The notes beneath the pieces are model-generated. The model was given only the letters and a program-made list of their open reading frames with translations, did no database searches and was not told where the DNA came from. Both the position numbers and the translations under genes were made by a program. Of a stretch of 64,000 nt of DNA, positions 1 to 64,000 are shown piece after piece (position 1 is the first letter of the stretch; each line of letters opens with the position of its first letter). The stretch comes from Actinopolymorpha cephalotaxi (GTDB lineage Bacteria; Actinomycetota; Actinomycetes; Propionibacteriales; Actinopolymorphaceae). Where the stretch lies: assembly GCF_013408535.1 (NCBI RefSeq), contig NZ_JACBZA010000001.1, forward strand, positions 372,001-436,000, in the 5' to 3' direction.

Positions 1-201
1 CACGGGGTGAACGCCGAACCGGGGAGACCGGCGATGGTTCTGGTGGTCTGGACCCGGGACGTCGACGAGGCGTTCGAGAAGCTGGTCGCTGCGGGAGTGC
101 CCGCGGTCCAGGCACCCCACGATGCCGGCAACAGCAACCGCAACGCGCTGTTGCGCGATCCGGACGGCAACCTCGTGGAGATCGTCTCGAAGGTCTCCTG
201 A
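1..201 (+). CDS. VOC-family (glyoxalase-like) protein, 3' part
   Basis: The reading frame is open from the left edge, so the gene starts outside the window and only its last 66 codons are seen. The visible part has the C-terminal half of a vicinal-oxygen-chelate module: a strand (VLVVWTRDVDEAF), a helix ending in AAGVPAV, and the typical ending LLRDPDGNLVEIV, whose Glu is usually a metal ligand. VOC proteins include glyoxalase I, dioxygenases and antibiotic-binding proteins, and this piece cannot tell them apart. It converges on another VOC gene at 214-648. The family is clear, the substrate unknown. Confidence 0.7.
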   Translation, partial: HGVNAEPGRPAMVLVVWTRDVDEAFEKLVAAGVPAVQAPHDAGNSNRNALLRDPDGNLVEIVSKVS

Positions 202-213
202 CGTCGCGGCCGC

Positions 214-648
214 TCAGTCGAGGCAGAACTCGTTGCCCTCGACGTCCTGCATCACGATGCACGACTCGTTGTGGTCATCGGCCGGCAGGAGCCGTTGGCG
301 TACGGCGCCGAGTGCGACGAGCCGCGTGCATTCGGACTCCAGCGCGGCCAGGCGCTCCTCGCCGACGAGCCCGGTGCCCACCCGTACGTCCAGATGCAAC
401 CGGTTCTTGACGACCTTGCCCTCGGGAACGCGCTGGAAGTACAACCGCGGGCCCACACCTGAGGGATCGACGCATGCGAACGCCGAACCCTGGTGCTCAG
501 GCGGCAGCGAGCGATCGAAGTCGTCCCACGTGGCGAACCCGTCCGGAGGCTGCGGTACGACGTACCCCAGCACCTCGCACCAGAAGCGGGCGACACGTTC
601 GGGTTGTGCACAGTCAAAGGTGACCTGGACCTGCTTGACCGACGTCAT
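214..648 (-). CDS. VOC-family protein, glyoxalase-like domain
   Basis: 144 residues if started at the ATG at 648 (MTSVKQVQVTFDC), which follows GGTGGCTCG. An upstream in-frame ATG at 684 would add 12 residues of poor quality. The sequence shows the actinobacterial glyoxalase-like pattern: VTFDCAQPERVARFWCEVLGY at the start, a run of charged loop residues around YFQRVPEGK, HLDVRV in the middle (His as candidate metal ligand) and VMQDVEGNEFCLD at the end. The usual role suggested for this subgroup is small-molecule binding or resistance, but none is proven. It faces the GH13 gene across a shared 230-bp promoter region. Confidence 0.8.
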   Translation of the reverse strand: MTSVKQVQVTFDCAQPERVARFWCEVLGYVVPQPPDGFATWDDFDRSLPPEHQGSAFACVDPSGVGPRLYFQRVPEGKVVKNRLHLDVRVGTGLVGEERLAALESECTRLVALGAVRQRLLPADDHNESCIVMQDVEGNEFCLD

Positions 649-878
649 CGAGCCACCATAGACGCACCCCTCGGCATATCGCACTACTGCGATCTATAGC
701 GATAGCGCGTCACTATGCAGCAGGTGATCCAGGAGCGACTGCGGGCAACAGTGGGCCTCGCTGGACCGTCTGGCGATCGTTCGGTATCCCCATTAGGGTC
801 TGCCCTGCGGCATGGCCGGTTCGCGCGCCCTCGTCCCATCCGGCACGTGAGTGGATGCCCCTCGAAGGGAAGAGCCTG

Positions 879-2645
879 ATGATCAGCGACAGCGCAGAGC
901 AATCGCACGTTGACACGCCCGAGGCCAGTGACGTCTGGTGGAAGAGCGCCGTCGTCTACCAGGTTTATCCGCGATCGTTCCAGGACTCGAACGGGGACGG
1001 CATCGGCGACGTCCGCGGCATCCTCCAGCGGGTCGACTACCTGGCGGAGCTGGGCGTGGACGTGGTGTGGCTGTCGCCCATCTACCGCAGCCCGCAGGAC
1101 GACAACGGCTACGACATCAGCGACTACCAGGACATCGACCCCACCTTCGGCACTCTCGAGGATGTCGACGAGCTCATCGAGGCCCTGCACGAGCGCGGCA
1201 TCAAGCTGGTCATGGACCTCGTGGTCAACCACACCAGCGACGAGCATCCCTGGTTCGCCGAGTCCCGGTCGTCGGTCGACAACCCGAAGCGGGACTGGTA
1301 CTGGTGGCGGCCGGCCCGGGAGGGCATGGAGCCGGGCACCCCTGGGGCGGAGCCGACGAACTGGGGCTCGGTGTTCTCCGGCCCGGCCTGGGAGTACGAC
1401 GAGACCACCGGCGAGTACTACCTGCACCTGTTCAGCCGCAAGCAGCCCGACCTGAACTGGGAGAACCCCGAGGTCCGTCAGGCCGTGTACGCGATGATGC
1501 GGTGGTGGCTGGACCGCCGGATCGACGGGTTCCGGATGGACGTCATCAACCTCATCTCCAAGCATGTCCGCCCCGACGGGTCCCTGCCGGACGTGCCCGC
1601 GGAGGACGGGTTGTACGGAAGCGCGTTCGCGGCGACGGTCAACGGACCGCGGCTGCACGAGTTCCTGCAGGAGATTCACCGCGAGGTGTACGAGGGCCGC
1701 CGCGACGGGCTGCTCCTGGTTGGGGAGACCCCGGGCGCGACCGTCGAGGACGGCAAGCTCCTCACCGACCCGGCGCGCCACGAACTGGACATGGTGTTCA
1801 CGTTCGAGCACGTGTCCCTGGACCACGGCCCGGCCGGGCGGTTCGACGTCGTTCCCCTCGACCTGCGCGACCTGAAGGCGACACTCGGCCGGTGGCAGAC
1901 CGGGCTGGAGCAGGCCGGGTGGAACGCGTTGTACTGGAACAACCACGACCAGCCCCGGGTCGTCTCCCGTTACGGTGACGACGGCGCCTACCGTCGCGAG
2001 TCGGCCATGATGCTCGCGATCGTGCTGCACCTGCACCGCGGCACTCCGTACGTCTACCAGGGCGAAGAGCTCGGGATGACCAACGCCTACTTCACCTCCC
2101 TCGACGAGTACCGCGACATCGAGTCGCTCCGGTTCGCCGCGTCGGAGCGGCAGCGCGGTCAGCTCAACGACGAGGAACTGCTGAGCTGGCTGGCCGCGGG
2201 CAGCCGCGACAACGCGAGAACCCCGATGCAGTGGGACGCCACACCGCAGGCGGGGTTCACGACCGGGCAGCCGTGGATCGACGTGAATCCCCACCACGAC
2301 ACCATCAACGCCGCCGCCGAGGTGGCCGACCCCGACTCGGTCTTCCATCTCTACCGACGGCTGATCGCCCTGCGCCACGAGGATCCGGTGGTCCAGCGTG
2401 GCGACTTCCACCTGCTGCTGCCCGACGACCCGCACATCTACGCGTTCACCCGTACGTGGGGCGATGAGCAGTTGCTCGTGCTGGGCAACTTCTCCGGCAC
2501 CGAGCAGACCGTGCCGGTCGGCCCCGACTGGGACCAGGCGGCACTGGTCATCGGCAACTACCCGGCATCGCCGGCCACCGGCGGAGGACAGATCGTTCTG
2601 CGAGCGTGGGAAGGGCTCGTGCTGCGCCGGGCACCGATCCGGTAG
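879..2645 (+). CDS. GH13 alpha-glucosidase (oligo-1,6-glucosidase / maltase type)
   Basis: 588 residues. The ATG at 879 is preferred over the in-frame ATG at 855 because GAAGGGAAGAG lies just upstream of it. The TIM-barrel alpha-amylase fold is plain. DSNGDGIGD near residue 37 is the usual metal loop, DLVVNHTS is conserved region I, DGFRMDVIN carries the nucleophile near Asp221, VGET the acid/base near Glu283, and NNHDQPR the stabiliser near Asp357. A GQPWIDVNP segment and a C-terminal beta domain follow. Length and motifs fit intracellular exo-acting alpha-glucosidases of the oligo-1,6-glucosidase subgroup rather than trehalose synthase. No signal peptide is seen. No sugar transporter lies beside it, so the physiological substrate is open. 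Confidence 0.9.
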   Translation: MISDSAEQSHVDTPEASDVWWKSAVVYQVYPRSFQDSNGDGIGDVRGILQRVDYLAELGVDVVWLSPIYRSPQDDNGYDISDYQDIDPTFGTLEDVDELIEALHERGIKLVMDLVVNHTSDEHPWFAESRSSVDNPKRDWYWWRPAREGMEPGTPGAEPTNWGSVFSGPAWEYDETTGEYYLHLFSRKQPDLNWENPEVRQAVYAMMRWWLDRRIDGFRMDVINLISKHVRPDGSLPDVPAEDGLYGSAFAATVNGPRLHEFLQEIHREVYEGRRDGLLLVGETPGATVEDGKLLTDPARHELDMVFTFEHVSLDHGPAGRFDVVPLDLRDLKATLGRWQTGLEQAGWNALYWNNHDQPRVVSRYGDDGAYRRESAMMLAIVLHLHRGTPYVYQGEELGMTNAYFTSLDEYRDIESLRFAASERQRGQLNDEELLSWLAAGSRDNARTPMQWDATPQAGFTTGQPWIDVNPHHDTINAAAEVADPDSVFHLYRRLIALRHEDPVVQRGDFHLLLPDDPHIYAFTRTWGDEQLLVLGNFSGTEQTVPVGPDWDQAALVIGNYPASPATGGGQIVLRAWEGLVLRRAPIR

Positions 2646-2651
2646 TCGCCG

Positions 2652-3428
2652 TCAGGTGAGCAGAGCCGCCCGGTGGGCCAGTACGAACTCCGCCGCGATC
2701 CGGTAGCCCTGCGCGTGATCCTCCTCGCGATGCACCTCGAAGCTCGGGTCCCCGGCGCGTACCTGCCCTGCGATGTGGGCGCCGATCGAGAGCAGTCGCA
2801 GGGCGGCGAGGTCGACGATCTCCTCCGGCGTCACCCCGCTGCCGTACGCCTCGGCGAACATCCTCAGCCGGGCGGCTCGGTCCGGCTCGGTGTCCCAGCC
2901 GAACGCCTTCAGCCCCGCGGGCGGGTGGAACGGCACGAACTGGTGTGCCGCGTACGCCAGATCCCACACCCGGTTGGAAGGGCCGACGCTGTCCCAGTCG
3001 ATGATGCCGACGACCCGGCTTCCGTCGAAGACGATGTTCCACGGGGCCAGGTCGTGGTGGCCGATGCAGTCGATCCGGGTCGGCATCGCGACGTCCTGAT
3101 GGTGCCAGGCGGCCGGGTCCACCGGTTCGAAGCCCTGGGTGGCGTCGTGCATGGCGCGAATCGCGCGGGCGACCTCCACCAGCGCCTCGTCCGATCGCTG
3201 CGCGGCCGGAAGCGGGGGGTAGCCGGTCTCGCCCTCGACGAAGCTCAGCACCTCCCGGCTTCCGTCGGCACTGACGCCGAGGAACCGTGGCGCGAGTTCG
3301 AATCCGACGTTCTCGAAATGCCGCAGGAGCGCGTGCACGTTGGGGTTTCGGTGCCGAAGGTCACGTTCGACCGTGTCTCCCCGGCGAACCGGCTTCGCGA
3401 AGCGGCCACCAGACATTGCCTCAGCCAT
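2652..3428 (-). CDS. Aminoglycoside-phosphotransferase-like kinase
   Basis: 258 residues with the C-lobe of the APH/choline kinase fold. IGHHDLAPWNIVFDG holds the catalytic Asp (about 126) and the metal-binding Asn (about 131), and VVGIIDWD holds the second metal Asp (about 144). The N-lobe is short, beginning at GRFAKPVRRGDTVERDL, with EVLSFVEGE as the hinge. The family phosphorylates hydroxyls of aminoglycosides, choline, homoserine, hydroxyurea and sugars, and nothing here fixes the substrate. It ends 6 bp from the converging GH13 gene and is followed by a MATE exporter and a second phosphotransferase on the same strand, a grouping that could serve drug tolerance, but this is inference. 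Confidence 0.85.
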   Translation of the reverse strand: MAEAMSGGRFAKPVRRGDTVERDLRHRNPNVHALLRHFENVGFELAPRFLGVSADGSREVLSFVEGETGYPPLPAAQRSDEALVEVARAIRAMHDATQGFEPVDPAAWHHQDVAMPTRIDCIGHHDLAPWNIVFDGSRVVGIIDWDSVGPSNRVWDLAYAAHQFVPFHPPAGLKAFGWDTEPDRAARLRMFAEAYGSGVTPEEIVDLAALRLLSIGAHIAGQVRAGDPSFEVHREEDHAQGYRIAAEFVLAHRAALLT

Positions 3429-3454
3429 CCGGCGAGCGTACCCACGGCAGGCTG

Positions 3455-4807
3455 TCAGTCGCCGAGCCGGACCCGGCGCAGGACGACCAGCGCCGCCAGC
3501 GCGGACACCACCTCACCCATGGCCAGGCTGACCCACACCCCGGACGAACCCGTGTGGCTGAACGCGACCACGAGCGGGACCTTGATCACAAGGATCGTAC
3601 CGACCGAGATGAGGTACGACGGGCGCGCTCGCCCCAGCGACTGGAAGTACGCCGACACCAGCGGTGCGACCCCCGCGACGGCGAACCCGAGCGCGATGAT
3701 GCGCAGGGCGTTCCGGGTCGTCGACGCGACCTCGGGGTCGTCGACGAAGGCCGCCACGAGCGGGCCGGCGAACCCGACGACCGCGACGAGGACGAGTACG
3801 CCGTAGCCGACGGTGGCGCGCAGGGACAGGGTTCGTGCGCGCAGCACCCTGTCGTACAACCCGCTCCCGGCGTTGTAGCCGACCACGGGTTGCAGGCCCT
3901 GGCTGATGCCGAGTTGGGGCATCATCGCGAACGTCTGGATCCGTGCGCACACGGCGAACGCGGCCAGCGCCGTCGCGCCGCCGACACGCGAGAGCGTCGT
4001 GTTGACCAGCACCGCCAGCAGGGTGGCTCCGAAACCGGCGAGGAACGACGGAGCGCCGACTCCGAGCAGGGCGCGGATCGTCGGTGGATGGGGGCGGAGG
4101 TCGGCCAGGCCGATCCGGTACGGCCGGTGCCGCTGGCCGAAGAAGAACCACAGGCTCATCGCCGCGGAGACCGCCTGCCCGCCGACGGTGCCGATCGCCG
4201 CGCCGCGCACGCCGAGGTGGAACCCGAAGATCAGCAGGGGATCGAGCGTGATCTGCACCAGGACCGGAACGAGCCACAGCATGGTCGAGAACCGCATGCG
4301 CCCCTCGGCCCTTACCAGGCTGGAGAATCCGGTGGAGAAGATCGCTCCGGCGAGGAGGACGATCGCGTACTCGGCCGCCGGCTCGCGGGTGCTCCCGACG
4401 GCGCCGAGCAACGTCAGCAGGGGGTCCAGCGCGAGCAGGCCCACTACGGTCACCAGGACGGCTGTCGCCCAGAACACCACGAACGCGTTGCCGGCGGCCC
4501 GGGCGGCAGACCGTGGGTCGTTCGCCCCGAGGCTGCGTGACACCAGCGAGGCGCCACCGACCCCGACCGTCGTCGACACCGCGCCGAGGATCAGCAACAC
4601 GGGCGTTGCCAGGTTAACTGCGGCCATCGCGAGGGGGCCCACCCCGCGTGCGACGAACCACGCGTTGGTCAGCGCGTAGATCCCGTAGACGCCCACGGAC
4701 AGCGTGGTCTGCGAGCACGTGTGCCACAGCAGCCGGCCGACCGGCGCGGTGCCCAGCGCCGTCGCGTGGTCGATCGGCGAACGCCTGCCCGGGGGCGCAC
4801 TCACCAT
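3455..4807 (-). CDS. MATE-family multidrug/toxin exporter
   Basis: About 450 residues with roughly twelve hydrophobic segments and the internal two-fold repeat of MATE carriers. The N-terminal half has SVGVYGIYALTNAWFVARG and GGASLVSRSLGANDPRSA; the second half repeats the pattern around TTLSRVGG and GISQGLQPVVGYNAG, the latter a well-conserved MATE signature. MATE proteins expel cationic or organic compounds using Na+ or H+ gradients at the cytoplasmic membrane. The ATG at 4807 is chosen over that at 4825. It lies between two phosphotransferase genes on the same strand, close enough for joint transcription. Substrate unknown. Confidence 0.9.
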   Translation of the reverse strand: MVSAPPGRRSPIDHATALGTAPVGRLLWHTCSQTTLSVGVYGIYALTNAWFVARGVGPLAMAAVNLATPVLLILGAVSTTVGVGGASLVSRSLGANDPRSAARAAGNAFVVFWATAVLVTVVGLLALDPLLTLLGAVGSTREPAAEYAIVLLAGAIFSTGFSSLVRAEGRMRFSTMLWLVPVLVQITLDPLLIFGFHLGVRGAAIGTVGGQAVSAAMSLWFFFGQRHRPYRIGLADLRPHPPTIRALLGVGAPSFLAGFGATLLAVLVNTTLSRVGGATALAAFAVCARIQTFAMMPQLGISQGLQPVVGYNAGSGLYDRVLRARTLSLRATVGYGVLVLVAVVGFAGPLVAAFVDDPEVASTTRNALRIIALGFAVAGVAPLVSAYFQSLGRARPSYLISVGTILVIKVPLVVAFSHTGSSGVWVSLAMGEVVSALAALVVLRRVRLGD

Positions 4808-4837
4808 GCGCTGCTCACCACGCACTCACCGAACCGC

Positions 4838-5827
4838 TCATCGGGGCCGGCGGCCGAACCGCGTCATGAGGTCGGCCACCTGAACCCGCGCCCAGTCGTA
4901 CTGACTGCTGTCGGTGTGCCCGCGGTAGACGGTCTCGATCACCATGATGAGCACCAGGTGCAGGCAGTACAGCCGCCGGCGCACCTGCTCGGTCTCGGTG
5001 AGTTCGCGTTGTCCGTAACCGCGCATGAACGCGGCCGCGTCGCCGAACGCCGCGAGTTGGGTGGGCACGAAACCGGCCTCGATCAGCGGATCGCCGTAGA
5101 ACGCGCGCTCGTGGTCGATGATGCTCACGATCTTCCCGTCGCGGACCAGGACGTTGCTGTCCCACAGGTCCCACTCGACGTACCTGGGCTGGACCACCTC
5201 GTCGAGTGTCCCGGCGTGGGCGTCGAACACCTCGCGTACGACGTCGTAGTCCCAGCCGATGTCGACCTGACGGCGTTCACCGTCACGCAGCACGTCCTCG
5301 ACCATGCGGGTGAACACCGCGCGCCAGCTCTGGTCGAAGGGACCGGCGAGCGGGCCGAATCCCGTGCCACGGATGGAGTTGAGCTCGCGGTTGGCCGCGC
5401 CGAGAGCCTCCTGGTATGAATCCAGAACGGCGGGTGTCAACTCGTCCTTGACGATACCGAGGTTGTCGGCGTCGACGTACGGCATGAAGAAGTAGTCGGC
5501 ATCGCACAGCTCGTGACTGCTGTCGGCGAAGTCGACCGTCGGCACCGGCACGGTGGTCCGCTCCCGGATGAGGCGCAGTGCGGCCAGCTCGATGCCCATC
5601 GCGCCGCGTTCGTACGTCATCACCTCGACACCGGCCGGTGGCGCGATCTTGACGACGACGGCCGTGCCGTCACGCAGCCGGATCCGGTACGCGACGTTGA
5701 ACCACCCGTGCCCCAGCTCGCTCACCCAGTCGTCGCCGTCCGCCGGAACCTGGTCCGGACCGTAGGCGCGCGCGACCATCGCCTTCAGCGTCCGCGGCGA
5801 CTGGCGGTTCTTGGTGATGCTCTCCAT
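4838..5827 (-). CDS. Phosphotransferase, APH/choline-kinase fold
   Basis: 329 residues from the ATG at 5827, which follows GGGCAGGGATCA; the open frame runs further upstream without family similarity. N-lobe features are LGHGWFNVAYRIRL (nucleotide loop) and TAVVVKIAPP (lysine). The hinge area has YFFMPYVDADNLG, the catalytic loop is WDLWDSNVLVRDG with Trp-Asp in place of the common His-Gly-Asp, and IVSIIDHERAFYGD carries the metal Asp. It is probably an active small-molecule kinase related to proteins annotated as aminoglycoside phosphotransferases. It is the first gene of the leftward group with the MATE exporter. Confidence 0.85.
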   Translation of the reverse strand: MESITKNRQSPRTLKAMVARAYGPDQVPADGDDWVSELGHGWFNVAYRIRLRDGTAVVVKIAPPAGVEVMTYERGAMGIELAALRLIRERTTVPVPTVDFADSSHELCDADYFFMPYVDADNLGIVKDELTPAVLDSYQEALGAANRELNSIRGTGFGPLAGPFDQSWRAVFTRMVEDVLRDGERRQVDIGWDYDVVREVFDAHAGTLDEVVQPRYVEWDLWDSNVLVRDGKIVSIIDHERAFYGDPLIEAGFVPTQLAAFGDAAAFMRGYGQRELTETEQVRRRLYCLHLVLIMVIETVYRGHTDSSQYDWARVQVADLMTRFGRRPR

Positions 5828-6005
5828 TGATCCCTGCCCGTGGCCGGAGGTATGCGACGGACGCAGCCTCCCAGCAGCCGCCGACAACGACAAGGCGGTG
5901 GCCAGCGGCTGGGAACGCGCGGTTCGGCCCTTCTCGCCTATGGACAACGGCGGCACCCGCGCTCAGTCTCGGTGCCATGAACCTCTATCTCCTCGGCACC
6001 GGGAC

Positions 6006-6275
6006 GTGGTGGTGATCCTGGTGGTCCTGGTCGGCAGACGCCTCGGCAAGCCCCGGTCGTTCCGGAAGCACGTCGGGCCGAAACAGAAGTACGAGCGCGG
6101 CACGAGCCGGGCCCTCACCCGCTCGGCGCCGCGCGGCTCGTCGTCGTGGCACGGAGGTGGGGACGCCGGTGCTGTCGGGTTCTACGGCGGGGGCTACGGA
6201 GGCGGCGGCGATGGCGGAGGCGGTGGTGGTGACTGCGGTGGCGGGGGAGGCGACGGCGGAGGGGGCGGATGCTGA
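6006..6275 (+). CDS. Small single-span protein with Gly-rich, Cys-ended tail (copy 1)
   Basis: The frame reads a short hydrophobic stretch (VVVILVVLVGRRLGK), a basic linker, then an almost pure glycine tail containing DCGGGGGDGGGGGC at the extreme C-terminus. I start it at one of the GTG codons at 6006-6012, with low certainty. The better-looking start context, CTCGGTGCCATG at 5968-5979, is identical to that of the neighbouring copy but lies in another frame, so a one-base frameshift may separate the start from the body. The product would sit in the membrane with the tail exposed. No function is known to me. Glycine-rich Cys-containing tails occur on several actinobacterial membrane proteins. 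Confidence 0.5.
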   Translation: MVVILVVLVGRRLGKPRSFRKHVGPKQKYERGTSRALTRSAPRGSSSWHGGGDAGAVGFYGGGYGGGGDGGGGGGDCGGGGGDGGGGGC

Positions 6276-6329
6276 CCTGGTCGCCCAGCCTTGTGGACAC
6301 GGCCGTCGCCCGGGATCATCCTCGGTGCC

Positions 6330-6635
6330 ATGGGGTACGTCGTGGGCACGTGGATCATCGGAATGATTCTCCTGCTGCTCCTCGTGCATTTCCTTGACGG
6401 TCGCTCGGACCGCAAGCGCCAGATGAAAGGAACCAAGGACCAGGGGCCGACCCTGCCCTTCACCCACTCCATTCCCTGGGACGGGGGGCGGAGTAGCGCC
6501 AGTGGTGGCAGTGGTCGTGCCTTCGGCGCTGACGGCGGGGGCGGCTTCTTCGGCGGAGACGGCGGCGGTGGATGGGGCGGCGGCGACTGCGGCGGGGGTG
6601 ATGGAGGCGGAGGTGGCGGCGACGGCGGATGCTGA
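6330..6635 (+). CDS. Small single-span protein with Gly-rich, Cys-ended tail (copy 2)
   Basis: 101 residues from the ATG at 6330. The N-terminus is MGYVVGTWIIGMILLLLL, a clear single transmembrane segment, then a basic/polar stretch (DGRSDRKRQMKG), then a Gly-rich tail ending DGGGGGGDGGC. The last codons GGA TGC TGA and the whole layout match copy 1 at 6006-6275, so the two are tandem paralogues. A DCGGG motif lies inside the tail in both. There is no strong ribosome-binding site: CTCGGTGCC precedes the ATG. Function unknown. The regular Cys/Asp spacing could mean metal binding, disulfide linkage or a processing tag. Confidence 0.6.
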   Translation: MGYVVGTWIIGMILLLLLVHFLDGRSDRKRQMKGTKDQGPTLPFTHSIPWDGGRSSASGGSGRAFGADGGGGFFGGDGGGGWGGGDCGGGDGGGGGGDGGC

Positions 6636-6695
6636 TCTCCGGAGCCCGCCCAGGTTGAGTAGTTTCGCCTATAGGCACGATGATCGTCGGGACTC

Positions 6696-6953
6696 ATGCT
6701 CGACCACATGACCTTTCTCTGGGCAGTCGCGGGGGTAATAGTGGCCCTGGTGGTGTTGGGCATCCTCAACATCCGCCAGCACCGGAAGCAGAGCGATGTC
6801 GTCTGGGACAACGATCGCGGTGCCGTCCAGCCCCGCGTCGACTCCGACATGCGCACCACGCGTCCGGCGTGGGGCAACTGGTTCAGTCTGGGCAGCGGTG
6901 GGGGCGGCGCCGAGAGTGAACAGGAGCGGGAAGAGCGCTACCGCCGCAGGTGA
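6696..6953 (+). CDS. Small single-span membrane protein
   Basis: 85 residues: MLDHMTFLWAVAGVIVALVV at the N-terminus is one membrane anchor, followed by a basic patch (NIRQHRKQ), a polar segment with VVWDNDRG, a short GGGG stretch and a highly charged end (EREERYRRR). It follows the two glycine-rich paralogues in the same orientation and shares their plan of one anchor plus a Gly-containing soluble tail, but it lacks the Cys motif. I know no family for it. Its place at the end of the trio suggests a shared role at the membrane. Confidence 0.5.
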   Translation: MLDHMTFLWAVAGVIVALVVLGILNIRQHRKQSDVVWDNDRGAVQPRVDSDMRTTRPAWGNWFSLGSGGGGAESEQEREERYRRR

Positions 6954-7038
6954 CGGCGGGCAGTCGCTTCCCGGCCATCGGGGGGTACGGACGATGGTGC
7001 CGGCGGGCGCCGGGGGTGGTGGATCGTAGGGTCGGCGC

Positions 7039-7764
7039 ATGCCGCCACCCGCACGATCCGGGCGCCCCGCCCGCCGCCTGCCGGCCCGGCCCCGGCTGCC
7101 GAAGACCCTGACCGCCGCGGTGCTCCCGCGCGACGACCTGGCCGACGAGGGTCACCTGCGCCGGCTCGCCTACTCCGACCTCGACCTCGCCGAACGCGAC
7201 GTCACCTCCTGCGACGTCGAGGAGTGTCTCTTCGAGGGCGTCGAGCTGCGCGGTGGCGTCCTGGCGAAGTCGACGTTCGCCGACTGCCGGTTCGAGCGCT
7301 GCGACCTCGCCAACCTCACCACGACGAGTTCCTCGCTGATCCGGTGCGAGCTGCGTGGTCTGCGTACCACCGGCCTGCACTGGACCGACGGCACCATCCG
7401 GGACGTCGTCTTCGACCAGTGCCGGCTGGACCTGTCCGCGTTCCGGTTCAGCACCCTGACCGCGGTGCGGTTCACCGGCTGCCGCCTGACCCAGGCCGAC
7501 TTCACCAACGCCGACCTGCGCAACGCGCGCTTCGACGACTGCGACCTGTCCGGCGCGCAGTTCGCGCACGCCGACCTGACCGGCGCCCGGCTCCGCAACT
7601 GCGTGCTCGCCGGCGTACGCGGCGTGGAAAGCCTGCGCGGCGCCGTGATCGACCCCGACGACCTGGTGGCGTTGAGCTACGCCCTGGCCGGTGCGCTCGG
7701 GATCGTCATCGGGACCGGCGACGATGCCGACGACCAGCCCGGCGACCGGTCCGGCGACGACTGA
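7039..7764 (+). CDS. Pentapeptide-repeat protein
   Basis: 241 residues. After an Arg/Pro-rich N-terminus (about 35 residues) the sequence becomes a chain of A(D/N)LXX-type pentapeptides, clearest at ADFTNADLRNARFDDCDL and AHADLTGARLRNCVL, which would fold as a right-handed beta helix. Cys and Phe frequently take the inward position in the first half (CDVEECLFEGVEL). The end is acidic (DDADDQPGDRSGDD). Some members of the family (MfpA, Qnr) mimic DNA and protect gyrase, but nothing here proves that. A second, independent pentapeptide gene is at 29148. Confidence 0.85.
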   Translation: MPPPARSGRPARRLPARPRLPKTLTAAVLPRDDLADEGHLRRLAYSDLDLAERDVTSCDVEECLFEGVELRGGVLAKSTFADCRFERCDLANLTTTSSSLIRCELRGLRTTGLHWTDGTIRDVVFDQCRLDLSAFRFSTLTAVRFTGCRLTQADFTNADLRNARFDDCDLSGAQFAHADLTGARLRNCVLAGVRGVESLRGAVIDPDDLVALSYALAGALGIVIGTGDDADDQPGDRSGDD

Positions 7765-7780
7765 GCAGTGCGTACGTACG

Positions 7781-10259
<2,479 letters not shown>

Positions 10260-10355
10260 GCAAGCCAGAGTTGACGCGGCGGCTATGAGCGATGTGTGGT
10301 GAAACTGTGGGACGGCTGTGACGTGCCGGAGCCCCACGCGCCCTGGCAGACGCGC

Positions 10356-10396
10356 ACGTCCTCGCGACCGGCAGGGCGCGCCGGTCGCGAGGACGT
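10356..10396 (-). terminator. 17-bp perfect hairpin after the GT39 gene
   Basis: ACGTCCTCGCGACCGGC at 10356-10372 pairs perfectly with 10380-10396 across a 7-base loop. It lies between the stop of the leftward GT39 gene and the start of the GT2-GtrA gene. No T-run follows on either side, as is common for actinobacterial terminators. It would end or reduce transcription between the two genes. Confidence 0.6.
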
Positions 10397-10448
10397 AAGG
10401 TGAAGGCGGGCCGCGACGGGGTCCGCCGCGGACGTCGGTGGTCCGGTG

Positions 10449-12554
10449 TCAACTGCTGCTTGCGGTACTCCCGCTGGTGCTTCCGTCGACGCTTGCGGCG
10501 TTCGTCGCGGTGAGGTCGTAGACCTGCACTCCGTCGACGGTCGTGGACGGGAAGGTGGCCGCGACCCAGGCGGCGATCCCGGCCGAGGTCGAGTTCGTGC
10601 CGCCGCGCATCCCGGGGGGTCCGCCCGGACCTGCGGCCCGGGAGTTCTGCGAGGTGTCCTTGACCGAACCCAGCGCCTCCATGCCGCCGGCGATGAAGTA
10701 GTGCACCTTGCCGGCGGCTACGTAGGCCTTGAACTGCGCGAGCGTGGGGGCCGGATCGCTGCCGTTGAACCCGCCGATCGGCATCACCGGCTCACCGGTG
10801 GCGAGCTGGTAGCCGGACGCGCTGTTGGACCCCACCGTCGCGGCGACCCAGGTGTAGGAGCTGGCGTCCTGCTCGAGCATCGCGGTGAGCTTCGCGCTGG
10901 GCGTACTGCCGTTCAGCAGTGCGCCCATGCCGCCCGCCCTGCCGCTGCCTGCTCGGCCGCCGGGTGGTGGCCCGGCCGGAAAACCCCTTGCAGCGTTGCC
11001 GTTTCCGTCACCACGCATACCTGTTGGACCGCCCATGCCGCCGGGTCTGACACCCATCCCACCGGGCCCGCCCATCCCACCGGGCCCGCCCTGACCGGCC
11101 GGGCCGGCCGACGGGATGGACCCGCCCTGAGTGGTGGACGCGGTGGCCACGGAGTAGCTCAGCGGACCGGCGAGCATCGTCACCAGTGCCACCACGGCGC
11201 CGGCCCGCGCCACCGCGCGCCGCCGCGCGCCGAAGAGAAGTCCCAGTGCCGCCACCCCGCCGGCGACCAGGATGGCCGGGCGCAGCCATGGATTCCACTC
11301 CGGTGTGCGGCCCAGCAGGACGTAGGACCAGAGGGCGGTGCCACCCACCACGACGGCCAGTACGACCCGCGCCGGGAGCCGGTCACGAAGCCGCCACAGG
11401 CCGACCGCGCCGATGCCCACCAGCGCGCCGATCGCGGGTGCCAGCGCGACGGTGTAGTACGCGTGGATGATGCCCGCCATGAAGCTGAACACCAGCGCGG
11501 TGACCACCAGCCAGCCGCCCCACAGCAGCAGGGCGGCGCGGGTTCGGTCGGTCCGCGGAGCACGCCGGGTCAGCCACAGCCCGACGAGGAGGAACGCCAG
11601 TGCGGCCGGGAGCAGCCAGGAGATCTGCCCGCCCATCTCCGCGTTGAACAGCCTGCCCAGGCCGGTCTGCCCACCGAAGGCGGCACCCGGCCCGCCGCCA
11701 CCGCCGAACCCACCCTGCTGCGCGCCCGGGCCGACACTGCCCGTCTCGTTCCCGGTCAACCGGCCCAGGCCGTTGTAGCCCAACGTCAGTTCGAGGACGC
11801 TGTCGGTCTGCGAGCCGCCGACGTAGGGTCGGTACTTCTCCGGTACGAGTTCGACGATCGCGATCCACCAGCCTGCGCCCACCACCATGGCCAGCCCGGC
11901 GAGCAGAAGCTGACCGATCCGCCGCCACAGCCCGGTGGGCGCGGCGAGCAGGAAGACCAGCGCGAGTGCGGGCAGGACGAGCAGTGCCTGCAGCATCTTC
12001 GTCAGGAAGCCGAACCCGATCAGCACGCCGGCGAGCATCAGCCACTTCGTGCTCGCGCGCTCGGTCGCCCGCACCGTGGCGTAGGCCGCCAACACCAGCA
12101 ACAGGACCAGCAGCGCGTCCGGGTTGTTGAACCGGAACATCAACGTGGCAACGGGTGTGGTCGCCAGCACCAGACCGGCCAGCAGGCCGGCGGCAGGGGA
12201 GAACCACCGGCGTACGGTCGCGTAGAGGACGCCCACCGAGGCCACCCCGGCCAGCGCCTGCGGCACCAGGATGCTCCACGAACTGAGACCGAAAGCCCTT
12301 ACCGACAATGCCATCAGCCACAGGGAGGCGGGCGGCTTGTCCACCGTGATGGAGTTCGCGGCGTCGGAGGACCCGAAGAAGAACGCCTTCCAGCTCACCG
12401 ATCCCGCCTGGACCGCCGCCGAGTAGAAGCTGTTGGCCCAGCCGGAGGCGCCGAGCCCCCACAGGTAGAGCACGCCGGTGGCCACGAGCAGAGCGAGCAG
12501 TGCCGGGCGTACCCAGCGCGGGTCGCCGGGCCGGCGCAGAAGTGTCGTCGTCAT
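10449..12554 (-). CDS. GT39-type membrane glycosyltransferase (ArnT/YkcB-like)
   Basis: 701 residues from the ATG at 12554. The N-terminal half is polytopic, with the first-loop signature FYSAAVQAGSVSWKAFF, then ITVDKPPASLW and MFRFNNPDALL, as in membrane mannosyltransferases that use polyprenyl-phosphate sugars. About residues 490-560 form a Gly/Met/Pro-rich linker (GGPGGMGGPGGMG), followed by an extracytoplasmic domain (AKLTAMLEQDASSYTWVAAT, PVMPIGGFNG). It ends 190 bp before the GT2-GtrA gene and starts 35 bp after the histidine kinase gene, so the kinase probably controls it. Expected role: adding sugar to a cell-envelope acceptor. Confidence 0.88.
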   Translation of the reverse strand: MTTTLLRRPGDPRWVRPALLALLVATGVLYLWGLGASGWANSFYSAAVQAGSVSWKAFFFGSSDAANSITVDKPPASLWLMALSVRAFGLSSWSILVPQALAGVASVGVLYATVRRWFSPAAGLLAGLVLATTPVATLMFRFNNPDALLVLLLVLAAYATVRATERASTKWLMLAGVLIGFGFLTKMLQALLVLPALALVFLLAAPTGLWRRIGQLLLAGLAMVVGAGWWIAIVELVPEKYRPYVGGSQTDSVLELTLGYNGLGRLTGNETGSVGPGAQQGGFGGGGGPGAAFGGQTGLGRLFNAEMGGQISWLLPAALAFLLVGLWLTRRAPRTDRTRAALLLWGGWLVVTALVFSFMAGIIHAYYTVALAPAIGALVGIGAVGLWRLRDRLPARVVLAVVVGGTALWSYVLLGRTPEWNPWLRPAILVAGGVAALGLLFGARRRAVARAGAVVALVTMLAGPLSYSVATASTTQGGSIPSAGPAGQGGPGGMGGPGGMGVRPGGMGGPTGMRGDGNGNAARGFPAGPPPGGRAGSGRAGGMGALLNGSTPSAKLTAMLEQDASSYTWVAATVGSNSASGYQLATGEPVMPIGGFNGSDPAPTLAQFKAYVAAGKVHYFIAGGMEALGSVKDTSQNSRAAGPGGPPGMRGGTNSTSAGIAAWVAATFPSTTVDGVQVYDLTATNAASVDGSTSGSTASSS

Positions 12555-12588
12555 GCCCGCAAGCGTCTTCGGGCGGGCTGTGCGAGAG

Positions 12589-14118
12589 CTACCGGACGGC
12601 TGTGAGTGGGCTGTGCGGTTCCAGTGGTCGTGGCTGCCGTACGGGCAGCTCCAGCGTGAACTCCGTACGACCGGGCGCGCTGTCAACCCGTACTTGCCCG
12701 TGGTGCGCCTCGGTGACCGCGGACACGATCGCGAGCCCGAGGCCGGTGCTGCCGGCCGCCCGGGACCGGGACGTGTCGCCGCGGGCGAAGCGTTCGAAGA
12801 CGACCGGGAGAAGCTCCGCCGGGATGCCCGGACCCTCGTCGCACACACCGATCCGCACCCGCCTTCCCGTCCTCGCCAGGCTGACGGTGACCCGGGTGCC
12901 GGGCGGGGTGTGCGTACGGGCGTTGGTGAGCAGGTTGGCCAGCACCTGGTGCAGCCGGTGCTGGTCTCCGGTGACGACCACCGCCTCGGCAGGCAGGCGC
13001 AGCTCCCACCGGTGGTCCGGGCCGGCCACCCGGGCGTCGTTGACCGCGTCCACGAGCAGGCAGGACAGGTCCACCTCGTCCTGAGCCAACGGCCGTCCGG
13101 CGTCCAGCCGCGCCAGCAGCAACAGGTCGTCCACCAGGGTGGTCATCCGGGCGGCCTCGGACTCCACCCGGCCGATCGCGTACGCCACGTCGCCGGGCAC
13201 CTGCTCGTGGCCGCGCCGGGTCACCTCGGCGTACCCGCGGATCGCCGCGAGCGGTGTCCGCAGCTCGTGACTGGCGTCGGCGACGAACTGCCGGACCCGG
13301 GTCTCGCTCCGGTGCCGGGCGACGAGCGCGTCCGCGACGTGGCCGAGCAGCTGGTTGAGGGCGGCGCCGACCCGGCCGACCTCCGTACGCGGATCGGTGT
13401 CGATCGCGGGCACCCGTTCGGACAGCGCGACCTCGCCTTGGTGCAGGGGGAGTTGGGCGACCCGGGTGGCGGTCGCGGCGACGCGGTTCAGCGGCCGCAG
13501 GCTGCGCCGCACGATCGTGGCGCCGGCGAGGAACGCCGCCAGCAGGCCCAGGGCGGCGACCCCGGCGACGACGCCGGCCACCTGCACGACGGTGCGGTTC
13601 ACCGGTTCCAGGGAGAGGCCGGTGACGAGGACGTCGCCGTCCGGCGTCCGGGCCGCGATCAGCCGGTAACTGCCGACTCCGGCGAGGTCGAGGGTGTGCG
13701 GCTGCCCGTCGGCCGGGAGCCGGGTGAGAGCCGAACGCGCGGCGAAGGAGGGTTGGAGCAGGTCACCGGAGGAGTCCAGGACGCCGGCGTCGGTGACCGT
13801 CCCGTCGACCAGCCGGGCGCCGAGAGTGCCCACGCCCATGCCGGGCGCGCCGAGGAACCTCAGTCCCGCGGGGAGATCGGACGGCCGGTGCGGGGCGTCA
13901 CCCGGAGGGCGCTCCGCGGTCGCGGTGCGACTGGCCGCGGCGGCGAGCTGGTCGTCGAGCTGACCGGTGAGCGAGGTGTGCAGCGCCAGCAGCGTGACCG
14001 TCGCCACCACCGCGCACACCAGCAACGACACCGCAGTCAATGCCGCCACCAGCCGCGTCCGCAGCGTCCACCCGTTCGGCGTCAACGCCCGCTTGACACC
14101 GCTCACGGCAGCAACCAC
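12589..14118 (-). CDS. Two-component sensor histidine kinase
   Basis: 509 residues. Membrane segments at about 24-46 and 178-202 enclose an extracytoplasmic sensor of about 130 residues. A HAMP region (RRSLRPLNRVAATATRV) follows, then HisKA with FVADASHELRTPLAAIRGY (phospho-His about 284), the N box HQVLANLLTNARTHTP, G1 CDEGPGIP, and G2 GSTGLGLAIV. It belongs with the MprB/TcrY-like kinases of actinobacteria. Its start lies 31 bp downstream of the response regulator stop, so the two are one operon, and the GT39 gene follows at 35 bp. Confidence 0.93.
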   Translation of the reverse strand: MVAAVSGVKRALTPNGWTLRTRLVAALTAVSLLVCAVVATVTLLALHTSLTGQLDDQLAAAASRTATAERPPGDAPHRPSDLPAGLRFLGAPGMGVGTLGARLVDGTVTDAGVLDSSGDLLQPSFAARSALTRLPADGQPHTLDLAGVGSYRLIAARTPDGDVLVTGLSLEPVNRTVVQVAGVVAGVAALGLLAAFLAGATIVRRSLRPLNRVAATATRVAQLPLHQGEVALSERVPAIDTDPRTEVGRVGAALNQLLGHVADALVARHRSETRVRQFVADASHELRTPLAAIRGYAEVTRRGHEQVPGDVAYAIGRVESEAARMTTLVDDLLLLARLDAGRPLAQDEVDLSCLLVDAVNDARVAGPDHRWELRLPAEAVVVTGDQHRLHQVLANLLTNARTHTPPGTRVTVSLARTGRRVRIGVCDEGPGIPAELLPVVFERFARGDTSRSRAAGSTGLGLAIVSAVTEAHHGQVRVDSAPGRTEFTLELPVRQPRPLEPHSPLTAVR

Positions 14119-14149
14119 GGCAGGACCCCTGGCGGTGCTTCCGGCATCC

Positions 14150-14926
14150 TCACGGCGCGGATCCGTAAGCCTGCTTGAGCACGTAGCCCGCGCCCCGCAT
14201 GGTGTGGATCATCGGCGCCCGTCCGGCATCGATCTTCTTGCGCAGGTAGGAGATGTAGAGCTCCACGACGTTGGCCTGGCCGCCGAAGTCGTAGCTCCAC
14301 ACCCGGTCCAGGATCTGCGCCTTGCTCAGCACCCGCCGCGGGTTGCGCATGAGATAGCGCAGCAACTCGAACTCCGTGGCGGTGAGGCTGACCAGATCAC
14401 CGCTCCGGCGTACCTCGTGGCTGTCCTCATCGAGAGTGAGATCGCCGACGACCAGCAGCGCGTCCTCACGGGTCGTCGTGGTGACCGTACGCCGCATCAA
14501 ACCGCGGAGCCGGGCCACGACCTCCTCCAGGCTGAACGGCTTGGTCACGTAGTCGTCGCCGCCGGCGGTCAGCCCGGCGATCCGGTCCTCGACCGCGTCC
14601 TTGGCGGTGAGGAAGAGTACGGGCACCCGCGGGTCCTCGCCCCGCATCCGGTGCAGCACCTCCAGGCCGTCCAGGTCGGGGAGCATCACGTCGAGCACCA
14701 CCGCGTCCGGCTGGAACTCCCGGGCGACGCGGACGCCCGCGCGACCGGCGTCGGCGGTGCGCACGTCCCAGCCCTCGTAGCGCAGCGCCATCGCCAGCAG
14801 GTCGGTGAGGGTCGGCTCGTCGTCGACGACCAGCACCCGGACGGGTCCGCCGTCGGCCCGGCGCAGTGCCGGTGAAGCCGGTGAGTGGGAGGAGTCCGGT
14901 CGGGTAGCCGAGGTCGTACGCGTCAT
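14150..14926 (-). CDS. OmpR-family response regulator
   Basis: 258 residues from the ATG at 14926. The receiver domain has the acidic pocket VLVVDDEPTL, phospho-acceptor Asp about 79 in VVLDVMLPDLDG, the conserved Thr in LFLTAKD and the Lys in VTKPFSLEE. The C-terminal winged helix has LTATEFELLRYLM and the ending RTMRGAGYVLK-like IHTMRGAGYVLKQ. It is the first gene of the cassette and should activate or repress the kinase and glycosyltransferase genes downstream. An N-terminal tail of about 28 Ser/Pro-rich residues precedes the receiver. Confidence 0.93.
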   Translation of the reverse strand: MTRTTSATRPDSSHSPASPALRRADGGPVRVLVVDDEPTLTDLLAMALRYEGWDVRTADAGRAGVRVAREFQPDAVVLDVMLPDLDGLEVLHRMRGEDPRVPVLFLTAKDAVEDRIAGLTAGGDDYVTKPFSLEEVVARLRGLMRRTVTTTTREDALLVVGDLTLDEDSHEVRRSGDLVSLTATEFELLRYLMRNPRRVLSKAQILDRVWSYDFGGQANVVELYISYLRKKIDAGRAPMIHTMRGAGYVLKQAYGSAP

Positions 14927-16667
<1,741 letters not shown>

Positions 16668-16792
16668 TCTCCGGTTGTGACGAGGCGGGCAAGCGGGCTC
16701 GTTCCGGCAAACCGGGACGCGCCAGCCGAACGTCCCTCGGCGCGGTGACCAACGACTCTCCTGAGCCCGCCCGCCCGATGCTGAAGTGAGGT

Positions 16793-16879
16793 GGCAAGGG
16801 AAACCCTTCGGCGCAGCGGCATGGCAGCGGGGGTGAACGATGCAGTGCCGCGCCGCGGGCGAGAGGGGTTTCCCTTGCC
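16793..16879 (+). ncRNA. Candidate structured RNA: 14-bp outer stem with nested helices
   Basis: GGCAAGGGAAACCC at 16793-16806 is the exact reverse complement of 16866-16879. Inside it, 16809-16814 pairs with 16850-16855 and, past a 3-base bulge, 16818-16821 pairs with 16846-16849, giving an 87-nt nested hairpin. It lies 126 bp after guaB1 and 50 bp before the next start codon. It could be a guaB1 terminator, a leader element of the next gene, or an independent RNA. No known riboswitch class is recognised. Confidence 0.4.
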
Positions 16880-16928
16880 GCGTTGAAAGATCTGCGCCAG
16901 CAGCGGCCCGAAGCCGGGGGAGGGTCCG

Positions 16929-17453
16929 ATGTTGACCGTGGCAGTCGTGGGGAGTGGGGGCGCCGGTCCCGGTGCCTGGGACGTCGGCCCGCGGATCGTG
17001 GCGCGGCTGACCGGAGACCGGCTGACCGGGGGGCAGCCGGTCCCGGGTCAGCGAGCGTCCGGGGAGCAGACGCACGTCGAGGGCGTGCAGGTCCTGGCCA
17101 GCACCGATCTGCCCGTACGCCTGCTGAGTGCGGACAGCGGCCTGGACGAGCTGATCATGGTCGAGTCGACCCGCGCCGGCGGTACGCCGGGTTCGATCCG
17201 GCAGTCGGTCATGGAGACCCACGGCCCCGGCCGGCCCGAGCCCGGGACGACCGCACCCGGCGGGGTCATGGGAGCGCTCACGTCCCTGCACCTGCCGCCC
17301 CGGGTCGTGGTCTTCTCCGTGGAGGCCGGCCTCGAGGACGGCTCCGGGGACGGCGAGGCCACCAGCGTGCTCGCCGACCGGGCGGTCGACGAGGTGTTCG
17401 ACCTGGTGATCGCCGAGCTTCGCCGGCTGGACGCGTCCCAGCGGTTGGCGTAG
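16929..17453 (+). CDS. Hydrogenase-maturation-protease-like protein
   Basis: 174 residues, ATG preceded by GGGGGAGGGTCCG. The pattern follows the HycI/HyaD fold: an N-terminal AVVGSGGAGPGAWDVGPRIV, a middle DELIMVESTRAGGTPGSI where HyaD has D-A-x-x-x-x-x-P-G, and VVVFSVEAGLEDG near the end. These peptidases trim the large subunit of NiFe hydrogenases after nickel insertion. The first nickel-binding acidic residue is not obvious in the N-terminal loop and no hydrogenase gene is in the window, so the target is unknown. It converges on the CBS gene with a 4-bp gap. Confidence 0.6.
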   Translation: MLTVAVVGSGGAGPGAWDVGPRIVARLTGDRLTGGQPVPGQRASGEQTHVEGVQVLASTDLPVRLLSADSGLDELIMVESTRAGGTPGSIRQSVMETHGPGRPEPGTTAPGGVMGALTSLHLPPRVVVFSVEAGLEDGSGDGEATSVLADRAVDEVFDLVIAELRRLDASQRLA

Positions 17454-17457
17454 GAAC

Positions 17458-18147
17458 TCAGCGGTCGTCGTAGAGCACGTCGAGCACGTCGCGCGCGGAC
17501 ACGATGCCGACAGCGCCCGGCCGCGCCCGCGCCCGCAGCGGAACATGGCGTACGTGGTGCCGGCGCATCAGTTCGGCGACCTGCAGGATCGGGTCGCTCG
17601 GGCGGGCCCAGACGATGTCGTCGGCGTCCACACCGACCACGTCCGCGGACCACACCTCGTCCGGGTCGCCGCCGCCAGCGACGGCGCGGACGATGTCGCG
17701 CTCGGACAGGATGCCCGCCGGTACGCCGTTCCGGTTCACGACCAGCGCGCCGACGTCGGCCTCGGCGAGGAGTTCGGCCGCCGACCGCAGGGTGCTCGCG
17801 GCGTCGACGGTACGTACGGGAGAACGCATGATCCGCTCGACCGGGTCGTGCCGGCCCACCGGGACGGCGTTCTCGCCCCTGCCGCTCCTCGCCCGCGGAA
17901 CCCGCGCGGCGTCCTCGAGATCCGCGGTGTCCCCGGGGCCTGCGGTGTCCTCGGTCTCCCCGGTCCCGGCGGGCAGCACGATCGCCTCCGGGCCCGGATA
18001 GATGAACGACTCGTGCCCGTCGTCCCAGACCACGCGGTACTCCGGTGACTCGGGTGTGCCCAGCACCTCGCGTACTGTCCCGTGCCGGCGGTGCGCCCGA
18101 TCGGGCTCGTGGGCCAGGACGATGCGGTCGCCGACGTGGACGGTCAT
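17458..18147 (-). CDS. DUF1918 and CBS-domain protein
   Basis: 229 residues from the ATG at 18147 (GGAG upstream). Residues 1-60 are a DUF1918 domain, a small SH3-like barrel: VGDRIVLAHEPDRAHRRHGTV and YRVVWDDGHESFIYPGPEA. An acidic, low-complexity linker (about 60-90) leads to a CBS pair: VERIMRSPVRTVDAAS with GVPAGILSERDIVRAV, and VVWARPSDPILQVAELM-like IVWARPSDPILQVAELM with GAVGIVSARDVLDVL. CBS pairs sense adenylates or similar ligands. The combination is common in actinobacteria, where the partner is unknown. Confidence 0.85.
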   Translation of the reverse strand: MTVHVGDRIVLAHEPDRAHRRHGTVREVLGTPESPEYRVVWDDGHESFIYPGPEAIVLPAGTGETEDTAGPGDTADLEDAARVPRARSGRGENAVPVGRHDPVERIMRSPVRTVDAASTLRSAAELLAEADVGALVVNRNGVPAGILSERDIVRAVAGGGDPDEVWSADVVGVDADDIVWARPSDPILQVAELMRRHHVRHVPLRARARPGAVGIVSARDVLDVLYDDR

Positions 18148-18247
18148 CTCACTCCAGCCGGACCTGGGACGTGTTTCAGGAGGGCGGGCTGGTCCCACTG
18201 TCGCGACGGCCGCCGGGCAGGCCCCAGAGCCGAAGGTCCCGTACGGC

Positions 18248-18865
18248 TCAGGCGGTGTGCCGGTGCCAGCCCGGCCCGGGGCGGCGACCCGATCGTGGCC
18301 GGTGCCACGGGTCGGTGGCCGCGCGGTGCAGGCTCCTCAGCAGGCCGATCTCGGCGGCGAAGCGGGTGACCTCGGTGTTGACCCACGCGGCGACGTACCC
18401 GAACGGCCGGGTGCCCCGCTGCAGCCACTCCGCCCGCGCGGTGGAGTCGAGGTCGGTGTCCTCCAGTGCGGACAGGCCCCGGCTCCAGCCGTCCCGGACC
18501 GAACGCAGCCAGTCCAGGGTCGCCTCGCCGTCTCCGGGCCAGTCACCCGAGGGCGGATGGTCGCCGAACTCCGCGCCGAAGCACCGCTCCGACGTCTCGG
18601 CCCACCACGAGCCCAGCCGCCAGGTCAGCCAGCCGATCGTGCGGGCCGGCTCGGGGTGGACGGAGAGGTCGGTCATCGGCCGGTCGGCGGTCCACCGCCC
18701 GTCCGGTTCCCGGCGTACGGTCCACGCTCCGGGAGCCGGCTCCCACAGGTAGGCGGAGTTGTCGAGGTCGCCCAGGTGGACCTCGAGCAGCGACCACGCG
18801 ACGTCGAGCTGCCAGCGCAGCAGCGCGATCCGCGGTGTGCCCTGCGTGTTCGAAATGTCTGCCAC
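18248..18865 (-). CDS. DinB-family protein
   Basis: 205 residues from a GTG at 18865 preceded by GGGGAGGTGCA. The DinB four-helix pattern is seen: ALLRWQLDVAWSLLEVHL, YLWEPAPGAWTVRREPDG, IGWLTWRLGSWWAETSERCFG, and a C-terminal NTEVTRFAAEIGLLRSLH where the helix usually gives the third metal ligand. The superfamily includes mycothiol- and bacillithiol-dependent transferases and S-isomerases, and a thiol-dependent enzyme is a reasonable guess in an actinobacterium. It follows the CBS gene on the same strand but 100 bp apart. Confidence 0.8.
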   Translation of the reverse strand: MADISNTQGTPRIALLRWQLDVAWSLLEVHLGDLDNSAYLWEPAPGAWTVRREPDGRWTADRPMTDLSVHPEPARTIGWLTWRLGSWWAETSERCFGAEFGDHPPSGDWPGDGEATLDWLRSVRDGWSRGLSALEDTDLDSTARAEWLQRGTRPFGYVAAWVNTEVTRFAAEIGLLRSLHRAATDPWHRPRSGRRPGPGWHRHTA

Positions 18866-18949
18866 TGCACCTCCCCGATCAGTAACGCGGGGATCATGTC
18901 ACCCGCACGCCCGCGTCCGCAGTCGGTTTTCCGCCTCCCAAGATCACGT

Positions 18950-18998
18950 CGTCCGTGTAACAACCGTAGGTTCGGACCCTACGTTTGTTACACGGACG
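18950..18998 (-). terminator. Strong hairpin after the mannosyltransferase gene
   Basis: CGTCCGTGTAACAA at 18950-18963 pairs exactly with 18985-18998; after one C/T mismatch a further 6 bp (18965-18970 with 18978-18983) close a 7-base loop. It starts 10 bp beyond the stop of the leftward pmt gene, the classic place for a factor-independent terminator. There is no downstream T-run. Confidence 0.7.
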
Positions 18999-19007
18999 GG
19001 CCGACGA

Positions 19008-20669
19008 TCAGACCCAGGAGCGGAACCACATCCGCCGCAGCCAGGCGTCGTACGGGATCACCTGGTCCGTGAGGATCGGGTAGACGTACGCGAAGTTCAG
19101 CACCACCAGCAGCGTCACCCCGCCCAGCACGGCGGCGCCCCACATCCGGCGCCGCGGCGAGGAGTCCCGCGGCCCCAGCACCTTGCCGAGCACGAGGGTG
19201 AGCCCGACGACCATCCACGGCAGGATGATGATCGCGTAGAAGTAGAAGATCGGCCGGTTGGCGTACTGAAACCACGGCAGCCAGGTCGCGGCGACGCCGA
19301 CCACGGGGATGCCGAACCGCCAGTCCCGGCCCAGGATCCACCAGACCAGGCAGCCGGCCAGGGCGATCACCGCGAGCCACCACAGCACCGGCGTACCAAT
19401 GCCGAGAATCTCCTGGACACACCGGTCGGTCGGGCAGCCCTGCTTGGGCCCCAGGTTGTCGACCCAGTCGAACGACACCGGCCGGGCGATCACCAGCCAG
19501 CCCAACGGCGAGGAGGCGTACTGGTGCTTCTCCGTCAGATGGGTGTGGAAGTACATGATCTCGGCGTGGTAGTGCCACAGCGAGCGCACCGCGTCGGGGA
19601 CCAGGCCGGCCAGTCCGCGCGCCGGGTTGGACGCCGCCCAGGTGCGGTCCCAGCCGTCCGGTGAGGCGAACCACCCGGCCCAGGACGCGACGTAGACGGC
19701 CACCGCGGTGCCGGCGATCGTGACGAAGGCGACCGCCGCGTCCAGCGCCAGCCGGGCCACCCCGGCCCAGTGCGCGAACGCCGCGCCGACCGCCCGGCGC
19801 GCGCCGACGTCCCACGCCCAGGTGAGCAGGCCGAACGCCGCGAGCGCGAGGGCGGCGTTCCACTTCGTGGCGGCGGCCAGCCCGAAGCACAGCCCGGCCA
19901 CCAGCCGCCACGGCCGCCACAGCAGCGGTGGCCCCCAGGTGCCGGGCGTGACCCGGCCGAGCGGCTCGGCCGCGTCCGCGAGCCGGGTGCGCACCCAGTC
20001 GCGGTCGATCAGCAGCGCGGTCACCGCGAGCAGCAGCCAGAACATCGCCGGCATGTCGAGCAGCGCGATCCGGCTCTCCACCAGGTGCAGCCCGTCGACG
20101 GCGAACAGGAACGCCGCGAGGCAGCCGAGCAGCGTGGACCGGGTGAGCCGGCGGACCATCCGGGCCATCACCAGCACCGACAGCGCGCCGACGACGGCCA
20201 CGGCGACGCGCCAGCCGAACGGCGTCATGCCGAACATCCACTCGCCGGCCGCCATCAGCCACTTGCCCGCCGGCGGGTGGACGACGAACGCGGGCTCGCC
20301 GAACACGTTCAGGTCGCCTGCCAGGATGCGCTCGTTGGCCTTGTCCACGAACTGGTGTTCGACCCCGAAGTGCAGGAGGCTGAACGCGTCCTTGGGGTAG
20401 TAGGTCTCGTCGAAGACGAACTTCGCCGGCCGGCCGAGGTTCCACAGCCGCAGCCCCGCGGCGAACACCGTGATCAGCAGCGGCACGATCCAGCCCCGCC
20501 ACCCGTCGTCGGGCAGCGGCGGGCACAGCCGCCCGCGCAGCGGGGGGATGGGCCTGCCGTCCGGGTCGCGTCCCATCACGGCGGCGGGGTCGGCGGCGTC
20601 GTCGGCGCCGGCCTGTCCGGGCGACCCGTCGCCGGCGCGCTCGGAGGCTGTCGTCGTCATCGGGGTCAT
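19008..20669 (-). CDS. pmt: Dolichyl/polyprenyl-phosphate-mannose-protein mannosyltransferase
   Basis: 553 residues, polytopic GT39 family. The first external loop has the essential acidic pair in KFVFDETYYPKDAF, and HPPAGKW, ESRIALLDMPAMFW and AAATKWNAAL follow as in mycobacterial Pmt (Rv1002c type). A second loop contains HYHAEIMYFHTHLTEKH and QGCPTDRCVQE with two Cys. The enzyme O-mannosylates secreted proteins using polyprenyl-phosphate mannose at the membrane. It is divergent from rsmI with about 50 bp between starts, the same arrangement as in Mycobacterium, which supports orthology. The start could be the ATG at 20669 or 20660. Confidence 0.93.
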   Translation of the reverse strand: MTPMTTTASERAGDGSPGQAGADDAADPAAVMGRDPDGRPIPPLRGRLCPPLPDDGWRGWIVPLLITVFAAGLRLWNLGRPAKFVFDETYYPKDAFSLLHFGVEHQFVDKANERILAGDLNVFGEPAFVVHPPAGKWLMAAGEWMFGMTPFGWRVAVAVVGALSVLVMARMVRRLTRSTLLGCLAAFLFAVDGLHLVESRIALLDMPAMFWLLLAVTALLIDRDWVRTRLADAAEPLGRVTPGTWGPPLLWRPWRLVAGLCFGLAAATKWNAALALAAFGLLTWAWDVGARRAVGAAFAHWAGVARLALDAAVAFVTIAGTAVAVYVASWAGWFASPDGWDRTWAASNPARGLAGLVPDAVRSLWHYHAEIMYFHTHLTEKHQYASSPLGWLVIARPVSFDWVDNLGPKQGCPTDRCVQEILGIGTPVLWWLAVIALAGCLVWWILGRDWRFGIPVVGVAATWLPWFQYANRPIFYFYAIIILPWMVVGLTLVLGKVLGPRDSSPRRRMWGAAVLGGVTLLVVLNFAYVYPILTDQVIPYDAWLRRMWFRSWV

Positions 20670-20722
20670 CGTACGGACACCAGGTGGGAACGGCCTGACC
20701 GGCGCGGTGCGAGGATGGGCAC

Positions 20723-21658
20723 GTGTCGGCCCGTACGAATTCCCCCCATGAGGCAGGCCGCGAAGCGGGTCGTGAGACAGGCCGCGAGACTGGCCGGGGA
20801 GCGGGCCGCGAGGCCGGTGCGGAGGCCGGGGTGCTCGTCCTCGCCGCCACCCCCATCGGCTCCCTCGACGACGCGCCGCCGCGGCTGGCCGCCGAGCTGA
20901 CCGCCGCCGACGTGATCGCCGCGGAGGACACCCGGCGCCTGCACCGGCTCACCTCGGCCGTCGGCGTCCACCCGGCCGGCCGGGTGGTGTCCTACTTCGA
21001 GGGGAACGAGGCCCGCCGTACCCCCGAGCTCGTCGAGGCGCTGCTGGCCGGGCAGCGGGTCGTGCTGGTCACCGACGCGGGCATGCCGTCGGTCTCCGAC
21101 CCCGGCTACCGCCTCGTCGCCGCCGCGGTGGAGGAGGGCATCCGGGTCACCGCCGTGCCCGGGCCGTCGGCGGTGCTCACCGCGCTGGCGGTGTCCGGGC
21201 TGCCGGTCGACCGGTTCTGCTTCGAGGGGTTCCTGCCGCGCAAGGCCGGCGAACGGTCCGCCCGGCTGCGCGAGGTCGCCGGCGAGCGGCGGACGATGGT
21301 GTTCTTCGAGGCGCCGCATCGGCTGGCCGCGAGCCTGCAGACGATGGCGGAGGTGTTCGGCGCCGAGCGTCCCGCCGCGGTGTGCCGGGAGCTGACGAAG
21401 ACCTACGAGGAGGTACGCCGGGGAGGGCTGGCCGAGCTGGCCGCCTGGGCCGAGGAGGGCGTACGCGGGGAGATCACGGTCGTGGTGGGCGGGGCCCCGG
21501 CGGCCGCCGCGCAGGACCTGCCCCCGGCCGAGCTGGCGCGGATGGTCGACGCGCGGGTCGAGGCCGGCGCCTCCAGGAGGGATGCCATCGCGGCGGTGGC
21601 GCAGGAGTCCGGGGTGGCGAAGCGGGTCGTCTACGCCGCCGCCGTCGCCGGTCACTGA
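20723..21658 (+). CDS. rsmI: 16S rRNA (cytidine1402-2'-O)-methyltransferase RsmI
   Basis: 311 residues from the GTG at 20723. The tetrapyrrole-methylase-like core begins at GVLVLAATPIGSLDDAPPRL (family members normally begin here), with AAEDTRRLHRLTS, VLVTDAGMPSVSDPGYRLV and TAVPGPSAVLTALAVSGLP, the hallmark motifs of RsmI. RsmI methylates C1402 in the 30S decoding centre. The first 36 residues are an odd run of Arg-Glu-(Ala/Thr)-Gly repeats (20752-20825) not typical of the family. A GTG at 20830 is an alternative start that would remove them. metG follows 35 bp downstream. Confidence 0.9.
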   Translation: MSARTNSPHEAGREAGRETGRETGRGAGREAGAEAGVLVLAATPIGSLDDAPPRLAAELTAADVIAAEDTRRLHRLTSAVGVHPAGRVVSYFEGNEARRTPELVEALLAGQRVVLVTDAGMPSVSDPGYRLVAAAVEEGIRVTAVPGPSAVLTALAVSGLPVDRFCFEGFLPRKAGERSARLREVAGERRTMVFFEAPHRLAASLQTMAEVFGAERPAAVCRELTKTYEEVRRGGLAELAAWAEEGVRGEITVVVGGAPAAAAQDLPPAELARMVDARVEAGASRRDAIAAVAQESGVAKRVVYAAAVAGH

Positions 21659-21693
21659 GCCGTTCCCCGAGGGCAGACCCTAGGATCGCGGAC

Positions 21694-23298
21694 ATGGTCG
21701 ATGCCTCCGCAAGCCGTCAGGACGGCAAGGCGTTCTACGTCACGACGCCGATCTACTACGTCAACGACAAGCCGCACATCGGGCACGCCTACACCACCGT
21801 CGCGGCCGACGTCCTGGCCCGCTGGCACCGCCAGCGCGGCGAGAAGGTGTGGTTCCTCACCGGCACCGACGAGCACGGCCAGAAGGTCATGCGCAGCGCC
21901 GAGGCCAACGGCGTGACGCCCCGCGAGTGGGCCGACCAGCTGGTGGAGACGGCGTGGAAGCCCGTGCTCGAGACGATCGACGCCAGCAACGACGACTTCA
22001 TCCGTACGACCGAAACGCGGCACACCGAGCGGGTTCGGGAGTTCTGGCAGCATCTGTACGACGCCGGCGAGGTCTTCCCGGGCACCTACGAGGGCCCCTA
22101 CTGCGTGAGCTGTGAGGAGTTCAAGCTCCCGGCCGAACTGCTCGACGGCGAGAACGGCCAGAAGCTGTGCCCGGTGCACGGCCGGCCGGTGGAGATGCTG
22201 TCGGAGACCAACTACTTCTTCAAACTCTCCGCCTACACCGACAAGCTCCTCAAGCTGTACGAGGAGCACCCGGAGTTCGTGCAGCCGGAGAGCGCCCGCA
22301 ACGAGGTCGTGGCGTTCGTCAAGCAGGGCTTGCAGGACCTGTCGATCACCCGGTCCACCTTCGACTGGGGCATCCCGGTCCCGTGGGACGACGAGCACGT
22401 CCTCTACGTGTGGATCGACGCGCTGCTCAACTACGTCACGGCCGCCGGCTATCGCACGGATCCCCTTCTTTTCAAGCAGGTCTGGCCCGCCGACGTCCAC
22501 CTGGTCGGCAAGGACATCCTGCGCTTCCACGCGGTCATCTGGCCGGCCATGCTGATGGCCGCGGGCCTTCCGCTGCCGACGACGGTGTTCGCGCACGGCT
22601 GGCTGCTGGTGGGCGGTGAGAAGATGAGCAAGACGAAGTTGACGGGGATCGCGCCCAGCCAGATCATCGACACGTTCGGGTCGGACGCCTTCCGCTACTA
22701 CTTCCTGCGGGCCATCCAGTTCGGCTCCGACGGCTCCTTCTCCTGGGAGCACCTGACCGCCGTCTACACCGCCGAACTCGCCAACGGGCTGGGCAACCTC
22801 GCGTCCCGGGTCGCGGCGATGGTGGGCCGCTACTTCGGCGGCAACCTGCCCGCCCCCGCCGACTCCGGACCCGCCGAGCAGGTGATCGCCGAACGCCTCG
22901 TGCAGACGGTGCGGGTGGCCGACGAGGCCGCGGTGTCGCTGCGCTTCCACGAGGCGCTGGCCGCGGGCGAGGCGTTCGTCGGCGCTGTCAACGGATACTT
23001 GACAGAGCAGGCGCCGTGGAAGGTCGCCAAGGACGACTCCCCGGAAGCGCGTGCCCGGCTGGCGACCATCCTCTACACCGCCGCCGAGGCGTTGCGCGCG
23101 GTGGCCGTCCTCTACAACCCGGTGATGCCGCGCAGCGCGGCGGCGCTGTGGGAGATGCTCGGCGCCGGGCAGAGCATCGGTGAGTTGGCCGACCAGCAGC
23201 TGACCGAGGCCGGCAACTGGGGCCAGTTGCCCGAGGGGTCGGTGCTCACCAAGGGTGCGCCGCTGTTCCCCCGGATCGAGGAGCCGGAGGCGTCGTGA
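21694..23298 (+). CDS. metG: Methionyl-tRNA synthetase
   Basis: 534 residues from the ATG at 21694. Class I signatures are PHIGHAYT (HIGH motif) and EKMSKTKL (KMSKS motif); TGTDEHGQK and CVSCEEFKLPAEL-like YCVSCEEF show the connective region, and DWGIPVP and YVWIDALLNY the catalytic core. The anticodon-binding domain (EQAPWKVAKDD) ends the protein; there is no C-terminal tRNA-binding (EMAP) extension, so it is the short actinobacterial form. The stop overlaps the GTG of tatD by four bases, so translation is coupled. Confidence 0.97.
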   Translation: MVDASASRQDGKAFYVTTPIYYVNDKPHIGHAYTTVAADVLARWHRQRGEKVWFLTGTDEHGQKVMRSAEANGVTPREWADQLVETAWKPVLETIDASNDDFIRTTETRHTERVREFWQHLYDAGEVFPGTYEGPYCVSCEEFKLPAELLDGENGQKLCPVHGRPVEMLSETNYFFKLSAYTDKLLKLYEEHPEFVQPESARNEVVAFVKQGLQDLSITRSTFDWGIPVPWDDEHVLYVWIDALLNYVTAAGYRTDPLLFKQVWPADVHLVGKDILRFHAVIWPAMLMAAGLPLPTTVFAHGWLLVGGEKMSKTKLTGIAPSQIIDTFGSDAFRYYFLRAIQFGSDGSFSWEHLTAVYTAELANGLGNLASRVAAMVGRYFGGNLPAPADSGPAEQVIAERLVQTVRVADEAAVSLRFHEALAAGEAFVGAVNGYLTEQAPWKVAKDDSPEARARLATILYTAAEALRAVAVLYNPVMPRSAAALWEMLGAGQSIGELADQQLTEAGNWGQLPEGSVLTKGAPLFPRIEEPEAS

Positions 23299-24203
23299 CG
23301 CATCGGCCGGGTGCACAGCACGACGCCGGCCCGACCCGGCAGCGGGCCGGTGGGGAGGACCGCCGCGACCGCAGCCGGCCCGAGCCGCCGCCACCCCTGG
23401 CCGCGCCGGTCGCCGACTCCCACTGCCACCTCGACATCGCCGACGGCCCCGGCGGCCGGTGGCTCCCGGTCGAGGACGCCGTGGCCCGGGCGGCGGCGGT
23501 CGGCGTACCCCGGATCGTGCAGATCGGCTGCGACCTGCCCGGCGCGCGCTGGGCGGTCCAGGCCGCCGAGGAGCACCCCGCCCTGGTGGCCGGGGTGGCC
23601 CTGCACCCGAACGAGGTGCCGGTTCTCGCGGCGGCGGGCGAACTCGACGCGGCCCTGGCCGAGATCGACCGGCTGGCCGGGTCCAGCCCGCGGGTGCGGG
23701 CGGTGGGGGAGACCGGCCTGGACCACTTCCGTACCGGCGAGGAGGGCTGGAAGGTCCAGGAGGACGGCTTCCGCGCCCACATCGCGCTGGCGAAGAAGCA
23801 CGGCAAGGCGCTGGCCATCCACGACCGGGACGCCCACGACGACGTGCTCCGGGTGCTCGCCGAGGAGGGCGCGCCGGAGCGGGTGCTGATGCACTGCTTC
23901 TCCGGGGACGCCGAGATGGCCCGGGAGTGCGTCCGCCGCGGCTACTACCTTTCCTTCGCCGGGACCGTGACGTTCAAGAACGCCGCACCGCTGCGCGAGG
24001 CCCTCGCCGAGGTGCCGCTCGGCCGCATCCTGGTGGAGACCGACGCGCCCTACCTCGCCCCCTCACCGCACCGCGGCCGGCCGAACGCGAGCTACCTCGT
24101 TCCCCTCACCATCCGGTGCATGGCCGAGGTGAAGGGCGTCTCGGAGGAGGCCATGTGCGTGGCCGTGGCGGAGGCGACCGAGGCGGTCTTCGGCGCCTGG
24201 TGA
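23295..24203 (+). CDS. tatD: TatD-family metal-dependent deoxyribonuclease
   Basis: 302 residues, GTG start overlapping metG as GTGA. After a 35-residue basic/proline-rich head comes ADSHCHLDIADG (HxH metal ligands), VGETGLDHF (Glu ligand), LAIHDRDAHDDV (His), MHCFSGDAEMAREC (His) and VETDAPYLAPSPHRG (catalytic Asp). All conserved TatD residues are present. TatD proteins are 3'-5' exonucleases linked to DNA repair and degradation. The metG-tatD-rpfB order is the standard actinobacterial one. Confidence 0.93.
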   Translation: MTHRPGAQHDAGPTRQRAGGEDRRDRSRPEPPPPLAAPVADSHCHLDIADGPGGRWLPVEDAVARAAAVGVPRIVQIGCDLPGARWAVQAAEEHPALVAGVALHPNEVPVLAAAGELDAALAEIDRLAGSSPRVRAVGETGLDHFRTGEEGWKVQEDGFRAHIALAKKHGKALAIHDRDAHDDVLRVLAEEGAPERVLMHCFSGDAEMARECVRRGYYLSFAGTVTFKNAAPLREALAEVPLGRILVETDAPYLAPSPHRGRPNASYLVPLTIRCMAEVKGVSEEAMCVAVAEATEAVFGAW

Positions 24204-24239
24204 CCCCCTGCCGGGCACCCGGGTGGTCACCGGGTGGTC

Positions 24240-24258
24240 GCGGAGTTCCGGACTCCGC
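24240..24258 (+). terminator. Hairpin after tatD
   Basis: GCGGAGT at 24240-24246 pairs with ACTCCGC at 24252-24258 over a TCCGG loop, 36 bp after the tatD stop. It separates the tatD transcript from the rpfB promoter region. The stem is short and there is no T-run. Confidence 0.4.
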
Positions 24259-24396
24259 GCAGGCGGAATCACACCGACGGAATTCACCGATACCGAGAAC
24301 CGCATCTGCCCAGCGCATTTCGGCTTTTCTGACAATGCGTGGTCATCTCGACAAGTCCGGATAGCTGTCCGGAATAAGCATCTAATGTGTCCCGAG

Positions 24397-24425
24397 TTGA
24401 TAGCGATGACATTGTTCGTTATCGT
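24397..24425 (+). promoter_or_regulatory. Sigma-70-like promoter of rpfB with long leader
   Basis: TTGATA at 24397-24402 and TATCGT at 24420-24425 are separated by exactly 17 bases, in an AT-richer stretch. A start near 24432 would leave a leader of about 175 nt before the rpfB GTG at 24609. In the leader, a run of six G in AGAGGGGGGCG near 24470 can pair with GGCCCCCCG near 24550. An RNA switch has been reported upstream of rpfB in M. tuberculosis; I do not see a recognisable ydaO (c-di-AMP) core here. Confidence 0.5.
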
Positions 24426-24608
24426 CCCGTGTCGTTGGCCGGGGTCGGGGAAGCCTCGGACGGCGCAGAGGGGGGCGTCATCCGCGCCCGATACCGGCGC
24501 GTGTTCGTGCTGGTCATCAGCTCACTGTCGAGCCGCGCGGATCCTGGCCCCCCGTTGAGGCGTGCCGTCTGTGTGTCCGTGCCCGGAAAGCACGACCATC
24601 GGAGCACC

Positions 24609-25781
24609 GTGCACAAGAAGGTACTTATCGGTGCCGTCGGCATCGGACTGGTCGGCGCGCTGGGAATCGGCGGTACGACCGCTTATGCGTCGCTGGACAA
24701 GTCCGTCACCGTCTCGGTCGACGGCAAGGCTCGCAATCTCCATACTTTCGACTCCACCGTCGGTGACGTGCTGGCGTCGCAGAAGATCAAGGTCGGCCCC
24801 CGTGACGTGGTGGCGCCGGCGAGGACGGCGAAGGTCGCCGACGGCACCCGGATCGCGGTCCGGTACGCCCGTCCGCTGACCCTCGACGTCGACGGCTCCA
24901 AGCAGACCCACTGGGTCACCGCGATGAGCCTGGGCGAGGCGCTCAACGACCTGGGCGGCCGCTTCGACGGCGCCCGCACCTCGGCAAGCCGCGGAGTCGG
25001 CATCGAGCGCAAGGGCCTCACGGTCGACGTCATCACCAGCAAGTCGGTGGTGATCAGCCACGACGGCAAGAAGACCCCGCTCGACGAGCCGTTGCGCACC
25101 GTGTCCGAGGCACTCGCCAAGGCCCAGGTCAAGGTGGACGCCGACGACCGGGTGAAGCCGAGCCTGTCCACCGAGGTCAAGGACGGCACCGCGATCACCG
25201 TCAACCGGGTCGAGGTCCGCAAGGCGACCCGCAAGGTCGCGTTGTCGTACGACACGATCCACCGGAAGACGTCGTCCCTGTACAAGGGCAGCAGCAAGGT
25301 CGGCCGGACGGGTCACAAGGGCGAGAAGGCCCAGGTCTTCCGTACGACCTACGTCGACGGCAAGAAGGTCAAGACCCAGTTGCTGTCCCAGAAGGTCGTC
25401 CGCCAGCCGGTGGACAAGATCGTGCTGGACGGCACCAAGACGCGCTCCTCCGGCGGTAGCAGCAGTGGCGGAGGCAGCAGCAGCGGTGGCGGCAGCAGCA
25501 GTGGCGGCGGAAGCGGTGGCGGCGGCGGCAACGTCGGCGGCGGCGTGGACAGCCTCAACTGGGCGGCACTGGCCCAGTGCGAGTCCAGCGGCAACCCGCG
25601 GGCGGTCAACCCGTCCGGCTACTACGGCCTCTACCAGTTCTCGCTGTCGACCTGGCACTCCGTGGGCGGTTCGGGCAACCCGATCGACAACTCCTCCGCG
25701 GAGCAGACCTACCGGGCCAAGCTCCTGTTCAAGCGGGACGGCGCGGGTCAGTGGAGCTGTGGCAGCCACCTGTACGACTGA
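24609..25781 (+). CDS. rpfB: Resuscitation-promoting factor RpfB
   Basis: 390 residues from the GTG at 24609 with GGAG close upstream. An N-terminal anchor/signal (HKKVLIGAVGIGLVGALGI) is followed by three DUF348 modules (about 30-210, each with VxVDGK-type starts), a G5 domain (about 210-285), a Ser/Gly linker (SSGGGSSSGGG) and the C-terminal Rpf lysozyme-like domain. The latter has WAALAQCESSGN (catalytic Glu), GYYGLYQFSLSTW and WSCGSHLYD, with the two Cys that form the conserved disulfide. RpfB cleaves peptidoglycan to wake dormant cells and acts outside the membrane. It heads rpfB-rsmA-ispE. Confidence 0.96.
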   Translation: MHKKVLIGAVGIGLVGALGIGGTTAYASLDKSVTVSVDGKARNLHTFDSTVGDVLASQKIKVGPRDVVAPARTAKVADGTRIAVRYARPLTLDVDGSKQTHWVTAMSLGEALNDLGGRFDGARTSASRGVGIERKGLTVDVITSKSVVISHDGKKTPLDEPLRTVSEALAKAQVKVDADDRVKPSLSTEVKDGTAITVNRVEVRKATRKVALSYDTIHRKTSSLYKGSSKVGRTGHKGEKAQVFRTTYVDGKKVKTQLLSQKVVRQPVDKIVLDGTKTRSSGGSSSGGGSSSGGGSSSGGGSGGGGGNVGGGVDSLNWAALAQCESSGNPRAVNPSGYYGLYQFSLSTWHSVGGSGNPIDNSSAEQTYRAKLLFKRDGAGQWSCGSHLYD

Positions 25782-25863
25782 CGATCACCACCTGGTGACC
25801 ACCCCGGACCGCTGAGCGCGTCCGCGCGTAAGGGCGCAGGTGGGCGCCAGATAGCGTTCCGGT

Positions 25864-26805
25864 GTGGGTAACGCGTTCGAAGCTGCGTCCGCCGGGCCGA
25901 GTCTTCTCGGCCCGGCGGACGTTCGCGTGCTGGCGGCGGACCTCGGCCTGCGCCCCACCAAGCAGCGCGGGCAGAACTTCGTCACCGACGCCAACACCGT
26001 CCGCCGGATCGTGCGGACCGCCGGGGTCGGGCCCGACGACGTGGTGCTGGAGATCGGCCCGGGGCTCGGCTCCCTGACCCTCGCCCTGCTCGGCGCGGCG
26101 GCCAGGGTGGTCGCGGTGGAGATCGACGACGTGCTCGCCGGCGCACTGCCGGAGACTGTCGGACGGTTCGCACCCGGGCAGGCCGACCGGCTCGAGGTGG
26201 TGCACGCCGACGCGATGAACCTCCGCTCGCTGCCCGGACCGCCGCCGACCACGCTGGTGGCCAACCTGCCGTACAACGTCTCGGTGCCGGTCCTGCTCGG
26301 CGTACTCCAGCACTTCCCGTCGGTCGAGCGCGGCCTGGTGATGGTGCAGTTGGAGGTGGCCGACCGGCTGGCCGCGGCACCCGGATCCAAGGTGTACGGC
26401 GTGCCCAGCGTGAAGGCCGCGTGGTACGCCGAGGTCGCCCGGACCGGCCTGGTCGGCCGGACGGTGTTCTGGCCGGCGCCGAACGTCGACTCCGGCCTGG
26501 TGGCGTTCACCCGCCGCGAGCCGCCGCCGACCACCGCGTCCCGGGAACAGGTGTTCGCGGTCGTCGACGCGGCGTTCGCCCAGCGCCGCAAGACGCTGCG
26601 GGCGGCACTGTCCCGGCCGGCCGGCTCGCCGGCCGCGGCCGAGAGCGCGCTGCGGGCGGCCGGGATCGACCCGGGCGAGCGCGGCGAACGCCTGGACGTC
26701 ACCGCCTTCGCCCGGATCGCGGAGGCGCTGCCCGACATCGAGGACGCGGACACGTCGCGGTCCACGCAGAGATCGAAACGTACGGAAGGGAAGCAGGCTC
26801 GGTGA
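25864..26805 (+). CDS. rsmA: 16S rRNA dimethyladenosine transferase (RsmA/KsgA)
   Basis: 313 residues. [20 protein letters not shown] begins the conserved part. [30 protein letters not shown] (SAM motif I), VAVEIDD and [11 protein letters not shown] (motif IV, NLPY) define the family, with [10 protein letters not shown] near the end. It dimethylates A1518 and A1519 in helix 45 of 16S rRNA late in 30S assembly. It follows rpfB by 82 bp and overlaps ispE by GTGA. A very strong hairpin sits in codons 8-20 (separate entry). Confidence 0.95.
25886..25921 (+). promoter_or_regulatory. 16-bp perfect hairpin inside the 5' end of rsmA
   Basis: Bases 25886-25901 pair without mismatch with 25906-25921 around a TCTT tetraloop, 22 bases after the first rsmA base. 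The encoded residues include LLGPAD, which is conserved in the family, so this is coding DNA that also folds. It could slow ribosomes or RNA polymerase between rpfB and rsmA. Confidence 0.5.
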
Positions 26806-27710
26806 GCGCAGTAGTGGTGAGGACGCCGGCCAAGGTCAACCTGGCGCTGATGGTCGGCCCGTTGCGCACCGACGGCTTCCACGAGCTCGCCTCGGTCTAC
26901 CAGGCGGTCGGCCTGTACGACGAGGTGGCGGCGACGCCCGCGCCACCGGGGGAGTTCTCGGTGCGGGTCAGCGGTCGCGAGGCCGGCAAGGTGCCGCTCG
27001 ACAACGGCAACCTCGCGATCCGCGCGGCCCGGCTGCTCGCCGACCACGCCGGGGTCGACGCCGGCGTCTCGATCGACATCACCAAGGGCATCCCGGTGGC
27101 CGGCGGCATGGCCGGCGGCAGCAGCGACGCGGCGGCCGCCCTGGTCGCCTGCGACACGCTGTGGGGGACCAATGCCGACCGGTCCACGCTGCTCGCCCTG
27201 GCCGCCCGGCTCGGCAGCGACGTGCCGTTCTGCCTGCTCGGCGGCACCGCGATCGGCGCCGGGCACGGCGAGATCGTCACCCCGGCGCTGGCCAGGGGGT
27301 CCTACGAGTGGGTGTTCGCGCTGGACGGCGAGGGCATGTCCACGCCCGCGGTGTACGCCCGGCTGGACCGGATCCGCGACAACCTGGCCGTTTTGCCGCC
27401 GCGGATCCCCGAGCCGATGATGTCCGCGCTGGCGTCGGGTTCGGCGGCCGAGCTCGGGGCGACCCTGGTCAACGACCTGCAGCCGGCCGCCCTGCGGATC
27501 CGGCCGCGGCTCGCCCAGGTGCTGGAGGCCGGCCGCGACTACGGCGCGATCGGCTCGGTGGTCTCCGGATCCGGTCCGACCTGCGCGTTCCTGGCCCGCG
27601 ACCACGCGCACGCGGTCGACCTGTCCGCGCGGCTGGCCGGCACGGGGTTGTGCGCCTCGGTGCGCCGGGCCACCGGGCCGGTGCCGGGCGCCCGGGTCGT
27701 CGAGTCCTGA
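26802..27710 (+). CDS. ispE: 4-diphosphocytidyl-2-C-methyl-D-erythritol kinase
   Basis: 302 residues, GTG start overlapping the rsmA stop. GHMP kinase motifs: [24 protein letters not shown] at the N-terminus (Lys and His of the substrate site), [18 protein letters not shown] (ATP loop) and [12 protein letters not shown] (motif 3). It phosphorylates CDP-methylerythritol in the non-mevalonate isoprenoid pathway, supplying polyprenyl carriers for cell-wall and mannosyl transfer. It is the last gene of the rpfB operon. Confidence 0.96.
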
Positions 27711-27896
27711 GTCCCCCCGGAGTCGTCCCGGCTCCGGATCGTCCGGGAGACCCGAAGAATCCCTGCCCCCGAAAAACCGGTTGCGGGCGTCCGCGGGCTT
27801 GGGCCAGAGTGTCGGCAGTCGTCAGCCGCGGGCGGTGCCTGTCGCGGCGACCAGGGCAGACCGGCCGTCGAGCCGGCGCGATCGAGGAGGTGCGAA

Positions 27897-27962
27897 GTGA
27901 CCAAGTATGCCGTCCGGGCGTGGTCTCGTACCCGTCCTCTCGCGCAGCCCTCCGGCCGCTGA
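27897..27962 (+). CDS. 21-residue leader peptide upstream of the RIO kinase gene
   Basis: A GTG at 27897 follows GAGGAGG (27884-27890) at ideal distance and opens a 21-codon frame with sense MTKYAVRAWSRTRPLAQPSGR, ending at TGA 27960-27962. It is rich in Arg (four residues, RAWSRTR). It lies 62 bp before the next start and its 3' end overlaps one arm of a hairpin (next entry). No protein family is expected at this length. The ribosome-binding site is better than that of the downstream gene, which argues that it is translated. Confidence 0.5.
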   Translation: MTKYAVRAWSRTRPLAQPSGR

Positions 27963-28016
27963 CAGGCGCCGAACTCTCCGCGTACGGCGGGAGGGCTGCA
28001 CCCTCCCAAGGAGTTC
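27944..28016 (+). promoter_or_regulatory. Two mutually exclusive hairpins, candidate attenuator
   Basis: Fold A: GCAGCCCTCC (27944-27953, last codons of the leader) pairs with 27990-27999. Fold B: GGGAGGG (27989-27995) pairs with CCCTCCC (28001-28007), ending directly at the AAGGAG of the kinase gene, and GAACTC (27971-27976) can pair with GAGTTC (28011-28016), covering that site. The two folds share 27990-27995, so they exclude each other. A ribosome on the leader would block fold A. Confidence 0.45.
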
Positions 28017-28023
28017 TCTCACC

Positions 28024-29082
28024 GTGCGCAAGCGCAACCTGAAGTACGACCGCAACATCGACGTCTCCGCCTACGACGTCGCCAAGGACCTCAACCCCGG
28101 TTTCGACGACGCACCGGCCTCGGCCCGGATGCGCCGCCGCCGCTCCGACACCGACCCCGGGCCCCGCTCCCGGGGCCGGATGACCGAGGAGGCCCGCGCC
28201 CGGCTGGCGGCCGAACGCGAGGCCGCCGCCACCGACGACGGGCCGCCGACCGGCTACCGCTGGACCACCTGGGACGACCCCGGCGGCCAGGGTCCCGAGC
28301 CGTACCCGTCGTGGCTGGTCACCGACCTGGCCGCGGTGGACACCGAGTTCGGCGTCCTCAAGACCGGCAAGGAAGCCGACGTGTTCCTGATCGAACGCGG
28401 CGTGCCGGCCACCGATGGCACCAACGGAACCGATGACACCAACGGAACCGATGGCACCGACGGCACCGGCAACCGGTGCCTGCTGGCGTCCAAGCGGTAT
28501 CGCTCGGCCGACCACCGGCTCTTCCACCGGGACGCCGGCTATCTCGAGGGCCGGCGGTCGCGCCGGACCCGCGACCAGCGTGCGGTCGAGAACCGCACCA
28601 ACTTCGGCCGTAACCTGATCGCCCAGCAGTGGGCGGTCGCCGAGTTCGACGCACTGAGCCAGCTGTGGACCGCGGGGTTGCCGGTGCCCTACCCGGTCCA
28701 GCACCTCGGCACCGAGCTGCTGATGGAGTTCGTCGGCTCCGCCGACGGGCAGGCGGCGCCGCGGCTGGCGCAGCTTCGCCCGGAGCCGGACCAGCTGGCC
28801 GACCTGTGGCGGCAGCTGCACGACGCGCTGGTCCTGCTCGGCCGCAACGGGTACGCCCACGGCGACCTGTCGGCGTACAACCTGCTGGTGAACGACGGCG
28901 AGCTGATCCTGATCGACCTGCCCCAGCTGGTCGACGTGGTGACCAACCCGCAGGGTCAGGACTTCCTGCGCCGGGACGTCAAGCGGATCTGCGAGTGGTT
29001 CGTGGCCCGCGGCACCGATCCCGACGTCGCCGACGCCGACCGGCTGGCCGAGGAGGTGCTCGAGGAGGCCGGCGCGAGCTGA
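28024..29082 (+). CDS. RIO-like serine/threonine kinase
   Basis: 352 residues from the GTG at 28024, about ten bases after AAGGAG. The N-terminal 90 residues are basic and disordered (RMRRRRSD). The kinase part has GVLKTGKEADVFLIERG (nucleotide loop), LLASKRYRS (lysine), YLEGRRSRRTRDQRAVENRT as in RIO1, YAHGDLSAYNLLVND (catalytic Asp and Asn) and LILIDLPQLVD (metal Asp). Eukaryotic and archaeal RIO kinases help mature the small ribosomal subunit; bacterial roles are poorly known. Three 18-bp repeats lie in the N-lobe. A hairpin terminator follows. Confidence 0.88.
   Translation: MRKRNLKYDRNIDVSAYDVAKDLNPGFDDAPASARMRRRRSDTDPGPRSRGRMTEEARARLAAEREAAATDDGPPTGYRWTTWDDPGGQGPEPYPSWLVTDLAAVDTEFGVLKTGKEADVFLIERGVPATDGTNGTDDTNGTDGTDGTGNRCLLASKRYRSADHRLFHRDAGYLEGRRSRRTRDQRAVENRTNFGRNLIAQQWAVAEFDALSQLWTAGLPVPYPVQHLGTELLMEFVGSADGQAAPRLAQLRPEPDQLADLWRQLHDALVLLGRNGYAHGDLSAYNLLVNDGELILIDLPQLVDVVTNPQGQDFLRRDVKRICEWFVARGTDPDVADADRLAEEVLEEAGAS
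28411..28464 (+). repeat. 18-bp tandem repeat x3 in the kinase gene
   Basis: ACCGATGGCACCAACGGA and two close variants stand head to tail, encoding (Thr-Asp-Gly/Asp-Thr-Asn/Asp-Gly) three times between the glycine loop and the ATP-binding lysine strand. Length in whole codons keeps the frame, so copy number could vary between strains. Confidence 0.75.
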
Positions 29083-29102
29083 CCCCTCCCGCAGGTGCGG
29101 AC

Positions 29103-29135
29103 GTGGCGGCCACCGGCGTTGTCGGTGGCCGCCAC
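29103..29135 (+). terminator. 13-bp perfect hairpin after the RIO kinase gene
   Basis: GTGGCGGCCACCG at 29103-29115 pairs exactly with 29123-29135 over a 7-base loop, 20 bp after the kinase stop and 12 bp before the next ATG. It fits a terminator that may also insulate the pentapeptide gene. Confidence 0.65.
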
Positions 29136-29147
29136 CATCATGGGGGG

Positions 29148-29756
29148 ATGGCGGCGAACGCGCAGACCACGGCGGAGACCTTCGACCGGCTCGACTGGTA
29201 CGCCCGCGACTTCGAGGCGGAGCGGTTCGTCGAGTGCGTGTTCCGCGAGGTCGACCTCACCGAGTCCCGCAGTCACGGCGCGTCGTTCGAGCGGTGCGAG
29301 TTCCACAACTGCCGGCTCAACGCCTCCGAGCACCGCGAGTCGTCGTTCGCGGGGTGTGAGTTCCGGCGTACTTCCTTCTTCTCCGCGGTCCTGGACGGCT
29401 GCAAGTTCACCGGCAGCACGTTCGTCGACTGCGTGTTCCGGCCGTTGACCGTACGCGGCGGCCAGTGGGGCGGCATCACCGCGCGGGGCGCCGACCTGAA
29501 CGGGCTCGACCTGCGCGGGCTCCGGCTGGGTGACGCCGACCTGGCCGAGGCCAACCTGCACGGGAGCGTGCTGCGCGACGCGGACCTGTCGTTCGCCAGT
29601 CTGCGGGGCACGGTGCTCACCGAGGCGGATCTGCGCGGCGCCAACCTGCACGCGGTCGACCTGAGTGTGGCGAAGCTGGGTGACACCCGGCTCGACCTCG
29701 CCGGGGCGGTGCTGCTCGCGGAGTCACACGGCGCGCGCGTCGAAACGGCCGAGTAG
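29148..29756 (+). CDS. Pentapeptide-repeat protein
   Basis: 202 residues, ATG preceded by GGGGGG. The whole length is pentapeptide repeats: early ones with Cys/Phe inside (FVECVFREVDL, FERCEFHNCRL, FAGCEFRRTSF), later ones canonical (ADLNGLDLRGLRLGDADLAE, ADLRGANLHAVDL). It is close in length to MfpA/Qnr-type gyrase-protecting proteins and has the two-part architecture of Qnr, but this is only resemblance. Its last 33 bp overlap the 3' end of the converging gene at 29724. Confidence 0.85.
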   Translation: MAANAQTTAETFDRLDWYARDFEAERFVECVFREVDLTESRSHGASFERCEFHNCRLNASEHRESSFAGCEFRRTSFFSAVLDGCKFTGSTFVDCVFRPLTVRGGQWGGITARGADLNGLDLRGLRLGDADLAEANLHGSVLRDADLSFASLRGTVLTEADLRGANLHAVDLSVAKLGDTRLDLAGAVLLAESHGARVETAE

Positions 29757-30020
29757 CCGGGCCGCGTCGATGGCCGCCGGATGCGGCAGCTCGTCGTACA
29801 CCACGATCTGGGTGTGGCCGTCGTGGCCGTGGATCGCGGTGACGTCGGCGAGTGACTCGTAGACGTTGATCGAGGGTCGCGGCCCGCACCAGGCGAGGCT
29901 GACCTTCCCGTTGGGGTACACGGTTCCCCACGCCACGACACCCGTTCCCGAAACGCCCGTTGCGTCACGGTGTCGATACAGCTGGAAGCGACACGGCATG
30001 GTTGTCGCGCTGGTGGGCAT
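29724..30020 (-). CDS. Hypothetical protein
   Basis: 98 residues from the ATG at 30020, with GAGGAAGG upstream. I recognise no domain. It is compact with a predicted beta-rich middle: CRFQLYRHRDATG, GVVAWGTVYPNGKVSLAW, then SINVYESLADVTAIHGHDGHTQIVVYDE. The pattern of strands suggests a small soluble fold. It is divergent from the DUF5753 regulator and a large inverted repeat lies just upstream. It ends inside the pentapeptide gene on the other strand. Confidence 0.6.
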   Translation of the reverse strand: MPTSATTMPCRFQLYRHRDATGVSGTGVVAWGTVYPNGKVSLAWCGPRPSINVYESLADVTAIHGHDGHTQIVVYDELPHPAAIDAARLLGRFDARAV

Positions 30021-30054
30021 GAGCCCTTCCTCTCCATCACGTGCTCCGCGAAGT

Positions 30055-30116
30055 GGAGTCCTACGGGCCGCCGCGCAGGGAATGGGCCGGGGTCTACGGC
30101 GGCCCGTAGGGACTCC
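30055..30116. repeat. 19-bp inverted repeat in a divergent promoter region
   Basis: 14 bases at 30060-30073 pair perfectly with 30097-30110, and past one bulged G a further 5 bp (30055-30059 with 30112-30116) extend the stem; the loop is 23 bases. It begins 35 bp upstream of the leftward gene, within its likely leader. It may be an RNA hairpin or a dyad operator. Confidence 0.5.
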
Positions 30117-30284
30117 TAGAGTGACAGGAGCACCACGTATGGTCAAGTAAGACTTCCAATGTAAATTTTCATAGTCCGAGTTGATCTTCCCGTTCCGGGT
30201 TTTCCGGACTGGTATGGCATAAGTACTTGCCACATTCGGGCCCAAGGTCCAGACTTTCTGCAGTTACGCACCGGGGAGGCTCGC

Positions 30285-31175
30285 ATGCCCAGAGTGACCG
30301 GACCCACGATCTCGCGGTGGCGGCTCAGCAAGGAGTTGAAGCGGCTGCGCGAGGAGGCGGGACGCTCCTTCGACGACTCGGCAGAGCTCCTCGGGTGCTC
30401 ACCTTCGAAGATCCGCAAGATCGAGGCGGGCGAGGTGGGAGTCGTGAAGGCTGAGCTCGACCTGCTGCTCGACCTCTACAAGGTGGACGACGAGCAGCTC
30501 GCATCGCTCCTGCGCGACCTGCAGAAGCTCGGCAAGCAGCGTGGATGGTGGGCCCCGCTGGGCTCGCTCCCCAAGCAGTACAGCGTCTTCGTCGGGCTGG
30601 AGTCGGAGGCGTTGCGCATCCGGCAGTTCGAGCCGCTGGTGCTCCCTGGTCTGCTGCAGACCGAGGAGTACGCCAGTGCGCTCGACGCGATGTGCACGTT
30701 CCTCACCGCCGACGAGCAGGCCCGGGCGGTGAAGGTGCGGATGGCCCGCCAGGAGCAGTTCTGGGCGGAGGGCGCCGACGACGACCGCAGCCGGCTGTGG
30801 GTGATCGTCGACGAGGCGGCGCTGCGCCGGCCCGTGGGCGGCAACCTGAGCATCATGCGCGGCCAGCTGCTGCGGGTGCTGGAGCTGGCCGAGCGCTGCA
30901 TCTTCCAGGTGGTGCCGTTCGAGGCCGGCAGCTATCCGGGCACGTCCGGCCCGTTCACCATCTTCGACTTCGACGAGGACGTCCACTCACCCGTCGTCTT
31001 CACCGACGGACACGCCGGCATCGCGCTGCTGGAGTCCGAGGCCGACGTCGACCGAGGTAACCGCGCGTTCGCGCACATGGCCGCCGTGGCGCTCAGCCCC
31101 ACCGAGTCGGCCCGCAAAGTCGTGGCCATCGCATCGGAGATGGCCACCCAACAAGGAGGCGAAAATGAAAGTTGA
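30285..31175 (+). CDS. Helix-turn-helix regulator with DUF5753 domain
   Basis: 296 residues. An N-terminal XRE-type HTH (LSKELKRLREEAGRSFDDSAELLGCSPSKIRKIEAGE, about 10-50) is followed by the DUF5753 ligand-binding domain: FVGLESEALRIRQFEPLVLPGLLQTEEYA, RQEQFW, RLWVIVDEAALRRPVGG and FTIFDF. These regulators are numerous in streptomycetes and relatives and are paired with a small DUF397 protein, here the overlapping gene at 31165. The upstream region is AT-richer than its surroundings. Targets unknown. Confidence 0.92.
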   Translation: MPRVTGPTISRWRLSKELKRLREEAGRSFDDSAELLGCSPSKIRKIEAGEVGVVKAELDLLLDLYKVDDEQLASLLRDLQKLGKQRGWWAPLGSLPKQYSVFVGLESEALRIRQFEPLVLPGLLQTEEYASALDAMCTFLTADEQARAVKVRMARQEQFWAEGADDDRSRLWVIVDEAALRRPVGGNLSIMRGQLLRVLELAERCIFQVVPFEAGSYPGTSGPFTIFDFDEDVHSPVVFTDGHAGIALLESEADVDRGNRAFAHMAAVALSPTESARKVVAIASEMATQQGGENES

Positions 31176-31368
31176 CCTGTCCCGAGCGCGATGGCGCAAG
31201 GCATCGGCCTCGGTCGGGATGTCGAACTGCGTGGAGGTCGCCGACCTCGGTGCGCAGCTGGCAGTCCGCGACTCCAAGGACCGGCAGGGCCCGAAGCTGG
31301 TCTTCGGTTCCGGCGCGTGGTCCAGCTTCGTCGGAGGCGCCAAGAAGGGCGAGTTCGACCTGCGCTGA
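31165..31368 (+). CDS. DUF397-domain protein, partner of the DUF5753 regulator
   Basis: 67 residues; the ATG lies inside the end of the regulator gene (11-bp overlap) and AAGGAGGCGAAA precedes it. The fold signature is LSRARWRKASASVGMSNCVEVADLG, VAVRDSKD-like LAVRDSKDRQGPKLVF and AWSSFVGGAKKGEFD. In known pairs of this kind the DUF397 protein opposes or modifies the HTH partner, sometimes described as antitoxin-like, and affects development. Overlap implies fixed stoichiometry. Confidence 0.92.
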   Translation: MKVDLSRARWRKASASVGMSNCVEVADLGAQLAVRDSKDRQGPKLVFGSGAWSSFVGGAKKGEFDLR

Positions 31369-31450
31369 CCTGCGCTCGACCAGGCCCTGACCGGGCACTG
31401 AGCAGGCACCGCCTCAGTGAATGGATCCGGAGATCGATCCGGTGACAGCA

Positions 31451-31481
31451 CGAAACCCCCGGCCTCCCGCCGGGGGTTTCG
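31451..31481. terminator. Bidirectional hairpin terminator
   Basis: CGAAACCCCCGGC at 31451-31463 pairs exactly with 31469-31481 over a 5-base loop. AAA and TTT tracts inside the stem edges serve both strands. It sits between the DUF397 gene and the converging enolase-superfamily gene. Confidence 0.8.
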
Positions 31482-31487
31482 TGTGTT

Positions 31488-32747
31488 TCAGGCGGACGCG
31501 TGTACCGGACCGCGCTGGGCCCGGGTGAACAGCTCCCGCCACTCCGGGGACCCGTCGTCCAGTCGTACGTCCATCCGCACGCCGGGCTCCTGGACGGGGT
31601 GGTTGCCGGCCAGGAAGTCCATCCACATGTCGGCCATCCGGGCATAGTGCACGGCACGGCCGGACGGCCAGACGACCGAGAGGACGTGCCGGCGTTCGGG
31701 CAGGACGTGCGGCGCCGGCATCCGGTGGCGCTCCAGCGCCTCCTCGTCCACCTCGACGCCCAGGCCCGGACCGCCGGGCACCACGAGGTAGCCCTGCTCG
31801 ACCCGCAGCGGATCCACGATCAGGTCGTCGGCGTAGTTGTTGAGCGCGGTCACCGCGGGCCAGCGGGCGTGGGTGAGGACCGAGCCGAGGTGAGCCACCA
31901 GCGCCGTGGTGAGGCCGGCGCCCACCCACTGCAGCCAGAACGCCTTGCCGAACTCCGCACAGATCGCGCCCCGGTGCAGCGCCGTCGCCACGCCGCCCTC
32001 GACGACGAAGCCGTCACAGGTCTCCTGCCGTACGACGGCCTGGAACGGCTGGGCGGCGAGGTGGACCGCCAGCGGCCGGCCGACCCGGTCGCGGAGGTGG
32101 CGGTAGCCCTCCAGGTCCGCGTGCGGGATCGGGGTCTCGTAGATCGCCACGCGCTCGCGGCGGTCGAGCTCACGCAGCACCGGCGCGGCGTCCCCGGCCG
32201 ACAGCAGCATCGCGTTCCAGTCGATGTCCAGTCGGTAGTGCGGCGGAGTCACCGCGCTCACCTGGTCGACCTGGGCGTAGACGTCCAGCCACGGGCGGGC
32301 CTTGAACTTGTGGAAGACGTAGCCCGCCGCGACCGCCTCCTTCGCCTCCTCGGCCAGCGCCTCCGGGGACATCTTGGTGTTCCACCAGGCGATCGGGACG
32401 CGCTCGCGCACCTGCCGGCCGAGGAGGGCGGACACGGGTACGCCGAGCGCCTTGCCGACGAGGTCGTACATCGCCATCTGCAGGCCGGGGCCGAGCGAGT
32501 CGTCACCCAGGAAGTCGGCCGGGTTGCCGCCGCGTACCTTCGCGATCGCCTGCTCGGGTACGAGTCCCCAGCCGTAGTGCAGCAGGGTCTCGCCCCACCC
32601 GACCAGGCCGGCGTCGGTGGTCACCTTCACCACCTCGATGACGCCCCAGTCCCACACCAGGAGGGCGTTCCACTCCTGGCAGCGGGGAGTGAACGGCACG
32701 TCGACGACGATGCGTTCGACCTCGGTGATCCTCAGCGGCGCGCTCAT
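31488..32747 (-). CDS. Mandelate racemase / muconate lactonizing (enolase) superfamily enzyme
   Basis: About 419 residues; the start is the ATG at 32747 or 32753. The N-terminal capping domain (ITEVERIVVDVPFTPRC) and barrel are evident. FHKFKARPW gives the KxK general base motif, YRLDIDWNA the first metal Asp and AIYETPIPH the second (Glu). At the place of the third acidic ligand the sequence reads LAVHLAAQ, with no Asp/Glu. GLTTALVAHLG follows. Family members are acid-sugar dehydratases, racemases and cycloisomerases; the substrate here is open. No sugar-acid genes are adjacent, and the divergent neighbour is an ABC-F gene. Confidence 0.85.
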   Translation of the reverse strand: MSAPLRITEVERIVVDVPFTPRCQEWNALLVWDWGVIEVVKVTTDAGLVGWGETLLHYGWGLVPEQAIAKVRGGNPADFLGDDSLGPGLQMAMYDLVGKALGVPVSALLGRQVRERVPIAWWNTKMSPEALAEEAKEAVAAGYVFHKFKARPWLDVYAQVDQVSAVTPPHYRLDIDWNAMLLSAGDAAPVLRELDRRERVAIYETPIPHADLEGYRHLRDRVGRPLAVHLAAQPFQAVVRQETCDGFVVEGGVATALHRGAICAEFGKAFWLQWVGAGLTTALVAHLGSVLTHARWPAVTALNNYADDLIVDPLRVEQGYLVVPGGPGLGVEVDEEALERHRMPAPHVLPERRHVLSVVWPSGRAVHYARMADMWMDFLAGNHPVQEPGVRMDVRLDDGSPEWRELFTRAQRGPVHASA

Positions 32748-32994
32748 CGGCACCCTTCCTCACTCGGCGTACGGCGTTCGGTGCGTATCGGTCCATCGTC
32801 ACCCAGGTCGGGCGCGGCCGGAACGCCTCGGTCCGGCCTCAGCCAGGGGACCTGCCAGGGGGCGGGACGGGGACGTGGGGGTGATCCACCCGAGCGGATA
32901 GCCTCGACAGCGGCGCGGCGGCCGGTTGCTGTGCAGCGGTGGTCACAGCGGTCACCGGATCGGACCGGCAGCGCCCCACTACGGAAAGGCAGGG

Positions 32995-34875
32995 ATGGCG
33001 ACCAACCTCGTCAACCTCGAACGGGTCGACAAGTCCTACGGCATCGCGCCGCTGCTGGAGCAGGTGAGCCTCGGCGTCTCCGCGGGGGAGCGGATCGGCC
33101 TGGTCGGGCGCAACGGCGCCGGCAAGACGACCCTGCTGGCGTTGCTCGCGCGCACCGAGGAGGCCGACGCCGGGCGGGTCACCCACAACCGCGGGCTGCG
33201 GGTCGGCGTGCTGAGCCAGCGCGACGACTTCGAGCCGGGCCGCACCGTCTCCGACGTCGTACTCGGTGACCTGCCCCCGCACACCTGGCTGTCGGACCGC
33301 CGGGCACGTGACGTGCTCACCGGCCTGCTCGCCGACGTACCCCTCGAACGCACCGTCGACAACCTGTCCGGTGGCGAGCGGCGGCGGGCGGCGCTGGCCC
33401 GGCTGCTGGTCCGCGAGCACGATCTCGTCCTGCTCGACGAGCCGACCAACCACCTCGACATCGAGGTCACCGACTGGCTGGCGCAGCACCTGCGCGGGCG
33501 GTCGGAGGCGCTGGTGGCGGTGACGCACGACCGGTGGTTCCTGGACGCGGTGTGTACGACGACCTGGGAGCTGGCCGACGCGCGGGTCAACTCGTTCGAG
33601 GGTGGCTACGCGGCCTACGTGCTGGCCCGGGCCGAACGCGACCGGATGGCCGGCGCCACCGAGTCCAGGCGGCAGAACCTCCTGCGCAAGGAGCTGGCCT
33701 GGCTGCGGAGGGGCGCTCCGGCGCGTACGTCCAAGCCGAAGTTCCGCCTGGATGCGGCGTCCGCGCTGATCGCCGACGAGCCCGACCCGCGGGACAGCCC
33801 GGCACTGGCGAAGTTCGCCTCCGCCCGGCTCGGCAAGACCGTGGTGGACCTGAAGGACGTCGACGTACGCCGCGGCACGCGGGAACTGCTGCAGGAGGTG
33901 AGCTGGCAGCTCGGCCCGGGCGAACGCATCGGCGTCGTGGGCGTGAACGGCGCCGGCAAGACGACCCTGCTCCGGCTGCTCGCCGGTGAGGCCGAACCCG
34001 ACCACGGGAAGGTGGCGTGGGGCCAGACCGTCCAGCTCGCCCACCTGTCCCAGGAGCTCGGCACGCTCGACCCGGACGTGACCGTGGCCGCCGCGGCCGA
34101 GGAGATCAAGCGGGTGGTCAAGCTGGCGCCGGACAACGTCCGGCCGGGCGCCGTCGGCCGTCGCCCGGTGCCGACCGTCGGGCCGGAGGTCACCGCGATC
34201 TCCCTGCTGGAACGCTTCGGCTTTCGCGGCGACCGGCTGCGCACCCGCGTGGGTGAGCTGTCCGGTGGCGAGCGGCGCCGGCTGGAGCTGTTGTGCCTGC
34301 TGCTCACCGAGCCGAATGTGTTGCTGCTGGACGAGCCGACCAACGACCTGGACATCGACACCCTGCAGGTGATCGAGGACTTCCTGGACGGCTGGCCGGG
34401 CTCGCTGGTGGTGGTGACCCACGACCGGTACTTCCTGGAGCGCACCTGCGACACGGTCTGGGCGCTGTTGGGCGACGGCCGGTTCGCGATGCTGCCCGGC
34501 GGCGTGGAGGAGTACCTCCAGCGGCGCCGGGACGGAGTTGGTACGGAAACGACCGGCGCGAGCACGTCGTCCGGCGCCTTCGGGTCGGGAGCTTCCGGCT
34601 CGGCGGCGCCGCAACCCACCGGCTCGCCGACGCCGGACGGTGGCGTGCCGCAGGCCTCGGCCGCCGACCAGCGGGCGGCAAAGAAGGAGCTGGCCAAGCT
34701 GGAGCGCCAGCTCTCCCGGCTCACCAGCCGGGTCGACCAGCTGCACAGCGCGCAGGCCGAACACGCCAGCGACTACGAACGCCTGATGGAGCTGGACGGC
34801 GAACTGCGCGGAGTCCAGGCGGAGAAGGACGAGGTCGAGCTGCGCTGGCTGGAACTCGCCGAGTCCCTGGAGTGA
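32995..34875 (+). CDS. ABC-F ATPase (Uup-like)
   Basis: 626 residues from the ATG at 32995. Two ABC cassettes: Walker A GRNGAGKTTL and GVNGAGKTTL, signatures LSGGERRRAAL and LSGGERRRLEL, Walker B LLDEPTNHLDIEV and LLDEPTNDLDIDT. There are no membrane segments. The interdomain linker (about 215-290) has RRQNLLRKELAWLRRGAPART. After a Ser/Gly/Pro-rich linker (STSSGAFGSGASGS) comes a coiled-coil tail (AAKKELAKLERQLSRLTSRV) of the Uup type. ABC-F proteins act on the ribosome or, for Uup, on DNA/RNA intermediates. Confidence 0.95.
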   Translation: MATNLVNLERVDKSYGIAPLLEQVSLGVSAGERIGLVGRNGAGKTTLLALLARTEEADAGRVTHNRGLRVGVLSQRDDFEPGRTVSDVVLGDLPPHTWLSDRRARDVLTGLLADVPLERTVDNLSGGERRRAALARLLVREHDLVLLDEPTNHLDIEVTDWLAQHLRGRSEALVAVTHDRWFLDAVCTTTWELADARVNSFEGGYAAYVLARAERDRMAGATESRRQNLLRKELAWLRRGAPARTSKPKFRLDAASALIADEPDPRDSPALAKFASARLGKTVVDLKDVDVRRGTRELLQEVSWQLGPGERIGVVGVNGAGKTTLLRLLAGEAEPDHGKVAWGQTVQLAHLSQELGTLDPDVTVAAAAEEIKRVVKLAPDNVRPGAVGRRPVPTVGPEVTAISLLERFGFRGDRLRTRVGELSGGERRRLELLCLLLTEPNVLLLDEPTNDLDIDTLQVIEDFLDGWPGSLVVVTHDRYFLERTCDTVWALLGDGRFAMLPGGVEEYLQRRRDGVGTETTGASTSSGAFGSGASGSAAPQPTGSPTPDGGVPQASAADQRAAKKELAKLERQLSRLTSRVDQLHSAQAEHASDYERLMELDGELRGVQAEKDEVELRWLELAESLE

Positions 34876-34905
34876 ACGGCGTGACCCATCGGTGGAATCC
34901 CGCCG

Positions 34906-35358
34906 TCAGCGGGGTTCCCAGGCCTGCGGGCTCTTCACCAGCCGCTTCAGATGCGGTGAGAGCTTGCCGCTGACCACGTCGGCGAGGCTGGTCTCGTCCA
35001 GGACACCGCGCACGGCCGCACGGGTCGCCACCCACACCGTCTGCAGGTTGGCCGCCACTCCTTCGTACGACGCCTGCTCCGGGCGTACGCCACGAACCCC
35101 GGCCAGCGGACCGTCGACGGCGCGGATGACGTCGCCGACCGCGATCTCCTCGGCGGGACGGGCGAGCCGGTAGCCGCCCTCGGCGCCGCGGAGGCTGCGG
35201 ACGAGTCCGGCCCGCCGCAGGTCGCCGAGGATCGCCTCGAGGAACTTGTGCGGCAGCCCCTGGGCGTCCGCCAGCGCCTGCGCGGTCACCGTGTGGGGTG
35301 CCGCGGCGAGTTCGAGCATGGCGCGGACGGCGTAGTCGGCGCGGGCCGAGATCTGCAC
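34906..35358 (-). CDS. Rrf2-family transcriptional regulator
   Basis: 150 residues. The winged helix is clear: MQISARADYAVRAMLELA, ALADAQGLPHKFLEAILGDLRRAGLV and SLRGAEGGYRLARPAEEIAVGDVIRAVDG. The three-Cys cluster-binding loop of IscR/NsrR is absent; the region reads GVRPEQASYEG, so the protein is unlikely to hold an Fe-S cluster and may sense another signal. It converges on the ABC-F gene and is followed upstream by a MarR gene on the same strand, 75 bp away. Confidence 0.9.
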   Translation of the reverse strand: MQISARADYAVRAMLELAAAPHTVTAQALADAQGLPHKFLEAILGDLRRAGLVRSLRGAEGGYRLARPAEEIAVGDVIRAVDGPLAGVRGVRPEQASYEGVAANLQTVWVATRAAVRGVLDETSLADVVSGKLSPHLKRLVKSPQAWEPR

Positions 35359-35433
35359 GGGCTCATCATGCCGTGCCGCGGCGAGAAGGTCGGCGGGTGC
35401 CCGGCGCGCGGCGCGCCGTGGGGTCGGTCCTGG

Positions 35434-36006
35434 TCAGCTGCGTTCGTCGAACGGGCCGATCAGCCGGCGCAGCAGGTCCGCGAGCTGGTCACGGTCGGCG
35501 ACCGGGAGCCCGGCCAGGAGTTCGCGTTCGTGGGCGAGCAGGTCGGCGAGGGCGGTGTCCACCCGGTCGCGGCCCTTCCCGGTGAGCCGGACCCGTACGC
35601 CGCGGCGGTCGGCGGGGTCGGGCCGGCGTTCGACCAGGTCCTTGGCGGCCAGCCGGTCGATCCGGTTGGTCATGGTGCCGCTGGTGACGAGGGTTTGGGT
35701 GAGCAGCCGGCCGGGGGAGAGCTCGTACGGCGTACCGGCGCGGCGCAGCGCGGTGAGAACGTCGAACTCCCACGACTCCAGGTCGTGGGTGGCGAAGACC
35801 AGCCGCCGGGCACGGTCGAGGTGGCGGGCCAGCCGGGTGACCCGGGACAGCACCTCGAACGGCGAGACGTCCAGGTCGGGCAGCTCCCGGCGCCAGGCGG
35901 TGACCAGCCGGTCGACCTCGTCCTCTCCCGATGGCTGGCCCGGTGCCTGGCCCGGTGCCTGTCCCGGTGCGTCCGCGCCCGGGTCTGCCGGCTCGTTGCT
36001 CTCCAC
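35434..36006 (-). CDS. MarR-family transcriptional regulator
   Basis: 190 residues from the GTG at 36006, chosen because AGGGTGG lies before it; a GTG at 36015 and a TTG at 36030 are alternatives. The first 35 residues are acidic/Pro-Gly rich (DAPGQAPGQAPGQ). The winged helix shows HDLESWEFDVLTALRRAG, LTQTLVTSGTMTNRIDRLAAKDLVERRPDPADRRGVRVRLT. DPxDRR is the MarR wing. It is divergent from the trans-aconitate methyltransferase gene, with two matching palindromes between them that are its likely operators. Confidence 0.92.
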   Translation of the reverse strand: MESNEPADPGADAPGQAPGQAPGQPSGEDEVDRLVTAWRRELPDLDVSPFEVLSRVTRLARHLDRARRLVFATHDLESWEFDVLTALRRAGTPYELSPGRLLTQTLVTSGTMTNRIDRLAAKDLVERRPDPADRRGVRVRLTGKGRDRVDTALADLLAHERELLAGLPVADRDQLADLLRRLIGPFDERS

Positions 36007-36031
36007 GACGTCCACCCTAGGGGGTGTCAAG

Positions 36032-36082
36032 ACTCTTGACGTCGAGATACTGGCTCGGGCAAGCTATCTCGACGTCAAGATA
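36032..36082. promoter_or_regulatory. Paired MarR operators in the divergent promoter
   Basis: TCTTGACGTCGAGATA at 36034-36049 is the exact reverse complement of 36065-36080. Each half-element is itself a near-perfect palindrome of the TATCT-n-GACGTC-n-AGATA kind (36065-36082 has one mismatch), so there are two operators with centres about 33 bp apart, roughly three helical turns. TTGACG within the left site could be a -35 box of the rightward genes. Confidence 0.75.
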
Positions 36083-36129
36083 AATCTGCGTGTCCAATTC
36101 GTGGGCACGACTCTCACGGGAGGCAGCGA

Positions 36130-36972
36130 ATGGGAACCGACGACCAGCGGCCCACGGGTGGCACGGGCGGGCTGCGGTGGGATCCGCGGCAGTACCTGAA
36201 GTACGCCGACGAGCGCGGCCGGCCGTTCGTCGATCTCGTCGCCAGGGTGGCCGCACCGGCGCCGGCGTACGTCGTCGACCTCGGCTGCGGGCCCGGCAAC
36301 CTCACCGCCACCCTGGCCGACCGCTGGCCGGACGCCCGGATCGAGGGCGTCGACTCCTCGCCGGAGATGATCGACCGGGCCCAAAAGTTGGCCCAGAAGC
36401 TGGCTGCGGAGACGGCCAACGACCGGCTGTCGTTCCGGCTCGGCGACGCGCACTCGTGGGTGCCGGAACGGCCGGTCGACGTCCTGGTCACCAACGCGAC
36501 CCTGCAGTGGGTGCCCGGCCACGAGGCGCTGCTGCCCACCTGGGTCGGCCACCTCGCCCCCGGCGGCTGGCTGGCCCTGCAGGTGCCGGCCAACTTCGAC
36601 AGCCCCACCCACCGCATCCTGTTCGAACTCGCCGCCGAGGAGCCGTGGGCCACACACCTCGCCGGGCGGGTCCGGCAGCGGGCCGCCGCGCCGGGTGTCG
36701 AGGACTACCTCGCCCTGCTGGCCGGCACCGGTTGCGAGGTGGACGCCTGGGAGACGACGTACCTGCACGTGCTGCCCGGCGAGGACGCCGTCTTCGAGTG
36801 GATCCGGGGCACCGGCGCTCGGCCGATCCTGCAGGCGTTGCCCGATGACGTACGTCCGGACTTCGAGAAGGTCTACAAGGAACGCCTCGCCGCCGCCTAT
36901 CCGCGCCGCGACTACGGGACCGTGCTGCCGTTCCGGCGGGTGTTCGCCGTCGCGCACCGGGCCTCGTCGTGA
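36130..36972 (+). CDS. tam: Trans-aconitate 2-methyltransferase-like enzyme
   Basis: 280 residues. The start of the core is LRWDPRQYLKYADERGRPFVDLV, a Tam signature. SAM motif I is VVDLGCGPGNLTATL, with GVDSSPEMIDRA, DVLVTNATLQWVPGHEALL and PGGWLALQVPANFDSPTH. Tam methylates trans-aconitate, a toxic by-product of the citric-acid cycle, in the cytoplasm. It leads a coupled run of genes (36130-37813) and is probably controlled by the divergent MarR protein. Confidence 0.88.
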   Translation: MGTDDQRPTGGTGGLRWDPRQYLKYADERGRPFVDLVARVAAPAPAYVVDLGCGPGNLTATLADRWPDARIEGVDSSPEMIDRAQKLAQKLAAETANDRLSFRLGDAHSWVPERPVDVLVTNATLQWVPGHEALLPTWVGHLAPGGWLALQVPANFDSPTHRILFELAAEEPWATHLAGRVRQRAAAPGVEDYLALLAGTGCEVDAWETTYLHVLPGEDAVFEWIRGTGARPILQALPDDVRPDFEKVYKERLAAAYPRRDYGTVLPFRRVFAVAHRASS

Positions 36973-37445
36973 ACGATCTGACCGTACGCGAGGCCACCCG
37001 CGCGGACCTGCCCGCGGTGCTGGCGCTGGTGGCCGCGGACGCGATTCGCGAGGTCGCCGAGGACGTGGGACGCGACGGCGAACCGGCTCCGGGCTATGTC
37101 GCGGCGTACGAGGAGATCACCGCCGACCCGAACGCGCTGCTGCTCGTCGGCGTCCTCGACGGCGAGGTGGTGGCCACCTGCCAGGTCAACTTCCTGCGCC
37201 ACCTGATGTACCACGGCGGCCTGGTCGGCCAGGTCGAGTCGGTCCGCACCGCGGCCGAGCTGCGCGGGCGGGGGATCGGCACCGCGTTGATGGAGTGGGT
37301 GCTGGCCGAGTGCCGGCGGCGCGGGGCGGTCCGGCTGCAGCTCACCTCGAACGCCGCCCGGGCGGACGCGCACCGGTTCTACGAACGGCTCGGCTTCGTC
37401 GCCAGCCATGTGGGGATGAAGCGCTACCTGGGGGTGGACGCATGA
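36969..37445 (+). CDS. GNAT-family N-acetyltransferase
   Basis: 158 residues, GTG start overlapping tam by GTGA. The GNAT core is VVATCQVNFLRHLMYHGG, then VESVRTAAELRGRGIGTALMEWVLAECRRRG (acetyl-CoA loop RGRGIG) and RLQLTSNAARADAHRFYERLGFVASHVGMK at the end, as in small-molecule acetyltransferases. Substrate unknown. Translation is coupled to both neighbours. Confidence 0.9.
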   Translation: MNDLTVREATRADLPAVLALVAADAIREVAEDVGRDGEPAPGYVAAYEEITADPNALLLVGVLDGEVVATCQVNFLRHLMYHGGLVGQVESVRTAAELRGRGIGTALMEWVLAECRRRGAVRLQLTSNAARADAHRFYERLGFVASHVGMKRYLGVDA

Positions 37446-37813
37446 GGCTGCACCATGTCCAGGTCTCCTGCCCGCCGGGCGGGGAGGACCGGGCGCGGGC
37501 GTTCTACGCCGGCGTGCTCGGCCTGTCCGAGGTCGCCAAGCCGCCGGCGCTCGCGGCGCGGGGCGGTGCGTGGTTCCGGTCCGCCGACGGGCGGGTCGAG
37601 GTGCACGTCGGCGTGGAGGCCGACTTCGCCCCGGCGCGCAAGGCCCACCCGGCGTTCTGCGTCGACGGCAACGACGGGATCGACGCGGTGGCGGCGCGGG
37701 CCGAAGCGGCGGGCGTCCCGGTGGACTGGGACGACCTGTTCCCGGGCTACCGGCGGTTCCACACCGCCGACGGCAACGGCAACCGGGTGGAGATCCTCAC
37801 GCCGCTGCGGTGA
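37442..37813 (+). CDS. VOC-family protein
   Basis: 123 residues, ATG overlapping the GNAT stop (ATGA). The glyoxalase/bleomycin-resistance pattern is clean: LHHVQVSCPPGGEDRARAFY, VLGLSEVAKPP, VEVHVGVE, HPAFCVDG, and the ending FHTADGNGNRVEILTPL. His in LHHV and VHVG and Glu in VEIL are candidate metal ligands. Third member of the tam operon; function unknown. Confidence 0.88.
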   Translation: MRLHHVQVSCPPGGEDRARAFYAGVLGLSEVAKPPALAARGGAWFRSADGRVEVHVGVEADFAPARKAHPAFCVDGNDGIDAVAARAEAAGVPVDWDDLFPGYRRFHTADGNGNRVEILTPLR

Positions 37814-37841
37814 CCGAACGCGGTGGTGCGAGGCTGGGAGG

Positions 37842-38723
37842 ATGCCGACCTACACAGACCCCCTGACCGACGCGACCGCCGACGCGGCCACCTCCGCCGG
37901 CGCCGGGACCCGCCGCAAGGTGCTGGTCACCGGCGCCACCGGCTACATCGCCGGCCAGCTGGTGCCCGAGCTCCGGGAGCGTTACGACGTACGAACCCTC
38001 GACGTACGCCCCGGTCGCGACGTCGAGGTGGTCGACCTGCTCGGCGCCCCGGCGAGCGAGCTGGCGGAGTACTTCGAGGGCGTCGACACGGTCGTGCATC
38101 TGGCGTACCACCGGCCCGACGGCGACGACCCGCAGACCGGTTACGACGGCGAGCGCCGCAACGTCGACCTGATGCAGCGCGTCTACCAGCTCGCCCTTGA
38201 CCACGGTGTGCGCCGGGTGGTCGCGGCCAGCACGAACCAGGCCGCCAAGTGGTACGAACAGCCCTACTTCGCCGGGCGGCGGGACCGGGTGAGCCCGGAG
38301 GACTACCCGCGACCGGACAACTTCTACGGCTGGGCGAAGGCGGCGTACGAGTCGCTGGGATTCCTCTACGCCTGCGGCAGCCTCGGCCGGTTGCTGGAGG
38401 TGATCCAGGTGCGGATCGTGGTGCCGCGTGAGATCGACCCGGAGAACTTCGCCGACCAGCCCGCCCACCGCTACGTCCGGGAGCTCGCCGGCTACATCAG
38501 CGAACGCGACCTGCGGCAGTTGTTCGTACGCTCGATCGACACGCCGGACATCGCCGACGAGCACGGTGTGCCGTTCCACATCTTCTACGGCGTCTCCGAC
38601 AACGCGCGGAAGTTCTGGAGCATCACCAACGCGCGCGAGGTGATCGGGTACGCACCGCAGGACGACTCCGAACGCCGGTTCGCCGCCGACATCGCCCGCC
38701 TGCTGCACGGCGACAAGGGGTAG
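37842..38723 (+). CDS. NAD-dependent epimerase/dehydratase-family (extended SDR) protein
   Basis: 293 residues from the ATG at 37842. After a 22-residue Thr/Ala-rich head comes KVLVTGATGYIAGQL (Rossmann GxxGxxG), VDTVVHLAYH, RRVVAASTNQAAKW and the active-site FYGWAKAAYESLG (YxxxK with Tyr and Lys). The C-terminal half has VRIVVPREIDPENF and HIFYGVSDNARKFWSI, which resemble uronate dehydrogenase-like SDRs. The reaction is not certain. It follows the tam group by 28 bp. Confidence 0.85.
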   Translation: MPTYTDPLTDATADAATSAGAGTRRKVLVTGATGYIAGQLVPELRERYDVRTLDVRPGRDVEVVDLLGAPASELAEYFEGVDTVVHLAYHRPDGDDPQTGYDGERRNVDLMQRVYQLALDHGVRRVVAASTNQAAKWYEQPYFAGRRDRVSPEDYPRPDNFYGWAKAAYESLGFLYACGSLGRLLEVIQVRIVVPREIDPENFADQPAHRYVRELAGYISERDLRQLFVRSIDTPDIADEHGVPFHIFYGVSDNARKFWSITNAREVIGYAPQDDSERRFAADIARLLHGDKG

Positions 38724-38732
38724 CGTTCCGCT

Positions 38733-39545
38733 GTGCGACACGACGTACGCGGGTGGCTGGTGCCCCAACGGCCCGACCGGCCCGAGGTGGTCACCGATCC
38801 CCGCGAACGCCGCGGGCTGCTCGTCGAGGTGTTGCTCGTCTTCAGCGTCACGCTGGGACTGTCCGGGCTGCGCAGCCTGCTGTCGCTGCTCGACTCGCTG
38901 CTGAAGTCGGAGCCGCTGAGCAAGCAGTCGGTCGCGCTCAACGTCTCCCAGGCCGCGCAGCAGCTGATCGACTTCGCGCTGCAGCTCACCGGGGTCATTC
39001 AGCTGCTGGCGTGGGGCGGCCTCGGGGCGTACCTGCTGTGGCGTTCGGGCATCGGACCCCGGCTGGTCGGGCTCGGCATGGGCCGCTGGCCGCGCGACCT
39101 CGGCGCGGGTGCCGTGCTGGCCGCGGTGATCGGCATCCCGGGGCTCGGGCTGTACTTCCTCGCCCAGGCGCTCGGCCTCAACCTCAACGTGCAGCCGTCC
39201 ACCCTGGGCGAGCACTGGTGGCGTACGCCGGTGCTGATCCTGTCCGCGGCCGGGAACGCCTGGGCCGAGGAGGTGCTGGTCGTCGGCTACCTGCTCACCC
39301 GGCTGCGGCAGTTCGGGTGGGGGGAGAACTCCGGGCTGGTCGCGTCGGCGGTGCTGCGCGGGTCGTACCACCTTTACCAGGGGTTCGGCGGCTTCGTCGG
39401 CAACGTGATCATGGGGCTGATCTTCGGGCGGTTCTGGCAGCGCACCAACCGGCTGTGGCCGCTCGTCGTCGCGCACACCCTGCTGGACGTGGTGGCGTTC
39501 GTGGGGTACGCGCTGCTGCGCGGCCACGTGGGGTGGCTGCACTGA
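38733..39545 (+). CDS. CPBP-family intramembrane protease-like protein
   Basis: 270 residues, GTG start. Several hydrophobic segments and the three CPBP (Abi) motifs: WAEEVLVVGYLLTRL where EExxxR is expected, RGSYHLYQG (His) and VVAHTLLDVVAF (HxxxD). The Arg of the first motif is Val here, so catalysis is less certain. CPBP proteins process prenylated or membrane substrates, and some protect against bacteriocins. It starts 9 bp after the epimerase gene and converges on a small membrane gene. Confidence 0.8.
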   Translation: MRHDVRGWLVPQRPDRPEVVTDPRERRGLLVEVLLVFSVTLGLSGLRSLLSLLDSLLKSEPLSKQSVALNVSQAAQQLIDFALQLTGVIQLLAWGGLGAYLLWRSGIGPRLVGLGMGRWPRDLGAGAVLAAVIGIPGLGLYFLAQALGLNLNVQPSTLGEHWWRTPVLILSAAGNAWAEEVLVVGYLLTRLRQFGWGENSGLVASAVLRGSYHLYQGFGGFVGNVIMGLIFGRFWQRTNRLWPLVVAHTLLDVVAFVGYALLRGHVGWLH

Positions 39546-39563
39546 TCTTGCTTCGTCCGCGGC

Positions 39564-40049
39564 TCAGAGCAGCCCGGTGTGGTCCTGGTAGCACTGGCTG
39601 AACTTCATCTTGTCCTGGGTGTACGGAAGGCACGGCTGCGCCTGGTGGGACCAGAAGAAGCCGAGCGCGACGGTGAGGATCGCCAGCACCAGCCCGCCCG
39701 CGGCCGCCTTGCCGTTGGTGGCCCGGCCACGGTAGGCGCGGACCAGGCCGGTCACCGACAGTGCCAGGCCGAGGGCGGCGAGCAGGACCGCGCCGGTCCA
39801 GGCGACCAGCAGCGAGGCGAGGAAGGCCACACCGGCCAGCGCCAGCCCGATCCACCCGGACCGGTTGCGCGGCGGGCGCTGGGGCCGCGCCGGGGTGGCT
39901 TCGCCCGGGTCGTACAGATCGCGAGGATCGCGGGGTTCTCCGGAGTCGCGGGATTGTTCGGCGTCGCGAGGATCACCCGAATCGCGGGGGGCACCGGGGT
40001 CGCTGGGATCACCGGGGTCACGAGGGTCGCGCGGGTCGGCGGCGGTCAT
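39564..40049 (-). CDS. DUF4190-like small membrane protein with DP-rich N-terminus
   Basis: 161 residues from the ATG at 40049 (40058 possible). The first 55 residues are repeats of Asp-Pro/Arg-Asp-Pro (PRDPRDPGDPSDPG), encoded by repetitive DNA. Two membrane segments (IGLALAGVAFLASLLVAWTGA and GGLVLAILTVALGFFW) flank a small loop with RGRATNGKAAAG, as in DUF4190. The end has two Cys (QPCLPYTQDKMKFSQC). Function unknown. It is divergent from proS with about 50 bp between starts. Confidence 0.75.
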   Translation of the reverse strand: MTAADPRDPRDPGDPSDPGAPRDSGDPRDAEQSRDSGEPRDPRDLYDPGEATPARPQRPPRNRSGWIGLALAGVAFLASLLVAWTGAVLLAALGLALSVTGLVRAYRGRATNGKAAAGGLVLAILTVALGFFWSHQAQPCLPYTQDKMKFSQCYQDHTGLL

Positions 40050-40100
40050 GGAGGGCATTCTCGCTCGCACCGCCGTCCGGCGTCACACTAGTGTCGCCCC

Positions 40101-41513
40101 ATGAGCAGAGCAGCGGTGCTCACCTCCCAGGTGAGCGACTTTCCCCGGTGGTACCAGGACGTCGTGGCCAAGGCCCAGCTGGCTGACAACGGCCCCGTCC
40201 GCGGCACCATGGTCATCCGTCCGTACGGCTACGCCATCTGGGAGCGGATGCAGGCCGAGCTGGACGCCCGGATCAAGGACGCGGGCGCCCAGAACGCCTA
40301 CTTCCCGCTGTTCATCCCGGAGAGCTACCTCCAGCGCGAGGCCGAGCACGTCGAGGGGTTCAGCCCCGAGCTCGCCGTCGTCACCCACGCCGGTGGGAAG
40401 GATCTCGAGGAGCCGCTCGTCGTCCGGCCCACGAGCGAGACCGTCATCAACGAGTACCTCGCGAAGTGGGTGCAGAGCTACCGCGACCTGCCGCTGCTGA
40501 TCAACCAGTGGGCGAACGTCGTGCGCTGGGAGCTGCGGCCACGGCTGTTCCTGCGTACGACGGAGTTCCTGTGGCAGGAAGGCCACACGGTGCACGCCAC
40601 GCAGGCCGACGCGGCCGCCTTCGCGCGCCGCATCCTGCACGAGACGTACGCCGGGTTCATGACCGACGTGCTCGCGATCCCCGTCATCCCCGGCCTGAAG
40701 ACGCCGAAGGAACGCTTCGCCGGTGCCGCGCAGACGCTGACCTGCGAGGCGATGATGCGAGACGGCAAGGCCCTGCAGATGGGAACGAGTCACGAGCTGG
40801 GGCAGAACTTCGCCCGGGCGTTCGACATCCGCTTCCTCGACGCCGAGGGGGAGCGGCCGTACGCCTGGACGACCTCCTGGGGCGCGTCCACGCGGATGGT
40901 GGGCGGGCTGATCATGACGCACGGCGACGACTCCGGCCTGCGGATCCCGCCGCGGCTCGCCGCCACCCAGGTCGTGGTGACCATGGTCAAGGCCGGTGAG
41001 GGTGTCGCGGAACTCGCGGCCGGGTTGGTGGCCGACCTGCGCGCCGCCGGCGTACGGGTCGCCCTGGACGACCAGGTGTCGGTGGCGTACGGGCGGCGGG
41101 CCGTCGACTGGGAGCTGAAGGGCGTCCCGGTGCGGATCGAGATCGGCCCGCGCGACGTGACCGCCGGCACGGTCACCGTGGTGCGGCGGATCCAGGGTAC
41201 GAAGACGCCGACGCCGGTCGCGGGTGTCGGCGCGGCGGTCGCGGAGGCGCTTTCCGTCGACCAGGCAGCATTGCTGCGGGAGGCGTCGGCGTTCCGCGAC
41301 TCGCGGACCGTCGACGTGGCGACGATCGACGAGGCCACCGAGGCGTCCGCTTCGGGCTGGGCGCGGATCCCGTGGTCGGCTCTCGGCGAGGAGGGCGAGG
41401 CCAGGCTGGCGGAGAGCGCGGTGACCGTACGCTGCCTGCTCCGCCCCGACGGGAGCGTGCCGGAGACCGAGAAGGAACCGGACCTGATCGCGATCGTCGG
41501 CCGGTCGTACTGA
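40101..41513 (+). CDS. proS: Prolyl-tRNA synthetase, eukaryote/archaeon-like type
   Basis: 470 residues. Class II motifs: motif 1 GTMVIRPYGYAIWERMQ region, motif 2 FLRTTEFLWQEGHTVHAT, motif 3 TSWGASTRMVGGLIMTHGDD. EEPLVVRPTSETVI and YFPLFIPESYLQREAEHVEGF are typical. There is no YbaK-type editing insertion between motifs 2 and 3, and the C-terminal extension matches the short type-3 ProRS. It charges tRNA-Pro in the cytoplasm. The downstream hairpin has a repeat array in its loop, then tRNA-Gln. Confidence 0.96.
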   Translation: MSRAAVLTSQVSDFPRWYQDVVAKAQLADNGPVRGTMVIRPYGYAIWERMQAELDARIKDAGAQNAYFPLFIPESYLQREAEHVEGFSPELAVVTHAGGKDLEEPLVVRPTSETVINEYLAKWVQSYRDLPLLINQWANVVRWELRPRLFLRTTEFLWQEGHTVHATQADAAAFARRILHETYAGFMTDVLAIPVIPGLKTPKERFAGAAQTLTCEAMMRDGKALQMGTSHELGQNFARAFDIRFLDAEGERPYAWTTSWGASTRMVGGLIMTHGDDSGLRIPPRLAATQVVVTMVKAGEGVAELAAGLVADLRAAGVRVALDDQVSVAYGRRAVDWELKGVPVRIEIGPRDVTAGTVTVVRRIQGTKTPTPVAGVGAAVAEALSVDQAALLREASAFRDSRTVDVATIDEATEASASGWARIPWSALGEEGEARLAESAVTVRCLLRPDGSVPETEKEPDLIAIVGRSY

Positions 41514-41517
41514 GGCA

Positions 41518-41622
41518 TCGGCCGGTCCGTACCCAGTCGTACCGCGTCGTAATGGGTCGTAATTGGCGTAATGGGTCGTAATGGGTCGTAATGGGTCGTA
41601 ATGGGTCGTACGGACCGGCCGA
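41518..41622 (+). repeat. Inverted repeat enclosing 10-bp tandem repeats (proS terminator region)
   Basis: A 15-bp arm at 41518-41532 pairs exactly with 41608-41622. The loop holds a direct array of TAATGGGTCG: one copy near 41550, a degenerate nine-base copy, then four perfect copies to 41610. The structure begins five bases after the proS stop. The stem may terminate proS; the array could expand or contract. Confidence 0.75.
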
Positions 41623-41679
41623 AACGCCCTCAACCGGGTGCGGGAGCCTGATCGGCTGCCGCGTAGGCTGTGGGCGCCT

Positions 41680-41750
41680 TGGGGTGTCGTCTAAGGGCAA
41701 GACCTCAGATTTTGGATCTGATGATGGGGGTTCGAGTCCTCCCACCCCAG
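41680..41750 (+). tRNA. trnQ: tRNA-Gln (anticodon TTG)
   Basis: Acceptor arms TGGGGTG (41680-41686) and CACCCCA (41743-41749) pair; G is the discriminator and CCA is encoded at 41751-41753. The anticodon stem TCAGA/TCTGA holds loop TTTTGGA with anticodon TTG, reading CAA. The T arm is GGGGG-TTCGAGT-CCTCC. The gene is intact. Its 3' half forms the left attachment site of the island. Confidence 0.95.
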
Positions 41751-41764
41751 CCACCCTCTGACCA
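41710..41764 (+). other. attL, left attachment site
   Basis: Starts in the tRNA-Gln anticodon loop and runs 14 bases past the gene. All 55 bases recur at 53707-53761. Beyond it similarity goes on with changes to about 41801 (GCGCTTTTGTCG and, 11 bases later, GTTCGCTG are shared), so the original duplication may have been about 95 bp. Confidence 0.92.
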
Positions 41765-41803
41765 GCGCTTTTGTCGCGCTGGATGCGGTTCGCTGACGAT
41801 CAG

Positions 41804-41822
41804 TGTCAATGGGAGTGTCAAT
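41804..41822 (+). promoter_or_regulatory. Pair of TGTCAAT motifs, candidate integrase arm sites (left)
   Basis: TGTCAAT at 41804-41810 and again at 41816-41822, start to start 12 bp, 40 bp inside attL. The same pair with the same spacing and orientation occurs near attR, which makes chance unlikely. Confidence 0.55.
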
Positions 41823-41837
41823 GAGTACACTCCGGAC

Positions 41838-42245
41838 ATGCCCACCGAGGCCGCTCCGAAGCGCCGCCAGCGCGGGTTCATACGGCGCCGCGGGAACTCA
41901 TATCAGGTGCTCGTCTACGCCGGCACGGACCCGTTGACGGGTAAGGACAGCTACCTCACCGAGTCGACAAAGGACGCTCGGGAGGCCGAGCGGATCCGCA
42001 CCCGGCTTCTCGCGCAGGTCGACCAGCAGCGCCAAGGGACGATCGACAGCCACCTGCACGCCCTGCGCCACTACTCTGCGACCGAGCTCATCACCGCCGG
42101 CGTCGACATTCGCACTGTCGCCGGCCGCCTCGGCCATGGTGGAGGCGGCACCACCACCCTGCGCGTCTACACTGCCTGGGTAGCCGAATCAGACAGACGT
42201 GCAGTCGAAATCCTCGCCGACCGGCTAATGCGCTCGGCTCCATAG
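41838..42245 (+). pseudogene. Tyrosine integrase remnant with the central part deleted
   Basis: 135 codons from ATG 41838, in frame throughout. Residues 1-65 are the N-terminal arm-binding region (RRGNSYQVLVYAGTDPLTGK, DAREAERIRTRLLAQVDQQRQ). They join directly to the C-terminal catalytic end SHLHALRHYSATELITAGVD, VAGRLGHGGGGTTTLRVYTAW, which keeps HxxR, GH and the nucleophile Tyr. Normal enzymes have some 250 residues between, including the core-binding domain and the first catalytic Arg, all lost here. It cannot be an active recombinase. Position beside attL is that of the element's own integrase. Confidence 0.88.
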
Positions 42246-42295
42246 CGCCCAGGAAGCGGAGCGCAGTAGGCACATGCGGCCATGATCGCGGCCTC

Positions 42296-45200
42296 TTACA
42301 CGGAGCCGCCCGGCCCATTTGCGTGAAGGAATTCTGCGCCAATTACAGTGATCAAGTCCGGCCGGATCCGCGCCAGAGCACGCAGGCAGGTGCTCCAATG
42401 CCCAATTACTAGCGCCTGCGCGAGGAGATGGTGTGACCTATCACTCGGGTAGTTCACTGCTAAATCGCTGAGAGTCTTTGAACGTTCTATCGGGTCGGTA
42501 ATCTCGGACGCAACTGTCTCGGAACGCTGCATATTTCCTTTACTCGCCCACCCTTGGGTTACCACCCCAAGGGCACGAGCACGCGAAGCTGGCGCTGCAA
42601 TGGAGAACACAATACGCTCGGCATCCGTCATTTCGCCCGAGGAAACCGCGACCTCTACAATGGAGGCCAACGTCTTCGCTCGCAATTGTCCGTCGGAGAT
42701 TCTCCGAGCAGTCCCCTCGGCGGACAGGATGTTTCCAGAGAGTGCTATTGCTGAGGCTATGGTGCTCAATGCTCGGTGGCGAAGTACAGGGTTGGAGATG
42801 GTAGCCGCAAGGCGCTCCGCCCTTTCTGACTCGCCGATTGCGACCAACTGGTGTAGGACTTCGTTCAGTGCGCTATCGCGATATGACCCCTGAGGGGTCA
42901 TATCCACCATAACCAACGCACGATCTACAAGTTCACGAGCAGCGTCTACATCTCCATTTGATGCCGAAGCACGTGAAAGCGTAGCCAGGGCTCTCACGCG
43001 GAGCACCGGGACAGAGATCGATTCAACCACTTTCGCGGCCTGCTCGATGTTCCGGTCGTGAACAAGTATTAGCGCGCGACCTACTAATCTCTCGGATAGT
43101 TCAAATGGCGTTAAAGAAGAGTCTGTCGGTGGGGCTATCGGCTCGTCTGCTGATGTCGCATCGTCGTCTGAATCTGTTACGCGGACGGTCTGCGCCGGCT
43201 GCGTATTTCCACCACTCCGGCCCGAATTTACGCGAGACGGTAGATAGAATGCCTTAGTTTTGTACGCCGGGTCTTCTATTAAGCCCGAGATTCGCTTCAC
43301 TTGCTCAATGTCCCCGACCCCAATTGCGACTTTTGCGACCAAAAACAACGCGACCGACTGCTGGGTAACATCAGAGACCGATTTGGCTACCTCCAGCGCT
43401 CGGTCGAGGTTACCGGCGCGTGCTACTGCCTCTGCCGTCGTAGTTAACGCACGATCCCGCCGTGGGACGTCAGAAATCGAATGCGCAAGATGGACAGCTT
43501 GCTCGATGTCTCCGACCGCTGCTGTGGCTTGTGCCAGTGCGGCCTGACCGACGGCAACTCGGCTCCCTCCGTCGAGCGATCTTGAGATGGCTTCAGCCTC
43601 ATTAGCAATTTGCTCAGCTGTATGCTTCTCGCCGGCCATAGCTACATTGGATGCAAGAACTGCAAGCGCTCTTGCGCGTCGGCGAAGGCTGGGAATATCA
43701 CGAACGAGCTCAGCGGCACGGTCTGGGACGCCACAAAGAGCTAGTACGCCGGCAATAGATGTTAAGGCGTCGGTCCTTTCGGATGCCTTCGGGGTGACAA
43801 GCGCTGCGGACTCGGCCTCACGCAGGATCTGCCAAGCTGCTTCCGGACCGTAAATGGATCGAACTTCGCGGGCGACAGCAGCAAGGATCCATGCTCGCCG
43901 CCCCGGATTTTGGATAGAGAATGCAAGACTTTGAGCTTCGGCAGCGATGCTATCTGCGCGACGACGAGCGCCAGATATTGACGCTGCTTTAGCGATGGTC
44001 GCTAGGGTATGGGCTCGATCGGCTCGGGGGCGTATTGAGCGGGAAATCGAGTATCCCCGTTTCCAGTTTCCTGACTCAGCTATTTCTAACGCGACGGCAC
44101 TAACGGCACCGGCACGCTCTGGTGAACGGTTGATCTCACCGGCCAACGCGAGCGCCTCTCCTATATTTCCGGTTGCTGCGACGGCGCGTGTCACAGCTCT
44201 GAATGCATCGGCTCGTTGGGGTCCGTTATCTAGCGCTTTAGCGGCAGTTAACGCTCGGCCAATTAAGGCTTGTGCATGGGGTATATCCCCAATCTTGGCG
44301 TACGCACGAGCGACGGCGGCATTGGCATGAGCCTGTTCCTCGCTGTCCGTGGAGGTGATTGCACGTAGCCCCTGCTCTGCCTGCTCCGCGACCGCTCGCG
44401 CGCGGTCCAACTCTCCGAGAGCATTCAACTCTTGCGCCACCGAAACCAAGGCTCGAACTTGGCGAATCGGAGTAGTGATGGAGCGTGCCAGGGCCTCGGC
44501 GCGGCTGTAGCGTCCCACCTGGGCCCAGACTACGGGAAGATTGACGGGCAGATGATCGTTACGCTCCGTAAGTCGAATTCGGTGGACGGCAACCCTGCCC
44601 AACGCGACAAGATCCGGAGAAGTTGTGCTCAGCAGCTGTTCCTGTGTGGCAAATATTTCGCTGAGCGCCGCGCTGTCACCGCCTATGATGTCGAGCATGC
44701 GGTTATGCCGATCAGGGTCCGTTACGCACTTCAGCATGCGTGGTGTGTCGGCCGTAGCCTGCAGGAGCCTGAAGTAGCCGCGTAGGGGATACTCAGGAGT
44801 GTTAGGTGGCCACTTGGCCGCTCGGTATCCTTCCACCCACTCGTGGATCCGTTCTCGGTATTCTTCCAGCCGCGTCTCTCCGAGGAATCGCAGTGCTTGT
44901 TGGTAAATTTCTTCGTGGCCGAGAACGTAGACGGGAACCTCCGCCTGCCATCGGCCCGCTCGGGAGTTGAAGGTGCGAGCAGATACGGCTTGAAGATGAT
45001 CCTGTATCTCCCATGCTGGCGCGTCCGTAAGCTGCGCCAAATCCCCCTCCGAGAGGCCGCCTCCTGCTGCTGTCAGGAGGCCAAGCAAGTCCTTCTCGAT
45101 GGCACTCCCACGAAGAAGTCTTTTGAGTTCCCGCTCTGCATCCTGCCGAACCACCGTGGCATATTCCGATCGACGCAATGATCGAACAATGTCTGCTTTC

Positions 45201-46657
45201 CGTAAAGGGTGACTATCAGGGACATCTGTCGGAATTGGGGGATTGGGGCGTCCGGCAACGATCACCCGCATCCCTGCTGGGGGGTTCTCGGGAAGAACTG
45301 CGGCGATGCTATGTGCGTCTGGGGAAGTAGTGACCCCGGAGTCCTCGTCGAGACCGTCCACTACCAAGATCAGGCGCTCTTCCCGACGCCTGCATAGGTT
45401 CGCGGCCCGCTCGAACGCATCTAGTAAGTGGGCCTCGCGGGTTGCTCCTGTCAATAGCACCGGCATAGGTTCGCCGAGTAGTTCTAGAAGTTGTTCGTGC
45501 ACGACTTCAATAAAAGCTGTTCGGTCCGCTTGCCCTGCCCAGCGTGCCGTAATGAAAAACGATACAACCCTCACGCCTTGCGGCGGATTCAAGGCGAAGC
45601 TCGACAGCAAGGCTGATTTCCCAGCCCACGCTTCGGCGCGCAACCAAAGATATGAGCTCGACTCGAGGGATGTGCAAAACCGTGTAAGCTCGGCCAGGTC
45701 GGTCTCCCTGGCGCGTAATTGCTGGGGCGCTATTCGCCGTACTTGGGAGAGGTACGCGGACCGTGCCAAAATTCTTGTTGGCCGCTGTTCGGTCGCGGTC
45801 TCTTGGTCATCGCTCGACGATCCTCCCACCAGAGAGTATCCGACCAAATCGCGGCGCAGAGATTCCATGTTCTTTGCGGCTGCATTTGGTGCGTACCTGC
45901 CGGCGAGTTCGCTCAGTCGACTAAATAGGCGATCGGCCGCAGCTGCTGTGCCAGCCGAGACGATTCCGCGGAGTCGAGCAACGCAAAATGAGCGGTCCGA
46001 TTCGTCAATGCCTTCAAGTCGGATTTCTCGAAGCGTAAGGGAAGTGAGAAGGCGCCAGGTCAGCTCAGAGTTTGGCAGCCTCTGAGTATCGATTCCCTCC
46101 GTCACTGCGGCTAGAGCGACAACCTTATCGATCTGTTGCAGTCTCTCCCTAGCTGTGCGGTTCAAGCGCCCGACGCGTCTGACCTCGGACCTGAAATGAT
46201 CTTCGCTTCCAGCGTCCCTAGCCATGGCAGCTAACTCTCGGAGCTGTCGTACGTGCTGGTTGGGGCTAGCGACAACCAACGCAAGTCGCCACCGGCCGGT
46301 GGCTATCTCGGCTGGATGATCGTGAATTACTCGAAGGTAGGAGCCGAGTAATTCGACCGAGGCGCGATCGCTTGGCACAAACGAAGGAGACCTGCGTACT
46401 CCGATCGATACCAGGCGGGGAGTGCCATCCGCTGAATATCCGCGCACTACCACGTCGTCGACGACGCTGTAGGAACTAGCTTGGAAGTGGATCTCGCGCG
46501 GGGTTACGTCGTCCCCAAGCTCGGGCAATGGGTCTGCAGTCAGCAGATGGCTCAACAGCAGTGCACCGTAACGATGCTCCAGGACGGTGCCTCCGCCGCC
46601 CGTTGAGTATGGGCTCGCGCGTCTCCTCTGGGGTCGAGCAGCGGAATGATCAGCCAC
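42296..46657 (-). CDS. Large STAND/NACHT NTPase with C-terminal helical repeats
   Basis: 1453 residues, GTG start, no good ribosome-binding site. Residues about 20-130 form an N-terminal domain (GGGGTVLEHRYGALLLSHLL, SSYSVVDDVVVRGYSADG, RLVSIGVRRSPSFVPSD) that recalls the PD-(D/E)xK-like domains heading several bacterial STAND proteins, but with SIGVRR where QVK-type catalytic residues would be. The NTPase core has a degenerate Walker A AEAWAGKS (about 341-348) and Walker B LILVVDGLDED (about 430-439), then MRVIVAGRPNPP. From about 740 to 1410 runs a long array of 33-37-residue TPR-like helical pairs (R..AL..IA.A.A..G...RA). Such receptors sense phage proteins; here that is inferred from build only. 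Confidence 0.75.
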   Translation of the reverse strand: MADHSAARPQRRRASPYSTGGGGTVLEHRYGALLLSHLLTADPLPELGDDVTPREIHFQASSYSVVDDVVVRGYSADGTPRLVSIGVRRSPSFVPSDRASVELLGSYLRVIHDHPAEIATGRWRLALVVASPNQHVRQLRELAAMARDAGSEDHFRSEVRRVGRLNRTARERLQQIDKVVALAAVTEGIDTQRLPNSELTWRLLTSLTLREIRLEGIDESDRSFCVARLRGIVSAGTAAAADRLFSRLSELAGRYAPNAAAKNMESLRRDLVGYSLVGGSSSDDQETATEQRPTRILARSAYLSQVRRIAPQQLRARETDLAELTRFCTSLESSSYLWLRAEAWAGKSALLSSFALNPPQGVRVVSFFITARWAGQADRTAFIEVVHEQLLELLGEPMPVLLTGATREAHLLDAFERAANLCRRREERLILVVDGLDEDSGVTTSPDAHSIAAVLPENPPAGMRVIVAGRPNPPIPTDVPDSHPLRKADIVRSLRRSEYATVVRQDAERELKRLLRGSAIEKDLLGLLTAAGGGLSEGDLAQLTDAPAWEIQDHLQAVSARTFNSRAGRWQAEVPVYVLGHEEIYQQALRFLGETRLEEYRERIHEWVEGYRAAKWPPNTPEYPLRGYFRLLQATADTPRMLKCVTDPDRHNRMLDIIGGDSAALSEIFATQEQLLSTTSPDLVALGRVAVHRIRLTERNDHLPVNLPVVWAQVGRYSRAEALARSITTPIRQVRALVSVAQELNALGELDRARAVAEQAEQGLRAITSTDSEEQAHANAAVARAYAKIGDIPHAQALIGRALTAAKALDNGPQRADAFRAVTRAVAATGNIGEALALAGEINRSPERAGAVSAVALEIAESGNWKRGYSISRSIRPRADRAHTLATIAKAASISGARRRADSIAAEAQSLAFSIQNPGRRAWILAAVAREVRSIYGPEAAWQILREAESAALVTPKASERTDALTSIAGVLALCGVPDRAAELVRDIPSLRRRARALAVLASNVAMAGEKHTAEQIANEAEAISRSLDGGSRVAVGQAALAQATAAVGDIEQAVHLAHSISDVPRRDRALTTTAEAVARAGNLDRALEVAKSVSDVTQQSVALFLVAKVAIGVGDIEQVKRISGLIEDPAYKTKAFYLPSRVNSGRSGGNTQPAQTVRVTDSDDDATSADEPIAPPTDSSLTPFELSERLVGRALILVHDRNIEQAAKVVESISVPVLRVRALATLSRASASNGDVDAARELVDRALVMVDMTPQGSYRDSALNEVLHQLVAIGESERAERLAATISNPVLRHRALSTIASAIALSGNILSAEGTARRISDGQLRAKTLASIVEVAVSSGEMTDAERIVFSIAAPASRARALGVVTQGWASKGNMQRSETVASEITDPIERSKTLSDLAVNYPSDRSHHLLAQALVIGHWSTCLRALARIRPDLITVIGAEFLHANGPGGSV

Positions 46658-46817
46658 GCGCTGAGTTTAGACCGTCTCTAGTAGGCTTGAGCACCAAATG
46701 TCGCTGGTCGGTCGACCTCGCGACGGACGCTTCGCATAGGTGTTGGTGCCCAACGGGCCACCGACGGCTACTGCTGTCGCGGAACTCCGCCTCGGATCGT
46801 CAGCGCCTCAGGCAAGG

Positions 46818-47991
46818 TCAGGTCGGTTTAGATCCGCTCCCGCCAACGGTTGGTCCGGATGGCCAGGTGACTTCGAGTTCCTCTGGGCCATATGGGTTCT
46901 GGTAGAAGGACCGCAGGCAGTATTCGATCACGGGCTGCGCGGCGTTGGCGAGGTTGATGAACCAGTCGACGCCAGCCGGGTAGGACCAGAGGTAGGAGCG
47001 CGGGCTGCGGGTTCGAGCCGCGGTCAGTGAGGAAGTCGGAGATCTGGGCATCGGTCCAGTACGGCACGCGCTCGCGTGCGTGACGCACGCACTGGTCGAT
47101 GCTGGAGCCGGTGTTGATCGCGAGGTGTAGCTCGCCGCGGACGAGTTGGGTGTAGTGGTCAAGCCGCACCCGCGTCATCAGGAGCTGGTCGTCGGAGGCG
47201 ACGAACAGCGGCAGCGCCTGGGCGAGGCCTTCGAGGAGGACCTGCTGGTTGGCGTGGACGGACATGAGGCGGACCCAAGGCACGTCTTCAGCGGCGCAGC
47301 GCGCCGACCAACTGGCGCCCTGGAGCCCATGCCCGAGTACCTCGTGGAGAGCGAACTGTCTTGCGGCGACCTCGGTGAAGGTCGCTTGCCGAAGGTTGAG
47401 GCGTAGCCGGACGTCGGCGCCCACACCGTCCAGCCAGTACGCCCAGTACGCGTCGACGTCGGCGGTCTCAATGGTCAGGTTGAAAGGCGCGTCGGAGCCG
47501 GTCGCGCGGCGTACGGCCTTCTCGTAGGTGTCGGCGGCCGCGCGAATAGCATCCGGCGCGTCCGCTGTCTTCATGTGCCCTTCGAGTGCCCGGAACTCCT
47601 TGTCGGTGTTCGGCCCCCAACCGATCCCGACGTCAGCAAGCGCAGAACGAGCAAGCTCGCCGCGTTCCCTCACGTACTCGTCGGACCATCCCGCCGCGCC
47701 GCAGCCCTGCGTGGCGCGGATGTATTCGGCGAACGGTGGGCGCTCGCCGAGGAGGCTGCCGAGGTAGGCCAGGTCGGCGGTCAGGCGTGCGGATACGTGT
47801 GGCGTCTCGGCCTCGTCTGTGCGCTTACGGAGCGCCCGGAGTTGTTCGTAGACCTGAAGCCGGCTGGTCGCAGGCTCGATGGTCTCGGTCGTGGGGTGGC
47901 AGTCGAAGTCGATGACTGCGGGCGTGCCGCGGTTGACCTCGTAGGCGTTCCAGGCCCGAAGGACCGACTCAAGCTCGTCACGAAGCTTCAC
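46818..47991 (-). pseudogene. HExxxH metalloprotease-like gene with one frameshift
   Basis: A GTG at 47991 opens [23 protein letters not shown]. The middle has [12 protein letters not shown], an HExxxH zinc motif, and [13 protein letters not shown] 50 residues later with a possible third ligand Glu. The motif recalls DUF1704/MATCAP-type peptidases more than thermolysin (HExxH). At about 47010 the frame changes: one frame continues as unlike sequence to 46828, while the +1 frame gives [20 protein letters not shown] and a sensible end at 46818. One inserted base near 47008-47014 explains this. Substrate unknown. It follows argS and a strong hairpin on the same strand. Confidence 0.6.
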
Positions 47992-48005
47992 GGCGCAAGC
48001 GGCGT

Positions 48006-48086
48006 ACCCGGAACCTGCGCGGGGTCGCCAGGCCAAGCCGCGAGCGGTCGACAAGCGAGCCTGGCGACCCCGCGCAGAACCCGGGT
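48006..48086 (-). terminator. Long hairpin between argS and the metalloprotease-like gene
   Basis: 19 bases at 48015-48033 pair perfectly with 48059-48077; past a small internal loop (AAC/AAC) six more base pairs (48006-48011 with 48081-48086) extend it. It lies 67 bp beyond the argS stop and 15 bp before the next GTG. Probably the argS terminator. Confidence 0.6.
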
Positions 48087-48152
48087 GCGGACAAGCTGTC
48101 CGACCGACGGGAGATGAGCCCTCATCACGACCTGGTATCGGCTGGGTGCGCC

Positions 48153-49833
48153 TCACATCCGCTCGGGCGCGGACACTCCGAGCAGGCCAAGCCCGTTGGC
48201 CAGGACCGTCCGCGTGGCGGTGACCAGCAGCAGCCGGCCGCGATGAAGATCGGACAACTCCTCGTCGTCTTGCGGCAGTACCCGGCAGAGGTCGTAGAAC
48301 TTGTGGAACGCGGACGCGGTGTCCTCGAGGTAGCGGGCGACCCGGTGCGGCTCGCGCAGCTCCGCGGCGGTGGCCACTACGCGTGGGAACTCCGCGAGCG
48401 TCCGGAGCAGGATGCCTTCCTTCTCGTGGGACAGCAGCGACGGATCGAAGGTGTCGACAAGACCGGTGAGAGTGTCGGCCGAGATCCCAAGTTCGTCCGC
48501 GTTCCGCAGGATCGAGGACAGGCGTGCGTGGGCGTACTGCACGTAGTAGATCGGGTTGTCGTTGGTCTGTTTGGCCCACAGGTCCAGGTCGATGTCGATT
48601 GTGCTGTCGCAGCTGTATCGGGCCAGAGCGTAGCGAGCCGCGTCTACGCCGATCGCGTCGACGAGATCGTCGAGAGTGATCGCAGTGCCGGCGCGCTTCG
48701 ACATCCGCAGCGGTTGGCCGTGGGAGAGGAGGTTCACCATCTGTCCGATGAGGAACTCCAGGTTGACTCCCGGAGTGTCGCCGAACGCGGCACACACGGC
48801 GTTCATCCGCCCGACGTACCCGTGATGGTCCGCGCCCAGCATCATCAGGCACCGGTCGAAGCCACGTTCGCGCTTGTCGAGGTAGTACGCGACGTCGCCG
48901 GAGATGTAGGTGCCATTGCCGTCGGACTTGATGATCACCCGGTCCTTGTCGTCGCCGAACTTCGTGGTTCGCAACCACAACGCGCCGTCGTGTCGGTAGG
49001 TGTTGCCCATGCTGGAGAGCCCGGCTGATGGCCCGCTCGACGGCGCCGGAGTGGTGGAGACTGTTCTCGTGGAAGTACACGTCGAAATCGACGCCGAACT
49101 CGTGGAGCGTCTTCTTGATCTCGGCGAACATCAGCTCGACCCCGACCGACCGGAAGACTTCCTGCGCCTCGTCGTCGGGCAGTGTGAGGGTGTCGGGGTG
49201 TGTGGCGAGTACCTGCTGGGCGATGTCGACGATGTACTGGCCGGCGTAGCCGTCCTCGGGGGTGGCCGCGCCGCGGGCGCTGGCGAGTAGGGACCGGGCG
49301 AAGCGGTCGATCTGTCCGCCGTGGTCGTTGAAGTAGTACTCGCGGGTGACCTCTGCTCCGCTGAAGGAGAAGATCCGGCCCAGGGCGTCACCTACGGCTG
49401 CCCAGCGGGTACCGCCGAGGTGGATCGGCCCTGTCGGGTTGGCGGAGACGAACTCGAGGTTGATTCTCTCCCCGGCGTACATCCGGTTACGGCCGTACGA
49501 CGAGGCGGCGGTCACGATCTCCGCTGCGATGGCGCCCTGCGCGCCGGCATCGATGCGTACGTTCAGGAATCCCGGACCGGCGATCTCCACCGACGCGATC
49601 CCGTGCACCTCGCGGAGTCGGTCGGCCAGGAGCGCGGCGAGGTCGCGTGGCGGCATCCCCGCCTTCTTGGCCAGTTGGAGCGCGATGTTCGTGGCGTAGT
49701 CGCCATGCTCTCGGACCTTCGGTCGCTCGACGATGACCTGAGTAGGTACTCCGTCGGGCAGGGTCACCGTGCCGTCAGCAGTCAGACTCGCCAAGACGGC
49801 GACTACCGCGGACGAGAGCTGTTCTGAGGTCAC
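48153..49833 (-). pseudogene. argS: Arginyl-tRNA synthetase with a one-base frameshift
   Basis: From ATG 49833 the frame gives an N-terminal Add-1 domain ([20 protein letters not shown]) and the HIGH motif region [38 protein letters not shown]. At 49020-49022 an extra base in a GGG run (minus strand) shifts the frame; the second half (from 49010) reads [39 protein letters not shown] (KMSKS-like) and the standard end [10 protein letters not shown]. Removing one G restores an unbroken 560-residue class I ArgRS. Either the gene is newly broken or the base is a sequencing error. Housekeeping argS is usually elsewhere in actinobacteria, so this could be a second, element-borne copy. Confidence 0.8.
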
Positions 49834-50284
49834 CGGAGGATCCTATCGGCGTCGAACTGTCCCCGGCACGAACGTTTCCGGCAAGGGTCGGCGTCCTGTA
49901 GGGGCGACGAAGAGGGCCCCGCTGTCTTGGACCTAACAGGTGATGCCCGGTTCGTGATGAGGCTCAACCGAGGCACAAGGGCATTGCCGCGCGCGGAGAA
50001 CAGTCCTCGTTGGGCCCCGCCTCGACGTAGTTCGGAAGCAGCAGACAACCAGTCGTAGCCGCAAAACCGCCCACTTGCGGGATTAGCAAGATCGTCGTAG
50101 CAAGCGGTCGCCAAGTCCTTGGCCTCCGCGGCGAACAACGACCGAGAGCGACAAAGCTACCCGCCGCCGCCCTGCTTCCCGGCATGATGACCACACGCCG
50201 GCCTGCCACGCGATCACGAGATCCACGATTCAGCGGGGTGTGCGCGTATAGGGGCTGTGAGGTCGCCGGGGGTGGGGGAGTGCG
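49834..50284. other. Intergenic region inside the island
   Basis: About 450 bp between divergent argS and the NACHT gene. I see no RNA gene, repeat or convincing promoter hexamers. Short open frames here lack coding character. The only clear signal is GGGGGAG just before the ATG at 50285. Confidence 0.5.
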
Positions 50285-52513
50285 ATGTGGTGGCGAAGAT
50301 GGTCGTGGCCGCGGCGGTTGGGGTGGACGCTGCTGATGGTGGCTTTACTGCTCTTGGCGGTGGGTCTTCCGGTACGGGCGTGGGGCGCGAGTGGCGATGA
50401 GTTCAACCGATGGGTGGGGTTGTCGAACGTCCTGGCTCTGAGTCTGGGCGTGGTCGGCTTCCTGCTGAACGTCGTCGATCGGCGCTGGCACGCCGATGAG
50501 GTGTTCGCGAAGCGCCTGGATCAAGCGGCCGACGAGCTAACCGACCAGGCGTTGAAGAAGGAGAGCCGCGCGTTGCGAGGGCTGCTCGCGGCGGGCCAGT
50601 CTGGCTCAGCGGCGGCGGATGTGAGGTTCGCAGAACGGCTGGTCGTCTTCGCCGAAGCGGGATCGGGGTGGTCAGGGCATCTGGGTGAGGTAGGACTGTT
50701 TTACCAAGACCATGCGACCGGTGGACGACTGGTGATCCTGGGTGATCCTGGGTCGGGTAAGACTGTGCTGGCGGTGCAGTTGCTCGTGCAAACCCTCGAG
50801 GCGCGGCAGGAACAGCCAGATGGTCAGACTCGGCGGCTGTTGCCAGTGCCGGTGCGGGCCAGCCTCCCGACCTGGAATGTGGACGTGCCCTTCGAAGAGT
50901 GGCTGACCCGTCGGCTGGTCGCCGACTACGGTATGCGGCGGCAGGAGGCGACGGCGCTGGTGGCGGCCCGGCGGGTACTTCCGATGCTGGACGGGCTAGA
51001 TGAAATGGACCCGCAGGATGGCGACCCGCAACGGGCACGGCGGGCTGTGGCACGGCTCAACGATGAGTACACCGCTGGTGAGCGCGGTGCACCGCTGGTG
51101 CTGACCTGCCGCAACGACGAATATCTCGCCTTAGGCCAGCCGGTCCGGCCCGCCACCGAGGTCGTCATCCAACCCCTGACGCCTGATCAAATCCGTGACT
51201 ACTTGCGTCTCGAGGTCGGCACGAGTGCGAGACCTGACACCTGGAAGGGCTGGCAGCTGCTACTGGACCAGTTGGACACCGACGTCGGCATCGAACTGTT
51301 ACACGCGTTGAACACCCCATGGCGGTTGACCCTCGCGGTCACCTACGGTCGGGCCAACGGACACCCGTCGAGCCTGCTCCGCCAGATCGACGCCAGCGGG
51401 GCCGAGGACTCCGACGCTTACCACAGCAGGGTCCGGAAGCTGCTGCTGGAGCAGTTCATCCCCACCCGGATCCGGGTGCTTGACTCCACCGCCAACACCG
51501 CCCAGATCACGGCGTGGCTGCGGACTGTGGCTCGGCACCTGGCCTGGCAGCAACAGCACGGCATGGCCGGCACCGACATCGTGCTGCACCAATGGTGGCA
51601 CATCGCCGGTTCACGGCGAGTACGCCGCTGGCACGCCTGTACCAACGTCGCGCTCTTAGTCGCTGGTTTCGCTGTGATCTTCTCGGCGTTCAGTAGATTC
51701 GATCCTCTCGCCGTGACAGACACCGTTCGGTACTACCTGAGCCCACTGTCCGTATTCTATTTCTTCTACATCTTGGTAGGCGCTTTTTTTGTGCTGGTCA
51801 TAACGGCCTGGTGTCAGTTGGCGTGGTCAACAGGTCACCAAGAAATGGTGAGGCCGAAGGGCGCCAGCCTGCAGCAACTACACACCCCCCAAGGCCGCCG
51901 CCGCCTCGCCAGGGAACTCCCGAGAAACCTAGCGGTTGGGTTCGGGTGTGGATTCGTACTCAGCGCGTTCGTGGTCGGGAGCTTGCCCAGCGAGGCCGCC
52001 CTCGTGGTCAGCCTCGCTGTCAGCTTCACGTTCGCGCTCACGTTCGCGCTCACGGCAGGGCTGACGCCGCTGGACGCGGCAGGTTTCAACCCGCGCGACG
52101 CATTGCGAAACGACCTAGTCAACTGGCTCGCGCTCTCGCTCGCGGCCGGGCTGTCACTGTTGCTGTCGCTGTCGCCCTGGCTCAAGGGTAGGGACTGGGG
52201 GATCGGGCTCTTATTTATAGCCGCATTCGGGTTCGTGATCACGTTAGGAGCCACGCTCACGAGTGGGCTCGCGGCCAATGCATGGCTGCGGTACGTACTC
52301 GCCCTCTGGCTCACGCGCCGCGAGGGGATCTTGCCACTTGGTTTCGGAAGGTTTCTCAACCGCTGCCACCAAGCCGGGATCCTGCGTGAGAGCGGAAACG
52401 CCTACCAGTTCCGCCACCTGGAACTACGCGACTGGCTCCAGCACCCACCCCAGCCCTCGTACCAAGCCGCATCCCCCAACACCCTGACTCCCACGGACAC
52501 GGCACAGAACTAG
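50285..52513 (+). CDS. Membrane-anchored NACHT-family NTPase
   Basis: 742 residues, ATG with GGGGGAG upstream. Two N-terminal membrane segments (about 13-33 and 45-63) are followed by a NACHT module: LVILGDPGSGKTVLAVQLL (Walker A about 153-160), VLPMLDGLDEMDP (Walker B about 231-243), VLTCRNDEY (sensor 1) and QPLTPDQIRDYLRL. A helical region (about 290-430) leads to five or six hydrophobic spans (about 450-660) and a C-terminal FLNRCHQAGILRE / YQFRHLELRDWL, the last part of the winged-helix region typical of streptomycete NACHT proteins. Bacterial NACHT proteins include antiphage effectors. A membrane effector would suit cell killing by permeabilisation; this is inferred. Confidence 0.82.
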   Translation: MWWRRWSWPRRLGWTLLMVALLLLAVGLPVRAWGASGDEFNRWVGLSNVLALSLGVVGFLLNVVDRRWHADEVFAKRLDQAADELTDQALKKESRALRGLLAAGQSGSAAADVRFAERLVVFAEAGSGWSGHLGEVGLFYQDHATGGRLVILGDPGSGKTVLAVQLLVQTLEARQEQPDGQTRRLLPVPVRASLPTWNVDVPFEEWLTRRLVADYGMRRQEATALVAARRVLPMLDGLDEMDPQDGDPQRARRAVARLNDEYTAGERGAPLVLTCRNDEYLALGQPVRPATEVVIQPLTPDQIRDYLRLEVGTSARPDTWKGWQLLLDQLDTDVGIELLHALNTPWRLTLAVTYGRANGHPSSLLRQIDASGAEDSDAYHSRVRKLLLEQFIPTRIRVLDSTANTAQITAWLRTVARHLAWQQQHGMAGTDIVLHQWWHIAGSRRVRRWHACTNVALLVAGFAVIFSAFSRFDPLAVTDTVRYYLSPLSVFYFFYILVGAFFVLVITAWCQLAWSTGHQEMVRPKGASLQQLHTPQGRRRLARELPRNLAVGFGCGFVLSAFVVGSLPSEAALVVSLAVSFTFALTFALTAGLTPLDAAGFNPRDALRNDLVNWLALSLAAGLSLLLSLSPWLKGRDWGIGLLFIAAFGFVITLGATLTSGLAANAWLRYVLALWLTRREGILPLGFGRFLNRCHQAGILRESGNAYQFRHLELRDWLQHPPQPSYQAASPNTLTPTDTAQN

Positions 52514-52624
52514 TAGGTCGGTGCGAGCAAGACGGTTACCTCGGTGGCGCTCACCGGTTGCTTGCGCCCGAGGTCCTAGAGTGCAGGTCAGAGCGGACGC
52601 CTTAGTTTAGCCAGCACCACCTCG

Positions 52625-52656
52625 ACGTGCCCCCACTCTCTCGGGTGGGGGCACGT
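52625..52656 (+). terminator. 12-bp hairpin after the NACHT gene
   Basis: ACGTGCCCCCAC at 52625-52636 pairs exactly with 52645-52656 over an 8-base loop, followed by GTTATGTG. It lies 112 bp after the NACHT stop and 30 bp before the next start, so it may end the NACHT transcript or act as an attenuator. Confidence 0.65.
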
Positions 52657-52686
52657 GTTATGTGAACCGAAAGTGAGAGATGCCAC

Positions 52687-53331
52687 ATGCCTGAGTGGAG
52701 CGCCTTGGAACGTCGGAAGGCCAGCTTGCGACGCGCCCGCGACTTTGGGGATGGAGGCGGGCACGAATGGTCGACCGACGTGCAGTTCGCCCCCGGTCCT
52801 GAGCCTGGAACCGGCAAGATCCTCATCGGCAAACACCTACCGACGTGGGCGGAGGGGATGAGCTACCTGGACCTCAAACAGATCCCCGACTACTTCCTGC
52901 GCCCTGTGTGGTTCGCCGAGTGGTACAGCGACGATGGGCCTGAAATGGCCACCTGCCCGGTCAACCACCAGCGCGGCGTCTATGAGTGGGCCGCCCGCCA
53001 GCATGCCGCACGGGTGCTGGAATCAGTTCAGGGCGCGGTCGGTGAAGGCGGGCCGATCGAGCCGCCTGAAGCGGTCAACCGGGCACCTGACCCTGGCTGT
53101 GGGGTCTTAGAGATCCGATTCGACCAGGGCAAGCCTCAGTGGCAGGGGGTCTGGTACGACCTCTACGCGGGGCTGGCGATCTTCACCTCGGATGACCTAC
53201 GCGAAGTCGTGGACTGGGCGGTGAAGCAGCCCGCCGAAGCCAGGCTGTTCTTCGACGTGGGCAGGAATGAGGGAGTCGACCTGGAGACGTTCCGTGCCGA
53301 TCCGGGGCGCTACATCTACGAATACGACTGA
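52687..53331 (+). CDS. Hypothetical protein of the island
   Basis: 214 residues, ATG with GAGAG about ten bases upstream. No domain recognised. It has no membrane segment or signal; the N-terminus is basic (ALERRKASLRRARDFG), the middle is rich in Trp and aromatic residues (YFLRPVWFAEWYSDDG, QWQGVWYDLYAGLAIF) and the C-terminus is acidic (VDLETFRADPGRYIYEYD). Its place directly after the NACHT gene in the same direction makes it a candidate accessory, but a hairpin lies between them. Confidence 0.6.
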   Translation: MPEWSALERRKASLRRARDFGDGGGHEWSTDVQFAPGPEPGTGKILIGKHLPTWAEGMSYLDLKQIPDYFLRPVWFAEWYSDDGPEMATCPVNHQRGVYEWAARQHAARVLESVQGAVGEGGPIEPPEAVNRAPDPGCGVLEIRFDQGKPQWQGVWYDLYAGLAIFTSDDLREVVDWAVKQPAEARLFFDVGRNEGVDLETFRADPGRYIYEYD

Positions 53332-53413
53332 GCTGGACGGCGGCAAGGCAAGCTCGGGTCTATTGGTTGGTACCTGATCCACCTGAGAGGACACCACACA
53401 TGATGATCGGGAG

Positions 53414-53433
53414 CGCCCTGCAACCGCAGGGCG
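53414..53433 (+). terminator. Hairpin after the island hypothetical gene
   Basis: CGCCCTGC at 53414-53421 pairs with GCAGGGCG at 53426-53433 over AACC, followed by TTC. It lies 82 bp beyond the stop at 53331. Confidence 0.45.
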
Positions 53434-53593
53434 TTCGGGGAGAGGGACCGGGTGAAGGTGCGGCGACACCAGCCGCGTCAGACGATGCCCCGGCGCCATT
53501 CCCGTCGATGCTCCGCGCACGAGAACCCACTCGTAACGCGTTGCTCAACGTGGGGGACATCTCTCCGCAGGCCCGCCGGACCCGGCCGCCGGC

Positions 53594-53612
53594 TGTCAAT
53601 GGCACTGTCAAT
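53594..53612 (+). promoter_or_regulatory. Pair of TGTCAAT motifs, candidate integrase arm sites (right)
   Basis: TGTCAAT at 53594-53600 and 53606-53612, same 12-bp period and orientation as at 41804-41822, about 95 bp inside attR. The bases between and after (GGCAC and GA) resemble the left pair (GGGAG and GA). Confidence 0.55.
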
Positions 53613-53706
53613 GAACTGCAGGCGCATGTGGCTCTGGATGACACCTCAGACAGCGCTTCGGCCAGAATCGCCGCAGGTCAGCAAGGGGCTGACGGTGATC
53701 ATCGCC

Positions 53707-53761
53707 TTTTGGATCTGATGATGGGGGTTCGAGTCCTCCCACCCCAGCCACCCTCTGACCA
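53707..53761 (+). other. attR, right attachment site
   Basis: Exact 55-base copy of 41710-41764, starting within the tRNA-Gln anticodon loop sequence. It lacks the 5' part of the tRNA, so it is not a gene. It marks the chromosome junction of the element. The 365 bp between the last island gene and this site hold only a hairpin and the arm-like motifs. Confidence 0.92.
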
Positions 53762-53896
53762 AGCGCTTTTGTCGTGGTCGACCCAGTTCGCTGCCGATCG
53801 TCTGGGCCTCTACGCATGACCACGCCACGAGCCGGCGTACGGAATATCTGGCGGCAACATGGGCTGTAGGAGGAGACCGCTACGAGAGGAGATCCA

Positions 53897-54817
53897 ATGC
53901 GCGCGGTGGTCTATGACGAGTACAGCTCGGACCCGAGCACCCTGGTTGCGCGAGAGCTTCCCACCCCGAAGCTGTTTCCCGGCTCGGTTCTGGTCGAGGT
54001 GCGTGCCGCCGGCGTGAACCCGGTCGACTGGAAGGCGATGTCGGGCGGTCTCGACGGGCTGATCGACGCTGTCTTCCCGGTGATCCCCGGTTGGGACGTC
54101 GCGGGGGTCGTGGTCGGTCTGGGCATGGACACGCCGGAGTTTCAGATCGGCGACGAGGTGATCGCCTAGGCCCGTAAGGACGTGCTGAGCGGTGGATCCT
54201 TCGCCGAGCAGATGGCGATTCCGGTGCACGCGGTGGCTCGTAAGCCCGCCTCGCTCACCTGGGAACAGGCGGCGGGTCTGCCACTGGCTGGGGGCACCGC
54301 GCTACGAACGCTCGACGCGCTGGAAGTGGAGGCCGGCCAGACGCTTTTGGTGCACGCGGCCGCCGGTGGGGTCGGCGGCTTCGCCGTGCAGATCGCCCGG
54401 GCTCGCGGTGCACGAGTGATCGGCACCGCCTCCGAACGCAACCACGCCTACCTGCGCGAACTCGGTGCGGAGCCGGTCGCCTACGGCGAGGGTCTGGCCG
54501 ATCGGGTCCGGGAACTGGCTCCGGACGGAGTCGATGCGGTGGCAGACTTCGTCGGAGGTCAGCTCGAGGTGACGCTGTCGGTGCTGAAGTCGGGCGGGCG
54601 CCACGCCTCGGTCACCGATGGGGAGGTCGAGGCCCATGGAGGCCGGTTGATCTGGGTGCGTCCGGACGGTGCCGAAACCGCGCGGCTGGCCGCGCTGGCG
54701 GACGAGGGGCACCTCACCGTCGAGGTCGGGGCGACCTACGGTCTGGACGAGGTTGCGGAAGCCTTCAAGGTCAGCCAGGGCGGGCACTCTCGGGGCAAGC
54801 TCATCGTGGTTCCGTAG
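53897..54817 (+). pseudogene. Zinc-type alcohol dehydrogenase / quinone oxidoreductase with an in-frame stop
   Basis: ATG 53897 opens MRAVVYDEYSSDPSTLVARE, EVRAAGVNPVDWKAMSG and GWDVAGVVVGLG, then GDEVIA is followed by TAG at 54166-54168 instead of the Tyr codon that relatives have in GDEVIAYARKD. The same frame continues with ARKDVLSGGSFAEQM, TLLVHAAAGGVGGFAVQIARARG (NADPH fold) and SRGKLIVVP at the end. It is a normal 306-codon medium-chain reductase except for that amber codon. Unless suppressed, the product is a 90-residue fragment. Confidence 0.88.
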
Positions 54818-54882
54818 GTTGGCTGCGCAGAACTGCTCGGGCCCGCCAGCAGCTGGTGCCAAGGTGGCGGCGCTCAGCCCGG

Positions 54883-55536
54883 TCAGCGGATGAACCGGAA
54901 CATGTGGCCGCCATGGCGTGGCGTCGTGGGCGCTCCAACGAAGCGATGGACGCCAACCCTGAACCCTGCGTCGTGGGGGCGGATCACCGTGTCCTCAACG
55001 AAGTCCTGTTGAGCGAACACCTCGCGTACGAGATCGACTGGATCGCCGGTTGAGGCACTCGGGTCTTCGGTCCTCTCGGCGCCACGCGTCCAGATCACCG
55101 AAGCGTGGGGGGCAAGCAGTTGAGGCAGGGTCGCGATCGTGGTTTCCAGATCCTCGTGGGTGATGTTCCCGAACACACCGCACGCGAGGAACACGTCGGC
55201 TCGGGGCACCTCGAGATAGGAGTCGAGTGCACCTGCGTCGGCCGTGCGAACGTCGATGCCGTGGAGACCAAGGCCGGCCGCTTCGCGCCGGGCGGTACCT
55301 GCGAGATCACCGTCCAACTCAACGAGGACGGCGCTAACGTGACCGCGCCCAGCGGCAAGTACCGGAAGGACGTCACGACCGTCCCCTGCGCAGATACTCA
55401 CCAGCTGAGTGGGGTGAGAACCGCGGGCATCGAGGATTCGGGTCAGCTCCGTTCGAACGGTGCCGAGACGTTTCGACAGCGAGCCCGCCGGATCGTCGTA
55501 CTTCGCATGCCACTCGTGCCAGTCTGTCTTCGCCAC
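54883..55536 (-). CDS. Class I SAM-dependent methyltransferase
   Basis: 217 residues from the GTG at 55536 (AKTDWHEWHAKYDDPAG); the frame is open further upstream but loses similarity. LVSICAGDGRDVLPVLAAG is SAM motif I, SAVLVELDGDL follows with the acidic ribose ligand, and ADVFLACGVFGNITHEDLETTI is motif IV. The fold is certain, the substrate unknown. It is divergent from the YjbR gene with about 130 bp between the starts. Confidence 0.8.
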   Translation of the reverse strand: MAKTDWHEWHAKYDDPAGSLSKRLGTVRTELTRILDARGSHPTQLVSICAGDGRDVLPVLAAGRGHVSAVLVELDGDLAGTARREAAGLGLHGIDVRTADAGALDSYLEVPRADVFLACGVFGNITHEDLETTIATLPQLLAPHASVIWTRGAERTEDPSASTGDPVDLVREVFAQQDFVEDTVIRPHDAGFRVGVHRFVGAPTTPRHGGHMFRFIR

Positions 55537-55663
55537 GAGATCCAGTTGATCACACCTCTGAGCGGCGCGGCGGAGCGGCGAAGGTCCGGCCGTCGGTTGT
55601 ACGAATTTCGCTCGGCGGACGAGGATGCTGGACGTCGCAGCCACCAGCCGCCATCGTTGGCCT

Positions 55664-55963
55664 GTGGCCACCGAGGACGACGTGAGACGCATCTGCCTGG
55701 CGCTGCCCGGCGTCACCGAGCGGCTCAGCTGGGGTCGCCCGGCCTGGTTCGCGAGGACTCTCATGGCTCGGGTGTGGGAAGACGACGTGCTCACCGTCAA
55801 GACTCACGAGCGTGACGCGCTCGCATCGGCGGAGCCGGACACCTACTACTGGACCAGTCACCACGATCGATCACCACAGTTGGTCCTTGTCCGGTTGGGG
55901 CGAGTCGACGTGGACGAACTCGATGAGCTGCTCCGTGACTCGTACCGGATCGCCGGCATCTGA
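55664..55963 (+). CDS. MmcQ/YjbR-family protein
   Basis: 99 residues from the GTG at 55664 (ATEDDVRRICLALPGVTE); the ATG at 55625 is an alternative. The pattern RLSWGRPAWFARTLMARVWEDD, LTVKTHERDALASAEPDTYYWTSHH and DVDELDELLRDSYRIAG is that of YjbR-like small proteins with a CyaY/phage-like DNA-binding fold. Molecular role not known. It stands alone between divergent and converging neighbours. Confidence 0.85.
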   Translation: MATEDDVRRICLALPGVTERLSWGRPAWFARTLMARVWEDDVLTVKTHERDALASAEPDTYYWTSHHDRSPQLVLVRLGRVDVDELDELLRDSYRIAGI

Positions 55964-56006
55964 GGACCGCGGTTCTTCTGCCTCTCTGCAGCGCACGTGA
56001 GCGTCG

Positions 56007-56768
56007 TCAGCGGGAGAGGTCGACGAGGAGGATGCCCTCGTTGCCCGGCGGAAGCTCACCGATGATCGTGCCGTCAGGAGCCACCGCCAAGGCGCCGCCG
56101 AAACAGCCGCCGACGTCACGTGCTGCGAGGTGGTTCACCATCAGGGCACCGACTCCGGCGCGCGCGGCCCGATCTGCGTAGACGAACCGCTCCTCCCGTT
56201 CCCACTGCTCGGCGTCGGCCACCTCGGAGTCGTAGCTGCGCGCGAAGGGGAAGAGCAACCAGTTCGGCTGGACGCGGCGCAGCCGCTGCACGAGTTCGTC
56301 GTCGAACAGGTCGCCGCAGAGGAGGAAGGCGCAGGTTCCGAAGTCGGTCGACGCCACAGGAAGATCTGTTCCTTGGCGGTAGACCCGACGGTCCGGCGAC
56401 CCGTGCCACTGCGGACTGATCCGCCGGTAGTGGAGCTGAACCTTCCCGTCCGGGTCGATGAGGATCGCGCTGTCGTAGAGGCGCTCTTCCGTCGCCGTCC
56501 GCTCGCGTTCGTACATGCCGATGGCGATCCACATCCCGGTCTCGCGTGACAGGGCGCCCAGGTGCTCAGTGACCGGCCCTGGAATCGGCTGGGCGAGCAG
56601 ACGGTCGTGTGCCGGGTCGTCGTTGCCCACGAAGCCGGTCAGCGCCGTCTCGGAGAAGACGACCAGGTCCGCGCCCTTGCCGGCGGCTTCCCTCGTCAGC
56701 TTCGTGATGCTGGTCAGGTTGGCTGCCTGGTCGGCGACCACGCGGTGAACCGCAAGCGCAGCTTGCAT
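56007..56768 (-). CDS. Carbon-nitrogen hydrolase (nitrilase superfamily)
   Basis: 253 residues, ATG 56768 with GGGAGAT upstream. The fold is clear: VVFSETALTGFVG (catalytic Glu), IAIGMYERE, AILIDPDGKVQLHYRRISPQ, and CAFLLCGDLFDDE with the nucleophile Cys. In the second motif the usual catalytic Lys (YRKxH) is Arg here (YRRIS), which is unusual and could lower or change activity. GVGALMVNHLA and GELPPGNEGILLVDL close the sandwich. Members hydrolyse amides or nitriles. It follows 56783-57364 closely and may be cotranscribed. Confidence 0.82.
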   Translation of the reverse strand: MQAALAVHRVVADQAANLTSITKLTREAAGKGADLVVFSETALTGFVGNDDPAHDRLLAQPIPGPVTEHLGALSRETGMWIAIGMYERERTATEERLYDSAILIDPDGKVQLHYRRISPQWHGSPDRRVYRQGTDLPVASTDFGTCAFLLCGDLFDDELVQRLRRVQPNWLLFPFARSYDSEVADAEQWEREERFVYADRAARAGVGALMVNHLAARDVGGCFGGALAVAPDGTIIGELPPGNEGILLVDLSR

Positions 56769-56782
56769 CGGATCTCCCGGGT

Positions 56783-57364
56783 TCAGATCTCGCGCCAGGT
56801 TTCGGCGAAGGCCAGTGCCGCCGAACTGCCGAACCATCCCTCCGGCTGATGGACCTCGCCGCGGGCGGCAACGCCGTTCACGCGCACCTCGCCCACCGCG
56901 CACGGGCAGGCGACGACCGAGGTCTCGAAGCCGGTCAGCTGCGTCGTCACCTGGAAGCAGTCGAGCACCTCCCGCCATTCGAGCTCGATCGTGGCGGCCG
57001 CGGTGACACAGGTGATCCGGTGGAACCGGTCGCCGCCGGAGACCTCGGCGAACCGGGCCGGAACAGGTGACCCGCTCTCGATGCCGCGCCCACGGATCGT
57101 GTCGTAGTCGCGGTAGAAGTGCTCCCAGACGTACGTGGCGAGTTCGGGGTTGTCGGTGTAGATGCCGATCGGCGCGTCCACAGCGAGCCCCGACTGCTCG
57201 GGGTCGGCCCAGATCAGCAGGGCGCGTCCCGCACCGACGGGTGAGTACCGCGCGGTCCACATGCTTGCCAGTACGACGATGTCGTCACTGCCGGGGCGGT
57301 AGAGGATGATCATCGGGTTCTCACCGGCGATCTTGATACCGCGCTGGGTGATGGGCTCGTGCAC
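56783..57364 (-). CDS. Hypothetical protein
   Basis: 193 residues from the GTG at 57364 (HEPITQRGIKIAGENP); a later ATG at codon 17 is possible. No domain recognised. It is rich in beta strands (MIILYRPGSDDIVVLASMW, ALLIWADPEQSGLAVD, HRITCVTAAATIELEW) and has a CPC motif in SVVACPCAVGEVRVNG. It lies 14 bp upstream of the nitrilase gene in the same direction, so the two are probably translated from one message and may act together. Confidence 0.65.
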   Translation of the reverse strand: MHEPITQRGIKIAGENPMIILYRPGSDDIVVLASMWTARYSPVGAGRALLIWADPEQSGLAVDAPIGIYTDNPELATYVWEHFYRDYDTIRGRGIESGSPVPARFAEVSGGDRFHRITCVTAAATIELEWREVLDCFQVTTQLTGFETSVVACPCAVGEVRVNGVAARGEVHQPEGWFGSSAALAFAETWREI

Positions 57365-57487
57365 GCCTGCCTCCTGATCCGCCGGTCGGCTCACGCCGCC
57401 GAGCATGACACGTGGTGTCGGCCAACGGTGCTGGCAGTTGCTGGTCGCGACGGATAGCTTGGGCAGCCGACGTCGAAGGAGTTCACG

Positions 57488-58450
57488 GTGGGAGCACAGT
57501 CCGAGGTCGACTTCCGCGACACGGCAACGGGACGACGGCAGAGCTGGCGCGGTGCGAAGAAGCACGTCAAGCGCGTGCTCGGCTGGCGGCTGCCGAACGC
57601 GGCGATGCGGGCGACGGTGTCCGCGGTTCGCCCCGAGCTGCGCCGGACGGGTCGGCTGCCGGCACCGGCAACTGTGCGCGAGGTCACCGGCATCGTCGAC
57701 GACGAGCGCTACGTCATGCTGGCTCCGGCGGCGTGTGTGGTGGCGAAGGAGCTGTACTGGGGCAAGGGGCGACGACCCCAACCGGCTGACGACTTCGCCG
57801 TACGGATGTTCGCCGCTCTCGCCCGACCGGCCGACGTGATGCTCGACGTTGGCGCGTACACCGGGCTGTTCACCCTCGTCGGCACCACTGTCAACCCGAA
57901 GCTGACAGCGCACGCGTTCGAGATCGTTCCCGAGGTCTACCGGATGCTGTTCGACAACTGTGTGCGCAACCGCGTCCTTGACCGAACGACGTTGCACCAC
58001 GTCGGTCTCGGCCTTCCCGGCTCGACCGTGGACATGCCGATCGCCTCGGGTGACTCCGCCCTGCCGTGCTACTACTCCGTGGACATGCACTTCAGCGACG
58101 GTGTACCCATCGGCATCCGCTCGCTGGACTCGTTCACCGATGTCGCCGAGTCTGATGCGCGCGTGGTGATGAAGGTGGACGTGGAGGGAGGCGAGCACGC
58201 AGTGTTCGAGTACGGGCAGAAGTTCCTCGCCACCCACCGGCCCGACATCCTGTGCGAGGTCCTCGAGCACAGTGACGGTGCGGGCTTGGCGGAGTTCGTG
58301 GAGCCGCACGGCTACCGGTTCCATCTCGTTCGCGACCACGATCTGGCCCCCGCGAGCGACCTCAGCCCGAACTCGCAGTACCGGGACTGGCTGTTCACCA
58401 CCCGGAGTGCCGAGGAGTTGCGCGACCTCGGGATTCCGGTCGCCGACTGA
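57488..58450 (+). CDS. FkbM-family methyltransferase
   Basis: 320 residues, GTG start. About 100 N-terminal residues precede the methyltransferase domain: VMLDVGAYTGLFTLVGTTV (motif I), AHAFEIVPEVYRMLFDN, and the FkbM signature RVVMKVDVEGGEHAVFEYG near residue 225, then PDILCEVLEH. FkbM enzymes O-methylate hydroxyls on sugars and polyketides. It precedes an MFS exporter by 78 bp. No biosynthetic cluster is evident around it. Confidence 0.88.
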   Translation: MGAQSEVDFRDTATGRRQSWRGAKKHVKRVLGWRLPNAAMRATVSAVRPELRRTGRLPAPATVREVTGIVDDERYVMLAPAACVVAKELYWGKGRRPQPADDFAVRMFAALARPADVMLDVGAYTGLFTLVGTTVNPKLTAHAFEIVPEVYRMLFDNCVRNRVLDRTTLHHVGLGLPGSTVDMPIASGDSALPCYYSVDMHFSDGVPIGIRSLDSFTDVAESDARVVMKVDVEGGEHAVFEYGQKFLATHRPDILCEVLEHSDGAGLAEFVEPHGYRFHLVRDHDLAPASDLSPNSQYRDWLFTTRSAEELRDLGIPVAD

Positions 58451-58528
58451 TCCTCGGCCGACCGCGCCGGCAACACTCTCGTACGATCGGCCTGATCATG
58501 CCAGACCAGAGGATGGTTGTGAGCCGGG

Positions 58529-59821
58529 TTGGGACAAGCTGAGGGTGACCATAGCCTGAAGGACACGTCCGTCGCGCGAATCATCTGGCGTACGCCGTTC
58601 CTGAGGGCCGCGTGCATCAGTCTGTTCGTCGCCGGGATCGGCACGTCGTCGACCATGCCGCAGATGACGTTGTACCTGGTCACCGAGCTGCACATCCCGA
58701 TCCAGGCCGCCGGGCTGTACTACCTGGTCAACCTCACGGCGCCGGTCGCAGGCTTTCTGGTCGGCACGCTGTCGGAGCGGTTGGCCAACCGGCTGTTCCT
58801 GTATCGAACCTGCGCGGTGATCGCTGCACTCGGCTGGACCGCGATGGCGCTGGCCGACCGGCCGTGGATGCCGTTCCTCATCGGGGCGTTCGTCCTGAGC
58901 TTCGGCGGCGGTGCGATGGGGCAGCTGTTCGCCGCCACCCGCGACGAGCTGAGCCGGCATCCGTCCCCGGCGGACAACAGGATCGTCTCCGCCGTCCGCA
59001 TGTCGTTCACCGCAGGCTGGATCGTCGGCCCCGTTCTCGGCAGCTGGTTCGGCGCGACCTTCGGCCTGCGGCCGCTGCTCCTGGCCAACGCCGCGTGCCT
59101 GGTCGTGCAGCTGGTTCCGCTGGGCACCCGCCGCGTCGAACGTTTCAGGCTGGAGACCGGCAAGCCGGACGAGAGCGCCGAGTCGACGGCTCGTCGGCAC
59201 GGTGATCGCATCAGAGGAACGACGAGGTACGGAACGAAGAACGGGCTTACGCCGCTGCTGGTGTTCCTCGGATGCTGTGTGCTGGTGATGAACGGGGACA
59301 CCATGAAGTTCGCGTTCCTTCCGTTGTACATGGCCAACCAGCTGCACGTCGGTGACGCCCTGCGCGGGACCGTGATCGCCGTACAGCCGTTCCTCGAGCT
59401 CCTTCTGATGCCTGTCTTCGCCCGGCTGGCCGACAGGTTCACCCCGATTCGGGTACTCGCGATGGCGGCGCTGCTCGGAGTCGGCGCCCATCTCGCGTAC
59501 GCCACCAGCACTCAGGTCGCTGGGTTGTTCGTCGGCCAGATGCTGATGTCCGGGCTGTGGGCCGCGGTGGCGGGTCTTGGCATCACCGTTGCCCAGCAAC
59601 TCTGCCCGGACAGGATCGGGCTCGCTTCGTCGATGTTCAGCAGCTGCATCCCGCTCGCCGGAGCCGTCGGCGGGTCGGTCGGAGCGTTCGGCGTCGGTTG
59701 GCTCGGGATACCCCAGCTGTTCGTCATCCCCGCCGCACTGACCGCCCTCGGGTTCGTCGGCTTCCTGCTCACCGCACGTCGTTTCCGTCCGGACGATGCC
59801 GCCTTCGCGGCAAGGGTGTGA
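58529..59821 (+). CDS. MFS transporter, sugar-efflux-like
   Basis: 430 residues, apparently from a TTG at 58529; no ATG or GTG lies nearby in frame. About twelve hydrophobic spans in two halves: AGIGTSSTMPQMTLYLVTEL, GTLSERLANRLFLYRTCAV (loop 2-3), SAVRMSFTAGWIVGPVLGSW, then after a basic loop KFAFLPLYMANQLHVG and LLMPVFARLADRFTPIRVLA (loop 8-9). The pattern resembles SET-type sugar exporters. It is followed 10 bp later by a fructosamine-kinase-like gene, which suggests sugar or glycated-compound handling. Confidence 0.88.
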   Translation: MGQAEGDHSLKDTSVARIIWRTPFLRAACISLFVAGIGTSSTMPQMTLYLVTELHIPIQAAGLYYLVNLTAPVAGFLVGTLSERLANRLFLYRTCAVIAALGWTAMALADRPWMPFLIGAFVLSFGGGAMGQLFAATRDELSRHPSPADNRIVSAVRMSFTAGWIVGPVLGSWFGATFGLRPLLLANAACLVVQLVPLGTRRVERFRLETGKPDESAESTARRHGDRIRGTTRYGTKNGLTPLLVFLGCCVLVMNGDTMKFAFLPLYMANQLHVGDALRGTVIAVQPFLELLLMPVFARLADRFTPIRVLAMAALLGVGAHLAYATSTQVAGLFVGQMLMSGLWAAVAGLGITVAQQLCPDRIGLASSMFSSCIPLAGAVGGSVGAFGVGWLGIPQLFVIPAALTALGFVGFLLTARRFRPDDAAFAARV

Positions 59822-59831
59822 GAGAAGGACC

Positions 59832-60704
59832 ATGGCACCTGCCGACAGTGACGCGGTGCAACGCATCCTTGACGCCGTACGCCGTCGTGCGGGAATGGAC
59901 GTCGTCGACCAGAGCCCACTGGCCGGTGGGATGGTGGCGGACGTGCGGCGGCTGACTCTGGCGGACGGGCGTACCGTCGTCTGCAAGGCGGCGTTCGGGG
60001 AGCAAGCCCACCTTGACATCGAGGCGACGATGGTGCGCCATCTCCACGACACCCATCCCCGCGTCGTGCCGGAGGTGATCTATGCGGATCCGGAACTCCT
60101 CGTCCAGACCTTCATGCCCGGCTCGCACCTGACCGACGCCGCGGCCACGTCTCTCGGTGAGGAACTGGCGATCGTGCACGGACGGCACGCCGCCGACTTC
60201 GGCTTCGACGGTCCGACGCTGAACGGCTGGTTCGTTCTACCGAACGGGTGGTCCAGCGCCTGGGTGCCGTTCTTCAGGGATCAGCGGCTGCGGTACTGCG
60301 CCGATGCGGCGGTGGCGAACGGGACCCTGAACGCAGGCTTCCGCGCACGTGTCGAAACGCTCTGCGAACAACTGGGTGAACGTCTCAGCGAGCCGACCGC
60401 TCCGACGTTGCTGCACGGCGACCTGTGGAGCGCCAACATCCTCGCAGAAGGCAACAAAATAACGGGTCTGCTCGACCCGTCCGTCGTCTACGGCCACCCG
60501 GAGCTGGATCTGTCCCACGTGGTGGGTCAGCCCTACGCCGACGCGGTGTTCGAGGCGTACCAGCGATTCCACCCGATCGACAAGGACTTCTTCGAGGCCC
60601 GTGCACCGATCTACCAGGTCTACACGGCGATCATGCACGTGCTCTACTTCGGTCGCCGCTACGAGCGCTGGCTCGACGAGACCCTCACCAAGAGCGGTGT
60701 GTGA
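59832..60704 (+). CDS. Fructosamine/ketosamine-3-kinase-family protein
   Basis: 290 residues, ATG with GAAGGA upstream. The FN3K pattern is visible: SPLAGGMVADVRRLTLADG (loop), RTVVCKA (Lys), LNGWFVLPNGWSSAWVPFFRDQRLRYC where FN3Ks have a W..FF..RL segment, LLHGDLWSANILAEG (catalytic Asp, Asn) and GLLDPSVVYGHPELDLS (metal Asp). FN3K phosphorylates glycated amines and leads to deglycation. Its stop overlaps the GTG of the next phosphotransferase by four bases. Confidence 0.85.
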   Translation: MAPADSDAVQRILDAVRRRAGMDVVDQSPLAGGMVADVRRLTLADGRTVVCKAAFGEQAHLDIEATMVRHLHDTHPRVVPEVIYADPELLVQTFMPGSHLTDAAATSLGEELAIVHGRHAADFGFDGPTLNGWFVLPNGWSSAWVPFFRDQRLRYCADAAVANGTLNAGFRARVETLCEQLGERLSEPTAPTLLHGDLWSANILAEGNKITGLLDPSVVYGHPELDLSHVVGQPYADAVFEAYQRFHPIDKDFFEARAPIYQVYTAIMHVLYFGRRYERWLDETLTKSGV

Positions 60705-61597
60705 CGGCTGTCATGCCGGTCGCTGCCAGGTCCCTGCCCCAGAAGCTTCGCGTGCTCGTCACTGCCCTGTGGCCACAGTACGACTTGTCCAAGGCCTACC
60801 TGAGCGAGGGAACCTGTCACCAGGTGGTCGTGGTTCCCGGGGTTGCCGCCATCCGGATCGCGCCCGAGACCGCAGGCCCCGAGCTGCGTCGCAGTGTCGC
60901 CTTGCACGAACACCTCGCCGGTCTTGCTCTGCCGTTCGAGGTTCCGGCACCCCTGGGTGAGGTGGTGGCGTACGAGGACCGGGTTGCGGTCGCGGTCACC
61001 TATGTCGGCGGCGCCTCCCGACCACAACCGGACCCGGGGCTCAGCGACCTGACTCCGCTCCGCGAACTGCTCGCCGCCATTGCCGCCGTGGCGGTCGATG
61101 ACAGCCTCCGCGAGCACCTTGCACAGCCCTACGGATATGCCGGGGGTGATCCGTTCGCGGAGGAGGTCGACGCCTACGTTCTGCCCCGGCTCGGCCCCGG
61201 GGATGCCCAGGTGGTCGAACGGGGCCTCACCGAGCTGATGTCACTGCCGGCAGCCGATCCACCGGTTCTCGTGCATGCCGACCTGACCGGCTACAACCTG
61301 TTCTGGAACGACGAGAAACTCGTCGGCGTACTGGACTGGGACTTCGCCTTCGAAGGCGATCACGCCTACGACGTCGCCTGTCTGGCCGACGGTTTCGGCT
61401 TCCGGGCGCTCGCTTCCGTTGTCGATGACGAGGTGCTCGCGCGAGCGCGTGTCTATCGCCCGATGTTCGCGGTGGAGGCTGCGACGGCCGCGTACCGAAG
61501 TGGGGACACACGGTCCGGTGACCGGATACTCAGCCGAGTGCGCGAACGGATTGCAGCCGGTACCTTCCACACGCCGCCCGCCGACCTGCGCGACTAG
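60701..61597 (+). CDS. Phosphotransferase, APH/choline-kinase fold
   Basis: 298 residues, GTG overlapping the previous stop (GTGA). The N-lobe has YLSEGTCHQVVVVPGVAAIRIA, the hinge VTYVGGASRP, the catalytic loop LVHADLTGYNLFWND and metal Asp in VGVLDWDFAFEGD. The relation to the coupled fructosamine-kinase-like gene is only at the fold level, so two different kinases are made together. Substrate unknown. Confidence 0.87.
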   Translation: MTAVMPVAARSLPQKLRVLVTALWPQYDLSKAYLSEGTCHQVVVVPGVAAIRIAPETAGPELRRSVALHEHLAGLALPFEVPAPLGEVVAYEDRVAVAVTYVGGASRPQPDPGLSDLTPLRELLAAIAAVAVDDSLREHLAQPYGYAGGDPFAEEVDAYVLPRLGPGDAQVVERGLTELMSLPAADPPVLVHADLTGYNLFWNDEKLVGVLDWDFAFEGDHAYDVACLADGFGFRALASVVDDEVLARARVYRPMFAVEAATAAYRSGDTRSGDRILSRVRERIAAGTFHTPPADLRD

Positions 61598-61727
61598 AGT
61601 GCCCGGCATGCGTGCGCGGGAGTAGGGCGGCAGCATGTCCTTGTCTGGCCGTTCACCGTTCGTACGACGAGTCGTTCCTGCCAGTGTCCGGCGGTACCCT
61701 GCCGATGTTTCGTCGAGGGGAGTCGCT

Positions 61728-62315
61728 GTGATCACGCTGACCGACATGGTGGCGAACGGGTCCGTCACGGAGGATGGTGCCGACCTCCTGCGGCGGATCG
61801 CGGCGTCGGGTGAGTCGTTCCTGGTCTACGCGCTCCCGCGGAACGCGGGCAAGAGCACCCTGACGAACGCGATCCTCGCGGAGGTGCCTGCGGACGTGCC
61901 GCGACAGGAGTTCTTCGGGACCCGGGAGGAGGTGGCCGAGCTCACCGCGGACCCGGACCGGGGGTACCTGGTGGTCGCCGAGATGGGTCACCGTGGCCGT
62001 CCCGGCTACCTGGCCGGTGACGAGGTGGAGCGCGCGTTCGAACTGGTCGCGTCCGGATACCGCCTCGCCTCGAGCCTGCATGCCGACTCGGTCGCCGAGG
62101 TGTTCGACGTACTCGCCCACAACGGGATCGCCGCCGACGCCGCGGCCGGAATTCGTTACCTGGTGAAGGTTCGCGGGCTTGGAGATCTCGGCGACCCCTC
62201 CACCCGGCGGGTCGTCGAGCACATCAACGAGGTCACCGGGCTCGGTGCCGACGGCCCGGCGTACTCCGTGCTGTACGAGTGGGCTTCGCAAGCCACCTCG
62301 CGCACCGCTCCCTGA
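61728..62315 (+). CDS. P-loop ATPase resembling type II/IV secretion ATPases
   Basis: 195 residues from the GTG at 61728, fixed by GAGGGGAG; the frame is open from 61635. LVYALPRNAGKSTLTNAIL is a Walker A. GYLVVAEMGHRGRPGYLAG replaces the Walker B region and ASSLHADSVAEVFDVLAHNGI matches the His box (LHAxSaxev) of PulE/VirB11 ATPases. The protein is much shorter than those ATPases and lacks the N-terminal domain. No pilus genes are nearby. Function unknown; perhaps a stand-alone relative. Confidence 0.65.
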   Translation: MITLTDMVANGSVTEDGADLLRRIAASGESFLVYALPRNAGKSTLTNAILAEVPADVPRQEFFGTREEVAELTADPDRGYLVVAEMGHRGRPGYLAGDEVERAFELVASGYRLASSLHADSVAEVFDVLAHNGIAADAAAGIRYLVKVRGLGDLGDPSTRRVVEHINEVTGLGADGPAYSVLYEWASQATSRTAP

Positions 62316-62408
62316 CCGGGGATCCCTGCGGGCAATTCGCGCGGCGCGCCGGCACCACCGATGACCGGGCCACTCCTGGACGGGTGATTCCGGGAGAGCT
62401 ACCCGCAG

Positions 62409-63042
62409 GAACCAGGCTGTTCGCCGTCGCCGCGACGCCGAGACGCCGTCCGGGCAGCTCACGGTGTCGGCGACCTCCGGCAACCAGCGGGTGCTCCCCG
62501 ACACCGGGATCGCCTTCGCCGGGAGCGGTGCCAACCGCACGTTGACAGTACCTACCAACCCGCAGGCGTACGGAACCACGGTCGTCACGGTGCGGGTCGG
62601 TGACGGCGCCCTGACCGGCACAGCCACGGTCACCGTCATCACCGGCCGCGCCGGAACCGACCACATCACCGGCACCGACGAACCCGACCTCATCTTCACC
62701 CGTGACGGCAACGATCTCGTCGACGCCCGCGGAGGGATCGACCTGGTCGCGGCGGGTGGAGGAAACGACGTGGTGCTCGCCGATGCCGGTGACGACACCG
62801 CTGACGGTGGTCTGGGTAACGACGCCCTCGTCGGAGGCGCGGGAAACGACGTACTCCAGGGTGGTGCCGGTAGTGACGGTCTGGCCGGCGGGCTCGGCGA
62901 CGACGTACTCCAGGGTGGCGCCGGCTCGGATCTCCTGGCCGGCGGACGCGGTGCCGACTCCTTCTCCGGCGGCACGGGCACCGACATCGCCGTCGACTTC
63001 CGCGCCGGGGAAGCCGACACCAAGGACGCCACCATCCCCTGA
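62409..63042 (+). pseudogene. Fragment of a repeat-rich RTX/Ig-like surface protein
   Basis: The usable frame runs from about 62430 (AETPSGQLTVSATSG) to the stop at 63042. The first part is a cadherin/Ig-like unit, then TGRAGTDHITGTDEPD and RTX nonapeptides (GGAGNDVLQ, GGAGSDLLAG) that bind calcium. There is no signal peptide or start; immediately upstream, FAVA sits in a different frame from DAETPSG, where relatives read one continuous FxVxDAET. So the fragment has lost its N-terminus and has at least one indel. The repeats share the DNA element GACGTACTCCAGGGTGG at two places. Confidence 0.65.
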
Positions 63043-63070
63043 CCGTTACGCGTCGCGTTGTCGGTGGGTC

Positions 63071-63838
63071 TTACGGGCGGGTCGCCTGGACGAAGGTGAT
63101 CCGCCCGAACCTGTGATCGAGGTGTTCGACCTCGCGGGCGTCGGCGAACCCGGCGTCGAGGAGGAGCGTGACGAGGCCGTTGTCGAAGTTGCGGGAGACG
63201 ACGGGGCTGGTCGCGACCCGCGAGCGGATCATGCGGACCAGGCCGGGGAGGTGCCGGAGCGCATGGCCGCGGCCGTGGCTGTGCGCGTCGTGGTGAGCAT
63301 GATCGGCGGCGGCGCCGTCGGCACCGGACGCCGGGCCGCCGAAGTCGACGACGGTGACCTTGCCTCCCGGCCGGAGTGCGCGCAGCGCGTCCTTCGCGAA
63401 CCCCACCCGTCCGTCGTTGTCGACGTGGTGCAGCGCCAGCGACGAGACGACGTGGTCGAGGGTGGCATCCTCGACCGGAATCCGGTCGGCGTATCCCTGG
63501 GTGAGGGTCAGGGACACGCCGCGCCGCAGCGCCTTGCGGGCGGCCCGGCGAAGTGCGTCGTCGTCCGGATCGAGGCCGGTAACGCGGGCGCCCGGTTGTG
63601 CCGCGAGGACCGCGAGCGACAGGTTGCCGGTTCCGCACCCGACGTCGACCACGGTCTGGCCGGGCGTGATACCGGCGATTTGGGCGACGCGTTCGTGCAG
63701 CCGCCGGACGTCGGCCACCCGGCTGAAGAGATCGTAGAAGGGGAGGAGCCAGGTCTTTCCCGCTCCCGGCAGGAACGGGCGGCCGTGGTCCTCCGGCGCG
63801 CGCTGGTCGATGATGCGTACGTTGGTCCCGGATGTCAT
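63071..63838 (-). CDS. Class I SAM-dependent methyltransferase (UbiE-like)
   Basis: 255 residues, ATG with GGGAG upstream. YDLFSRVADVRRLHERVA precedes motif I VVDVGCGTGNLSLAVL; VTGLDPDDDALRRA, HVVSSLALHHVD (motif IV) and LRPGGKVTVVDFGG follow. A His-rich insertion (ADHAHHDAHSHGRGHALRH, about 175-195) sits after the core and could bind metal, and ATSPVVSRNFDNG precedes the last strand. Such enzymes with His-rich loops are often near metal or arsenic genes, but none is in view. Confidence 0.82.
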   Translation of the reverse strand: MTSGTNVRIIDQRAPEDHGRPFLPGAGKTWLLPFYDLFSRVADVRRLHERVAQIAGITPGQTVVDVGCGTGNLSLAVLAAQPGARVTGLDPDDDALRRAARKALRRGVSLTLTQGYADRIPVEDATLDHVVSSLALHHVDNDGRVGFAKDALRALRPGGKVTVVDFGGPASGADGAAADHAHHDAHSHGRGHALRHLPGLVRMIRSRVATSPVVSRNFDNGLVTLLLDAGFADAREVEHLDHRFGRITFVQATRP

Positions 63839-63952
63839 GGTTGCTCCCTGGCTGCTCGCCCCGCCGGATCAGGCGGGTCCGTACGACGTGGTGTTGTCAC
63901 CGTCCAGCCTTGGATATTCTTCGGCTCCAGGACAGGACAGGAGTCGGACGCC

Positions 63953-64000
63953 ATGGCACATCCTTCGGTTCGCACCTCGCCGGGACGGTCCTCGCGCCTG
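63953..64000 (+). CDS. Start of an unidentified gene cut by the window edge
   Basis: ATG 63953 with GGAG about ten bases upstream opens a frame that is still open at the right edge (AHPSVRTSPGRSSRL). TTGTCA (63894-63899) and TATTCT (63915-63920), 15 bases apart, may be its promoter. Too short to assign. Confidence 0.35.
   Translation, partial: MAHPSVRTSPGRSSRL

Follow-up and report, generated by a model that had tools for sequence, protein, structure and literature searches.

A short integrase gene forms the left end of a 12.0-kb island in a tRNA-Gln gene within the window, the whole 64,000-nt stretch of DNA analyzed here. The features of the island, in window coordinates, are as follows.

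41680–41753, forward strand: tRNA-Gln (TTG), the integration target (ARAGORN)
41710–41776: attL, made up of the tRNA-Gln 3′ part and bases downstream of it, of which 41710–41763 are identical to attR (54/54 bases; repeat comparison)
41804–41823, forward strand: left candidate arm-site pair, TGTCAATG-GGAG-TGTCAATG, which begins 75 bp downstream of where the tRNA T-loop motif begins
41838–42245, forward strand: short integrase ORF, 135 aa (translation, Pfam, homologue matches)
41838–42041, forward strand: N-terminal domain of arm-binding type, residues 1–68 (alignment A1; three strands and a helix predicted)
42041..42042: deletion join, with an uncertainty of ~1 nt; 831–891 nt are gone relative to congeneric full-length relatives (homologue comparison)
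42042–42242, forward strand: C-terminal remnant with H74xxR77, G99H100 and Y111 (Pfam PF00589, alignment A1)
42296–46657, reverse strand: cargo, 1453-aa STAND NTPase/TPR protein (PADLOC STAND_TPR, E 4e-124; Pfam NPHP3_N)
46828–49833, reverse strand: cargo, arginyl-tRNA synthetase-like sequence over two frames, within a 1001-aa open frame (Pfam)
50285–52513, forward strand: cargo, 742-aa NACHT-domain protein (Pfam)
52687–53331, forward strand: cargo, 214-aa ORF without a Pfam or PADLOC match
53594–53613, forward strand: right candidate arm-site pair, TGTCAATG-GCAC-TGTCAATG, whose start precedes the attR T-loop motif by 132 bp
53707–53774: attR, where the 3′ part of tRNA-Gln recurs at the distal island end (repeat comparison)

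Similarity between the two att copies continues imperfectly beyond the 54 identical bases. In one congener (G001) the site is empty: window positions 39142–41801 and 53707–54823 match one continuous stretch, with an overlap that corresponds to the att repeat. Because both flanks are continuous there, the 12.0 kb between the att copies represent an insertion. A search of the genome that carries the island gave only these two copies of the att sequence. The synthetase-like cargo has its N-terminal domain in one frame and its DALR domain (48153–49010) in another, and Pfam gave nothing at E ≤ 0.1 for 19 other island ORFs of at least 100 aa. Across the five main cargo frames and these 19 ORFs, Pfam recognized no relaxase, FtsK-like or T4SS family, nor did it find another recombinase among island ORFs of at least 100 aa. 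Likewise, a tblastn search with a full-length homologue over contig positions 412000–428500 (L151) returned only the core-deleted gene. Outside the island, a short tandem repeat (taatgggtcg) occupies window positions 41550–41610, between an ORF that we named by eye as prolyl-tRNA synthetase-like and tRNA-Gln.

The short ORF joins the two ends of a full-length integrase. Its translation is a single uninterrupted frame of 135 residues, of which residues 1–68 correspond to the N terminus and 69–135 to the C terminus of full-length homologues. The two ends are those of an actinobacterial tRNA-targeting tyrosine integrase, whose last 67 residues are fused here in frame to its N-terminal domain. Homology to the integrase family is evident from PF00589 (Phage_integrase), to which residues 63–113 align at model positions 123–167 of 172 (E 6e-8, 33.1 bits against a cut-off of 27.1). 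An earlier note on this DNA had claimed an in-frame fusion of integrase ends without the core, and the open frame, the two-part match and the distance of 0 nt between the parts bear this out. The same note had pointed to the HxxR, GH and Tyr of the C-terminal end; all are indeed retained (H74, R77, H100 and Y111), although the remaining catalytic residues are lost. Active tyrosine recombinases have an RKHRH catalytic pentad and a Tyr, plus a core-binding domain. In alignment A1 the entire core-binding region falls in the gap of the short form, together with the motifs TGARRGE and KDTKTHQ, which we take to be the catalytic Arg-I and Lys of integrases. The SAM-like domain PF14659 matches 44/47 members of alignment A2 (the short form plus 46/78 relatives with an open frame, without any broken genes) and does not match the short form. 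No recombination is expected from a protein that lacks the core-binding domain, Arg-I and Lys, and judged by its residues the short protein should be inactive as a recombinase.

Two further features were seen in the full-length relatives. Within their core-binding region, several Cys and His residues are conserved (C129, C133, H142, H148, C150, C183, H186 and C188; A1 columns 129–188) and look like a metal-binding insertion. In addition, a GntR winged-helix model matches 29/47 A2 members in the same open frame (for example, L066:3948–5552 and L077:3942–5759), in a position C-terminal to the catalytic domain when the consensus is read by eye. In those parts of the literature that were accessible, GntR proteins of AICEs do appear, and we found no integrase–GntR fusion.

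The extent of the missing segment was measured against relatives. A full-length paralogue in the same genome adjoins tRNA-Thr (open frame of 463 aa; ORF of 454 aa from the first start codon) and matches residues 6–70 of the short form at 68% identity and residues 69–133 at 80%. Between these two parts it has 831 nt that are absent from the window. Among 95 distinct homologous loci containing both parts, 94 have them 783–936 nt apart (median 834), compared with 0 in the window; the remaining locus, a Pseudonocardia MAG (L130), has them 239 nt apart and out of frame. This count excludes single-part rows (7 with only the N part and 8 with only the C part, some of them duplicates of one place). 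Relative to congeneric genes the loss amounts to 831 nt (own tRNA-Thr paralogue), 843 nt (A. rutila and A. alba) or 891 nt (A. pittospori), and it is 831–936 nt relative to all open relatives whose N-domain is at least 60% identical. The congeneric comparison thus gives 277–297 missing codons, more than the roughly 250 residues claimed earlier. All these measurements refer to integrases of other tRNA genes because a full-length copy at tRNA-Gln was not found.

In L013, the relative with the most similar N part, the segment missing from the window is bordered by ...CAGCGCCAGGCGACGACC... on the left and ...CTGGGCATCGACAGC... on the right, and the window reads CAGCGCCAAGGGACG|ATCGACAGC across the join. 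The inferred homology is ~1 nt, a single base that, judged from homologues, can be assigned to either side. Short repeats, which the earlier note had suggested looking for, are not seen at the join, and with homologues as the only reference a repeat-mediated deletion finds no support. The lack of a repeat could instead point to a recombinant of two integrase genes or to an assembly product, rather than a simple deletion in this lineage; so could the failure to find a full-length ancestor at tRNA-Gln, and so could the fact that the closest relatives differ by part (L013 and L012 for N, L056 for C). However, L013, L012 and L056 all share 60% or more N-domain identity with the short form, which places both parts in a single subfamily. 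Moreover, the genome is a single 6.86-Mb contig, the frame is preserved across the join, and the gap has the length of the middle that relatives retain. We regard an origin by recombination or misassembly as highly improbable.

The short form does not appear to represent a family. The earlier note had reasoned that the same short architecture in many genomes would mark a normal small family. Among matches listed from samples of 57, 391 and 394 genomes, no second match spans residues 1–135 (the samples overlap; E cut-offs were 1e-15, 1e-20 and 1e-18, and the last two took the best 10 first-look candidates per genome). A contig scan from exact back-translated peptides, one spanning the join, yielded 79 loci, none covering the whole query, and among 36 pattern matches in viral contigs there was no relative. 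With the whole-length match limited to the window among the matches listed, we reject the family explanation. A second short form, in G685, adjoins tRNA-Leu and consists of an in-frame 169-aa ORF with matched residues 12–125. It has a longer N part, including more of the start of the core-binding region, joined to 'AGVDLRTT...' without HxxR, at breakpoints that differ from those in the window. Among 8 genomes of its genus, a full match to a 121-aa stretch of it occurs in its own genome alone. We reject it as a member of the same family and treat it as a separate in-frame form with a different join. That two of three short forms (window and G685, not L130) remain in frame is uninformative because one in three deletions is expected to keep the frame. 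Two loci that match from residue ~29–35 to the C terminus (L022 and L110) were rejected as short forms: each has a separate N part 807–831 nt away, which makes them full-length genes. G599 gives a partial match of the same kind and has an open frame of 461 aa.

The tRNA-Gln site varies among congeners. In stretches of 6.6–18 kb from five of them (G001–G005), we found no full-length integrase of this family at tRNA-Gln. Besides the empty site in G001, such an integrase is missing from G003 and G005 (where the contig ends ~4.4 kb past the tRNA), and A. rutila (G004) has a 44-residue remnant of an integrase N part. G002 carries a block of ~5.1 kb at tRNA-Gln (L148 9612–14760) without an integrase of this family, the last 71 bp of which show 83% similarity to the attR region of the window.

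Structure prediction gave an N-terminal and a C-terminal unit. AlphaFold2 gave the short form a mean pLDDT of 83 and a pTM of 0.46, the latter a value that suits two units without fixed packing. The predicted N part comprises strands at residues 13–18, 21–30 and 37–44 and a helix at 47–66, with a block at residues 11–60 that has pLDDT of 86–94; the predicted C part comprises helices at 69–86, 91–98 and 105–132. Arm-binding N-domains such as those of Tn916 Int and lambda Int comprise a three-stranded sheet and a helix, and searches with the predicted model brought up no clear counterpart. Foldseek returned 453 matches at E ≤ 10 and 0 at E ≤ 0.001. The top VIA-align row was TrpR (Z 5.8, residues 67–121), and the best for the N part was 6d7k (Z 5.0, residues 8–70); further rows included XerH for the C part (Z 4.0–4.2) and several dsRBDs over residues ~6–67 (Z 3.5–3.9). 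No arm-binding domain entry was among the VIA-align rows shown, and no Pfam arm-binding model matched the short form at E ≤ 1. We draw no evidence from these searches.

Candidate arm sites lie at both ends of the island. The two pairs (TGTCAATG-N4-TGTCAATG) share orientation, and the left one ends 14 bp before the integrase start codon. Single GTGTCAATG copies with at most one mismatch occur 9 times in the window, compared with 7.6 expected by chance; what stands out from background is the pair, not the single copy. In the same genome, the pattern TGTCAATGN{3,6}TGTCRATG occurs at 5 places on the forward strand and at 0 on the reverse, with 0 for a reversed control. Across 57 genomes, TGTCAATGN{3,6}TGTCAATG has 20 sites in 7 genomes, and control sites number 0. 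Among 22 distinct pair sites (L152–L173 and the window), 7 lie 73–87 bp after a tRNA T-loop motif and 10 lie 132–135 bp before one; these 17 flanked sites are spread over six genomes, and for the other 5/22 the motif is absent within 300 bp. Related elements at Gln, Thr, Lys and Met tRNA sequences have their ends marked by such pairs, and a pair of this type also accompanies the full-length paralogue at tRNA-Thr.

Presence of the pair follows the N-domain. When one mismatch per half and a period of 10–14 were allowed, a pair was found upstream of the integrase in 9/13 loci with an N part of 60% or higher identity to the short form and in 1/80 below this value (n = 93 distinct loci), counts that come from related loci and do not represent independent events. 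The lone low-identity locus (L026) has a frame-shifted N part, and degenerate versions of the pair are visible by eye in the four high-identity loci without one (L012, L013, L046 and L057). Among 300 scrambled motifs the mean was 0.027 loci and the maximum was 1 of 93. By position, pairing and co-variation, the TGTCAATG pairs appear to be arm sites of this N-domain. Together they amount to an apparent arm-site code, with one pair 73–87 bp after the T-loop motif on the integrase side and one 132–135 bp before its far-end copy, that tracks one N-domain subtype although the catalytic domain remains similar. Such a code could be used to find the ends of elements, including islands with a dead integrase.

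No decay is seen in the retained sequence. In A2, 43 columns reach 90% agreement or more, and the short form has 0 departures from them, as do 14 other members. These unchanged columns are equally explained by a recent deletion or by a maintained short protein. The absence of decay in what is retained counts against the reading of a disabled integrase. Together with the attR copy, which serves no tRNA and is unchanged over 54 bases, the 43 intact positions make the events look recent. Low dN/dS was found against relatives: comparison of the window with L013 gave 0.112/0.863 for the N part and 0.050/1.098 for the C part, similar to pairs of full-length genes. These ratios would also fit a short protein that is maintained, and they are not decisive because the sites are too few and mostly reflect history before the deletion.

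With a complete N-domain, no departures at conserved columns and candidate pairs at both island ends, the suggestion that the short protein might still bind arm DNA is reasonable, and from its sequence we consider such binding plausible. A further step would make it a working regulator that binds the TGTCAATG pairs, represses its own gene, blocks full-length integrases with the same arm sites and thereby locks the island. The confidently predicted fold of three strands and a helix, the 0/43 departures, the candidate sites just before the start codon and at the far end, and the same kind of pair at the tRNA-Thr paralogue speak for this role, and there is a precedent: according to the accessible part of PMC2951348, IntS represses its own promoter, which is overlapped by attL. 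Yet in that same partial text, mutation of single arm sites left repression by IntS intact, apart from one mutation that hits the −10 box and allows no judgement. Furthermore, the fused form was seen once among the matches listed from the genomes searched, the second short form is joined differently, and the C-terminal remnant has no obvious use. The earlier proposal of a regulator rather than debris found no positive support, with a form seen once and integrase genes broken in 17/95 two-part loci (13 by frameshift and 4 by a stop between the parts; several of these loci come from draft genomes or MAGs, and sequencing errors may inflate the count). We consider a regulatory role unlikely. Slightly less likely still is a core-deleted integrase kept as an arm-site competitor, which would occupy both pairs, silence the promoter and block excision or entry of related elements at other tRNA genes. 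In the literature searched, we found nothing on truncated arm-type tyrosine recombinases or on dominant-negative integrase N-domains acting in trans, and nothing on Actinopolymorpha integrases.

Very probably, a recent in-frame internal deletion disabled the integrase and left the island stranded in a CIME-like state with complete ends. One internal deletion of ~831–891 nt, with the frame kept by chance, would have disabled the integrase of the tRNA-Gln island. The island, with both att cores and both candidate arm pairs, would then be a stranded substrate, movable only by a compatible integrase from elsewhere. The lost middle, the island ends, the empty congener site and the candidate arm pairs are observed; from them we infer the deletion as the cause, its recency, the loss of catalysis and the need for help in movement.

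This reading has parallels in known decayed elements. As described in the available portion of PMC5704250, CIMEs are decayed ICEs or IMEs that keep attL and attR and are without integration and transfer genes. The island resembles them as far as that portion goes, with both att sites, a disabled integrase, cargo and no Pfam-recognized transfer gene among ORFs of at least 100 aa, but its integrase is internally deleted rather than removed, and a third att copy was not found in the genome. "CIME-like" is the fitting term, with ancestral transfer genes presumed and cis-mobilization putative. Decayed AICEs of Streptomyces with truncated integrases between direct repeats are reported in the accessible text of PMC9513070. 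The island shares with the cases that this text covers the remains of cargo and a truncated integrase, enclosed by direct repeats at a location where relatives have an empty site (PMC9513070). In contrast, site and host differ, the integrase has lost an internal segment without a change of frame, and none of the island ORFs scanned gave a recognizable AICE gene for replication or transfer.

The ancestral integrase in turn resembles recombinases with arm-binding domains, whose role and domain scheme are set out in the part of PMC8138268 that could be consulted; the lambda Int N-domain is treated in PMC4880445, also available in part. Like the phage and ICE recombinases of the former source, as far as it was accessible, the window gene has a homologous N-domain and catalytic C terminus, with arm-like repeats around the att core (PMC8138268); unlike them, it is without the core-binding domain, Arg-I and Lys. 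IntS of prophage KplE1 likewise has attL arm sites at the start of its integrase gene, downstream of a tRNA, in the available sections of PMC2951348. By the same sections, however, IntS is active as an integrase and its autoregulation has been measured, whereas regulation by the window short form is only conceivable (PMC2951348).

As a decayed integrase the short ORF is ordinary, and the arm-site code is its useful by-product. Decay is also seen in relatives. The tRNA-Thr paralogue (L009 6257–7621; G000:C1 ~6822.3–6823.6 kb) has 5/43 departures at the conserved columns, one of them an R-to-P change two positions ahead of GH, and may itself be failing. In the stretches of A. pittospori that were covered (L174–L177) there are four N-part remnants without a C part, three of which follow the beginning of an arm pair at a distance of 230–260 bp, in what looks like an accretion of decayed elements. 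Separately, the genome that carries the island has a further integrase fragment: in L010, a 454-bp stretch from the C terminus of the tRNA-Arg integrase (7765–8218) is repeated 6.8 kb downstream (14530–14983) at 97% identity.

Follow-up and report, generated by a model that had tools for sequence, protein, structure and literature searches.

A STAND immune-receptor-like protein with a nuclease-fold head and a substituted active site on a tRNA-Gln island of Actinopolymorpha cephalotaxi

INTRODUCTION

Can immune receptors defend their hosts with a nuclease that is dead or has been re-tooled? The question is raised by one gene in the window (the whole 64,000-nucleotide stretch of A. cephalotaxi DNA analysed here), whose product belongs to a large family that has, in the effector slot, a nuclease fold whose site is fixed and non-canonical. 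STAND receptors are usually classed by their N-terminal effector, and, were the nuclease dead or re-tooled, annotating the members of such a family by fold alone as Cap4-like nucleases would misassign activity to many proteins. Inactive restriction endonuclease (REase) domains in conflict systems are already known (Pfam NA-iREase; the iREase described in PMC10853773), and the head family treated here, with the signature Q-D-[GA]xR, is separate from NA-iREase3. A literature search on inactive REases with NACHT found no paper on the Q-D-[GA]xR head in the library searched.

RESULTS

The gene and its island

The gene encodes a tripartite STAND protein consisting of a head, an NTPase and a TPR solenoid (Table 1). 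The open reading frame is not a chance one, since its orthologs share the head, NTPase and repeats and the body matches the PADLOC model STAND_TPR. Its GTG start is supported by the −10-like hexamer upstream, an arrangement like that of leaderless actinobacterial genes; in the orthologs L026, L027, L028 and L030 the hexamer TAGGCT lies upstream with the same 6-nt spacing.

Table 1. Features of the STAND gene and its island, in window coordinates
Feature	Protein residues	Position	Strand	Basis or remark
attL-like 55-bp direct repeat		41710..41764	+	overlaps tRNA-Gln 3′ end
STAND protein gene, complete	1453 aa	42296..46657	−	real ORF, GTG start at 46657
TPR-type helical-pair solenoid	~707-1447	42317..44539	−	low-confidence break or linker at ~1144-1180
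Helical/winged-helix-like linker, NTPase to repeats	~501-706	44540..45157	−	AlphaFold2, range of 6mfv match; boundaries approximate
NACHT/STAND NTPase core	~315-500	45158..45715	−	Pfam and fold matches
Walker B LILVVDGLDED	429-439	45341..45373	−	clade alignment
Walker A AEAWAGKS, GKS intact	341-348	45614..45637	−	clade alignment
Head domain, PD-(D/E)xK fold, pseudo-active site	15-272	45842..46615	−	AlphaFold2, Foldseek, VIA-align
SIGVRR, substituted QxK site	84-89	46391..46408	−	R88 invariant, G/A at 86
Invariant D67-D68, strand 2 start	67-68	46454..46459	−	retained catalytic-position Asp
Invariant Q59	59	46481..46483	−	Glu in Cap4-type nucleases
Putative −10 element TAAACT		46664..46669	−	6 nt before GTG; leaderless-type promoter
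attR-like 55-bp direct repeat		53707..53761	+	identical to attL-like copy

The source genome (6.86 Mb) holds a single copy of the gene, which is absent from all five congeneric genomes searched. Orthologs occur in Streptomyces, Kitasatospora, Glycomyces, Amycolatopsis and Spongiactinospora; those compared from other actinobacteria (L026-L030, L034 and L036) are 51-74% identical to the window protein in the head and 52-75% in the NTPase. One of them, L029, has a shorter ORF of 1000 codons. Neither tblastn nor a pattern scan found relatives in phages or viral contigs. Scanning contigs with the full-length protein gave no matches, and scanning them with the head alignment gave homologs. The pattern of that scan demanded Y[SA]TGGGG, so the conservation of this motif in the 75 aligned heads is partly built in; the motif is present in homologs found by BLAST as well.

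The gene lies on an island of ~12 kb at tRNA-Gln, bounded by the two repeat copies. At the corresponding locus of a congener (L157) the site is empty and both island flanks are adjacent. An integrase remnant stands beside the tRNA-Gln gene, and the same island carries another NACHT gene, whose product has transmembrane segments. The protein is a single-gene, immune-receptor-like STAND protein of the NACHT clade on a tRNA-integrated island.

NTPase core and TPR solenoid

The features of STAND/NACHT proteins are present: GK(S/T), an acidic Walker B, a sensor Arg, the NTPase plus winged-helix fold, and C-terminal repeats. Pfam reports NPHP3_N above cut-off for the NTPase region and NACHT at E 1.3e-3. 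An AlphaFold2 model of the body (residues 290-1453) has a pLDDT of 80, and its NTPase plus winged-helix part matches APAF-1 (Z 13.1 over 358 residues) and the STAND-TPR protein 6mfv (Z 11.4 over 311), so that an NTPase core is indeed found where the earlier note had placed it, between residues 330 and 560. That note had also called the P-loop degenerate, which does not hold in functional terms. In the clade alignment the relatives read (A/P)W(A/S)GK(S/T), followed by VVDGLDED and AGRPNPP, with Walker B and the sensor Arg conserved. Replacement of the first Gly by Ala is typical for this NACHT clade, and the degenerate reading is therefore rejected.

Beyond the winged helix, the body model matches TPR solenoids. 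Since long helical repeats easily reach middling Z scores, the assignment of the repeat type rests on three observations together: the sequence (Pfam TPR_12, E 5e-4), the 33-residue sequence period of the region (z 4.6) and the model. The ~670 residues of TPR-like helical pairs proposed earlier do form a solenoid, although the repeats start nearer residue 707 and are interrupted by a low-confidence linker.

Fold of the head domain

The head was modelled by AlphaFold2 from 75 homologous heads (residues 5-292; mean pLDDT 90.8, pTM 0.88). DSSP assigns to the model a helix, three strands, a helix and a strand (an alpha-beta-beta-beta-alpha-beta core), with additional helices at the C-terminal side. 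The best PDB matches in Foldseek are LmuA (E 2e-5), Avs3 (7e-5) and Cap4 (2e-4). VIA-align superposes the head on Avs3 with Z 13.8 over 215 residues at an rmsd of 4.7, and gives Z 13.4 for HerA-DUF4297, 12.3 for Cap4, 12.2 for LmuA and 11.6 for Hachiman. From the model and these matches we conclude that the head has the nuclease fold used as effector by defence systems. The likeness to PD-(D/E)xK domains of STAND defence proteins that had been read from the sequence is thereby confirmed by Avs3, Cap4, DUF4297 and LmuA, with the canonical catalytic residues mostly replaced. The domain extends to about residue 272, beyond the end first given for it (residues ~20-130).

No Pfam family matched the window head at E up to 1, PF14130 had no match in the source genome, and a viral fold library gave no match to the head at E 0.001. 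PDB sequence searches with the whole protein and with the head profile returned only a TPR match (TON_1535, 3zpj) and weak unrelated ones. When the heads were compared by profile (hhalign) with eight Cap4 sequences, no significant match resulted either, and a common origin of the head and Cap4 therefore rests on the fold together with one profile match to the heads (E 2e-7) from L148, the nearest Cap4-type relative that keeps the site. No relatives of L148 were found among 297 genomes of the class.

The substituted active site

The Cap4-type site was defined from ten domains that keep it: eight PF14130 matches from actinobacterial genomes, that of L148, and one from a neighbouring STAND gene of L033. 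All read E-D-[QS]xK, where E ends strand 1, D starts strand 2 and [QS]xK lies on strand 3. The 75 aligned heads, which by their record titles come from at least eight phyla and include many MAGs, read otherwise. Model positions 55, 64, 82 and 84 correspond to protein residues 59, 68, 86 and 88. Position 55 is Q in every head, as are D63, D64 and the R at position 84 (75/75 each), while position 82 is G, A or T (38, 36 and 1 of the heads). The signature Q-D-[GA]xR is thus present in 74 heads and Q-D-TxR in the remaining one, and the Asp is the sole catalytic residue retained.

The register of the motifs was set by the strand ends in the head model and by the spacing from D to the motif. The D-to-R spacing is 15 in L022 and 17 in L100, as against 15-17 from D to K in the Cap4-type domains; the other heads have a longer hairpin. 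In the ungapped HMMER alignment of L148 the two motifs come out four residues apart, an offset reconciled by hairpin length and not by a solved structure. With this register, SIGVRR does occupy the expected QxK position, as had been proposed, and QxK is missing.

The Q/D/R columns are among the most conserved of the head domain (~40 clusters at 62% identity), which argues that the substitution is fixed and under selection rather than the decay of one copy. Local degeneration of a single copy, as an account of SIGVRR, is rejected because the signature is invariant across the 75 heads. The earlier note had left a choice between a new head class and a non-nucleolytic variant, and the family-wide signature fits a new class better than a broken copy.

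Mutation of PD-(D/E)xK residues in HerA-DUF4297 lowers nuclease activity, and mutation of its nuclease site abolishes defence (PMC11291478); by analogy, canonical metal-dependent cutting is unlikely for Q-D-[GA]xR heads. The head might nonetheless be an active nuclease with a remodelled site, in which the metal is bound by D68 together with E27 and/or a further acid and R88 replaces the catalytic Lys, so that the receptor would kill or clear by cutting DNA in the manner of Avs3. In some PD-(D/E)xK enzymes, among them BamHI, BglII and Cfr10I, residues of the site have been moved or replaced. The nearest folds are active nucleases, the effector slot and the lack of a partner gene are what one would expect of a working effector, and with D67, D68 and R88 invariant and E27 conserved in 70 of the 75 heads, D68 could form an unusual site with E27 or with other conserved acids (E215, D221). 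However, the Glu that ends strand 1 has been lost throughout, the acid/amide position of QxK is now G, A or T, E27 is A or G in five heads, and the helix after strand 3, to which the acids of other families migrated, has no strictly conserved acid. On this evidence we consider an active nuclease rather unlikely, though it is the strongest of the alternatives to a pseudo-nuclease.

Modularity of head and body

The NTPase and the region after it match PADLOC STAND_TPR at E 4e-124, the best stretch being residues 286-765. The same body carries trypsin-like peptidase heads in the same slot in L009, L011 and L024. One trypsin-headed relative adjoins a trypco2 gene; trypsin/trypco pairs have been described (PMC7159879).

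The Q-D-[GA]xR head is likewise found on five or more body types among the loci fetched. Named from Pfam and NCBIfam scans of one or two members per class, these are 59 Avs4/nSTAND1-like bodies, seven NACHT-TPR bodies besides that of the window, five TPR-GreABC-PIN, four PQQ-propeller and a few others; in the head tree, the NACHT-TPR label must have changed at least twice to account for the starred branches. In L063 the head shares its chain with a PIN nuclease domain, and in L047 it sits on a propeller without an NTPase, so the head need not be the effector itself. Both architectures would suit a head that acts as an adaptor or oligomerisation module recruiting an effector encoded elsewhere, comparable to the effector-associated domains of other conflict systems. 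We consider this improbable: across the 84 loci examined, no recurrent matching domain was seen on a partner, whether standalone or fused to an effector, and the most conserved residues, as far as the alignment indicates, cluster at the old active site and are not spread over an interface. Nor was a conserved partner or neighbour gene found; most of the clusters obtained consisted of shadow ORFs of the gene.

In 14 of 80 homologs a winged-HTH directly precedes the head, which supports a DNA-related role for it. The same arrangement, together with the Xre-HTH in the PADLOC archetype of the body, could be taken to mean that the protein is a STAND transcription regulator (compare MalT and AfsR-like proteins) with the head as its DNA-binding part. 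The island location, the sporadic distribution, the protease-headed relatives and the Avs4-like and PDC-M54A-like siblings all speak against a regulator, and we give that explanation very little credence.

DISCUSSION

Because the Cap4-type PD-(D/E)xK fold is kept but Q-D-[GA]xR replaces E-D-[QS]xK, the most likely role for the head is that of a pseudo-nuclease, and we favour, with moderate confidence, a head that binds DNA or another ligand and does not cut in the canonical way. In the proposed mechanism the C-terminal TPR solenoid would sense a component of the invader; in Avs3 it is the phage large terminase that the C-terminal domain recognises. The NTPase, whose GKS, Walker B and sensor Arg are all complete, would act as the switch and drive the ligand-induced, NTP-dependent oligomerisation that characterises STAND/NACHT proteins. 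This would gather the N-terminal heads in the way that Avs3 gathers its Cap4-type nuclease domains; the analogy draws on Avs3 tetramerisation as summarised in PMC11291478, and the roles in defence, sensing and oligomerisation are inferred from STAND biology. The clustered, conserved Q/D/R pocket may then grip DNA or another anionic ligand, which would be blocked, or passed to a host factor, instead of being cut by the canonical metal mechanism.

More broadly, and more tentatively, the Q-D-[GA]xR head may represent a distinct and widespread class of STAND effector that has adapted a nuclease fold to a task other than nucleolysis (clamping of DNA, or binding of a nucleotide-type ligand) and occurs fused to NACHT-TPR, Avs4-like, TPR-GreABC-PIN and beta-propeller sensors.

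Comparison with known systems

Among described domains, NA-iREase3 (PF22739, 'NACHT-associated inactive restriction endonuclease') is similar in being an inactive-REase-like domain on a NACHT protein. Membership of the present heads in that family was rejected: the hhalign probability is 0.2, the window head has no match, and two of the 75 heads weakly touch PF22739. The PADLOC candidate defence protein PDC-M54A has no match to the window protein itself and aligns collinearly, through both head and NTPase, with siblings that have Avs4-like bodies (L019, L033).

The body corresponds to PADLOC STAND_TPR (PDLC01173), whose archetype is an ATPase with Xre-HTH and TPR linked to cas1-less I-E systems in Streptomyces, but the N-terminus here is a Cap4-type fold, probably a pseudo-nuclease, and not an Xre-HTH. 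With Cap4/DUF4297 (PF14130), HerA-DUF4297 and LmuA the head has its fold in common (Z ~12-13), whereas both the E-D-[QS]xK set and the PF14130 match of the active Cap4/DUF4297 nucleases are missing from it. Avs3 (AVAST type 3) differs in that its QxK and Glu are replaced in the window protein, in its NTPase subfamily and in sequence (~13% identity), yet the two proteins share both the head fold and the tripartite STAND layout.

The tRNA-Gln island

The site of the island (see table) is present in its empty form in a congener (locus L157). Of the two frames of the island-borne argS, one encodes the N-terminal domain and the other the catalytic and DALR parts; the genome has further ArgS/DALR-type loci outside the island. 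The neighbouring ORF (46828-47900) lines up with the disrupted argS frame.

Features of the tRNA-Gln island (window positions)
Feature	Position	Remarks
Genomic island	41680-53761	~12 kb; at tRNA-Gln; 55-bp att-like repeats
Integrase remnant	41760-42245	part of the island
ORF	46828-47900	metallopeptidase-like motif HEVLGHGLQ
Second arginyl-tRNA synthetase gene	48153-49833	carried by the island; broken into two frames
NACHT protein	50285-52513	742 aa; transmembrane segments; second STAND gene of the island

Other settings of the altered head

The PD-(D/E)xK-fold head with Q-D-[GA]xR is found on several other chains. A winged-HTH lies immediately N-terminal to it, in one polypeptide, at loci L052-L057, L059, L065-L067, L070, L079, L090 and L096, and a PQQ-type beta-propeller is joined directly to it, without an NTPase, at L046, L047, L050 and L051. 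It is also fused to TPR-GreABC-PIN proteins (L063, L064, L068, L069 and L072), where it shares the chain with another nuclease domain, PIN, assigned by Pfam for L063 and by C-terminal similarity for the other four.

At L033, a sibling locus with an Avs4-like body, the head-bearing STAND gene adjoins a P-loop STAND-like gene (L033:14715-18768). Since the Cap4-like head of this neighbour retains QLK, the gene pair hints that intact and altered heads may be paired within one island.
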